Positions 1 to 32,538 of a DNA stretch of 32,538 nucleotides are shown piece after piece. The notes below the pieces were generated by a model. It did no database searches and was not told the DNA's origin. It saw only the letters and a program-made list of their open reading frames with translations. Each line of letters opens with the position of its first letter. The first letter of the stretch is position 1. Position numbers and translations under genes: made by a program. The stretch lies in IMG/VR virus record IMGVR_UViG_3300029922_000213, positions 1-32,538 of that record; one strand, written 5' to 3'. The stretch is from a virus.

Positions 1-94
1 GGCCGCCGATCTCCATCTCTTCCATGTTCACGCGGACGATCTGCGCGTCAGACTTGGGGATAGACTTTGTGTTGTCCTGGAAAATATTCGGCAT
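1..94 (-). CDS. Partial phage protein, N-terminus only
   Basis: The ATG lies at 94 and the frame stays open to the left edge, giving 31 visible residues that begin MPNIFQDNTKSIPKSDAQIV. It starts 10 bases after the stop of the Pro-rich structural gene at 104-541, so it is probably the next gene of the leftward structural operon. The visible part is polar with no membrane segment. I do not recognise the family. A small head or tail accessory protein is plausible from position alone. Confidence 0.6.
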   Translation of the reverse strand, partial: MPNIFQDNTKSIPKSDAQIVRVNMEEMEIGG

Positions 95-103
95 TTGAAT
101 ACC

Positions 104-541
104 TTACCCTGCCATCGGTGGAGGTGCGCCAGCGCCCGGCGGGGCTCCCGGCATCGGGGGGCGCGGACCTTGCGCACCCATGGCGGCCATCTGCGGCGCC
201 ATTTGCATTTTCTTTTGCATCATCGCCTGCATGGCGTTCTGCTCGCCTTGCGGCGTGCTGCTGCCAGGCGGCACGTGCTTGCCGATATCGACCAAGGCTT
301 TCGACAGCGCTTGGCCGACCGGCGTAGACGCGCCGACTTTGGCAATAGCCATTGCCATGCCGTTCAGGAGCATCCCGACGATCTGAATACCCTGCGCCGC
401 GTGGCCGAGGTTCTGGGTCGGCGCCGTTGCAGGGGAGGAGCCGATAGGCGGCTGACCCGGCGTTGGCGCTCCTCCAGGCGGTGCGGCGGCACCGGGAGCT
501 TCAGGCGGTGGTGTCGGCGGGGCTTCGCCCGGAATCGGCAT
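104..541 (-). CDS. Pro/Ala/Gly/Met-rich structural-region protein
   Basis: 145 residues. The N-terminal third (about 1-45) is almost all Pro, Ala, Gly and Thr. A short more ordered segment (about 46-95) contains GIQIVGMLLNGMAMAIAKVG and a Val-Gln-Ala-Leu helix, and the C-terminal 40 residues are Met/Gln/Pro rich. Such composition is common in phage scaffold, linker or portal-associated proteins encoded close to portal genes. It follows two tiny basic ORFs and precedes the partial gene at the left edge. No catalytic motif is visible. The role is inferred from position and composition only. Confidence 0.65.
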   Translation of the reverse strand: MPIPGEAPPTPPPEAPGAAAPPGGAPTPGQPPIGSSPATAPTQNLGHAAQGIQIVGMLLNGMAMAIAKVGASTPVGQALSKALVDIGKHVPPGSSTPQGEQNAMQAMMQKKMQMAPQMAAMGAQGPRPPMPGAPPGAGAPPPMAG

Positions 542-550
542 GGCTCTGGA

Positions 551-592
551 CTACATCCGACGACCGCGCTTCATATTCCTGAAGCGGATCAT
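551..592 (-). CDS. Possible 13-residue Arg-rich mini-ORF
   Basis: Reads MIRFRNMKRGRRM and then TAG. Its ATG lies just after the stop of the 19-residue ORF at 594-653 (TAATATG arrangement) and it ends 9 bases before the next start at 541. Only its tight fit between neighbours and its basic composition support it. It may be translated as a linker ORF or be chance. Confidence 0.25.
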   Translation of the reverse strand: MIRFRNMKRGRRM

Positions 593-593
593 A

Positions 594-653
594 TTAGTGC
601 TTCCGGCCGCGGCCCTTGGGACGACGACCGCGAACGCCAATTTCCTTAATCAT
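594..653 (-). CDS. Possible 19-residue basic mini-protein
   Basis: Nineteen residues with 9 Arg/Lys and a RRPKGRGRKH tail. An AGGAG ribosome-binding site lies 6 bases before the ATG, which is better than for many larger genes here. It sits at the head of the leftward gene run that ends at the left edge. The 51-residue ORF at 2165-2320 also has a GRPKG motif. A nucleic-acid-binding or packaging-accessory peptide is possible, but I know no family. Confidence 0.4.
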   Translation of the reverse strand: MIKEIGVRGRRPKGRGRKH

Positions 654-839
654 AGCGATCTCCTGAATAGTGACACGATGCCCGAACGCTCCTCGTTATC
701 GCCGCCACTCGGGTCATTTCTGACTCGGGAGACAGTTAAGTCCGGGCGCCGCAGTCAGCGCTTACACGCGCGCGCGGCGCAATGGCGGCGTTCGCTTATT
801 TCGCTAGGCGCGCTTTGATCGCGTTGGTAAAAGCGTGTG
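654..839. other. Divergent intergenic region
   Basis: About 185 bases separate the leftward mini-ORFs from the rightward HTH gene, so promoters for both directions are expected here. I see a direct repeat of ACTCGGG (about 710 and 731), one GANTC site (GACTC near 730) and a GC-rich CGCGCGCGCG tract near 771. No convincing -35/-10 pair stands out. Confidence 0.4.
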
Positions 840-1037
840 ATGGCCGAACCGCTGGATATCGACATCCCGAAATATCTCAGCCCGAAGCAGGGCGCGGCCA
901 TGGTCGGGGTGTCGTTGACGACGCTTTATACCCGCCTGCGCGGCCCCAACCCGCCGCCGCATCGACGGATCGGCCGCAAATGGCTCCTGCCGATCGAGGC
1001 ATTCACCGAATGGGCATCACAGGACGTGATAGAATGA
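840..1037 (+). CDS. Excisionase/MerR-like helix-turn-helix protein
   Basis: 65 residues from the ATG at 840 (a GTG lies one codon upstream). The sequence YLSPKQGAAMVGVSLTTLY at about 11-29, followed by the Arg-rich HRRIGRKWLLPIEAFTEW segment, matches the usual layout of the small winged HTH_17/excisionase fold: the helix-turn-helix, then a wing ending in a W-L-x-P-x-x-A-F-x-x-W motif. It should bind DNA. It overlaps the glycosyltransferase gene by ATGA, so the two form a rightward mini-operon inside the leftward structural block. No integrase is nearby, so a transcriptional role for the cassette is as likely as excision control. Confidence 0.75.
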   Translation: MAEPLDIDIPKYLSPKQGAAMVGVSLTTLYTRLRGPNPPPHRRIGRKWLLPIEAFTEWASQDVIE

Positions 1038-1738
1038 TGGAAGACCTGCGCGTTCTCAGCCTGGAACGGACCCCCCATCGCCTGGAGCTATTCCATTCCC
1101 GCAACCCGCATGTCCCATGCGTCGTGCAGACCGCGGTCGACGGTCAAACAGTGGACCGCTTACGTTACCCGTCGCTGAAGCATTCAGACGGCGCGCTCGG
1201 GTGTCTCCTGTCGCACATGGCGTTCTGGGATGAGGTGATCGAGGCAGGCCGGCCGATGACAATCTTTGAGGACGACGCGATCGTGCATCTGTCGTTCATG
1301 GGCGCGCACCGGAAGGTCTTGGAATCGCTCCCCAAGGACTGGGACATCATCCTGTGGGGATGGAATTTCAACGCGCTCCTGATGTTTGATATGGTCCCTG
1401 GCGCCTGGGGCGGCATGCAGTGCGAGCTTGGCGAGCTGCGCCGGCACATCGATCGCTACCAGAACTGCCGGCTCGCGGCGAATGCCTCGAAGCTATATCG
1501 GGCATGGGGGACGGTCGGGTATGCGATTTCGCCGTCAGGGGCGAAGTTCTTGCGCCGGCAAGACGCCATCACGCAGGATGTGGTGATCCAGTTTCCCGAC
1601 ATGGGGGAAACGCAGGTGCTGAACGTCGGCGTGGACGTGATGATGAACGCTTTCTACCCGATGATGAACGCGTTTGTTTGCATTCCACCGCTCGTGGTGA
1701 CCACTATGGATGACTCGACCATTGGTCCGACCGCCTAG
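1034..1738 (+). CDS. Glycosyltransferase family 25 (LPS-type)
   Basis: 234 residues from ATG 1034, which overlaps the HTH stop by ATGA. The open frame continues further upstream, but that part lies opposite the HTH frame and is not protein-like. Family signatures: LGCLLSHMAFWDEV at about 55-68 (the Gly-Cys-x-x-Ser-His block) and FEDDA at 78-82, the acidic metal/nucleotide-sugar motif of GT25 LPS galactosyltransferases; then WDIILWGW at about 103-110 and AWGTVGYAISPSGAKFL at 157-173. Known members transfer sugars, often galactose, to lipopolysaccharide or protein. In a phage it may modify host surface glycans (serotype conversion, superinfection exclusion) or virion proteins; this is inference. 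Its opposite orientation to the structural genes marks it as an accessory (moron-like) insertion. Confidence 0.85.
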   Translation: MMEDLRVLSLERTPHRLELFHSRNPHVPCVVQTAVDGQTVDRLRYPSLKHSDGALGCLLSHMAFWDEVIEAGRPMTIFEDDAIVHLSFMGAHRKVLESLPKDWDIILWGWNFNALLMFDMVPGAWGGMQCELGELRRHIDRYQNCRLAANASKLYRAWGTVGYAISPSGAKFLRRQDAITQDVVIQFPDMGETQVLNVGVDVMMNAFYPMMNAFVCIPPLVVTTMDDSTIGPTA

Positions 1739-1835
1739 ATTCCTAAGTGAAACTGGACAGGCTTCGGCATTCGCATACGATGTGGTGATCGGCTTCGGCT
1801 GGTATGGGCATCGTTTTGGTTTCCCTCTTCCATAG
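1710..1835 (+). CDS. Possible 41-residue ORF after the glycosyltransferase
   Basis: ATG at 1710 overlaps the 3' end of the glycosyltransferase in another frame. The ORF runs to TAG at 1833. The second half is aromatic and hydrophobic (FAYDVVIGFGWYGHRFGF). No ribosome-binding site is visible. It may be a small protein or the remains of one. Bases 1836-1982 beyond it hold nothing I can assign. Confidence 0.2.
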   Translation: MTRPLVRPPRFLSETGQASAFAYDVVIGFGWYGHRFGFPLP

Positions 1836-1982
1836 CGATCGGCGGCCATCCTTTCCGCAATGGTTTTACGGAGCCCGGTTTGCGCACCGCAACGGCCGTG
1901 TACGTTCGGAGCCGTTCGCTTAGCGAGGATGGCCATGTAGCGGCGTCCGATCGGCGCCGGTCAAATCGGCTCCAACCAACTG

Positions 1983-2168
1983 TTATTTCCTGAGCGGCCA
2001 GCAGTCGAGGCACCAAACCTGCATGGGAACTTCGGGTGCCGGCTTTAACTTGAACAAATTACCATGCTCTTGATCCTCAGCGACCGTGCCGGGCGAGCAT
2101 GCAAACCACCCGCCTCCGCAGACTTGGCACGCCAGAGTGGCGATATCGAGGGTTGCGGTATCAGTCAA
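1983..2168 (-). CDS. Small zinc-ribbon-like protein
   Basis: 61 residues from a TTG start at 2168 that overlaps the TGA of the 51-residue gene (TTGA), which indicates translational coupling. Two Cys pairs, CQVC near residue 14 and CLDC near residue 54, flank an acidic, Lys-containing middle, the layout of a four-cysteine zinc ribbon. It is one of several tiny Cys-pair proteins in this phage. The function is unknown; DNA, RNA or protein binding is possible. Confidence 0.65.
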   Translation of the reverse strand: MTDTATLDIATLACQVCGGGWFACSPGTVAEDQEHGNLFKLKPAPEVPMQVWCLDCWPLRK

Positions 2169-2320
2169 AACGCTATCGCCAGCGCACGGAGCCCGGACAG
2201 ATGCTTGTTACTCTGGCGGCGAATTGCCTTGGGGCTGTTCAGCCTGCTGTCCAAACCACCCTTTGGGCGGCCCATGGGCTTGCTGCTGCTTTTGCTCGCC
2301 TTTTTCTTCGTGACCGACAT
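2165..2320 (-). CDS. Basic 51-residue phage protein
   Basis: Starts at ATG 2320 behind a very strong GGGGGG ribosome-binding site. The N-terminus is Lys/Ser rich (MSVTKKKASKSSSKP), followed by an AT-hook-like GRPKGG motif at about 17-22 and a helical Arg/Lys C-terminal half ending RALAIAF. About a quarter of residues are Lys or Arg and there are almost no acidic residues, so nucleic-acid binding is likely. It follows the portal gene after a hairpin-rich gap and overlaps the zinc-ribbon gene. I do not recognise the family. Confidence 0.55.
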   Translation of the reverse strand: MSVTKKKASKSSSKPMGRPKGGLDSRLNSPKAIRRQSNKHLSGLRALAIAF

Positions 2321-2339
2321 TTCTAACCCCCCTGAATGC

Positions 2340-2414
2340 GCCGGGCGGACGCTGTGTGAAGCGGAGAGAGGGGAGGTCTCTTATCCCCACACAGCGCTCC
2401 GTATCCCGCCCGGC
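2340..2414. terminator. Large imperfect inverted repeat downstream of the portal
   Basis: GCCGGGCGG (2340-2348) pairs with CCGCCCGGC (2406-2414), and CGCTGTGTG (2350-2358) pairs with CACACAGCG (2388-2396). The loop contains a further AGAGA/TCTCT pairing. There is no U-run, so it may be a processing or mRNA-stabilising structure between portal and the 51-residue gene rather than a classic terminator. Confidence 0.45.
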
Positions 2415-2418
2415 TTGA

Positions 2419-2458
2419 ATACGTCTAACAGACGTATCTTTGACGGTCAACTACCGTC
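2419..2458 (-). terminator. Two short hairpins at the portal stop
   Basis: ATACGTCT-AAC-AGACGTAT (2419-2437) and GACGGT-CAACT-ACCGTC (2442-2458) are perfect stems in tandem. The second includes the portal stop codon. Neither is followed by a T-run. With the large hairpin at 2340-2414 they form a structured 3' region that could attenuate or punctuate the structural transcript. Confidence 0.45.
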
Positions 2459-4232
2459 TCTTAGACGACGCCTGTTTTTCGATGATTTTCGCGTATTCCT
2501 CCGGGTTCTGCTTCTGGAGCTGCTGCATCAGCGCCGCTTGCTTCTCTTCCTTGGCGCGCAGACGCGTCAGGATGATGTCCCTATTCTGGAATGGCAGCAT
2601 CTCGATGGCAGATTCGGGGTCGATGATGCCCAGCTTCAGGCCGCCCACGATGAGCGACTGATGATCGTCGGCGAAGATCGGCGACGTGGTGTGGCCGTCC
2701 ACCGTCACACGCCGATCTTCCGGCAGGTCGGCCAGAAGGAATTGCGTCTCGTTCGGGTGCTTCGGATCGGTCCAGTAGGCTCGGCCGTCCTTCGCCTCCA
2801 TGATGCTCAAACGCAGATCACCCGCCGCGGCGCACTGCCGCTCGATCAGCAAGGACCGGTCCTTCAGACGCGCACCCGCCGCCTTCATCATTGGGTTGCT
2901 CTGCACGCCGCTGCGCACGCCTGGCTCGCCCTTTCCCGACAGCATGTTGTCAAAACCGCTAATCATTTCAATGATCTGGATCAGCTTCTCCAGAAGCGGT
3001 AACGCCTCGGCCGGGAACTTTGGCGTCAGGTCCACGGCGCTTCCGCTCGGGCCGAGGTTGGCATACCCGGCCTGGCGCATCTGGTCGTAAAGCTCATCCG
3101 TCAGCCCGTCGCCTGAGAACGCCAGGAGCTTGTCGACCTGCAGACCGAACAGCCGGCGAATGTCCGACGCGGTTTCGGCAAGGAAGTCTTGCGGGTTGAT
3201 CAGGTCGGCGATCTCGCTGCGCCCCCACAGGTTGCCCGACGTGGGGTTGGCCTGGATCAACGTGAACGGGTGCAAACCGCACTGGTGACCCGATATCAGC
3301 AGGTTGGACCGCTTCCACCGCGGCGCGATCAGGATGTCAGGCTCGATGATCTGGATCGTGGTGTAATCGTCGCCGTCCCACATCCACGTCTCGTGCATCA
3401 CCGCTATCGGCGCCGCGCCGGACGGGCCGACGCCGCCATAGTTCGGGTCCGTGGACAGTTGCACGATGCCGCCGGGGACCGGCCGCGACGCCGCACCGGC
3501 CCCGGTGTTGATCTGCGAGGTGTTCAGCACCTGGTGGAAAAAGCTGTTCGCAACGTCCGTCGCGCCGGGCGCGGCATGCTGCTTGATCCGGTCAAACAAC
3601 TGCCGCGCGTCCGGCATGTGGTAGATTCGTCGCCACACTTCCGGCATCGTCAGCGTGACGCTCTGGGTCATCGCCGGCTGGTCGTCCAGGGAGTTGGTGT
3701 CCGGCCTGTAGACCCCCATTTGCCATGGCATCACGAGGCTGGAATGGTAGGTCGGAAGCTTCTCTGATCCGTCCTGCGTGACCCACTGTTTCAGGAAGCA
3801 TGAACCGTATTTCAGCGCCTCGAACACCCCCTGGGCGAACAGGATGTCGGTGTTCGTCCGCTCGAATGAGCGCGCCAGGAGCCGGGTCGCGACGTTGCCG
3901 CGCTTGAGGATTTCTTCCGGGTATTCGTTCTCGAAATCCATGGAGAAACGGATTTCAGTCGGCGAGAACAGGTGCGACGCGAGCCGGTCGATCAGGCTAT
4001 AAAGCAGGTTGATCAGCGATCGGGACCCATCGGACTTGCCGCTTTCCACGATCATGTTGAGCTGGCGATAATAGGCAGCGCGCTGGCCGACATCCGACCG
4101 GCAGATTTCGTTGATCTCCATGACCTGCCGGACGAGTAGCTTGTTGTCTTGCGGCAGTTCCATGAAGGCGTCGGGACGCGACGCCATGGACTTTTTCGAC
4201 GGGAAGTCTAGGACTTTCGCTTTATCGCTCAT
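2451..4232 (-). CDS. Portal protein
   Basis: 593 residues, a usual size for a phage portal (head-to-tail connector that forms the DNA channel). It directly follows the terminase and linker genes, the standard order. By eye it has portal-like features: an N-terminal helical region ending SLINLLYSLIDRLASHLFSP, a middle domain with DDYTTIQIIEPDILIAPRWKR and GLHPFTLIQANPTSGNLWGRSEIADLINPQDFL (the conserved wing/stem transition seen in many portals), then long helices and a Lys/Gln-rich C-terminus (KQAALMQQLQKQNPEEYAKI) for the crown. The call rests on size, pattern and position; an alignment was not possible. Confidence 0.8.
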   Translation of the reverse strand: MSDKAKVLDFPSKKSMASRPDAFMELPQDNKLLVRQVMEINEICRSDVGQRAAYYRQLNMIVESGKSDGSRSLINLLYSLIDRLASHLFSPTEIRFSMDFENEYPEEILKRGNVATRLLARSFERTNTDILFAQGVFEALKYGSCFLKQWVTQDGSEKLPTYHSSLVMPWQMGVYRPDTNSLDDQPAMTQSVTLTMPEVWRRIYHMPDARQLFDRIKQHAAPGATDVANSFFHQVLNTSQINTGAGAASRPVPGGIVQLSTDPNYGGVGPSGAAPIAVMHETWMWDGDDYTTIQIIEPDILIAPRWKRSNLLISGHQCGLHPFTLIQANPTSGNLWGRSEIADLINPQDFLAETASDIRRLFGLQVDKLLAFSGDGLTDELYDQMRQAGYANLGPSGSAVDLTPKFPAEALPLLEKLIQIIEMISGFDNMLSGKGEPGVRSGVQSNPMMKAAGARLKDRSLLIERQCAAAGDLRLSIMEAKDGRAYWTDPKHPNETQFLLADLPEDRRVTVDGHTTSPIFADDHQSLIVGGLKLGIIDPESAIEMLPFQNRDIILTRLRAKEEKQAALMQQLQKQNPEEYAKIIEKQASSKRR

Positions 4233-4239
4233 CCATCAA

Positions 4240-4842
4240 TCATACACGACGCCGATAGTTAGGCGATGTGGTTTCGAGCGCCGGCATTGAGGATGTCGTC
4301 GCCCCCACCTGGCCGGAAGTCGCGGTGAAATTTGCGTGGTGCTGCCGGACCATCGCCTGCGTCCTAGCGCCGGCGTTCGGGAACGGACCCTCCGCCACCG
4401 CGCCGCTGTATCCCAGCCCGGCCGATCCCTGAAAACCGAACATACCCACCGGCGCCGCGTCCATGACCTGGGTCACCGGGCTTGGAGCGAGCTTCGCATC
4501 CGACGTGTCGCCCATGCGCAGGCCGTCCCGCATGTCCGTCATCTTCATGATCGACGCGTCCTGGCTGTCGAGCCCGAACTTCTCCTGCGCGATGTCAGCC
4601 CGGAACTGCGCGCCGTCCTCCATCTGACGGTGCATCTGGTCCACGGTCATCTTGATGGACTTCCCGATGTGCGGCGAGGTCAGAGCCTCGTCGTAGCCAT
4701 CTTCCTCGTGGCTATCATAGCCGCACACACCGCAATAGCGCGGCAGGGGGTCGGCCGCCACCGATGGATGGTGGAGAAAGGTGAACTGGTGCGGCGGGTG
4801 CGCCGCCGTGCCCGGGCATTCGTAAGTGCGTGCTCTGGGCAT
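4240..4842 (-). CDS. Protein between terminase and portal, possible zinc knuckle
   Basis: 200 residues from ATG 4842. This start has GGAGGGG 5 bases upstream and overlaps the terminase stop as TGATG; an in-frame ATG 12 bases further upstream is less likely. N-terminal Cys (TYECPGT) with His residues and a later YCGVCGYDSHEED pair suggest a small zinc site. A helical charged middle follows, then a Gly/Ala/Ser-rich C-terminus. Position suggests a role in packaging or head assembly. I do not recognise a family. Confidence 0.65.
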   Translation of the reverse strand: MPRARTYECPGTAAHPPHQFTFLHHPSVAADPLPRYCGVCGYDSHEEDGYDEALTSPHIGKSIKMTVDQMHRQMEDGAQFRADIAQEKFGLDSQDASIMKMTDMRDGLRMGDTSDAKLAPSPVTQVMDAAPVGMFGFQGSAGLGYSGAVAEGPFPNAGARTQAMVRQHHANFTATSGQVGATTSSMPALETTSPNYRRRV

Positions 4843-6746
4843 CAACCCCTCCAACTCTGCCGCCGCGCCGCCGCCATCATACGCCGCCGGGACGCAACCT
4901 GCCCGCTGATGAAGCTATCAAGCTGGTTCTGATTATACAACGTCACCTGATCCTTGATCGTCATGCGCCGCGCCGCCTCTTCAAACGCCCGAGTCCGCTT
5001 GGCCTGGATCAGCGCACGGCGCGCGTTCTCTTCCCAGTGACGCACCGCCATCGCAAGCGAATACACCCGATCGTCCTGCTTGGTCCCCTGCGCCTCGATC
5101 TTGTCGCCCTCGCGGGTGATCCACCGCATCTCATCCAAGGACTCCTGCGATCGGATGTGGAGCATGCCGTTCTGCACGAAGTCGCGCAGGCGCTCCATGA
5201 TCGCCACCTTGAGCTGCGACTGCGCCTTGAACTGCCACGCGTGGCCGCGTCCCATGCTGTCCGTGCGGGTGTAGATGTAATTCCGCACGTTGCGCTGGAT
5301 GTCCTGCAGGCCGCGCTCTGTCAGCGTCGAGCCGAAGTAGCCGTGCCGCAGTTGAAGCTTCAAGTCCTGCAACTCCCGGAACGTGGCCTCGCCGGGGCCG
5401 TTGATGTCGACAATCCGGTAGACAGTCGACCGCTCGCCGGCATACCACGCTTCCAGGCTGGCGATGACCCACGCCAATTGCTTGGTGTTGATCAGCGGCC
5501 AGCAGTATTCGGCCACCTGATCGAGCCCGTCCGCGTAGGCGCGCATCACCTCGATCGAGGACCGGTTGTTGAACTCGGCGCGGCCGAAGGCAACATCGGT
5601 GGCGATAATGTAGACAGAATCCTCGACCGGCTCCTCCCACACCTTGAGCTGCACGGACTTGGCGTTGGGCGCAGGATAGACACGCAGGTCGCTGAACTCG
5701 ATGCCGGCGGTATAGTGGTAGGTCTTGTATTTGCGGCTGACGTGAAGCTTCATCTGCTTCGTCAGTTCTTCGGGATCGAAGAACACCGCGCCCGTCATCT
5801 GGAACGCGTCTTCCTCAGTCCAAGGCTGCTGTTCAAGCCGCGAATTGTCGCCCGAGAAGTCAGGATCAGCGTCACCGTCCGCATCAGCGGTCGGATTCAT
5901 CTCCTTCCTGATCCATGCAAGCTGTTCGGCCGTTATTTCGTGGCCGTATTGCTCGTAAACCTGCCGTATCTTCTGCTTTTCGAGCGGCGAAAGCGGTTGA
6001 ATGCCGTATTTCTGGAAATCGGGGTCGTCTTGCTCTATTTTCTGGTCCGGATGCGACCACCAACCGCAGAAAATGCACTTTGCGTGGTGATCATCCTTCG
6101 CCTCATACCAGATTTCTTGCCAAATATTCGGCCCCTTGGCCGTGCTCTCATCGACAAACAAACGGTTTGGATTTTTCCTCGCCAAAGAATGGCGAAATGT
6201 CTCCATGCCGACGATATTGCCGTAGTTGCACAACTCGGAACGGTGCGAAACTGATATAGCGGAGCCGGTTCCGAGCGTCTGAGACGATTTGGTTTCCTTG
6301 ACGCCGGCCGCTATCAGGTTTATGCGTGATTTGTTCTCCAGGATCAGGAAGTTCCGGTTATTTCCAATCAGTTTCGGGAAATTGTAGCTTGCCGGGAACC
6401 TCTGTATCATATCCACTAGCTCTTGACGGGCTTCCATCAAATGAGCCGATGTGTCAAACATCAGAGAGGCTGTAACGTCGAATATCCCAGTCCAAAATGC
6501 CATCAGCGCGCGGATAATGGTTGAAACGCCAAGCTGCCGGCTTTTCAGGACCTTAAAGTCGTGGATATCGTTACCCAGACCGTCGAATATCCCTTCTATG
6601 ACGGTGGTCTGGGCGCCATATAGATTTTCACCAAGGATGATCCAGCCCTTTTCTTTGGACTTGACCCACGTGTGGTTTAGGAATTCGTAGAACGCCGCCT
6701 TGACAGAAGCGGCATGTTCCGGCGTCCAAGCCCCATCAAACGGCAC
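4842..6746 (-). CDS. terL: Terminase large subunit
   Basis: 634 residues. It is the packaging motor: ATPase and nuclease that translocates DNA through the portal and cuts concatemers. ATPase signatures: KSRQLGVST at 68-76 (the variant Walker A of T4-like terminases), HRSEL at about 168-172 (Walker B with the catalytic Glu) and VDESTAKG at about 198-205 (coupling motif). A CIFC pair (about 224-227) may bind zinc. The nuclease domain shows TDVAFGR (Asp 384), IVDINGPGEA (Asp 448) and KQDDRVYSLAMA (Asp 558/559), the three acidic positions of the RNase H fold. The gene is contiguous with the linker and portal genes. A small terminase subunit was not recognised; one of the small upstream genes could serve. 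Confidence 0.93.
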   Translation of the reverse strand: MPFDGAWTPEHAASVKAAFYEFLNHTWVKSKEKGWIILGENLYGAQTTVIEGIFDGLGNDIHDFKVLKSRQLGVSTIIRALMAFWTGIFDVTASLMFDTSAHLMEARQELVDMIQRFPASYNFPKLIGNNRNFLILENKSRINLIAAGVKETKSSQTLGTGSAISVSHRSELCNYGNIVGMETFRHSLARKNPNRLFVDESTAKGPNIWQEIWYEAKDDHHAKCIFCGWWSHPDQKIEQDDPDFQKYGIQPLSPLEKQKIRQVYEQYGHEITAEQLAWIRKEMNPTADADGDADPDFSGDNSRLEQQPWTEEDAFQMTGAVFFDPEELTKQMKLHVSRKYKTYHYTAGIEFSDLRVYPAPNAKSVQLKVWEEPVEDSVYIIATDVAFGRAEFNNRSSIEVMRAYADGLDQVAEYCWPLINTKQLAWVIASLEAWYAGERSTVYRIVDINGPGEATFRELQDLKLQLRHGYFGSTLTERGLQDIQRNVRNYIYTRTDSMGRGHAWQFKAQSQLKVAIMERLRDFVQNGMLHIRSQESLDEMRWITREGDKIEAQGTKQDDRVYSLAMAVRHWEENARRALIQAKRTRAFEEAARRMTIKDQVTLYNQNQLDSFISGQVASRRRMMAAARRQSWRG

Positions 6747-6749
6747 GGG

Positions 6750-7007
6750 TCACCGCCTAACCCCCTGCAACATGCCACCGCTCCGCTCCGCGTCGGCGAT
6801 TTCGGCGAGCACGATCTGCACGCGCGTCTGCACGGTCGACCAGAACACCGCCGGGTTGGCTTTGCCGTCCAGCATCAGAAGGTCGATCGACGTGCCCTCG
6901 GGGCCGACGATCACGTAGGCACCGCCGAAGTCCGCGCTGCCGTTCAGGTCGATCTTGTCGGCAATCGCGCGGAACCTCGCCGCATGGTCATGCGTATCGG
7001 TGTTCAT
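6750..7007 (-). CDS. Small phage protein upstream of terminase
   Basis: 85 residues from ATG 7007, preceded by GGGTGG; a GTG three codons upstream is an alternative. Mixed alpha/beta pattern: HAARFRAIADKIDLN, then a Gly-rich beta segment FGGAYVIVGPEGTSIDLLML and a helical C-terminus. It overlaps the KTSC gene by 20 bases and ends three bases before the terminase start. Similar short proteins sit next to terminases in other phages. The function is unknown. Confidence 0.65.
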   Translation of the reverse strand: MNTDTHDHAARFRAIADKIDLNGSADFGGAYVIVGPEGTSIDLLMLDGKANPAVFWSTVQTRVQIVLAEIADAERSGGMLQGVRR

Positions 7008-7206
7008 ACTGCCCACCCTTCACCTTGGTCGTCAGCGCCTTGCCTACAGACCATGAGCGCATGACCGTCTGCGCCACGTCCGCCGGCACGCCACTGTAGA
7101 TCGAGCGCTTGCCGCTGTCCCAGGCGACGTGCAACTCCCCCGTGTCTGGGTCGTGTCCGATCTGGTTGATGTGGGACGAGAACACGTCCTGCATCGCCAG
7201 CGCCAT
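6988..7206 (-). CDS. KTSC domain protein
   Basis: 72 residues from ATG 7206, which overlaps the previous stop as TGATG. The pattern SSHINQIGHDPDTGELHVAW followed by IYSGVP and a C-terminal basic KGGQYEHRY matches the KTSC domain (named after the C-terminal domain of some lysyl-tRNA synthetases): S-x-I-x-x-I-G-Y/H-D, T-G-x-L-x-V, Y-x-G-V-P, then a short helix. Free-standing KTSC proteins are common in phages; their function is not established, with nucleic-acid binding suspected. Confidence 0.8.
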   Translation of the reverse strand: MALAMQDVFSSHINQIGHDPDTGELHVAWDSGKRSIYSGVPADVAQTVMRSWSVGKALTTKVKGGQYEHRYA

Positions 7207-7421
7207 CACAACTCCCCCTCGATCACAGGCGCGTATTGCGCCCGCTCGTGCGCCTCGAATGCGACGATCCCAGCCGGCGTGATCCGGTGCCACTGGTCCA
7301 TAACGCGCACACACAAGCGTCTGCTGGCCAGTCCCTTGATGACATCTTCCCAGCGCCCGATGGCCAGCATGTCCTCGTGCGACAGTATCTCCATCGCCAC
7401 AGCTTCGTTGTCAGTCAGCAT
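7206..7421 (-). CDS. Small winged-helix-like phage protein
   Basis: 71 residues from ATG 7421, which lies within the last codons of the GcrA-like gene (11-base overlap) and ends on the KTSC start (TGATG). Three helices, DNEAVAMEILS, MLAIGRWEDVIKGLASRR and TPAGIVAFEAHERA, with a short beta-like CVRVMDQWHRITPAG between them resemble a compact winged helix. DNA binding is possible but unproven. Confidence 0.6.
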   Translation of the reverse strand: MLTDNEAVAMEILSHEDMLAIGRWEDVIKGLASRRLCVRVMDQWHRITPAGIVAFEAHERAQYAPVIEGEL

Positions 7422-8046
7422 AGACCACCTTCCTGCGGATATAGGCTTTGTCGGCGTGCGCGCCACAATACGGCCGCCCGTGGCGCTCGACAGGACACCC
7501 GCACAACGTGAAGCGCCGGGTGCCCGGGATGTCGCTCGGCCACTGACATACCGCCGTGCTCACGTTCACCGGCTTTGGCTTGGGCGCAGACCAGACATAC
7601 CCGAGAGTAGGTTTTTCGTCCGATGACGGTTCGGTATGGTTCCTGACAGTAGCAACCGATACCGCCGCCTCGACAGGCTCCGTGAGAGAAACCAGCGGCG
7701 GCAGCGTCACGGCCGGGGCGACCTCGACGGGTGCCGGCTGCGCTTCCTTCTGCGCCAACCGCTGCGCCCGTCTCTCGGCCCCGCCTGGCTTCTTGCGGTG
7801 TGATGGCTTTATTCCCTTCTGCGCCATGTCCCACCGATACAGCTTCCCGACGACCGCGTTGTAGCTGACGCCGATCTCCTGGGCTATCTCAGCCCGGTTA
7901 CTCCCGGCGCTCTTCATCTCCAAAGCCCGCTGCATCATCCATGGCGTCCACGCTTCGCCGCGCCAGTTCGGCCTCGATTTCAGACTTCCGGCAGACCAAG
8001 CCTCGCCCGTAGCGCCTGCGCTATCCTCTTGAACACTGGGTTCCAT
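7411..8046 (-). CDS. gcrA: GcrA-family cell-cycle regulator homologue
   Basis: 211 residues from ATG 8046, preceded by AGGAGG; the start lies inside the 3' end of the glycosyltransferase gene (67-base overlap). The N-terminal domain (about 33-75), WTPWMMQRALEMKSAGSNRA then AEIAQEIGVSYNAVVGKLYR, matches the GcrA helix-turn-helix (W-T-x-x-x-x-x-L ... Q-I-A-x-x-L-G-V-x-x-N-A-V-x-G-K-x-x-R). The C-terminal CQWP ... LCGCP ... GRPYCGAHADKAY block (about 167-202) matches the GcrA C-terminal domain that contacts sigma-70. The linker is Ala/Pro/Val rich. In Caulobacter, GcrA recruits RNA polymerase to promoters with methylated GANTC sites. A phage copy could redirect host or phage transcription; that is inference. 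Confidence 0.85.
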   Translation of the reverse strand: MEPSVQEDSAGATGEAWSAGSLKSRPNWRGEAWTPWMMQRALEMKSAGSNRAEIAQEIGVSYNAVVGKLYRWDMAQKGIKPSHRKKPGGAERRAQRLAQKEAQPAPVEVAPAVTLPPLVSLTEPVEAAVSVATVRNHTEPSSDEKPTLGYVWSAPKPKPVNVSTAVCQWPSDIPGTRRFTLCGCPVERHGRPYCGAHADKAYIRRKVVYAD

Positions 8047-9425
8047 TCGAAGTCCGCCTCCTGCCTGAAGATACGATGATTCGGATACCAGAGCGCCGGC
8101 CCCTCTTTGCGACCGATCCGCCAGTCGCCACCGCGGCGCGAGTAGGCGACCCACGTTTCCTTTCCCATCGCACCGCACAGGTGCCCAAGGAACGACTCGA
8201 TCGTGATGACGAGGTCCAGTTCCTTGATGATGTTCACCGTATCCGTCGCATCCTTGATGTATGGCGACAGGTCCCGGATCAGCGCTGCACAGCCCGACAG
8301 GTGCAAGTCCTGCGCCCTGGGGCCGATCTGGAGGGAGTAAAGCTGCACGCCGGGCACATCGTAGAGGTCGAGGAACTGCGTGACAGGGATCGAGCGCCAC
8401 CGGTCGATCCCGTTCCCAGGCGACCCGCCAAACGCGATCCCGATGTGGATTTTGGCATCCGTCGCCTTCCATCCGGTCGGCATGGTGGTCGGGAAATCCG
8501 GCATCCGCCACGCTTGGTGATGACTGGCGATTTGCTCCGTCGTCAGGCCAAGCACCGTCGGCAGGCCCATCACCGGGCACCAAGCGTCGGACAGCGGCAG
8601 CATCGTCGTGGCAGGTATCACGCTCACGCTCGGCCAGTCCCGAAACGCCGTGGTCAGCATCCGGTGCAGCTCCGCATGCACCTGGAACAGCACCCGCTTG
8701 GCGAACTGCGTGGTGCGCGGCACGAACCGCGCCATCGACAGCGTGTCGCCTATGCCGTGCTCGCTGGCAATGAACAGGGTGTCCAGATGCCCGCCGGTCC
8801 ACCGCGGATAAGGGTAATTCTGGAAGCTTTTCAGCCCCTTCTCCATCGCAAACCGCGCCTCGAAGTGCCGCAGTCCGGTCGCATAGTTTCCGTCCCACAG
8901 GTAGCACAACGCGAGCGCCAGCTCCGCCTCCGGGGACGTTGGGTTCAGGCTCCAGCCGCGCAGCGCGTAATCGATAGACATCGAGGTCTGGTCGATGATG
9001 GACAGAACCTGGCTCTGGTTGGTGTAGAGAAACCATTCCTGGTCCTCGCCGATTGCCTCGGCGTTCTCGTCAAAGAAGTCCCTGGCCTGATAGCCAGCGT
9101 CGACCGCCTCATAGATCGCGCCGTCGTTCTTCAGTTGGTGCGCGATGTTCACCATCGCGGTGTATTGCAGCTTGGGCGAGTTGTCCCCGTGCTGATGGTT
9201 CGGCCCGTAGGGAATCGACAATACCCGGCGGAACGCCGCGATCGACGCTGGCAGCTTCCCCAGCTTGGACAGGCAGATGCCCATGGCAGCCCATGCCACG
9301 GCGTTGGTCGGGTCGATCGTCACCGATGAGCACAGCAGCCGATAGGCCAACTCCGGGTCCTGCTCGGACACCTTCACCGCGTCGTTGTGGAACTGGACGC
9401 TCGATCCCCTCGCCTGGACGTTCAT
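7980..9425 (-). CDS. TPR-glycosyltransferase (GT9/GT41-like)
   Basis: 481 residues from ATG 9425, which overlaps the upstream stop as TAATG. The N-terminal half carries TPR-like helices (AYRLLCSSVTIDPTNAVAWA; GICLSKLGKLPASIAAFRRV; SPEAELALALCYLWDGNYAT). The C-terminal half follows the TPR-associated GT-B domain: TLFIASEHGIGDTLSMARFV, KIHIGIAFGGSPGNGIDRWR, SIPVTQFLDLYDVPGVQLYS, LDLVITIESFLGHLCGAMGK and ALWYPNHRIFRQ. The usual D-T-x-x-x-H-L-A-G-A becomes E-S-F-L-G-H-L-C-G-A. It probably glycosylates a protein or surface glycan. Bases 8433-8480 are repeated exactly at 23424-23471. Confidence 0.8.
   Translation of the reverse strand: MNVQARGSSVQFHNDAVKVSEQDPELAYRLLCSSVTIDPTNAVAWAAMGICLSKLGKLPASIAAFRRVLSIPYGPNHQHGDNSPKLQYTAMVNIAHQLKNDGAIYEAVDAGYQARDFFDENAEAIGEDQEWFLYTNQSQVLSIIDQTSMSIDYALRGWSLNPTSPEAELALALCYLWDGNYATGLRHFEARFAMEKGLKSFQNYPYPRWTGGHLDTLFIASEHGIGDTLSMARFVPRTTQFAKRVLFQVHAELHRMLTTAFRDWPSVSVIPATTMLPLSDAWCPVMGLPTVLGLTTEQIASHHQAWRMPDFPTTMPTGWKATDAKIHIGIAFGGSPGNGIDRWRSIPVTQFLDLYDVPGVQLYSLQIGPRAQDLHLSGCAALIRDLSPYIKDATDTVNIIKELDLVITIESFLGHLCGAMGKETWVAYSRRGGDWRIGRKEGPALWYPNHRIFRQEADFEWNPVFKRIAQALRARLGLPEV
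8433..8480. repeat. 48-bp direct repeat, copy 1
   Basis: Identical to 23424-23471 in the same strand orientation. Here it encodes, on the minus strand, the P-T-G-W-K-A-T-D-A-K-I-H-I-G-I-A part of the glycosyltransferase GT-B domain, which fits that family, so this is probably the source copy. It is followed by CATGGTGGTCGGGAAA; the other copy lacks the 12 bases between two GGTCGG words and rejoins at GGGAAA. Confidence 0.95.
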
Positions 9426-9622
9426 TACTTCACAAGCCCCTTTCTGATCTTGTCCGCTCGGCAGATGGTGATCGACCAACGCGACCCCGTTCCGGCTTGC
9501 GCCGACATGCGGTGAACATATTCGGGGGTCCCGTTCCCGTTGTGCAGGGATACCGGGTGACCCGCGGCGCAGTGCGGACACGCGTCAGCAATCGTGGCCG
9601 GCGGGACGCCGTCGTCGGCCAT
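9425..9622 (-). CDS. Small Cys-pair protein
   Basis: 65 residues from ATG 9622. A CPHCAAGHPVSLHNG segment near residue 15 gives a Cys pair plus two His residues, a possible zinc site. It is followed by SRWSITICRADKIRKG. The stop overlaps the TPR-glycosyltransferase start. No family recognised. Confidence 0.6.
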   Translation of the reverse strand: MADDGVPPATIADACPHCAAGHPVSLHNGNGTPEYVHRMSAQAGTGSRWSITICRADKIRKGLVK

Positions 9623-9623
9623 G

Positions 9624-9779
9624 TTATGCGGCCGGCTTAGGCGGCGATGGCGCTGGCGTCGGCGCTGGCGCCGGGTTGATCTGCGCTTTCAGCGCCTCGA
9701 TCTGCGCCGTGAAGTGCTGATACATCGCCTCAAGAGGATTTTCCCGGCCATGCCACGGACGCCATGATTCGTCAGCCAT
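9624..9779 (-). CDS. Small protein with Pro/Ala tail
   Basis: 51 residues from ATG 9779, behind AAAAAGGAA. The N-terminal part (SWRPWHGRENPLEAMYQHFT) leads into a helix AQIEALKAQI and a proline-alanine tail (PAPAPTPAPSPPKPAA). It ends one base before the next gene starts. Unknown function; the amphipathic helix and Pro tail suggest a structural or oligomerising accessory. Confidence 0.55.
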   Translation of the reverse strand: MADESWRPWHGRENPLEAMYQHFTAQIEALKAQINPAPAPTPAPSPPKPAA

Positions 9780-9804
9780 CGTGTGTTCCTTTTTCTGGGG
9801 TTTT

Positions 9805-10689
9805 TTAAGCGGCGTCGAACAGATCCACGGCGCCGGATTCCGCGTTTGCCAAGTTCTTTCGCGCAATGGCAAAATAGCCGCCCTTTAGTTCCACGCCGAT
9901 GAACTTGCGACGCAGCTTGACCGCGCCAAAACCTTCGCTTCCGATCCCGGTGAACGGGGAAAGCACTGTATCGCCCCGGTTGCTCCAAAGCAGGATGGCA
10001 CGCTCGATCAAACCAAGCTGGAGCGGGCAGACGTGCCGTTCATCCGAATGCTCACGTGCCTGCTGGACGTTGAGCGTATCGGTCTGGCGGATATCCATCC
10101 AGACAGGCGATGCCCATTGCTGCCATTGCTCGACAGGGAACGTGTCGCGATCCTGCCCAACAGGCTCCACGTTCTCGCCTGGCGCACGGAACACAAGGAC
10201 GTAGTCGGCCATGCCTTGGCGCGAGCGGGTGCTGTCCTTCTGTAATTGCTTATAGAGCAATCCCAACGCCTTTGTCCGCGTCATCTCGACCACTGGGTCT
10301 TTCCACACGGTAACACGGCTGTGGAGTATCCATCCTGCCGCCTCGTGAGCGCGGATCAGATCGCCGCTGAAATCCTTGATACCGATTACGCCATCCTTCC
10401 ATTTAGTCAACGGGAGGTCGGAACAATGGACGGCGGCGAGGCGCCCGGGCTTCATGACACGCGTAAGCTGTTCGAGCATGAAGCCGTAATGCCGGAAAAA
10501 TTCGGCATCGTTGGCGCTGTTGCCCATGTCGCTCTCGCTGTCCGAGTAGACGAACAGATTTGAGAATGGAGGGGAGTAGACGCTGAATCCGGCCGATCGA
10601 TCCGGCAACTGGCGCAAAACGTCCACGCAGTCGCCGTTATACAAGCTCCAGTCCTGACCGTGCGCATCATTCAAGCAGCGGATAACCAT
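9805..10689 (-). CDS. DNA methyltransferase (N4-cytosine/N6-adenine, beta-type order)
   Basis: 294 residues. Motif IV SPPF at 39-42 comes before motif I, SPFTGIGSEG at 244-253, followed by the acidic FIGVELKGGYF segment, so the catalytic motif precedes the SAM-binding motif as in beta-class enzymes. Ser-Pro-Pro in motif IV is typical of N4-cytosine methyltransferases, though N6-adenine activity cannot be excluded. It overlaps the helicase stop by 19 bases and has GGGAG upstream of the ATG. No restriction gene is adjacent. The next two upstream genes are a helicase and a nuclease, so protection of phage DNA from restriction or marking for repair is likely. Confidence 0.87.
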   Translation of the reverse strand: MVIRCLNDAHGQDWSLYNGDCVDVLRQLPDRSAGFSVYSPPFSNLFVYSDSESDMGNSANDAEFFRHYGFMLEQLTRVMKPGRLAAVHCSDLPLTKWKDGVIGIKDFSGDLIRAHEAAGWILHSRVTVWKDPVVEMTRTKALGLLYKQLQKDSTRSRQGMADYVLVFRAPGENVEPVGQDRDTFPVEQWQQWASPVWMDIRQTDTLNVQQAREHSDERHVCPLQLGLIERAILLWSNRGDTVLSPFTGIGSEGFGAVKLRRKFIGVELKGGYFAIARKNLANAESGAVDLFDAA

Positions 10690-12038
10690 GCCGGCAATCT
10701 CCCATCGTGCTGCGGATCATAGGCAACCTTGATATTCGATGACTGGCCCATCGCCCGACGTGCGGCAGAACGCATCGAGCGCTTCATATGCTCGTGGCCA
10801 TCGGCCTTGCGATCGATCGCGCGGCCGATCTGATCCTCGCCCTCGGCAACGATGATGTGGACGTGGACAGGGCGTGTTTGCCCGAACCGCCAGCATCGGC
10901 GAACGCATTGATACCACATCTCGTAAGAGAACGATCGGCCGACGAATACCTGTCGCGCACAGTGCTGATAGTTTAGTCCTTGGCCGGCAATCTTGCCTTT
11001 GGTCACAAGAGGGCGCCCCGATGTGAGAAACGCCAAAAGCCCTTCCTCCTTGCGCTCAGGTGTCATCGATCCACGAACATCGATGGCATCCGGCAACCGG
11101 CTCAGGACGGCGTCAGCCTCATGGTCGGTATCTACCCAGATCAACCACGGTTCATTTTGTTCGGTCCCGATAAGCCGCGCAACTTCGTCGGCGCGCACAT
11201 CAGATGTCTGCCGCTTGAGCTTAAACATCTCAGTCGCAGAGACGTTGAAACCAAACAAACCGTCGTCGGGTGTGATCTCAGCCGTTACCTTGTGCTTATG
11301 GATGGACATCGGCGGCAGGACGAACCTCGATCCGTCAAACCCAAGATCGTCCGGCGATGATGCCATGACGGCCCACGATGCGACCCAATCCCAAAAATGG
11401 TTTTGAGCGTGACCCTTGAGCCGCCAGGTGCCGGTATCACTCGTGTCGTTGATAAACCACCTCATAAGCATATCGGCCTGTGGCATGATCCCGAGAAACT
11501 CGGAGTGCGTGCCAAGTTCCATGTGGTCATTAGGCGCGGGGGTGGCGGTGGCGCACAGACGGAACGGTGTGTCGGCAAACATGGAAGTCAGAGCGCGCGT
11601 TGTCGATCCCGCGAAGTTTTTCAAGATCGAGCTTTCATCCAGCACGACACATCCAAACGCGGACGGATCAAGCTTATCAATCCGGTCATAATTACAGATA
11701 TTGATGCACATACGCACATCAGACATCTCGCGGATGACGTGGCAATCGTAACCGAAACGATGACCCTCTGCTTCGATCTGACGTGCGACCGCAAGAGGTG
11801 TCAGTATCAGCGATGGTGATCCGGTGAATGCCCTAGCTTGATCGGCAAACTCAAGCTCGCAGATGGTCTTGCCCAGACCTGTATCAAGAAACAGCGCCGA
11901 TCGCCCCTGCCGCAGGCAAAACTCTGTCGCCGCGGACTGATAATCGAACATGTGGCCAGGCATAGGGCGGGGATCGATGCCAACAGGATCGGCCCGAGGC
12001 GCTTTCGCTGACAGAAAGGCCAGATATTCCGGGGTCAC
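10671..12038 (-). CDS. SNF2-like superfamily 2 helicase
   Basis: 455 residues from GTG 12038, overlapping the nuclease stop as GTGA with GGGAGG upstream. Motifs: Q-like FDYQSAATEF (31-40), Walker A DTGLGKT (52-58), DEXX-type LDESS (133-137), CATATPAPND (162-171, motif III), and motif VI QCVRRCWRFGQTRPV (377-391) with the Arg finger. This is the reduced SF2/SNF2 ATPase common in phages. It is followed by the methyltransferase and preceded by a VRR-NUC nuclease. Translocase or strand remodelling during replication or recombination is likely. Confidence 0.88.
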   Translation of the reverse strand: MTPEYLAFLSAKAPRADPVGIDPRPMPGHMFDYQSAATEFCLRQGRSALFLDTGLGKTICELEFADQARAFTGSPSLILTPLAVARQIEAEGHRFGYDCHVIREMSDVRMCINICNYDRIDKLDPSAFGCVVLDESSILKNFAGSTTRALTSMFADTPFRLCATATPAPNDHMELGTHSEFLGIMPQADMLMRWFINDTSDTGTWRLKGHAQNHFWDWVASWAVMASSPDDLGFDGSRFVLPPMSIHKHKVTAEITPDDGLFGFNVSATEMFKLKRQTSDVRADEVARLIGTEQNEPWLIWVDTDHEADAVLSRLPDAIDVRGSMTPERKEEGLLAFLTSGRPLVTKGKIAGQGLNYQHCARQVFVGRSFSYEMWYQCVRRCWRFGQTRPVHVHIIVAEGEDQIGRAIDRKADGHEHMKRSMRSAARRAMGQSSNIKVAYDPQHDGRLPAWLSAA

Positions 12039-12598
12039 GTCAAACCTCCCAAAACGATGTTCTCGAACTCCCGCTCGGCCATAAGCGCCTCTTTCTGCCG
12101 CTGCGCTCCGCGTTTCTGCTCCCGCCAACCCACATCCTTGGGCGCGACAGGCGAAACCTTCCCCTCCGCCTCCAGATCGGCCGCCAAATGGCGCTGGTGA
12201 AGCTCCCGGACGATGTTTTTGGCGTTCCCGTGCAGCTTAAACCCCGAGTCAACCGCCCAATCATGCACTTGCGGGATCGTCCAGGCACATCCGGCCGGTA
12301 TTTTCCGCTCTTCCAGCAGCCGAATCGTCACTTCCTGGCCCGCAGACGGCTTGTTGTTCCCTACTTTTAGCTCCAATTGCCCAAAAATGCCCGTTTCACG
12401 CTGGTAAACATACCAATCCAGATGCGCCGGCTTGATCCCGCGCGCCTTGCGCAGCGTTTCGGCTCGCATCCTGGCCTCGTCGGTGGCGCCTTTCATGTAA
12501 ACGCCGGTCTCCACCGCCGTAAACCAGCAATCGCCCACCAAAACGCGCTCGAAATAGGCGTTCACGTAGTGCGAAAAGCGGTGCTCACGGTGGTTCAC
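12035..12598 (-). CDS. VRR-NUC-type nuclease
   Basis: 187 residues from GTG 12598 (GTGA overlap with the preceding stop, GGAG 6 bases upstream); a TTG four codons earlier is an alternative. The core reads AHLDWYVYQRETGIFGQLEL, then LKVGNNKPSAGQ: an Asp, then an E-x-K pair and a Gln, as in the PD-(D/E)XK VRR-NUC fold found in phage and FAN1-type nucleases. A basic C-terminus (WREQKRGAQRQKE) may bind DNA. Nuclease and helicase overlap by four bases, so they are made together and probably act together on branched or broken DNA. Confidence 0.78.
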   Translation of the reverse strand: MNHREHRFSHYVNAYFERVLVGDCWFTAVETGVYMKGATDEARMRAETLRKARGIKPAHLDWYVYQRETGIFGQLELKVGNNKPSAGQEVTIRLLEERKIPAGCAWTIPQVHDWAVDSGFKLHGNAKNIVRELHQRHLAADLEAEGKVSPVAPKDVGWREQKRGAQRQKEALMAEREFENIVLGGLT

Positions 12599-12879
12599 TC
12601 GTATCTCCAATTGCTACCAATGCAGACTTGCTTCCGCTCGGCCGCCCGGGCGACGTGTATCTCATGCATCTCGAGCCGCGTCGCCTTCCCGTAGTGGGCG
12701 ATGTCGAGCTGGTCGATGTAGGTCTCCCATTTCTCGTCCCCGTATGGCCTGATATCAGACCAGAACCGGCCACACGGGGTATTGTCAGTCTTTGGCCGCA
12801 CACACCGGCCCAGGACGAAGTCATGACCGGCTATCCTGACAGGCGGGATATCCTTCGCGGTTGGACCCCGAGCCGGCAC
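12595..12879 (-). CDS. Small hypothetical protein, Cys-containing
   Basis: 94 residues, probably from GTG 12879 because no ATG lies near. No clear ribosome-binding site is seen, so the start is uncertain. Beta-like IAGHDFVLGRCVRPKTDNTP with two Cys is followed by RPYGDEKWETYIDQLDIAHY and a basic helix RLEMHEIHVARAAERK. Its end overlaps the nuclease start (GTGA), placing it in the same transcript. Function unknown. Confidence 0.6.
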   Translation of the reverse strand: MPARGPTAKDIPPVRIAGHDFVLGRCVRPKTDNTPCGRFWSDIRPYGDEKWETYIDQLDIAHYGKATRLEMHEIHVARAAERKQVCIGSNWRYE

Positions 12880-12885
12880 AGCGCG

Positions 12886-13560
12886 TCAGTGAACGGCGGG
12901 CAGCGTCGTTACGGGCGCCACAACCACGGGCACCGCAGCCGCATTCGCCGGCGGCGTGGTCGGGATCGCCTGGAACAGAGCACACGCGGCAGCAACCGCG
13001 GTCGACGCAGCACCCGTCACCGCGACCGGCGCGCCCGCCAGGTTGGCCAGCACAAACACAGCCGGCAGCGCCGACCCGGCCGGCGACTGGCAGAACAGCG
13101 CACCTTGCGCGACGAACTTGTCCGCGGTCGTGTTGGTCTGCGCCGCCAACGCGCCCAACGTCAGCACCGCCTGCGCACCAGCCGTCACCTGCGCCGGGGT
13201 CGGCGTCGAGCTGCACCCCGATAGCGTCCCGCCGACCGCAGCGGCAAGAAGGACAGCCAGCGTCGTGAACTTGTGCGGGAAGCCACCCGACAGCGGCCCG
13301 CCCCGGTCCTTCGGCTGGAGGCTCCGCGGATAAGCTAGGACCGGCTCATCCAGGCTCGGATGGTGCTCCGTCACCTTGACCTTGATGCGGAACTCAGCCG
13401 GCAAGGCCGCGCCATCCGGCAGGTCCTCGTGGTCGAGATTCACCAGGAAGTCGGCCCTCGATTGCCGATCCCGCAGCATACGCGAAACCACGTCCATCGC
13501 GCCCTCCGGCGTCCGGCGTCCGCCACGCGTCAAGCCCATCAGCCAACTGACAATGCCCAT
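12886..13560 (-). CDS. Protein with an internal signal-peptide-like segment and lipobox
   Basis: 224 residues from ATG 13560 (GGAGG 7 bases upstream). Residues 1-95 are a soluble, charged domain (MDVVSRMLRDRQSRADFLVN; EFRIKVKVTEHHPSLDEP). Then comes FTTLAVLLAAAVGGTLSGCSS (about 98-118), a hydrophobic stretch ending in the lipobox L-S-G-C with Cys 116, followed by a secreted-looking Ala/Thr/Val-rich domain. No ATG, GTG or TTG precedes the lipobox in frame, so it is not an ordinary lipoprotein start. It may be a fusion of a cytoplasmic protein and a lipoprotein, a type II membrane protein, or the result of a frameshift. A lysis (spanin-like) role is possible but not shown. Confidence 0.6.
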   Translation of the reverse strand: MGIVSWLMGLTRGGRRTPEGAMDVVSRMLRDRQSRADFLVNLDHEDLPDGAALPAEFRIKVKVTEHHPSLDEPVLAYPRSLQPKDRGGPLSGGFPHKFTTLAVLLAAAVGGTLSGCSSTPTPAQVTAGAQAVLTLGALAAQTNTTADKFVAQGALFCQSPAGSALPAVFVLANLAGAPVAVTGAASTAVAAACALFQAIPTTPPANAAAVPVVVAPVTTLPAVH

Positions 13561-13595
13561 TTTCAAGCCTCCAAAAGAACGCCCACCACATCGGT

Positions 13596-13850
13596 TTAGC
13601 CGGAGCCGTAGCCGTCGCCGTAGCCGTAGCCGTCGCCGGAGCCGGAGCCGGAGCCGTAGCCGTCGCCGTAGCCGTAGCCGTCGCCGGAGCCGGAGCCGTA
13701 GCCGTAGCCGTCGCCGTAGCCGTAGCCGTCGCCGGAGCCGGAGCCGGAGCCGTAGCCGTAGCCGGAGCCGTAGCCGTCGCCGGAGCCGTCGCCGTCGCCT
13801 TCGCCGGAGCCGTAGCCGCAGCCCTGGTGGCGAACCTTAATTTTCAACAT
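13596..13850 (-). CDS. Gly-X dipeptide repeat protein
   Basis: 84 residues from ATG 13850. The first ten residues (MLKIKVRHQG) are normal; the remaining 73 are an almost perfect alternation of Gly with Tyr, Ser, Asp or Glu. A higher-order unit of about 16-18 residues (GSGSG-DGYGYGDGYG) occurs three times. The ORF overlaps the DUF6948-like gene by 14 bases, and I recall such Gly-X proteins adjoining DUF6948 in other phages. The repeat should be disordered and sticky. Structural, phase-separating or decoy roles are conceivable; none is proven. Confidence 0.65.
   Translation of the reverse strand: MLKIKVRHQGCGYGSGEGDGDGSGDGYGSGYGYGSGSGSGDGYGYGDGYGYGSGSGDGYGYGDGYGSGSGSGDGYGYGDGYGSG
13599..13826. 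repeat. Hexanucleotide microsatellite coding Gly-X
   Basis: About 228 bases of tandem 6-mers, CCGTAG, CCGTCG and CCGGAG on the plus strand (GGC plus TAC, GAC or TCC on the coding strand), arranged in larger repeated blocks of roughly 50 bases. It should expand and contract by slippage in whole codon pairs, keeping the frame. Confidence 0.9.
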
Positions 13851-14124
13851 ATGCGGCAAATGTCGCCTCCGCTTTCTCACTCAGAAGCAAATACTCAATC
13901 GCATTCGTCAAAACGACCTCAGTCGTTCGATTGAGCCTGCTCCCCTTGCCAACACCATTATCCGCGACAGACGAAAGAGACAGAGCCCCACCATCCCACT
14001 TCCACAAACGATAACCGTCTACCAAATGAGCATCCATACCGTCCGCCGATACCAACGTCCCGATATGAACGCCAGCCGAATACGTCCGAACGATCACTCG
14101 CTTACCAATCAGTGGATTATTCAT
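13837..14124 (-). CDS. DUF6948-like protein
   Basis: 95 residues from ATG 14124 with GGAGG 7 bases upstream. The pattern LIGKRVIVRTYSAGVHIGTL, YRLWKWDGG, LSLSSVADNGV and a C-terminal VVLTNAIEYLLLSEKA matches the DUF6948 family of small phage proteins as I recall it (I-G-K-x-V-I-V-R-T-x-x-A-G-V-x-x-G; R-L-W-x-W; A-I-E-I). The fold is probably a small SH3-like beta barrel. It overlaps the Gly-X repeat gene. The function of the family is unknown. Confidence 0.72.
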   Translation of the reverse strand: MNNPLIGKRVIVRTYSAGVHIGTLVSADGMDAHLVDGYRLWKWDGGALSLSSVADNGVGKGSRLNRTTEVVLTNAIEYLLLSEKAEATFAAYVEN

Positions 14125-14126
14125 TT

Positions 14127-14183
14127 TCAAACCTCCGACCAAATGCACAAAAGCACGACGCAGAAAAGAAACAGCCAGCCCAT
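14127..14183 (-). CDS. Possible 18-residue membrane peptide
   Basis: Reads MGWLFLFCVVLLCIWSEV. Its ATG overlaps the stop of the 29-residue ORF as TGATG, and it ends immediately before the DUF6948-like gene. It is strongly hydrophobic with two Cys. The coupling supports it, the size argues for caution. Confidence 0.3.
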   Translation of the reverse strand: MGWLFLFCVVLLCIWSEV

Positions 14184-14272
14184 CAAAACAGACCAACTAA
14201 CGAAGCGATCAGTGCCATTAGTATGACCGCCCCACTAGCAATCAGTATCGAGGCAACGATGATTACAAACAC
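14183..14272 (-). CDS. Possible 29-residue single-span membrane protein
   Basis: From GTG 14272 the sequence is almost wholly hydrophobic (VFVIIVASILIASGAVILMA, then LIASLVGLF), one transmembrane helix. The frame is open further upstream, so the start is uncertain. The stop overlaps the next mini-ORF. Tiny membrane proteins of this kind occur in phages as holin-like or exclusion factors; nothing specific can be said. Confidence 0.35.
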   Translation of the reverse strand: MFVIIVASILIASGAVILMALIASLVGLF

Positions 14273-14291
14273 GCCTCGATCGACGTTGGCC

Positions 14292-14627
14292 TTACAGACA
14301 TATTTTCCGCTCCGACATCGCGATTGCATCATCCCACGCTGCCATGAGGTCGCCATGCGTCGTCTCGTCCGCATCGTTCATGTGGATGATCCCGTGAAAC
14401 CCCCGCATCCGCGCCGCCGCGTCGAGGTGGTGCCGCGCCATCGCCATGTCGGCTTTATACAGATCAGCCTCGACGAGCGCCGTCACCAAAGCCCCCATCG
14501 AGCAATGGCGCACCGACGAAGCCCCGGCATGCATCGATCCCTTGACCCACAGGGGAGCCGGTATCAACGACCTGGCGTGCCGCAGCAACGCCGTCACCTC
14601 GGTCGAAACCCAGCCGTCTAACGGCAT
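14292..14627 (-). CDS. DUF6197-like protein
   Basis: 111 residues from ATG 14627 (GGGAG upstream, 10-base overlap with the previous gene). The layout VTALLRHARSLIPAPLWVKG, then RHCSMGALVTALVEADLY, IIHMNDADETTHGDL and a terminal WDDAIAMSE resembles DUF6197: an N-terminal helix with R-x-L-I, a C-x-x-G-A-L motif, N-D near a T-T-H motif and a final A-I helix. The family is found in phages and bacteria with unknown function. Confidence 0.65.
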   Translation of the reverse strand: MPLDGWVSTEVTALLRHARSLIPAPLWVKGSMHAGASSVRHCSMGALVTALVEADLYKADMAMARHHLDAAARMRGFHGIIHMNDADETTHGDLMAAWDDAIAMSERKICL

Positions 14628-14797
14628 GACTGCTTCTCCCGATCCCGCCTCACCTCGCGCAGCGGCCAAGCCTCCGTCACCGTGTGCCGGCCGTCCAGAG
14701 CGTAATTGATCTCCGTCTCCCGGTCGTTCAGCACAGGACGATCCACCCCGCCCGACACCAGATAACCCTTCCGCAAGCCCTTCAGTTCGTCGCTCAT
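14618..14797 (-). CDS. Small charged hypothetical protein
   Basis: 59 residues from ATG 14797 behind GGAGGG. Begins MSDELKGLRKGYLVSGGVDR and ends in a Arg/Glu-rich helix (WPLREVRRDREKQ). Overlaps the DUF6197-like start. No family recognised. Confidence 0.55.
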   Translation of the reverse strand: MSDELKGLRKGYLVSGGVDRPVLNDRETEINYALDGRHTVTEAWPLREVRRDREKQSCR

Positions 14798-14798
14798 T

Positions 14799-14960
14799 CT
14801 ACCCTCCCACCTTCGCCTCGCGCGCCATCGCGCGGAGCTCATCAAATATCTCGACGTGCATATCAATCGACTCGCAGCGGCCAACCACGTGCCACCGCTC
14901 AACCCGGCACACAGGGCACACCCAACGCTTCGGCGTCTTGTCCGGGCCGGTGACCTCCAT
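14799..14960 (-). CDS. Small zinc-finger-like protein
   Basis: 53 residues from ATG 14960, overlapping the upstream stop as TGATG. The segment RWVCPVCRVERWHVVGRC gives a Cys pair followed by His and a third Cys, then a helix IFDELRAMAREAK. Probably a small metal-binding protein of unknown function. Ends one base before the next gene. Confidence 0.55.
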   Translation of the reverse strand: MEVTGPDKTPKRWVCPVCRVERWHVVGRCESIDMHVEIFDELRAMAREAKVGG

Positions 14961-15145
14961 CAGACAGATGCCCCGCCATCGTCCCGGGCAAAATACGGCG
15001 TGTTCTCTTCCAGCGCCCGCTTCTGCCATGCCTCCAGGCGCCATATCTCCCGGATCGCCTCGTGCACCAGCGGGTGCAACTGCGGGTCACAATACCGCTC
15101 CCGCAGCGCACGAACCAACTCAGACACCATCGCTATTTCCGTCAC
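14960..15145 (-). CDS. Small helical protein
   Basis: 61 residues from GTG 15145, which overlaps the previous stop (GTGA) and has GGGAGG 8 bases upstream; an ATG at 15130 is an alternative. Mostly helix: MVSELVRALRERYCDP, HPLVHEAIREIWRLEAWQKR. Ends with an acidic tail. No family recognised. Confidence 0.55.
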   Translation of the reverse strand: MTEIAMVSELVRALRERYCDPQLHPLVHEAIREIWRLEAWQKRALEENTPYFARDDGGASV

Positions 15146-15417
15146 GGCACAATCCTCCCGAACTTCCCGCCCGGCAGGCGATATACCATCCCACCATCCC
15201 ACACCGCAGCCTCTACCAAATTCGTGGCAATCACCTCTATCTTCGGAATGCCATAACCCTTCGGCTGCCCATACAAACAACCGTCCGGCTGCTCCCAAGC
15301 CTCCAAACGACCATTCGGGACATCCAAATGCGGCACACGCAGCCAACCAAAACGCCACGCATACGACCAACTATTACCACTCTTCAGACGCTCGCCGTCG
15401 TCTATCAACTGTCCCAT
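15142..15417 (-). CDS. Hypothetical protein at the head of the leftward operon
   Basis: 91 residues from ATG 15417, with GGGAGGG upstream. Beta-rich and aromatic (SWSYAWRFGWLRVPHL; LEAWEQPDGCLYGQPKGYG; AAVWDGGMVYRLPGG). It is the first gene of the run that continues leftward through four- to ten-base overlaps, so the promoter should lie within 15420-15500. The function is unknown. Confidence 0.6.
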   Translation of the reverse strand: MGQLIDDGERLKSGNSWSYAWRFGWLRVPHLDVPNGRLEAWEQPDGCLYGQPKGYGIPKIEVIATNLVEAAVWDGGMVYRLPGGKFGRIVP

Positions 15418-15790
15418 CTAACCCTCCCCTCTCTTTCCGTGGATGCGTCATAGCACCGTATCTTTGACGTGTCTATGGGATTCTCCGGGGGCCACATCGA
15501 GGTGCGTGCTAGAGCGTTGGTCCAGCGCGGTCCCATCGCCTCGCAGATTCACCCATGGCCTGGCGCCCCGCTGCCGGCCCCCGCCCCGAACGGCTCGACC
15601 CGAAAAACTCGGCCTCCAAGGCCGTTTGCGCCATTGGATTTCAATGGCGCATTTCAATGGCGCACTGCCGCATTCGAGCTCGGGAGGACCCGGCAAAATG
15701 GGAACAGAGCGTTAGTGGCACTCACAAGATTTGTTCGTAACGATATGCCGTTGATATCACTGATAGAATCGTCAGGAGGTCGACCGTATA
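15418..15790. other. Divergent intergenic region with palindromes
   Basis: No confident gene. A rightward 61-residue frame (15555-15740) without ribosome-binding site is possible but weak. Visible elements: CGTATCTTTGACG at 15457-15469 (also at 2433-2445 before another leftward gene), CGGCC-TCCAA-GGCCG near 15610-15624, a tandem 13-mer at 15638-15663, and an AGGAGG before 15791. It should hold the leftward promoter for the 15417 gene and perhaps a rightward one. Confidence 0.45.
15628..15663. repeat. Inverted repeat with tandem 13-mer
   Basis: GCGCCATTG-GATTT-CAATGGCGC (15628-15650) is a perfect 9-bp stem. ATTTCAATGGCGC occurs twice in direct tandem (15638-15650 and 15651-15663), so either copy of the right arm can pair with the left arm. 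Candidate operator or slippage duplication. Confidence 0.7.
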
Positions 15791-15916
15791 ATGGCTATTA
15801 TGTTAAGTCGAGCGCTAGTGCCTTATTTGGTTCGCGTGGCGTTCTGGCTCCTGGCGCCAAGCGCTGCCGCCGAACATGCGTCGACCGGGCGCCGAGTGCG
15901 GGGTAGATCGGGGTAG
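15791..15916 (+). CDS. Possible 41-residue exported or membrane peptide
   Basis: ATG 15791 has AGGAGG 11 bases upstream. Begins MAIMLSRALVPYLVRVAFWL, then LAPSAAAEHAS and an Arg-rich tail: a positively charged start, a hydrophobic core and an A-x-A-like site, as in a short signal peptide. Orientation is opposite to the flanking operons. It may be the first gene of a small rightward unit ending at 16474. Confidence 0.35.
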   Translation: MAIMLSRALVPYLVRVAFWLLAPSAAAEHASTGRRVRGRSG

Positions 15917-15959
15917 ATGGACGGCGATGCCGCCTGCCAGCCCTAAGGACGGATATACA

Positions 15960-16349
15960 ATGGATGTACGAGAACGTGGCGCAATCCGCGTAGGCACTGC
16001 TCTGTATGGTCGGGGGGTGGCGTTAAACTGTAGTGGCCACTACACAATCGCGTCACGTGCGTTCCACTGGCTATGTCCTTGGACGGGCAGGACATTTCCA
16101 GGTTTCCAGCGCCACATACTGTCACTTCTCCCTCGACCGTATAAATGGAGCGCGGTGCAGCATTGGCGTCGGGATCGTCGCCGTATGCCTTCCTCGTCGG
16201 CTCGCGCGTTAGCTGCTGCGATTGAGGTTCGGGTTATTGAGGGTCAGGCGTTGATTCTGGAGCTGCGTGAGTATGCGGCCGCCGAGGATGCGCGCGTGAA
16301 GCCGTTGCAGGGTTTCTTCAGGGTTGAGAAAGAGCCCTTTCGCCGGTGA
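15960..16349 (+). CDS. Possible rightward ORF, unknown
   Basis: 129 residues from ATG 15960. The first 75 residues are Arg/Trp/His rich and not convincing. The last 50 (SARALAAAIEVRVIEGQALI; LELREYAAAEDARVK; FFRVEKEPFRR) look like a real helical protein, so the true start may be internal (GTG near 16155 or ATG near 16183). The stop overlaps the next ATG (TGATG). A palindrome at 16029-16044 lies inside it. Confidence 0.35.
   Translation: MDVRERGAIRVGTALYGRGVALNCSGHYTIASRAFHWLCPWTGRTFPGFQRHILSLLPRPYKWSAVQHWRRDRRRMPSSSARALAAAIEVRVIEGQALILELREYAAAEDARVKPLQGFFRVEKEPFRR
16029..16044. promoter_or_regulatory. Perfect 16-bp palindrome
   Basis: TGTAGTGGCCACTACA reads the same on both strands. It lies upstream of the more protein-like part of the rightward ORF and may be a dimeric-repressor operator. 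About 40 bases on, TGTCCT and AGGACA form another inverted pair near 16076-16096. Confidence 0.5.
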
Positions 16350-16474
16350 TGACGGATGCCATTTGGGCGCCCGGCGACGGTGGATGTTGGGGTGAATTTG
16401 GGCGTCCCTGGGTGGCATCGGATGACGACCTCTATGACGACCATGACGACTATGACGACCTTTTCCGTACTTAG
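16349..16474 (+). CDS. Possible 41-residue acidic protein
   Basis: ATG 16349 overlaps the preceding stop (TGATG). Begins MTDAIWAPGDGGCWGEF and ends in an Asp-rich run (SDDDLYDDHDDYDDLFRT). The Asp run arises from four ATGACGAC words, which belong to the iteron cluster. It could be a real DNA-mimic-like acidic peptide or an accidental frame across iterons. Confidence 0.3.
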   Translation: MTDAIWAPGDGGCWGEFGRPWVASDDDLYDDHDDYDDLFRT

Positions 16475-16622
16475 CTATTGTAACTAGGATTCGTGTTCAT
16501 GTGTCTTTTTGAAAAAGGTTGTCATAGGTCGTCATAGGGGCAAAAAGTCGGCCTGTATGGCCGATCACAGGCATGACGACGGGTCGTCATAAGGTCGTCA
16601 TTTTTTGGCAAAAGGTCGTCAT
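16422..16622. repeat. GTCGTCAT/ATGACGAC iteron cluster, candidate origin
   Basis: ATGACGAC occurs at 16422, 16434, 16443 and 16452, then again at 16573. GTCGTCAT occurs at 16528, 16583, 16594 and 16615, most inside the longer AGGTCGTCAT, with a one-mismatch copy near 16518. 16573-16590 is a perfect inverted pair with a two-base gap. The cluster ends just beyond the stop of the VapE-type helicase gene, where replication origins often lie, and has an AT-rich patch (about 16500-16520). Iteron-binding initiation is an inference. Confidence 0.55.
16548..16564. terminator. Small hairpin in convergent gap
   Basis: TCGGCC-TGTAT-GGCCGA is a perfect 6-bp stem between the rightward acidic ORF and the leftward helicase. 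There is no strong T-run, though AAAAAG precedes it. It may act as a weak terminator or as part of the iteron region. Confidence 0.35.
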
Positions 16623-16633
16623 TGGGAGGGGTT

Positions 16634-18007
16634 TTAGGTTGGTTTTGCATACCATCTGCGCTGTGTGTTGCGCATAAGTTTCCAGCCTAAGTGTTTGAGA
16701 ATGTTAGAAACACGCATCTGCAACGATCGTGTTTGTTGTGGTATGGGGATACTCAAATGGTCAAAAATGTCGCCGACGGTGACGACCTGCAGGGCATTTT
16801 GGGCTAAAAACATGACGACCTTTGGTTGCCAGGCGTCTTGATCGAAGCGTGCTGCCTGTTCGGGTGCGATGATGGTTCGTTCGAGCTCGGGATGGGGCCA
16901 CCACGGCTCATCGCGCATGAAGAGGTGCATGGCTTCGGCGAAGAGTTGATCGCGGTCGGCGGTTAGTGCGGGGAGGTCGATGGTGCCGCATTTGACGGGC
17001 CAGAAGCGTCTCGCGCCTGTTGCGTCGCGGAGGTAGTGTTCATCGTTGGTGCTGCCGATGAATAGGCACTGGCGTGGTTCGTGGACCTCGTATCGTCCGT
17101 ATTTCGGGGTGTAGATTTCCTCGCATTGGCTGATGAATTTCTTGATATCCTCGACTTCCGCGGCGCCGAATGACGACATTTCGCCGATTTCGACGAGCCA
17201 TTTCCCGCGGAGGTGCATTGACACGCGGACTGGGTCGCCGCGCTTGATGTCGGGCAGATTGTCGCTGAACCACAGTCCGCCCGCGAGCGCGCGGCATGCG
17301 CTCGACTTTCTGGCGCCTTGCGGTCCCTCGAGCACGATCATATGGTCGGCTTTGCAGCCTGGCCGCATGATGCGGGCGACCATGGCGATGAGGAAGCGCT
17401 TGCCGATCTCGGCATAGTAGAGGACCTTCTTGGCGAGGTCGTCATTGTCTGGCACATCGGCGCCGAGGTAGTTCACCAGCCATGTGTCGATCCGGTCGTT
17501 ATGGTCCCACCTCAATTTCTCGAGGTAGTCACGCACCGGATGAAATTTATGCTCCACGGCTTGCATCATCATGGCGTCTGCAACAGTGCCACTGACGACT
17601 CGCCGGAAGCCAATATCCTGGAGGATATGCTGCACGACCGTTACGTCATTGTCGGCGAGCGGCCTCGGCAGGTCGCCGCGCGATCCGTCTGGTTCCCTGA
17701 CGAGAAATGGAAGGCGCATCATCTCGTCATATTTGACGATCGGGAACATCCAGTGATTATCGAGCGCGAGTTTGGCATTGTAGAGATTGGGGATCGGGGT
17801 CGCGCTATTTGAAAGCTGTATCTTCTTGCGCCATTCTGCCCGCGCGTTGCCGGTGTCGCCGGGAAACGGTGAAGGTGATGCCTTAGCCGGGCGTCGCGGC
17901 TTCGGTGCCGGTTTCGGCGGCGGATTGGGCGATGATGCCGCGCGCGGCGGCGGCGCTACATACGGTTCGTTGTCGTCATCGTCGTCCAGCGGGTTGAGTG
18001 GGGTCAT
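16634..18007 (-). CDS. VapE-type P-loop helicase/replication protein
   Basis: 457 residues from ATG 18007 (ATGA overlap). An acidic and Pro/Ala-rich N-terminus (1-50) precedes a VapE domain: IFLE-type strand MIVLEG with Walker A GPQGARKSS at 228-236, Walker B KWLVEIGEMSSF at 269-280, FIGSTNDEHYLRDATGARRF at 316-335 with sensor Asn and Arg finger, then a winged-helix-like C-terminus (VTVGDIFDHLSIPI; VSNILKHLGWKLM). VapE-type proteins are SF3-like replicative helicases of phages and islands. No separate primase is visible. The gene ends the early leftward operon, next to the iteron cluster. Confidence 0.85.
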   Translation of the reverse strand: MTPLNPLDDDDDNEPYVAPPPRAASSPNPPPKPAPKPRRPAKASPSPFPGDTGNARAEWRKKIQLSNSATPIPNLYNAKLALDNHWMFPIVKYDEMMRLPFLVREPDGSRGDLPRPLADNDVTVVQHILQDIGFRRVVSGTVADAMMMQAVEHKFHPVRDYLEKLRWDHNDRIDTWLVNYLGADVPDNDDLAKKVLYYAEIGKRFLIAMVARIMRPGCKADHMIVLEGPQGARKSSACRALAGGLWFSDNLPDIKRGDPVRVSMHLRGKWLVEIGEMSSFGAAEVEDIKKFISQCEEIYTPKYGRYEVHEPRQCLFIGSTNDEHYLRDATGARRFWPVKCGTIDLPALTADRDQLFAEAMHLFMRDEPWWPHPELERTIIAPEQAARFDQDAWQPKVVMFLAQNALQVVTVGDIFDHLSIPIPQQTRSLQMRVSNILKHLGWKLMRNTQRRWYAKPT

Positions 18008-18300
18008 TCATACCCCAGCAGCCAATGCAACGCTTCGTCGACAATCTCTGCGGCGGCCTCGGGCCGCGTATCAATGTCGTCGATTACATCGAGAAACCGT
18101 GTCGCGATCCAGTCGTCGATTTCGGCCAAGCCATTGTCGCCAAGCCTGTTGGCGCCCAAGGCGCGGGCTCGACACGCCACGAAGTCAACCGCCTCGTCAA
18201 AGGTGCAACGATTGCGCGCCACACTTAGAGCCTGAAGTCGCACTTCTCGCAAAAGTTTCGGCATCGATATCCGTCGAAAAGTGCGCGCGAAATCAGACAT
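18004..18300 (-). CDS. Small helical protein upstream of the helicase
   Basis: 98 residues from ATG 18300. Helix-rich: LLREVRLQALSVARNRCTFD, EAVDFVACRARALGAN, EIDDWIATRFLDVIDDI and AAAEIVDEALHWLL. It overlaps the helicase start (ATGA) and the upstream gene by 8 bases. A helicase partner or loader is possible from position; the family is not recognised. Confidence 0.6.
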   Translation of the reverse strand: MSDFARTFRRISMPKLLREVRLQALSVARNRCTFDEAVDFVACRARALGANRLGDNGLAEIDDWIATRFLDVIDDIDTRPEAAAEIVDEALHWLLGYE

Positions 18301-18586
18301 GGCCAGCGGCCTGCAAAGCCTTGATCACGGCCACAGACCACGTGTCCGAACGCTCCCTGTCGATAAACGAGACGATGCGATCGTATTGCACCTTGCCGGC
18401 AGCGTCCTTGACGACAGTGCCGCCTGCGGCGATCCGGGCGCGCGACGGTGGCGCACACCATGGCGCGCCGTCCCGCTCGAACACAGGGCACTCGTGCAGC
18501 GTCATCCCGGATGGCATCTCGACGGTGACGAAGCCGACCAGAGCGCCGCTACGTCGGGCTAACGCTGCCCATTTCAAGATTCGCAC
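18293..18586 (-). CDS. Conserved small phage protein, replication operon
   Basis: 97 residues from GTG 18586. Beta-rich start GALVGFVTVEMPSGMTLHEC, then APWCAPPSRARI, VVKDAAGKVQYDRIVSF and a terminal helix TWSVAVIKALQAAG. This order (G-F-x-T-V-x-x-P-S-G-M-x-L-x-x-C-P, P-P-S, D-x-x-G-K-V-x-Y) looks like a conserved family of alphaproteobacterial phage proteins of unknown function, as I recall it. Resemblance to a single-stranded-DNA-binding fold is possible but not shown. Confidence 0.65.
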   Translation of the reverse strand: MRILKWAALARRSGALVGFVTVEMPSGMTLHECPVFERDGAPWCAPPSRARIAAGGTVVKDAAGKVQYDRIVSFIDRERSDTWSVAVIKALQAAGHV

Positions 18587-18777
18587 TGGCCGGTCTTTTG
18601 AGCTGCGGCGGGGGGATCGGCCTCGTATCCCTTCAATCCCGCCTCCAACAGCAGGATCAAGGCGTCGTTTTCGTATTTCAGGCGTCGGTTGAAACGGAAG
18701 TCGTCAATCCGCCGCAATAGGTCTACGGTCTTGAAGTTGATGGTGCGGTTCAGGCGCGTTGTTCGGTGTTCTGGCAT
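18574..18777 (-). CDS. Ribbon-helix-helix-like DNA-binding protein
   Basis: 67 residues from ATG 18777. RTTRLNRTINFKTVDLLRRI (beta strand then helix) followed by DDFRFNRRLKYENDALILLL and EAGL fits an Arc/MetJ ribbon-helix-helix: basic strand, helix one, turn, helix two with A-L-x-x-L-L-E-A-G-L. It probably acts as a transcriptional regulator. It overlaps the next gene by 13 bases. Position in the early operon suits autoregulation. Confidence 0.65.
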   Translation of the reverse strand: MPEHRTTRLNRTINFKTVDLLRRIDDFRFNRRLKYENDALILLLEAGLKGYEADPPAAAQKTGQCES

Positions 18778-18795
18778 ACGGGAATGTTATCACCG

Positions 18796-18855
18796 TCAGT
18801 GGCCGTTGCAACATGTTTTCGGTTTCAGGGTCGTTTGGTTCCGATCGTCGCTCAT
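18796..18855 (-). CDS. Possible 19-residue Cys-tailed mini-ORF
   Basis: ATG 18855 overlaps the stop of the preceding frame (ATGA). Reads MSDDRNQTTLKPK and ends C-C-N-G-H. It is supported only by coupling and by fitting the gap before the RHH gene. Confidence 0.25.
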   Translation of the reverse strand: MSDDRNQTTLKPKTCCNGH

Positions 18856-19080
18856 TTCGCATACTCCGGGACGAGGGATAGCGCGACGCGCTTGCCAGCG
18901 TCGGTGAGCACATCGACGATCCGGATGTCTAGCGTGTCGGAGAGGGTGCGCCACGCTAGCGATCTCGCTTTGCCCGCCGTAGCCGCATAGAAGACATCCG
19001 GGCCGTCGTAGCTCCTGACCCATACGCGCCAGGCTTTTGCGCAGCCGGGTTGCCGGCGTCGTCGTATCAGGCTTGGGCAC
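18852..19080 (-). CDS. Small phage protein split by an apparent +1 frameshift
   Basis: A GTG at 19080 with AGGAAAA upstream opens VPKPDTTTPATRLRK. The clearly protein-like remainder (KAWRVWVRSYDGPDVFYAAT, AGKARSLAWRTLSD, RIVDVLTDAGKRVALSLVPE) is in the next frame and has no usable start of its own. Skipping one A in the CGCAAAAGCC run (AAAA, plus-strand TTTT 19035-19038) joins them into 75 residues, with the span of 229 bases being 3n+1. Either a base insertion has broken the gene, the assembly has an error, or a programmed +1 shift is used. Similar single-domain proteins (A-W-R-V-x-V-R-x-Y-x-G-P) occur in phages. Confidence 0.5.
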
Positions 19081-19294
19081 TGTTGTTTTCCTTTCGTGCT
19101 GGAGGCGGGTTGCGCTCGCGAAATCGGGCCAGTCTTTCAATCCAAGCGGCGTCGGCATCCGGGATTTTCACCTTGCCAGCGAGGTATTGCCTGATCGCGG
19201 CTTCCTGCCTGGATAACTGCCGTCCCGCCTCGCGCTGGGTCCATCCCAGGATAGCGATGCACTCAGCGATCCGAGCCGGCGTCACGAAGAACAT
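19067..19294 (-). CDS. Cro-like HTH protein 2
   Basis: 75 residues from ATG 19294 (GAGAAAGG upstream). RIAECIAILGWTQREAGRQL and SRQEAAIRQYLAGKVKIPDA form the helix-turn-helix with recognition helix SRQEAAIRQY, followed by AAWIERLARFRERNPPP. It is clearly paralogous to the protein at 19975-20184 (same G-W-T-Q-R, R-Q-E, I-R-Q/V-R-Q, I-P-D, L-A-R-x-x-E-R-N-P motifs). It lies in the sub-operon downstream of the operator-paired promoter at 19724-19767. Probable repressor. Confidence 0.78.
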   Translation of the reverse strand: MFFVTPARIAECIAILGWTQREAGRQLSRQEAAIRQYLAGKVKIPDADAAWIERLARFRERNPPPARKENNSAQA

Positions 19295-19526
19295 CCTTTC
19301 TCGCTCTTTGCAGCGGCTCTTTCTCATTTTCGTAGCAAAGCACCGTGCGGCCATCCCTTTCAGCGTATGCCTTAGCCTTCGCTAGATCGGCCTCGGTGCC
19401 CTTGTTGAGCCACATGCAGGCCATCGGCTTCGGCACTGCTTTGAACTTGTGGGGACGCCCTATGTCGGGCTGCCCCTCTTGAACCATCACGCAATCCTCA
19501 TCCAACCAAGCGAGAACGATTTGCAT
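19263..19526 (-). CDS. Hypothetical early protein
   Basis: 87 residues from ATG 19526. Reads MQIVLAWLDEDCVMVQEGQP, then KPMACMWLNKGTEADLAKAK and a Lys/Arg/Glu helix. The middle W-L-N-K-G and Y-A-E-R-D-G-R-T-V-L-C-Y-E motifs suggest a small alpha/beta fold. Overlaps the HTH gene by 32 bases. No family recognised. Confidence 0.55.
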   Translation of the reverse strand: MQIVLAWLDEDCVMVQEGQPDIGRPHKFKAVPKPMACMWLNKGTEADLAKAKAYAERDGRTVLCYENEKEPLQRARKDVLRDAGSDR

Positions 19527-19529
19527 TTC

Positions 19530-19685
19530 TTAGCCCTCCTGCGCCCACTGGTCTGCCTTCATCGAATACCATTCGTTAGCTTCCAGGTCGGTCATGTCGC
19601 CGCTCTCAACCATGTTGCAGAGGTCTGACATCAGTTCGCGAAGCATTTGTTCGCGGCGGGCTTCGAAGCGGGATGGATGGATCAT
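19530..19685 (-). CDS. Small charged early protein
   Basis: 51 residues from ATG 19685, with GGAGA upstream and ATGA overlap with the 38-residue gene. Helical and acidic: FEARREQMLRELMSDLCNMV, ESGDMTDLEANEWYSMKADQ. It is the first gene after the downstream operator-paired promoter. Function unknown. Confidence 0.55.
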   Translation of the reverse strand: MIHPSRFEARREQMLRELMSDLCNMVESGDMTDLEANEWYSMKADQWAQEG

Positions 19686-19798
19686 CTGAAGTCTCCGTGG
19701 TGTGTCTGTTTCCGATAACCAGGACAATACGCATATTGCGTATCTTCGTCCACCGCAAAATGCGTATCAGCGCAAATTATTTTGGTGATTTCACTCAT
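19682..19798 (-). CDS. 38-residue protein overlapping an operator pair
   Basis: ATG 19798 to TGA 19682. Reads MSEITKIICADTHFAVDEDT, then QYAYCPGYRKQTHHGDF. It contains a repeated D-T-[HQ]-[FY]-A word because two operator-like palindromes are read in frame. Its start overlaps the RanBP2-finger gene. It may be a real Cys/His mini-protein, or the stretch may really be a promoter region. Confidence 0.4.
   Translation of the reverse strand: MSEITKIICADTHFAVDEDTQYAYCPGYRKQTHHGDFR
19724..19767 (-). promoter_or_regulatory. Promoter with operator pair (downstream copy)
   Basis: On the minus strand TGGACG (19752-19747), a 17-bp spacer and TATTGT (19729-19724). The spacer holds ATACGCA-ATA-TGCGTAT (19727-19743), a perfect palindrome around three bases, and ATACGCATTTTGCGGTG (19751-19767) lies directly upstream. 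The two centres are 24 bp apart. Same layout as 20564-20617. Drives the sub-operon with HTH protein 2. Confidence 0.6.
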
Positions 19799-19982
19799 CG
19801 ATCGGCATTCCTTCATATGGCGGCAGCGGGTTGTAGTAAGGAAACTCGCCGGCGTTGGAATCGTAGCCACATGACCGGCAGAACTCGCGGATAGCGAGGT
19901 TCATCGTCTTGCAGTGTAGACAGTCCCAGTTTGGTGTCGATGTCCATAGGGCTTCTTTGGTCGTCTTAATTTCATCATTCAC
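19791..19982 (-). CDS. RanBP2-type zinc-finger protein
   Basis: 63 residues from GTG 19982 (GGAG upstream); an ATG 12 codons earlier has no ribosome-binding site. Residues from NWDCLHCKTMNLAIREFCRS through C-G-Y-D-S spell W-x-C-x2-C-x3-N-x6-C-x2-C exactly, the RanBP2 (RBZ) zinc finger, known mainly from eukaryotic single-stranded-RNA or ubiquitin binders and from a few bacterial proteins. Flanks: Lys/Glu-rich N-terminus and a Pro/Tyr-rich tail (YYNPLPPYEG). RNA binding is inferred from the family. It overlaps the HTH gene before it. Confidence 0.72.
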   Translation of the reverse strand: MNDEIKTTKEALWTSTPNWDCLHCKTMNLAIREFCRSCGYDSNAGEFPYYNPLPPYEGMPIDE

Positions 19983-20184
19983 TTTCTGCACTCCGCTTTG
20001 GTAGTGGGTTGCGTTCATGGTATCGAGCCAGCTTGTCGAGCGCTGCTGCAATCTCATCAGGTATCTGAACTACACCTCTCGCCCATTGCCGCACGGTGCC
20101 TTCCTGGCGCCCAAGCATCCTGGCTAGACCCCGTTGGGTCCAGCCGATTGCCTCCAAGCATTCCCGCAAGCGGGTGGGGGTCAT
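19975..20184 (-). CDS. Cro-like HTH protein 1
   Basis: 69 residues from ATG 20184 (ATGA overlap). RLRECLEAIGWTQRGLARML and GRQEGTVRQWARGVVQIPDE make an HTH with recognition helix GRQEGTVRQW, then AAALDKLARYHERNPLP. Paralogue of 19067-19294. It is in the transcript of the promoter at 20564-20617 whose spacer carries the operator palindrome, so autoregulation is likely. A phage repressor or Cro function is probable, which of the two proteins plays which role is not known. Confidence 0.8.
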   Translation of the reverse strand: MTPTRLRECLEAIGWTQRGLARMLGRQEGTVRQWARGVVQIPDEIAAALDKLARYHERNPLPKRSAESE

Positions 20185-20519
20185 GCCCCCATTCCCCTCG
20201 CGTAATCAATAGCCTTGCTCATGATCTGGCGCGTAACATAAACCTGGGCCGCCGGGGCTGTGTGGCCAACCGCTTTTAGCGCTGCACGGAACTTGCGGTC
20301 GTCGTCGCCGCAAAGCCGAACCAAAAATTCCCACTGCTTTATTGTTGCCTGCATGGCCTCGGGGATGACCGGCGCAACCGGCTCAAAGCGAACACCAGCC
20401 GCCTTGCTCGTCAGTTTGCCCGAACCACTGCACTGGAAGCACACGCCGTTCGCGATGCCGGAAAAAGCTGCGATCTTGCCGGAGCCGGAGCATTTGAAGC
20501 ATTCGAAGGTTGCGGTCAT
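20181..20519 (-). CDS. Protein with two DnaJ-like zinc motifs
   Basis: 112 residues from ATG 20519. CFKCSGSGK near residue 7 and CFQCSGSGK near residue 27 are paired C-x2-C-x-G-x-G motifs like the DnaJ zinc domain. The rest is helical: EAMQATIKQWEFLVRLCGDD, DRKFRAALKAV, VYVTRQIMSKAIDYARGM. Stop overlaps the HTH 1 start. First gene after the upstream operator-paired promoter. Zinc-dependent protein or nucleic-acid binding likely; function unknown. Confidence 0.68.
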   Translation of the reverse strand: MTATFECFKCSGSGKIAAFSGIANGVCFQCSGSGKLTSKAAGVRFEPVAPVIPEAMQATIKQWEFLVRLCGDDDRKFRAALKAVGHTAPAAQVYVTRQIMSKAIDYARGMGA

Positions 20520-20563
20520 CGGGATAATCCTCGTTTCCGGGCATCATCGCCTCGGTGAAGATA

Positions 20564-20617
20564 GATATACGCATATTGCGGATAACGGTCAACAGGAAAT
20601 ATGCGCAATCTGCGGAT
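20564..20617 (-). promoter_or_regulatory. Promoter with operator pair (upstream copy)
   Basis: Minus strand: TTGACC (20592-20587), 17-bp spacer, TATATC (20569-20564). The spacer contains ATCCGCA-ATA-TGCGTATAT (20565-20583); ATCCGCA-GAT-TGCGCATAT (20599-20617) lies upstream of the -35. Centres are 34 bp apart, one helical turn more than at 19724-19767. A dimeric repressor bound at the spacer site would block polymerase. Drives the gene at 20519 and HTH protein 1. Confidence 0.7.
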
Positions 20618-20823
20618 TATTTTTGATCGAGGGCTGGAGGGGCAGAGCAACGATCGCAATCCTCAAAATACCATCCGTGATATTGCCGATCGCCATACGT
20701 GCGCCATTGCTCCGCTGCGCCGACGCCATGACAGATCGAGCAGCCGGGATCAGGGTGCCAATCGAATTTGAGCCAGCCGTTTGGCGTCCATACTGTGCGC
20801 GTGCGCGCGGTCGTATTAGACAT
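20617..20823 (-). CDS. Zinc-finger-like protein
   Basis: 68 residues from ATG 20823 (GGATTATCCCCG leader). CSICHGVG near residue 28 and CDRC near residue 57 form a C-x2-C-x-G-x-G / C-x2-C pair with W-F-E-D before the second pair, like half a DnaJ zinc domain. Eight-base overlap with the previous gene; ends at the operator. Function unknown. Confidence 0.62.
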   Translation of the reverse strand: MSNTTARTRTVWTPNGWLKFDWHPDPGCSICHGVGAAEQWRTYGDRQYHGWYFEDCDRCSAPPALDQK

Positions 20824-21025
20824 CGGGGATAATCCTTTCATGCCGCCACGTTGCCCACGCTGCTTTGCGCGGAGATAGATCGCTCATCCCCTTGGTCTGC
20901 CACAGACCGCCGGTCCACAGAGCTTCGAATTCCTCTCGGGTAGAGCCATCCCCGACCTCGGCAGACAGCCAGTGCATCGTAAAGTCGTCAGTTCCGGTTG
21001 GTGGAAGGCACAGTTCGTCACTCAT
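20816..21025 (-). CDS. Small early protein
   Basis: 69 residues from ATG 21025, with GGAG upstream and an 8-base overlap with the recombinase-like gene. Begins MSDELCLPPTGTDDFTMHWL and contains TREEFEALWTGGLWQ and LSPRKAAWATWRHERIIP. Trp-rich C-terminus. Unknown family. Confidence 0.55.
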   Translation of the reverse strand: MSDELCLPPTGTDDFTMHWLSAEVGDGSTREEFEALWTGGLWQTKGMSDLSPRKAAWATWRHERIIPDV

Positions 21026-21716
21026 TGGGTTTCTCCTTCTTCGCGACGCGCCGCTTCCGGCGCTTGGGTTGCTTTCTGACCACTGGCGTCTTCGCTTTTC
21101 GAAGTTCCTTGGCTGCTTTCTCGACAGCATCGGTCTTGTGGCCCAGGTCAAGAAATAGGGTTCTGATGCCGACTTTTACGCCCGTCTGTGCCTGAATTTC
21201 AGCAGCAATCTGACGCGCGCTCAGGTCTTGGCGGCCCCACAACTCCCGTGCCAGCCTCATCACATCGCCGGAAAGCAGCTTCGGCCGCCCTAAGATTGGC
21301 CCACTGTTGTTCCGGACCCGCGCATTCTCACGTGTCAGTATCTTGGCGCCATTGGCGATCAGACCGGCGATCTCGGCAGTCTGCGGCGTGAAGTCAAATA
21401 TCCGCCCATCAGCCATCATCAGCGACGCCGCGCGTTCTCCTATCGCCGCGTGCGCTTCCCACAGGCCGCCCTCCGTCAGCCCCAACGAGGCTTCATCGAA
21501 CACCACCAGGGTATCGCCAGAGCGAAGCGACTGGACCGCCGCTATAAGCTGAGGTTGCGGCGGCTGGCCGCGCCTCGGCACCATGTCCACATAGATCGGC
21601 GGATGAGTTCCATCGACCCGAACGCCGGCTTTAATCAGCGCCGCCCGTTGCTCATCTACCGATGGCCCCTTCTTCCGCTCTCTGATGTAGCCTCTTAGCA
21701 TTCGGCGCCCATGCAT
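21018..21716 (-). CDS. Serine-recombinase-like protein with degenerate active site
   Basis: 232 residues from ATG 21716 (ATG 21701 also possible). The fold resembles a resolvase N-terminal domain: LRGYIRERKKGPSVDEQRAA, SGDTLVVFDEASLGLTEGGL and ERAASLMMADGRIFDFTPQT, followed by an HTH (VMRLARELWGRQDLSARQIA) and a Lys/Arg-rich tail. In active enzymes the first motif is Y-x-R-V-S; here V-S is E-R, so the nucleophile is lost, and the D-R-L-x-R motif reads E-A-S-L-G. It is probably a DNA-binding regulator rather than a recombinase. It heads the early leftward operon. Confidence 0.72.
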   Translation of the reverse strand: MHGRRMLRGYIRERKKGPSVDEQRAALIKAGVRVDGTHPPIYVDMVPRRGQPPQPQLIAAVQSLRSGDTLVVFDEASLGLTEGGLWEAHAAIGERAASLMMADGRIFDFTPQTAEIAGLIANGAKILTRENARVRNNSGPILGRPKLLSGDVMRLARELWGRQDLSARQIAAEIQAQTGVKVGIRTLFLDLGHKTDAVEKAAKELRKAKTPVVRKQPKRRKRRVAKKEKPNE

Positions 21717-21760
21717 AAATTATTTATGCACTTTATACATATCCACTTGCACGGAGTCAA
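21712..21760 (-). promoter_or_regulatory. Promoter with 19-bp palindrome at the start site
   Basis: Minus strand: TTGACT (21760-21755), 17-bp spacer, TATAAA (21737-21732). TGCATAAA-TTA-TTTATGCA (21712-21730), a perfect palindrome around three bases, starts one base past the -10 and overlaps the gene start (ATG 21716), so the leader is very short. GACTC within the -35 is a GANTC (CcrM) site. A weaker rightward promoter (TTGCAC at 21748) may overlap. GGGGTG and CACCCC (21775-21799) could form a stem in the rightward leader. Confidence 0.65.
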
Positions 21761-21820
21761 GGGTCATGTCATAAGGGGTGCAGGAAATCGAAACACCCCA
21801 AGACGGACGGAGAAAGTGGC

Positions 21821-22030
21821 ATGGCAACCCTGACCCTGACCACCAGCCAAGAAGAAATCATCGGATACGCCCTGCGTCTTGCGATTCGGGACCAGAAAGC
21901 CAAGCTGGATGCGCTGTTGACGATGGGATCACAAGCCATCGGCAAGACATTCGTGGCGCAGGTTGACGGCCTTTATGCGCGAATTGCTCAGTTGGAAGAC
22001 GCCTACAACGCGCTTCCGGTAGAAGCCTGA
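21821..22030 (+). CDS. Small helical early protein
   Basis: 69 residues from ATG 21821, with GGAGAAA upstream. Begins MATLTLTTSQEEIIGYALRL and continues AIRDQKAKLDALLTMGSQAI, then LYARIAQLEDAYNAL. Coiled-coil-like helices. First gene of the rightward operon; stop overlaps the next ATG (TGATG). Confidence 0.6.
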   Translation: MATLTLTTSQEEIIGYALRLAIRDQKAKLDALLTMGSQAIGKTFVAQVDGLYARIAQLEDAYNALPVEA

Positions 22031-22188
22031 TGGCAACGACGCTGGAATACCTGCAATCAATCGTGGCAACCGCAGTCCAGGCGCAGCAGGCGCTAGAGCG
22101 CGGCGACCACGATGCGACGCTAGACCTGTTGGGCAGTATCAGGGATGACCTGGATGCCGCCGAAAAGCAGGTAACTGAAAAACTCTAA
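22030..22188 (+). CDS. Small acidic helical protein
   Basis: 52 residues from ATG 22030 (TGATG overlap). MATTLEYLQSIVATAVQAQQ, then ALERGDHDATLDLLGSIRDD and a Lys-containing end. A short helix bundle similar in style to the preceding gene. No family recognised. Confidence 0.55.
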   Translation: MATTLEYLQSIVATAVQAQQALERGDHDATLDLLGSIRDDLDAAEKQVTEKL

Positions 22189-22204
22189 ACGGAGAAATGA
22201 TGCC

Positions 22205-22393
22205 ATGGATATCAAGAAGGGCCAGATCGTTCGTTTGAAAGGCGAATATCTTACTCCCAGCGAAAATAACGCCCTGCATGTCGCGATTGAAGATTCATTC
22301 GATGGCGTAGTCAGGGTCGAACCTGTCGAATTTGCCTATAATTTCAAGCCGATCAACGACTGGAGCACGGCTTGGGTCGAGGTTGTGCAGTGA
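22205..22393 (+). CDS. Small KOW/SH3-like protein
   Basis: 62 residues from ATG 22205 after AAACGGAGAAATG. MDIKKGQIVRLKGEYLTPSE and later GVVRVEPVEFAYNFKPIND, ending STAWVEVV. The K-K-G-Q-I-V-R-L-K-G start resembles a small beta-barrel KOW-like domain. Overlaps the next gene as GTGA. Function unknown. Confidence 0.55.
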   Translation: MDIKKGQIVRLKGEYLTPSENNALHVAIEDSFDGVVRVEPVEFAYNFKPINDWSTAWVEVVQ

Positions 22394-23019
22394 TCGCTGC
22401 CCTCTATATCGAGGCCGGCGGCTGTTACTCTGGACTGCCCGGAGTTGACCCCTGGGACGCGGTGCGAGATGCCAGATTATATGCCGGCCCGCACCCGGTT
22501 GTGGCTCATCCGCCATGCCAGCGTTGGGGGCGATTCTGGCACGGAAGTCCGCGGAAACCGCACCAGTTTACGATCGGCGATGATGGCGGTTGCTTCGCCG
22601 CAGCGCTGGCCTCGGTGCGCGCCTGGGGTGGTGTGCTTGAACATCCCGCCGACAGCTTGGCATGGCGCCACCACGGTTTGACGCGGCCACCGCGCTCTGG
22701 CGGCTGGCATGTGGCTGACCTTGAGGGCGGTTGGACTTGCTACGTCGAGCAGGGTTTCTACGGCCACGCGGCACGCAAGGGCACATGGCTCTACGCCCAT
22801 GGGGTCGATTTGCCATCGCTACGCTGGGGCAAGGGTGAACAGCGCCTCGATCCCGTGATGGTCGAGCGCTACGGTTACGAATATGCCCGGCGAAAAGGTC
22901 TGGTCTCGATGGTCGGTGGCAAGCGCAAGACCGAGATCAGGAACGCCACACCGATCGAGTTTCGAGACTTGCTTTTATCAATCGCGCGGACGGCCGAAAA
23001 TCGGTCGATAGCGGCATAG
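22390..23019 (+). CDS. HPPC-motif phage protein, methyltransferase-like
   Basis: 209 residues from GTG 22390 (GTGA overlap). Begins with a Rossmann-like strand VIAALYIEAGGCYSGLPGVD, then DAVRDARLYAGPHPVVAHPP ending in HPPC, WGRFWHGSPR, a helix AAALASVRAWGGVLEHPADS, and Trp-rich blocks (SGGWHVADLEGGWTCYVEQG; KGTWLYAHGVDLPS). V-V-A-H-P-P-C resembles motif IV (P-P-C) of C5-methyltransferases, but no SAM-binding FxGxG motif is seen. This protein type recurs in phages without known function; a DNA modification role is a guess. Confidence 0.6.
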   Translation: MIAALYIEAGGCYSGLPGVDPWDAVRDARLYAGPHPVVAHPPCQRWGRFWHGSPRKPHQFTIGDDGGCFAAALASVRAWGGVLEHPADSLAWRHHGLTRPPRSGGWHVADLEGGWTCYVEQGFYGHAARKGTWLYAHGVDLPSLRWGKGEQRLDPVMVERYGYEYARRKGLVSMVGGKRKTEIRNATPIEFRDLLLSIARTAENRSIAA

Positions 23020-23063
23020 CAAGAGAAATTTGCGCGCCAATCAACATAGCTCAAACGGAGGCG

Positions 23064-23354
23064 ATGATGGACTGCCCGCCTAACATCCACACTTGCATTG
23101 ACGTGTTGAGCACCGCAGTCGTTGAGCGGTCCACTGCGGTAGACATGCCGATATGCTTGGGAACGTGGATGCCTATTTCGACAGAAGGAAACAATGTGGG
23201 AGCGGGCAGCTACGGCGAAGTCTTTTTGGTCAGGGCGACGCGTGATGGCGTCGTTGCTTCTGTCATGCTTGGCGGTCAACTGGTGGCAATTATCCGCCCG
23301 CCTGATGTGCGGGCGTGGCAGTGCGCCGCTGACCGGCCCGAAACTACATCTTAA
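23064..23354 (+). CDS. Hypothetical early protein
   Basis: 96 residues from ATG 23064 (GGAGGCG upstream; a second ATG follows). N-terminal Cys-rich part (DCPPNIHTCIDVLST), then TEGNNVGAGSYGEVFLVRAT, a glycine-rich segment reminiscent of a kinase loop but too short, and DGVVASVMLGGQLVAIIRPP. No domain can be assigned. Confidence 0.5.
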   Translation: MMDCPPNIHTCIDVLSTAVVERSTAVDMPICLGTWMPISTEGNNVGAGSYGEVFLVRATRDGVVASVMLGGQLVAIIRPPDVRAWQCAADRPETTS

Positions 23355-23364
23355 ACGGAGGTAA

Positions 23365-23481
23365 ATGATGACCTGGATCATATGGATCGCGTTCGCGATC
23401 GTTATCGGTCTCCCCGCGCTATTCGCGATCCCGATGTGGATTTTGGCATCCGTCGCCTTCCATCCGGTCGGGAAAAAATGA
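23365..23481 (+). CDS. 38-residue membrane protein built partly from a repeat
   Basis: From ATG 23365 (or 23368), GGAGG four bases upstream. Almost wholly hydrophobic: MMTWIIWIAFAIVIGLPALF, then AIPMWILASVAFHPVGKK. One or two membrane helices. The last 17 residues come from the 48-bp repeat, which on the other strand elsewhere encodes glycosyltransferase. The stop overlaps the next ATG (ATGA). Confidence 0.55.
   Translation: MMTWIIWIAFAIVIGLPALFAIPMWILASVAFHPVGKK
23424..23471. repeat. 48-bp direct repeat, copy 2
   Basis: Identical to 8433-8480. Here it lies in the plus-strand membrane mini-gene. The match resumes as GGGAAA after a 12-base gap relative to copy 1. Copy 1 fits the glycosyltransferase family, so this copy is probably derived. 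Confidence 0.95.
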
Positions 23482-23804
23482 CAGATAAAGAAGCTCAAGA
23501 GTGGGTTAGGCGCGACTGCGAATGGTTAGCGACCAAAGATGGGAGCAAATACATTAGCGAACAGGTCGGCTGCCCTCGCTGCCATGGCGGAGGTGACAGG
23601 CCAGACAAGGCGTGCTGGCTCTGCGAGCCGGTCATCACCACCCGCAAGGGCCGCAAGCGGTGGCGCGAGCGCGCATCCATCATTCTTCTTACGCCAACCG
23701 TGGCAGCGATCGTGGCCATATGGGCGGGCTATCCGGCGCTTGGCGTCGGCATGGCGTTGGGCAATCTTATAGGCACGGTCGTGCTCGAGGTGGTGCGGCC
23801 GTGA
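23478..23804 (+). CDS. Zinc-finger protein with C-terminal membrane segments
   Basis: 108 residues from ATG 23478 (ATGA overlap). N-terminal helix DKEAQEWVRRDCEWLATK, then VGCPRCHGGGDRPDKACWLC, a C-x2-C-x-G-x-G/C-x2-C site, a basic TTRKGRKRWRERA and two hydrophobic helices (SIILLTPTVAAIVAIWAGYP and ALGVGMALGNLIGTVVLEVV). Membrane-anchored zinc protein; function unknown. Confidence 0.65.
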   Translation: MTDKEAQEWVRRDCEWLATKDGSKYISEQVGCPRCHGGGDRPDKACWLCEPVITTRKGRKRWRERASIILLTPTVAAIVAIWAGYPALGVGMALGNLIGTVVLEVVRP

Positions 23805-24271
23805 GCAACAGCCGCTATGTGCTGGCCAAAGCGGTATGCGAGGCGGTCGGTAGGCACTTGGCCCGGAACGCTGAGCGTGAGCGATCTGCAGAGGACCGGT
23901 GGCGGCGCGTTTCACATCTGGAAATGGTCATGCGTGAGTGCTGCGATGCGATCAGAGACAATGACGACATGGGTGCGCTGCGAATGCTGGAAATCGCTTT
24001 GAAGGAACAAGCCCCGGCCCACGTCGATTCCACCTTGGGTGACGTGCGGAACGCATTCGAAGCGTGGGATGCGGACCGGAAGCCACGGATCAAGAACGGC
24101 CCCACCGCGAGGGCTGCTGCTGACCCCGCGCTCCGGGCAATCGCGGCCGACATGAGCCTAACATCGAAGCAGGCGGCTGCGATTTGGGGATGTCACTACA
24201 ACACCATCCGCGCGGTGCGTCGGGCCTTGCGGGAGAGCAAGGGGCTCCAGGCAAAAAAAACCGGCGTGTGA
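23801..24271 (+). CDS. Hypothetical protein with C-terminal HTH
   Basis: 156 residues from GTG 23801 (GTGA overlap). Long helices (VCEAVGRHLARNAERERSAE; HLEMVMRECCDAIRDNDD; GALRMLEIALKEQAP) lead to a C-terminal helix-turn-helix, MSLTSKQAAAIWGCHYNTIR, then RALRESKG. The end ends in Lys-Lys-Thr-Gly-Val next to a terminator stem. Probably DNA-binding. Confidence 0.6.
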   Translation: MSNSRYVLAKAVCEAVGRHLARNAERERSAEDRWRRVSHLEMVMRECCDAIRDNDDMGALRMLEIALKEQAPAHVDSTLGDVRNAFEAWDADRKPRIKNGPTARAAADPALRAIAADMSLTSKQAAAIWGCHYNTIRAVRRALRESKGLQAKKTGV

Positions 24272-24280
24272 CCGCCGGTT
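24251..24280 (-). terminator. Rho-independent terminator reading leftward
   Basis: AACCGGCG (24259-24266), TGTGAC, CGCCGGTT (24273-24280), a perfect 8-bp GC stem. An A-run at 24253-24260 lies left of it, which is a T-run on the minus strand, so termination is efficient for leftward transcription. On the plus strand the following TTAGTTTAAAAA is a poor U-tract. Confidence 0.65.
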
Positions 24281-24357
24281 AGTTTAAAAAGGGGGAGGAA
24301 ACCAAAACACAAGTCCACTTGCGACCCCAAAATAGCTTTAATGGGACGCAAGGCGCA

Positions 24358-26133
24358 ATGAGCTTATCGCGGCGAAACGCACTTTTGGGCGCCGTCTCCG
24401 GTTTGGCGGCATCGCAGGCACTCGCCCAACCAGCGCCCCCCTACATAGCCCCAGGTTCCAACTCCTACGTCACCACGACGGGCGCCCTGACGGCGCGGAC
24501 TCTGGCGAACCGGTTCGGCACACCGTTCAACATTATGGATTTCGGAGCGCCGAACAACGGGGGCAGCAACCCCGCGTCGGGCCGCTATGCGTCGCTCGGG
24601 GCACTCCAGGCTGCAATCGCGACCGTGACAGGCGGTGGCGGCACGACGCTGCAGGGCGTGACCGTTGCCACGACCATGGAGCTGGATTGGATCGCTTACG
24701 GCTTGGCGCTCTATAAGGCATCGGTCTACGGCGGCGTGATCTACATGCCATCGGGCGCCGGCTACCAGTTCACCAACTCGAACTCGGTCAGCGACGGCAG
24801 CGGCACGCTAACCCTCCCGGCGACCACCACCATCAGCTACAGCGACGGCGTGTCGATCCTGGGCGACTGGCCTGGCAGCGTCCTGAACTGGCCGAATGAT
24901 CTCGGAAGCGGCGTGGCCGCGATCACGTGCGGCGGGCGCGGCAGCGCGGGCGGGACGGGCGGATCGTCGGGCGGGTTCATCGTCGGCATCACGATGGTGG
25001 GTCCCGGTGTGGGCGGCACGTATGGGTCTTCATCCTCCAACATGCAGGGACTTGCGACGAATGATCGCCGTGTGCTGGAAAAGTGCAATATCAACGGGTT
25101 CAAGCAAGCCATTAACGTCGTCGGCGGCCAAACATCCTGGCGGGACCTGTTCTTGCAGGGTTACTACGGGATGTATTGGGACTATTACAACACGAGCAAC
25201 TTCGGCGACATGCACATCGAGCGCGTGGTCGTGGGGACGTGTCTGCTCGCGGCGCTGGCGGTCAACTACCAGTGGGCACTTTCGAACATCGTGTTCACGA
25301 AGTGCTTTTTGGGGACCGCGCCATTCTCCTGCTACAAAGAGACGAACGGCGGGTCCGGCGCTCACTACACATCGGTGATCTTCAGCGGCGTCGAGCAGGA
25401 CGAATGCCAGTATGAGAACATCGGCCAGGGGATGATCGCCGACGACCAGGCGTCCACCACGCCGCTCGTCCAGGTCTACAACTGCATTTTCCGCCATCCC
25501 CAGTTCTCGTGGAACTCAGGCATCAAGGTTGCTGGTGCGAGCGCGTATGCCGTCATGTCCCTCGGATCGGCGAACGGCCTTCTGTTGGACGGCATCGACA
25601 ACCCCGAAGGATGGTTCCCTGGGACGATCTCGATGTTCCGCATCGGCGGCAACCTGGGCTTCGATCTCCGCGGCGACGTGGGGCTCATGCTGACGAACTG
25701 CACGAATGCGGTGTCCCCCCAGGTCAACGTGTTCGCCTCCGGGGACTGGGACTATTACAGCTCCCGACTCGAGCAGTATGGGGGCGACAGCACAGGGCAC
25801 TGGATTGGCAAGGTGGTCGACGCGGGGAGCCTGCCCAGCGTCGGCAACGTCATGGTCTACAGCGGCGGCCAGAACGTCGCGGTCAGCACGGGCAGCGGAA
25901 CGGAGCAAGTCGCCGGCGTGGCCATGTATGTGCCGGGAAGCGGAAACTTCATCGTGATCGCTTATGAGGGACCGGTCCTGGTGACCACGACCGGCACGCC
26001 GACCGCCGACCTCGGATTCCACACCGCAGCGTCGGGGAATGCCTCCACCGCAAACACGAGCAATTCCTACGTGGGCGTTGCCATAAGCTCTGGCTCGGGC
26101 GGCTGGAATGCTCTCCTGAGTTTGCCGCACTGA
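24358..26133 (+). CDS. Tail-spike/beta-helix protein with Tat-like signal
   Basis: 591 residues from ATG 24358 (AAGG nearby); a TTG at 24319 is in frame but unlikely. N-terminus MSLSRRNALLGAVSGLAASQ then ALAQ: a twin-arginine S-R-R-N-A-L-L motif, hydrophobic core and A-L-A|Q cleavage. Residues 43-85 (LTARTLANRFGTPFNIMDFG, PNNGGSNPASGRYASL) are an adaptor module also present in the 1219-residue protein. The remainder is Gly/Ser/Thr rich with repeated V/I-x-x strands, as in pectate-lyase-like beta-helices. Probably a host-recognition or depolymerase protein, exported or virion-borne. No catalytic triad could be named. Confidence 0.72.
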   Translation: MSLSRRNALLGAVSGLAASQALAQPAPPYIAPGSNSYVTTTGALTARTLANRFGTPFNIMDFGAPNNGGSNPASGRYASLGALQAAIATVTGGGGTTLQGVTVATTMELDWIAYGLALYKASVYGGVIYMPSGAGYQFTNSNSVSDGSGTLTLPATTTISYSDGVSILGDWPGSVLNWPNDLGSGVAAITCGGRGSAGGTGGSSGGFIVGITMVGPGVGGTYGSSSSNMQGLATNDRRVLEKCNINGFKQAINVVGGQTSWRDLFLQGYYGMYWDYYNTSNFGDMHIERVVVGTCLLAALAVNYQWALSNIVFTKCFLGTAPFSCYKETNGGSGAHYTSVIFSGVEQDECQYENIGQGMIADDQASTTPLVQVYNCIFRHPQFSWNSGIKVAGASAYAVMSLGSANGLLLDGIDNPEGWFPGTISMFRIGGNLGFDLRGDVGLMLTNCTNAVSPQVNVFASGDWDYYSSRLEQYGGDSTGHWIGKVVDAGSLPSVGNVMVYSGGQNVAVSTGSGTEQVAGVAMYVPGSGNFIVIAYEGPVLVTTTGTPTADLGFHTAASGNASTANTSNSYVGVAISSGSGGWNALLSLPH

Positions 26134-26558
26134 TGCGCGCGTTCCTGACCCTTCTGCTGCTCCTGCCGTTCGCGGCGAGCGCGCAGAACTACGCCCTCGT
26201 GCCGCAATCGAGCCTCATGCTCGAGGGCAGTCACGTCTTCTGCCAGGGCACGTGCAAGCTCTACTCAGCGTCCATCACGACCGGCGGGGTGGGCGGGTTC
26301 TTCATGATCTTCGATGCCCCCTCGGACCCGCCGAACGGCGCCCTTGTGCAGCCCGTGCCCGGTGCCCGCCAGGCCGCGCCGAAATACTGCTTCCCGTTCC
26401 CGGCCAACTTCGGCCAGGGATATAGCTGGTCCGGACTCGGGGCGCCGAACAACGGGGCGCTGTTCCAAACGGGCCTTGTGCTGGTGTTCTCGGTCGGTGC
26501 GGACTGCATGCACAAGACAGAAAGCGCCACGGCAAACTTCACCGTCCAAACCCAGTGA
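26133..26558 (+). CDS. Exported 141-residue phage protein
   Basis: ATG 26133 overlaps the spike stop (TGATG). [20 protein letters not shown] is a Sec signal peptide (A-S-A|Q). The mature part has four Cys, [29 protein letters not shown] and [14 protein letters not shown], fitting disulfides outside the cytoplasm, and alternating beta strands ([22 protein letters not shown]). It resembles a family of small phage proteins that sit beside tail fibres; function unknown. It ends GTGA onto the next gene. Confidence 0.7.
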
Positions 26559-29500
26559 AGAGGCTTCTCTTCGCGCTGGCGTTCCTGCTGCTGGGCGCGA
26601 CCGCGCACGCGCAACTGGTCATACCGCTTACGCCAGTCGTGCCGTCGTCAGGCGGAGGCTGCTCGCATAACTGCACGTTCACGGGCATCACGACGACCGC
26701 GGGGATTGACGATACCGTCGGCATCAACACACCGTCGATCGGCGCGCTATCGCCGGGAACCGGCGTGTTTACGACGCTCCAGTCGAACGGCGAACTGAAG
26801 CTGGGCGACGGGGCTTTCCTAAATTCGGGCACCGTGCCCGGGTTGCTCTACTTCGCAGGACTCACGGGGCCGGCGCTCACGGGCGCCCAGGCAGACGCCA
26901 ATCTGATCTTCTGCACATCAGACGCTTTGACCAGCAGTGGCGGGGCGTCCTGCTTCAACATTCTGCACAACTACGGCGGCGGAACGCTGACGGGGGGCAG
27001 GAATACCTTCCAGATCAAGAGCACGCTCACCGCCCAAAGCGGCCAGACCAACGGCAACTATACCGGTCTCCAGGTCTATACGTCGGCGGACGCAAACGAC
27101 AACGGCACGTCCGGGACCCCGAGCGGCGCGTTCTGGGGCGAGAACATCATCGTCAAGGGATACACGCCGGCATCGGGTAGCAGCTACTACAACGCTGTCA
27201 CGGGCAACGAGTATGATATCGGGTGCCAGACAAACGTCACGTGTCAGCAGAAGTTTGGCGTCTATGTCCTGGACACGTTCGATGACGCCAATGCCGCGAC
27301 CATCGGGGCCGTCGCGTTCGATGTCGCGGCGCAGACACCGTCCAACGCACCGGGCTGGGATTGCGCGTTCTGCCTCGGTTACTCGGCGGGGGACTGGCCG
27401 TTCCTGAGCGGAGCCGGCATCGCCTACGGCGCGTTCCAGAACAAGGCAGGCGTCAGCCCGAACGGACTCGTCCCGAACCGCGGCCTAACCACGACGTTCG
27501 ACGCGACGACCATGCGGCCGACCAAGTGGCAGTTCGCTGGGTCTGGATTCGATGTCAGCCCAACCGGGACGGTCTACGTGGGAACGGGCGCCATCGCCCC
27601 GACATCCACCGGCATGTCGATCGACGTGACCACCCAGAGCCAGGTCAGCGCCGTGGCGGTCGCGACTGGCGGGGCCAACTACACGACCAGCGACTACGTC
27701 TACGGCCCCAACGGCGGCGTCTACCACGTCACCGGGCTCGGTGCCGGGAACGCGGTCACGTCCCTGTCGATCATCTCGCCGGACGTTTACCCGGTGGGAT
27801 CGACGCCATCCAACCCGGTGACCCTGCGCTATGGCATGGGCAACCAGAACCTGACGGTCAACTTCACCTGGACCGCCGGGACAATACTCGCGATTGCAAA
27901 CCCAACGATTACCGCCGGCACTATGACGGGAACGGATGCCACAGGGGCGAATGTGACGGCGACCGGCGCGATAACGGCGCGCACGTTGGCGTCACATTCT
28001 GGCGACCAACTTTCTATGCTGGACTTTGGCGCTATTTTTGACGGTAACTCGCATCCGCTTTCGGGGCGATTTTCTTCTTTGGCGGCGGCCCAGATTGTAT
28101 ATCCGTTTGTTACGTCGCTAACTCAGCAATCGGATAGCGTCGGCGTTCAGGCTGCGATAAATTATTGCGGCACTCTTGTAGATGGTGCCACCATACGTGT
28201 TCCCCCTGGGACGGGAAACTTTTCTGAAGGCGTTGTTAACCCATATAATCAATGCAACGTCGTTGCGTCTACAAATAGTAATCAGTTAATATACAGTGTT
28301 GGAGATAACGGGTCAAGGTTCTCTTCAAGGTTCCTTAATTACACCGGGTTTACCGGAACGATATACCGTATTTCCCCGGTGGAAAATACTTCTAGCAGTG
28401 TAGGGCTGACTGGATCAGGTCTCCAGGGTGTAATGCTTGATTGTAACCGGATGCCAGGCTGCACAGCATTTGTCCAAAAATCTACGTCTTTTTATAAAGA
28501 CGACATCGCGGTCAATGAACCCGCTGAATACGTATCTACTACAAGTGCGTCTACTAGCGCTGGCAGCAATGTTCTCACATTTTCCTCTACTCTAGCTTAT
28601 CCCGGCCTGGAGTTGGGCGCAGCAATAACAGGAACGAACATACTGCGCGGGACGTATGTTTTAGGCTATACCAGCGGAAGTATCACTCTAAGCTCTCACG
28701 TATTGGGGTCTGCGTCATTCACCGGAGCAATTAGCGGGACGACGCTGACGACAAGCGCTGTAACCGGAACTCTTGACATTGGTATGGCCATTAACGGATC
28801 GGGTGTCACCGCAGGCACTGTGATTACTGGTCGCGCGGCTGGCACTGTTGAGGGTGCGGGAACATGGACAGTCAATAATTCTCAAACAGTCGGCAGCGAA
28901 TCCATGACCACGACGGGAGGTGTCGCAAGCGGCGCCTCGATCGGCATAGCTGGCGAGGGGGCTCGCTTCGATACCGCTCAGACCTACACGACAAATACGA
29001 TTTCGTGGGGAGACATCAGTGTTCAAGGACTGAACTCCACCGGTCACGCGCCACTTATTGTTGCAGGCGGGTCTGGCCCAGCTACGGGCAGCGGCGGCGG
29101 CGTGGGCAACAATGCGCTGAATATCTTCCACCGTGTGATCTGCTATACCCAATATGGCGATTGTTTATCCCTCGGAAACGCTGACCACGACTATTTTGAG
29201 TGGTTACAAAATTACTACGTTACGCCGGCCACAGGATACGGTGACTGCGTAATCTCGAACGGATCAAACCTATCCACTTCGAGCAATGGACCGGCTTATA
29301 GCAACAGAACGAATTATATAAGCTGCCAGCAGCCGATAATTATTCGAGGCACCGATACCTACACCTACGGGTCTAATAACGATGAGTTTGCCTGGATGGA
29401 TTATAACAACGGGACACCGTTGCCGACATTGGGAACCGGGGCATCATCGTATTCGGCCAGCGATTATAATATCGCGGTGAGCATCGACGGGTCGTTGAAT

Positions 29501-30214
29501 GGTGTGTTGGCGCAGCTCCCGGATGGGACGGCGACTAGGGGCGGGAACAGGGGCCAGCACGCGGTAGATTTACAAACGGTGCGGGACACGTCGGGCGAGG
29601 TTGCGGCGGGGACTTATTCTAGCATAGCCGGGGGATATGCCAATGCTTCGGGCGGATACGGCTCGGGAGTCACAAACGGGTATCAAAACCAAGCGTTCGG
29701 GTCGTATAGCACGGCTGGCGGAGCTAAGGCTTACGCTTATGGTTTCGGCTGGGATTGCCATGGCAGCAATAACGCGGGTAACAATCTACAGGCCGAAACA
29801 TGCACAGCGACACTCAATCAAGTGAGCAATAGCTCATCGGCATGGCGATTGACCGGCGATGGGAATGCGGCCACCACGGGGACTAATAGCTCTAATAATT
29901 GCATCAATATATTACCTGGATCACAGGCGACGTTGGATATTCAATTAACCGCATACGATCGATCGAATACTAATCTCTGGTATTCTTGGCACGAACCCCA
30001 GGCCGTGTTGCGGGAACTATCGGGGGGAGTATCTACCACGACCTATACTGCGTCAGGAACCGCCGCAGCGATTGTGGGTGGTGGGATGTCCGCTTCAGTC
30101 AGTGCGACAGCCGATACGACCAACGGATGTCTAAATCTCAGCTTCACGCCGCCATCTGGCAACTCGGATTATATCTCCACCATGGCAACTGTTCGATTTA
30201 GCTGGACACAATGA
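26555..30214 (+). CDS. 1219-residue exported tail/adhesin-like protein
   Basis: GTG 26555 (GTGA overlap) opens [20 protein letters not shown], a Sec signal. Residues 1-470 are Gly/Thr-rich beta strands. At 473-513 lies the adaptor [33 protein letters not shown], shared with the 24358 protein (about half identical by eye). A beta-helix-like domain follows, then near 1010-1065 YadA-head-like repeats ([38 protein letters not shown]) and a C-terminal beta domain ending [20 protein letters not shown]. Base composition falls sharply from about 27990. Modular tail fibre or exported adhesin. Confidence 0.72.
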
Positions 30215-30294
30215 CCTCTCCCACGGCCGTTCCATAGGTCCGGCTCGTCAGTCCGCAACACCGGCTGGACCGTGGTGCAAGCGAGGTCTCGGGG

Positions 30295-30597
30295 TCACCG
30301 GAGCTTCCCGGGAAAGCGAGGCCACATCATGAATGCCGCGAAGGCATAGACGACGCACGCCAGCGCGCCGTATATGACAAGCAGGTCGACGATCGAAAGG
30401 CCAAGATGGCCGATCGTCGCGGCCACGTCGAGCGTGCCGGGCGGCGCGGCTACGGTGCCTGGCGTGAGCGTAATGGTCAAGCATCCAGTCGTCGGATCGG
30501 TGGCAACCACGCCGGGCGGCAAAGCTATGGTGCCGCCGCCGGCCGTTTTCATCGCAGAGATGGCAGCGTCGATGCACATGACGGTGTTCATCGTCAT
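30295..30597 (-). CDS. Small single-span membrane protein
   Basis: 100 residues from ATG 30597 (or 30591), AAAGGG upstream. N-terminal helix CIDAAISAMKTAGG, Thr/Pro-rich middle (PTTGCLTITLTPGTVAAPPG), then a membrane helix LGLSIVDLLVIYGALACVVY and AFAAFMMWPRFPGKL. Convergent with the tail protein; the 80-base gap between them has only an imperfect stem. Could be a holin-like or envelope factor; unproven. Confidence 0.55.
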   Translation of the reverse strand: MTMNTVMCIDAAISAMKTAGGGTIALPPGVVATDPTTGCLTITLTPGTVAAPPGTLDVAATIGHLGLSIVDLLVIYGALACVVYAFAAFMMWPRFPGKLR

Positions 30598-30637
30598 CCC
30601 TTTATCTTAAACGCTCCGCGATCAGTCGTCAGCGGCT

Positions 30638-31156
30638 TTACAGCCCCGCCACCTGCAACAGATCCTGCTCCGCCCCGAACAGTCGAGCGGCGTGCGCCCG
30701 AACATCCGGCCGCTTCACCAGAACCTTTACCGCGTCCTTGTCCAGACGGGACGCATGCTGGATCATCGCTGGGAGCAACACATCGGGCTTCTCGCCGCTC
30801 TTGGCCGCGCTGTGATGCGCAAGAGCGTGGGCGATGGCGAGCCGATCGTTCGATAGACCCGGCGTTGCGACAGCAACCCGGCTATTCACCAGGTCATCGA
30901 ACGCCGCTGCGTGATCGTCAGAGTCCCGGAGATGTGCCACAAACCCCTTCATGGTCAGGGCAGCGCGGATATCCGCACTTTCGACATTCCCGAGATCGTA
31001 TGTCGCGATGTGAGCCCCGCTCGGGTCATGGATGGCCACAGTCTTCTGGGCGTGGTCCACAACCAGCTTCCGCTTCTTCCGCGTGCTCTCTGCCGGCGTG
31101 GCGGATACCGGGGCGGTTTCCACATCTGCTTGCTCAACCACTAGTCCGTCGTTCAT
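30638..31156 (-). CDS. Conserved protein of the recombination module
   Basis: 172 residues from ATG 31156 (GGACGAG upstream). Begins MNDGLVVEQADVETAPVSAT, then a beta-rich RKLVVDHAQKTVAIHDPSGA, IATYDLGNVESADIRAALTM and helices up to VKRPDVRAHAARLFGAEQDL. The I-A-T-Y-D-L ... A-L-x-x-K-G-F-V-A-H-L-R-D-S motif recurs in phage proteins next to YqaJ genes. Function unknown, probably linked to recombination. Confidence 0.6.
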   Translation of the reverse strand: MNDGLVVEQADVETAPVSATPAESTRKKRKLVVDHAQKTVAIHDPSGAHIATYDLGNVESADIRAALTMKGFVAHLRDSDDHAAAFDDLVNSRVAVATPGLSNDRLAIAHALAHHSAAKSGEKPDVLLPAMIQHASRLDKDAVKVLVKRPDVRAHAARLFGAEQDLLQVAGL

Positions 31157-31197
31157 ATCTCGTCCGATCGTTGAATGGAGGCGACTGTCTAACGATA

Positions 31198-31890
31198 TCA
31201 CTCTGGCTCTGCAAGTCTATCTGCATATTCCGTCTCGTGCGGCGACAATATTTCTACCATGGCCTGCCATGGACCCGCCGCCCTCGCACGCAGTGTCCAC
31301 TCTTCCAGCTCATCGCTGAACTGCTCCAGGCAATCCGACAGCTTCTTGATGAACACCTCATCCCGCCCGCTCTCGACCATGTAGTCAGGGCACCGAGGCT
31401 CATACGAGAAGAATATCGCCTTATCCGCCTCGCACACGAGCAACTGCCCCTGGCGCTGGCAAATGTAGGCGTCGTTGTCACCGAAGATGATCCGCTCCAT
31501 CTGGACGGGTATCGTCGGACTCTTCACCTCGCAAACGATGTCCCAGCCAGCGCTGATCCGATCAGGTGACGCGCCGAACCGCCCGTCAGTGGTCTTGACG
31601 ATGCCAACGGGGATAGTGTCGATATCATATACGAATTCCATCTTGCGAACCGCAATCGGTTCGTTGGCCTTGCCGTTCTGTATGTTCTCCAAATTGTCCA
31701 GGGACGTTGACTGCCAGTTCAGCAATCGCTCTGCAATCAGCCGGCAGGCGTATTTCTTCCGGCTCTCGCTCATCCGGTGGGTCTTGGGCGTCATGACCTC
31801 GTGGAACATGCTCGCTGTTGGGACGCCGGCCCGCGCCTTATACCAGCCCGGTGTTCCCTGTAGGTTCTGGAAATCAAAGATTGGCATCAT
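31198..31890 (-). CDS. YqaJ-type viral recombinase exonuclease
   Basis: 230 residues from ATG 31890 (or 31887; GGGAGACG upstream). TPGWYKARAGVPTASMFHEV is the YqaJ start (W-x-x-x-R-x-G-x-x-T-A-S-x-F); GKANEPIAVRKMEFVYDIDT follows, and DGRFGASPDRIS plus VCEVKSP supply the acidic Asp, Glu and Lys of a PD-(D/E)XK nuclease. It resects double-stranded ends for the annealing protein encoded just upstream. The gene overlaps the small membrane gene at 31874-32011. Confidence 0.85.
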   Translation of the reverse strand: MMPIFDFQNLQGTPGWYKARAGVPTASMFHEVMTPKTHRMSESRKKYACRLIAERLLNWQSTSLDNLENIQNGKANEPIAVRKMEFVYDIDTIPVGIVKTTDGRFGASPDRISAGWDIVCEVKSPTIPVQMERIIFGDNDAYICQRQGQLLVCEADKAIFFSYEPRCPDYMVESGRDEVFIKKLSDCLEQFSDELEEWTLRARAAGPWQAMVEILSPHETEYADRLAEPE

Positions 31891-32011
31891 CGTCTCCCGG
31901 ATCAGGATTGTTTACGCTCAGCCATGCCCAGATATAGGCCCCTATGATGGAGTAAGCGCAGACGTAGAAGACGATGACGCCGCCGATCGCCCAGCCGAGT
32001 ATCCTCATCAT
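31874..32011 (-). CDS. 45-residue membrane protein
   Basis: ATG 32011 overlaps the ERF stop (ATGA), and the end overlaps the YqaJ start by 17 bases. MMRILGWAIGGVIVFYVCAY then SIIGAYIWAWLSVNNP and an acidic tail (DPGDDDANL). One or two membrane helices. Unusual between two recombination genes. Function unknown. Confidence 0.6.
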   Translation of the reverse strand: MMRILGWAIGGVIVFYVCAYSIIGAYIWAWLSVNNPDPGDDDANL

Positions 32012-32538
32012 GGTGCTGCTGCCTTCTTTCGGTTTTGGGCAATCTTCGCCTCCAGCGCAGACTTGATCTGGAGGAACGGCTGGCCCTGCTGAACGTCCTC
32101 AAACGAGTCCGCGTCGAGGAACAGCCGCGCCAGCACTGTCGTCTCCTCCTGCCCTGCCTCGTGGCACAGAGCCCGCAGCACCTCGACCTGATCCGGGCCG
32201 ATCGGCACCATCCCGCCGCGCACGCCGTCGTCGTCCTGGTTCTTGAAGACGACGTTGAAGATGCCGCATGCGAGGTAGCGCTTCAGAAACGTCTCGGTTG
32301 ACCCGCCGCCATGCAGCGCGGTCTTGGTCGGCGTCCCCTTTGGCCCCAGCGTGTCAGCCGGCGCCTCGCGGTAGAACCGTTCCGAGTGCCCGCCGACGTG
32401 GGCGCACCGGCACTCGATGCGGACATGGCCGGGCGTCAGCGGCGCCACGGTGTTGTAGGAGAGCGAGAAGCCGTGCCGCAGGTAGATCGGCCGGATAGCC
32501 CGATCGACCTCCTCCAGCTTGGCGTAAAAGCTGTTGGT
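32008..32538 (-). CDS. erf: ERF-family single-strand annealing protein, partial
   Basis: The frame is open to the right edge (176 residues visible), so the N-terminus is missing. KLEEVDRAIRPIYLRHGFSL then SYNTVAPLTPGH, GHSERFYREAPADTLGPKGT, ALHGGGSTETFLKRYLACGI and FNVVFKNQDDDG follow the ERF pattern (Arg-rich first helix, R-x-x-x-P-A-D, G-S-x-x-x-x-x-R-Y, D-D-D). It anneals single strands in phage recombination and probably acts with the YqaJ exonuclease. C-terminus is a helical, Lys/Gln-rich tail. Confidence 0.85.
   Translation of the reverse strand, partial: TNSFYAKLEEVDRAIRPIYLRHGFSLSYNTVAPLTPGHVRIECRCAHVGGHSERFYREAPADTLGPKGTPTKTALHGGGSTETFLKRYLACGIFNVVFKNQDDDGVRGGMVPIGPDQVEVLRALCHEAGQEETTVLARLFLDADSFEDVQQGQPFLQIKSALEAKIAQNRKKAAAP

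Follow-up and report, generated by a model that had tools for sequence, protein, structure and literature searches.

Two related HTH proteins, each encoded behind its own minus-strand promoter and a pair of matching palindromes, raise the question of how their small operons are controlled and which protein reads the palindromes in the 32,538-nucleotide viral stretch analysed here (the window). The reading proposed here, at a rough probability of 0.78, is that both operons are units of an Aca-like HTH negative-feedback module controlling small accessory genes. An autorepressor with palindromes in its promoter is already a known kind of system. What is new is a leader RNA that is tightly coupled to operator, promoter, and regulator over unrelated cargo, for which no counterpart was found in the literature searched. 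The features are collected in Table 1.

Table 1. Features of the two minus-strand operons in the window, with predicted or putative status where it applies.
Feature	Coordinates	Strand	Remarks
P1 distal operator core CGCAGATTGCG (19-mer AATCCGCAGATTGCGCATA)	20604..20614	-	putative; centre about -52
P1 proximal operator core CGCAATATGCG (TATCCGCAATATGCGTATA)	20570..20580	-	putative; between -35 and -10; centre about -18
P1 predicted promoter TTGACC-N17-TATATC	20564..20592	-	TTGACC 20592-20587, TATATC 20569-20564; same layout in relatives
P1 leader RNA, two-hairpin element ending at start codon	20517..20559	-	covariance model R1: 52.6 bits, E 6e-10 (E-value rough)
Leader hairpin 1, CCG-(A)-GGC [GATGAT] GCC-CGG, bulged A	20537..20555	-	family-wide compensatory changes at 4/6 pairs
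Leader hairpin 2, CG-(A)-GG [loop] CC-CG	20520..20533	-	contains Shine-Dalgarno GAGGA; adjoins ATG 20519; covariation below that of hairpin 1
First gene of operon 1, 112 aa, CxxC-rich	20181..20519	-	cargo position; unrelated to first genes of other modules
HTH protein 1 (HTH1), 69 aa	19975..20184	-	phrog_4779, E 2.6e-11 over residues 1-58
Small ORF after HTH1, zinc-ribbon-like CxxC pairs	19791..20057	-	weak basis; true start uncertain
P2 distal operator core CGCATTTTGCG (GATACGCATTTTGCGGTGG)	19754..19764	-	putative; centre about -42
P2 proximal operator core CGCAATATGCG (17-bp palindrome ATACGCAATATGCGTAT)	19730..19740	-	putative; centre about -18
P2 predicted promoter TGGACG-N17-TATTGT	19724..19752	-	TGGACG 19752-19747, TATTGT 19729-19724; degraded versus L016 counterpart; leader lost
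First gene of operon 2, 51 aa	19530..19685	-	67% identity to the L016 gene in first position behind an intact 24-bp module
Second gene of operon 2, 87 aa	19263..19526	-	no family match
HTH protein 2 (HTH2), 72 aa from GTG 19285 (75 aa from ATG 19294)	19067..19285	-	52% identical to HTH1; phrog_4779, E 2.9e-4

Direct reading of the minus strand (18800–21200) confirmed the anatomy described in an earlier note on this DNA, namely four palindromes, two -35/-10 pairs, a common spacer register, and paired sites 34 and 24 bp apart. Both promoters have a 17-bp spacer whose final 11 bp are the proximal core, and the core centres lie at 20575/20609 for P1 (34 bp) and at 19735/19759 for P2 (24 bp); operator centres are numbered with the -10 hexamer taken as -12 to -7. 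Within the 32.5-kb record, ATMCGCANNNTGCG matched only the four HTH-linked sites, and bare CGCANNNTGCG matched at three further positions (5284, 13099, and 17364), all without the flanks. Since the bare core with one mismatch allowed is not enriched window-wide (37 found against 36 expected), the evidence for operators was taken from relatives.

HTH1 has 28 close viral relatives and 76 by family alignment, and merging loci with similar upstream DNA gave 38 non-redundant upstream regions. At related HTH genes of uncultured phages, a shared site, TATnCGC-N5-GCGnATA, lies between the -35 and -10 elements. Of the 38 regions, 27 have it within 1.5 kb upstream of the HTH gene, and the other 11 lack an operator at the stringency chosen. 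The upstream regions hold 46 sites, compared with 10.0 in dinucleotide shuffles (maximum 23, 200 shuffles), and an equal-sized downstream region holds 11 sites and zero pairs. Pairs of sites occur upstream at 24, 29, 32–35, and 42–43 bp, and 200 shuffles gave none at 24–25 or 31–35 bp; the spacings were picked from these very data, which makes the pair count descriptive, with a null of about zero. With the palindrome alone as search key, ATACGCANNNTGCGTAT recovered 120 loci in viral contigs, 0 of them with HTH, and this exact form of the palindrome is mostly chance; a promoter-shaped key, TATSCGCN4TGCGTATA, gave HTH in 10 of 104 matches in the viral contigs.

The arrangement of the sites is also conserved. 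Among 43 distinct promoter modules, the exact distal core stands 24 or 31–35 bp upstream in 26 (shuffled mean 0.08, maximum 2), the commonest distal spacing is 34 bp, and the overall spacing classes are 24 or 31–36 bp, more than half of the modules having a distal copy at 31–36 bp. The 24-bp spacing of P2 was found at three further loci as well (L016, L005, and L006), and in 32 of 43 modules the -35 TTG precedes the proximal core by 12 bp. The predicted operator geometry is that of a repressor site accompanied by another, whose two alternative positions differ by one helical turn. The right arm of the proximal palindrome, GCG-TATA, extends into the -10 element, and caution is needed in the operator reading of the GCGTATA half-site, which is under constraint from the -10 element too. 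The earlier note had named loss of the palindromes in close relatives that keep the genes as one finding that would count against it; the sites persist beside the same gene, where the HTH proteins are 50–75% identical. This recurrence supports its proposal that the palindromes are candidate operators of the HTH family, arranged in helically phased pairs and overlapping the promoter.

Past the aligned promoters, nearly every module continues with the consensus CCG-A-GGC-N4-6-GCC-CGG and then CGAGGA-N-CCCG-ATG. In the window, covariance model R1 matched the P1 leader only, P2 being without one. Compensatory changes were found at six of ten pairs in 29 leaders drawn from several HTH subfamilies (16 cells; 0 of 500 shuffles), a signal that was lost when the partner strand was slid, and 38 class-1 leaders show double-sided changes at two pairs. 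A slot-by-slot parse of the leaders agrees, with 2 of 54 rows (L315 and L358) misparsed. The predicted structure of hairpin 1 is well supported by this covariation, and support for hairpin 2 is weaker because its inner pairs are nearly invariant. The bulged A is retained in nearly all leader copies, and the two hairpins resemble tandem copies of a single site, the second lying over the SD. When the window leader was folded thermodynamically by itself, the result was unconvincing (z -0.6, or -2.5 in another run with a competing fold), so the case for a structured leader stands on covariation. Rfam returned no family for the leader at the curated threshold. The conserved leader after P1 is absent from the earlier note and is the more informative feature.

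The leader is closely tied to the HTH family. The class-1 leader pattern alone, searched in 2.9 million viral contigs, matched 28 contigs; operator and promoter lie ahead of it in all 28, and 27 encode the HTH family, the 28th stopping just past the leader. In the same 2.9 million contigs the class-2 pattern matched 13, with HTH in 12 (L375 is the exception), and the reversed class-1 pattern gave 0 matches in viral contigs. R1, whose E-values are rough, detects the leader before HTH genes of subfamilies outside its training (L312, L309, L321, L298, L308, L311, L324, L328, and others), in 34 of 34 cases among the matches listed on the strand of the HTH gene, and it finds no leader in 76 unrelated viral loci totalling 747 kb. 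The leader is kept across all HTH subfamilies, a spread wider than that of any single operator type. The HTH family is the sole protein family common to all 32 compared loci, the next being present in 10; the ORF comparison also lists an entry at 27 loci, which is only the HTH gene's antisense shadow.

The genes behind the leader are, by comparison with the control elements, highly variable. Behind distinct leaders, the genes in first position number 43 and represent 40 unrelated families. Apart from L001, L209, and L254, which represent the virus of the window itself (99.8–100%), DNA similarity to other phages around P1 covers the module only (20506–20606, 81–90% identical), indicating that the control unit is kept and the genes behind it change. 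HTH1 has no match among 50,697 cultured phage records. The profile matched by HTH1 and HTH2, phrog_4779, is labelled "transcriptional regulator", an entry consisting of the name alone, with no operator or leader attached there.

From the observed anatomy, conservation, phasing, covariation, and co-occurrence, we infer a course of control in which a strong sigma-70-type promoter would drive one or a few small accessory genes and then a Cro/Aca-like HTH protein of ~70 aa. HTH dimers on the proximal palindrome, which fills the -35/-10 spacer, would block RNA polymerase, and a second dimer upstream, at 24 or about 34 bp (one helical turn apart), would likely bind cooperatively. Early in infection the promoter would be free to fire, and the operons would shut as the HTH protein builds up. 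Transcription is expected to begin a few nt ahead of the bulged-A hairpin 1, and the hairpin over the ribosome-binding site may add a post-transcriptional layer through mRNA protection, control of the ribosome-binding site, or protein binding. In the window, HTH1 and HTH2 would probably both bind all four sites with differing strengths, P2 being the weakened unit.

Two further readings concern the leader. To one of them, that the leader is solely a 5'-terminal mRNA stabiliser and efficient ribosome-binding element while the HTH protein acts on DNA alone, we give somewhat less than even odds. Hairpin 1 lies within a few nt of the expected transcription start and hairpin 2 bears a good SD adjoining the ATG, although a generic element need not retain the bulged A, fixed arm letters, or a strict tie to one regulator family. 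Control at two layers, in which the HTH protein would act on the DNA operators and on the leader mRNA hairpins with the ribosome-binding site blocked, is a plausible but tentative extension of the best explanation. The reach of the leader beyond any operator type, its detection by R1 at HTH genes outside the model and always on the strand of the gene, its absence from the other viral loci, the nearly constant bulged A, the tandem-like hairpins with the second over the SD, and the position of HTH as the only protein shared by all loci are consistent with it. However, a host protein, or no protein, would also account for the leader, and P2 has operators yet no leader. Should the HTH protein bind the leader, control exerted at both DNA and RNA by small HTH proteins would prove recurrent rather than specific to Aca2. 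More doubtful is the wider proposal that these small phage HTH proteins form a lineage of their own that binds both paired DNA operators at the promoter and, over the ribosome-binding site, bulged-A RNA hairpins, the whole block being an exchangeable regulatory cassette for anti-host genes.

A different use of the distal site is unlikely. A dimer on this site alone might activate the promoter, and filling of the proximal site at -18 would then repress it, yielding a pulse or hump of expression; the distal centres at -52 (P1) and -42 (P2) are at positions typical of activators, and the spacing classes lie one turn apart. Nevertheless, promoters with near-consensus -35/-10 elements require no activator, and the distal site is absent even at one mismatch in 5 of 43 modules.

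The earlier note had suggested that the locus is a two-promoter, two-repressor switch between HTH1 and HTH2, a reading favoured by two paralogues, found here to be 52% identical, in two operons with a common core at both promoters. The comparison with relatives does not bear this out, and we regard the switch as improbable: records carry one to four full units grouped around the HTH gene, with a single HTH gene in most relatives, P1 and P2 are co-directional, no lysogeny gene pair was seen, and P2 is worn. In the aligned promoters, P2 has TGG and TATTGT in place of the TTG and TATAAG of L016 and has lost most of the leader; it resembles a degraded version of a promoter that L016 keeps intact. 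Because it has lost quality in the -35, the -10, and the leader relative to L016, P2 is likely the weaker promoter. HTH2 was found in the close-relative scan in the same virus only. The earlier note placed its gene at 19067–19294; the start is probably GTG 19285 (VTPARIAECI matches the family start) rather than ATG 19294. A divergent lambda-type lysogeny switch was also considered and rejected; both promoters are on the minus strand, and no divergent promoter or CI-like gene was seen.

The negative-feedback module assigns the operators to the HTH protein, and the recognition helices support this assignment. Helix xEGTVRQW pairs with operator TATnCGC..GCGTATA, DEGTVRRW with ATTCCGCAnnnTGCGGAAT, D[DE]R[LM]VR[RW]W with [G/T]TCCGCAnnnTGCGGA[C/A], and HETRVRRW, in the second HTH of L006, with TGACGC..GCGTCA. 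The operator flanks thus vary with the recognition helix, which favours the HTH protein as the probable binder, and as the helix/operator classes are also clades of the protein phylogeny, the correlation comes from few independent events. That another protein binds the sites, such as the ribbon-helix-helix-like product of 18574–18777, which weakly matches phage repressors (phrog_4738, E 1e-4), or a host regulator, is very improbable, the HTH family alone being present at all module loci.

The module resembles the Aca autorepressors of acr-aca operons, in which a small phage HTH protein also follows small variable genes and an inverted repeat, often with a second, lies inside its own core promoter. 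In every bacterial Aca family tested, the core promoter carries a conserved inverted repeat, in several families more than one, and is repressed by the cognate Aca (PMC9410906). Aca10 binds the 21-bp AATACGCTCA-T-TGAGCGTATT across -35/-10 (PMC9410881); its half-site ATACGC is as in P2 of the window, whereas the spacer between its half-sites is 2 bp longer than here. The two-hairpin leader and the phased pairs at 24/34 bp, in contrast, belong to the window module. By operon layout HTH1 may act in an Aca-like manner, which is a resemblance and not an assigned membership. Compared with solved structures, HTH1 has no significant sequence match by profile (Aca1, E 0.39), and its AlphaFold model (four helices, pLDDT 89.5) has Aca2, Aca7, and C.Kpn2I as top fold matches, with Aca1 also among the top, none of them significant (E 0.07 for Aca2) in a common fold. 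In a 2024 study, the HTH regulator Aca2 reportedly represses at both DNA and RNA, with a structured 5' leader that covers the ribosome-binding site. The window module shares an HTH regulator and a structured 5' leader over the ribosome-binding site, RNA binding here being putative. Aca2 is about twice the length of the HTH protein, which is missing the C-terminal domain of Aca2.

For the leader module, the nearest analogues in the literature consulted are the SAS/ESAS elements and early-gene signals of archaeal viruses (PMC3203893; PMC11065993). In cluster K mycobacteriophages, SAS/ESAS is a 13-bp GGGATAGGAGCCC with 11–19 copies per genome and no linked regulator (PMC3203893). Like the leader, it is a short conserved element with an SD core a few nt before the start codons of unrelated genes, some with upstream inverted repeats, but the window element has RNA structure, is linked to a promoter, and goes with a single HTH family. 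The leader was rejected as a SAS/ESAS copy, its sequence being CGAGGA-n-CCCG and not GGGATAGGAGCCC. In archaeal viruses, one regulatory sequence precedes many unrelated small early or anti-defence genes, with Aca-like regulators, and the element has archaeal promoter signals, unlike the phage module here (PMC11065993).

These results provide an uncharacterised phage regulator family with a predicted operator, a predicted promoter, and a new structured leader RNA, which can be tested with short synthetic DNA. As the 43 first genes belong to 40 unrelated families, the module is usable as bait for early accessory genes, possibly anti-defence genes, in phages of Alphaproteobacteria, a use with a precedent in the conserved regulatory sequences of archaeal viruses (PMC11065993). 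The host group of these phages is probably the Alphaproteobacteria. In genome contigs the leader pattern gave four matches only, none with HTH, which were taken as chance, so hosts are not readable from prophages. The leader is also carried by the named plasmids Methylobacterium indicum pVL1_3 and Komagataeibacter nataicola pKNA05, the latter with two significant copies in the whole record.

Two loci, L256 and L289, each carry four consecutive units of operator, promoter and RNA leader with one or a few small genes behind each unit, and this row of four is a cassette-like array. The small coiled-coil proteins make up one of the few cargo families found repeatedly, and in about seven loci the HTH gene lies immediately 3′ of the coiled-coil gene. 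At the locus L006, the second HTH paralogue (3247–3465, with a further stretch at about 2780–2870) has its own palindrome, TGACGC..GCGTCA, located on the −35 element, as well as a separate leader in which GAGC/GCTC replaces GGC/GCC.

Features near the HTH genes and in the compared loci
Feature	Locus	Position	Strand	Remarks
Ribbon-helix-helix-like small protein	window	18574-18777	-	weak match to phage repressor family phrog_4738, E 1e-4
CxxC-rich, zinc-ribbon-like small proteins	window	20181-20519, 19791-20057, 20617-20841	-	near HTH genes
Protein with resolvase/invertase-like N-terminus	window	21018-21716	-	phrog_125, E 6e-5
Second HTH paralogue	L006	3247-3465		different helix, HETRVRRW
Small coiled-coil protein, likely membrane helix	L006	4729-5001		similar ORFs in 6 other loci
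Leader-like match	L375	about 3290-3332	-	upstream of possible HNH-type gene

The ribbon-helix-helix-like product may be a second regulator. The resolvase-like protein is possibly an inactive recombinase serving as a regulator, because it reads YIRERKKGPS where the catalytic serine region is expected.

The leader-like match in L375 is accompanied by neither an operator nor an HTH protein among the ORFs read. The Komagataeibacter nataicola plasmid pKNA05 (L354), which also bears a phage baseplate gene and an HTH relative, contains two significant and two sub-threshold leader copies and offers a cultivable carrier for tests.
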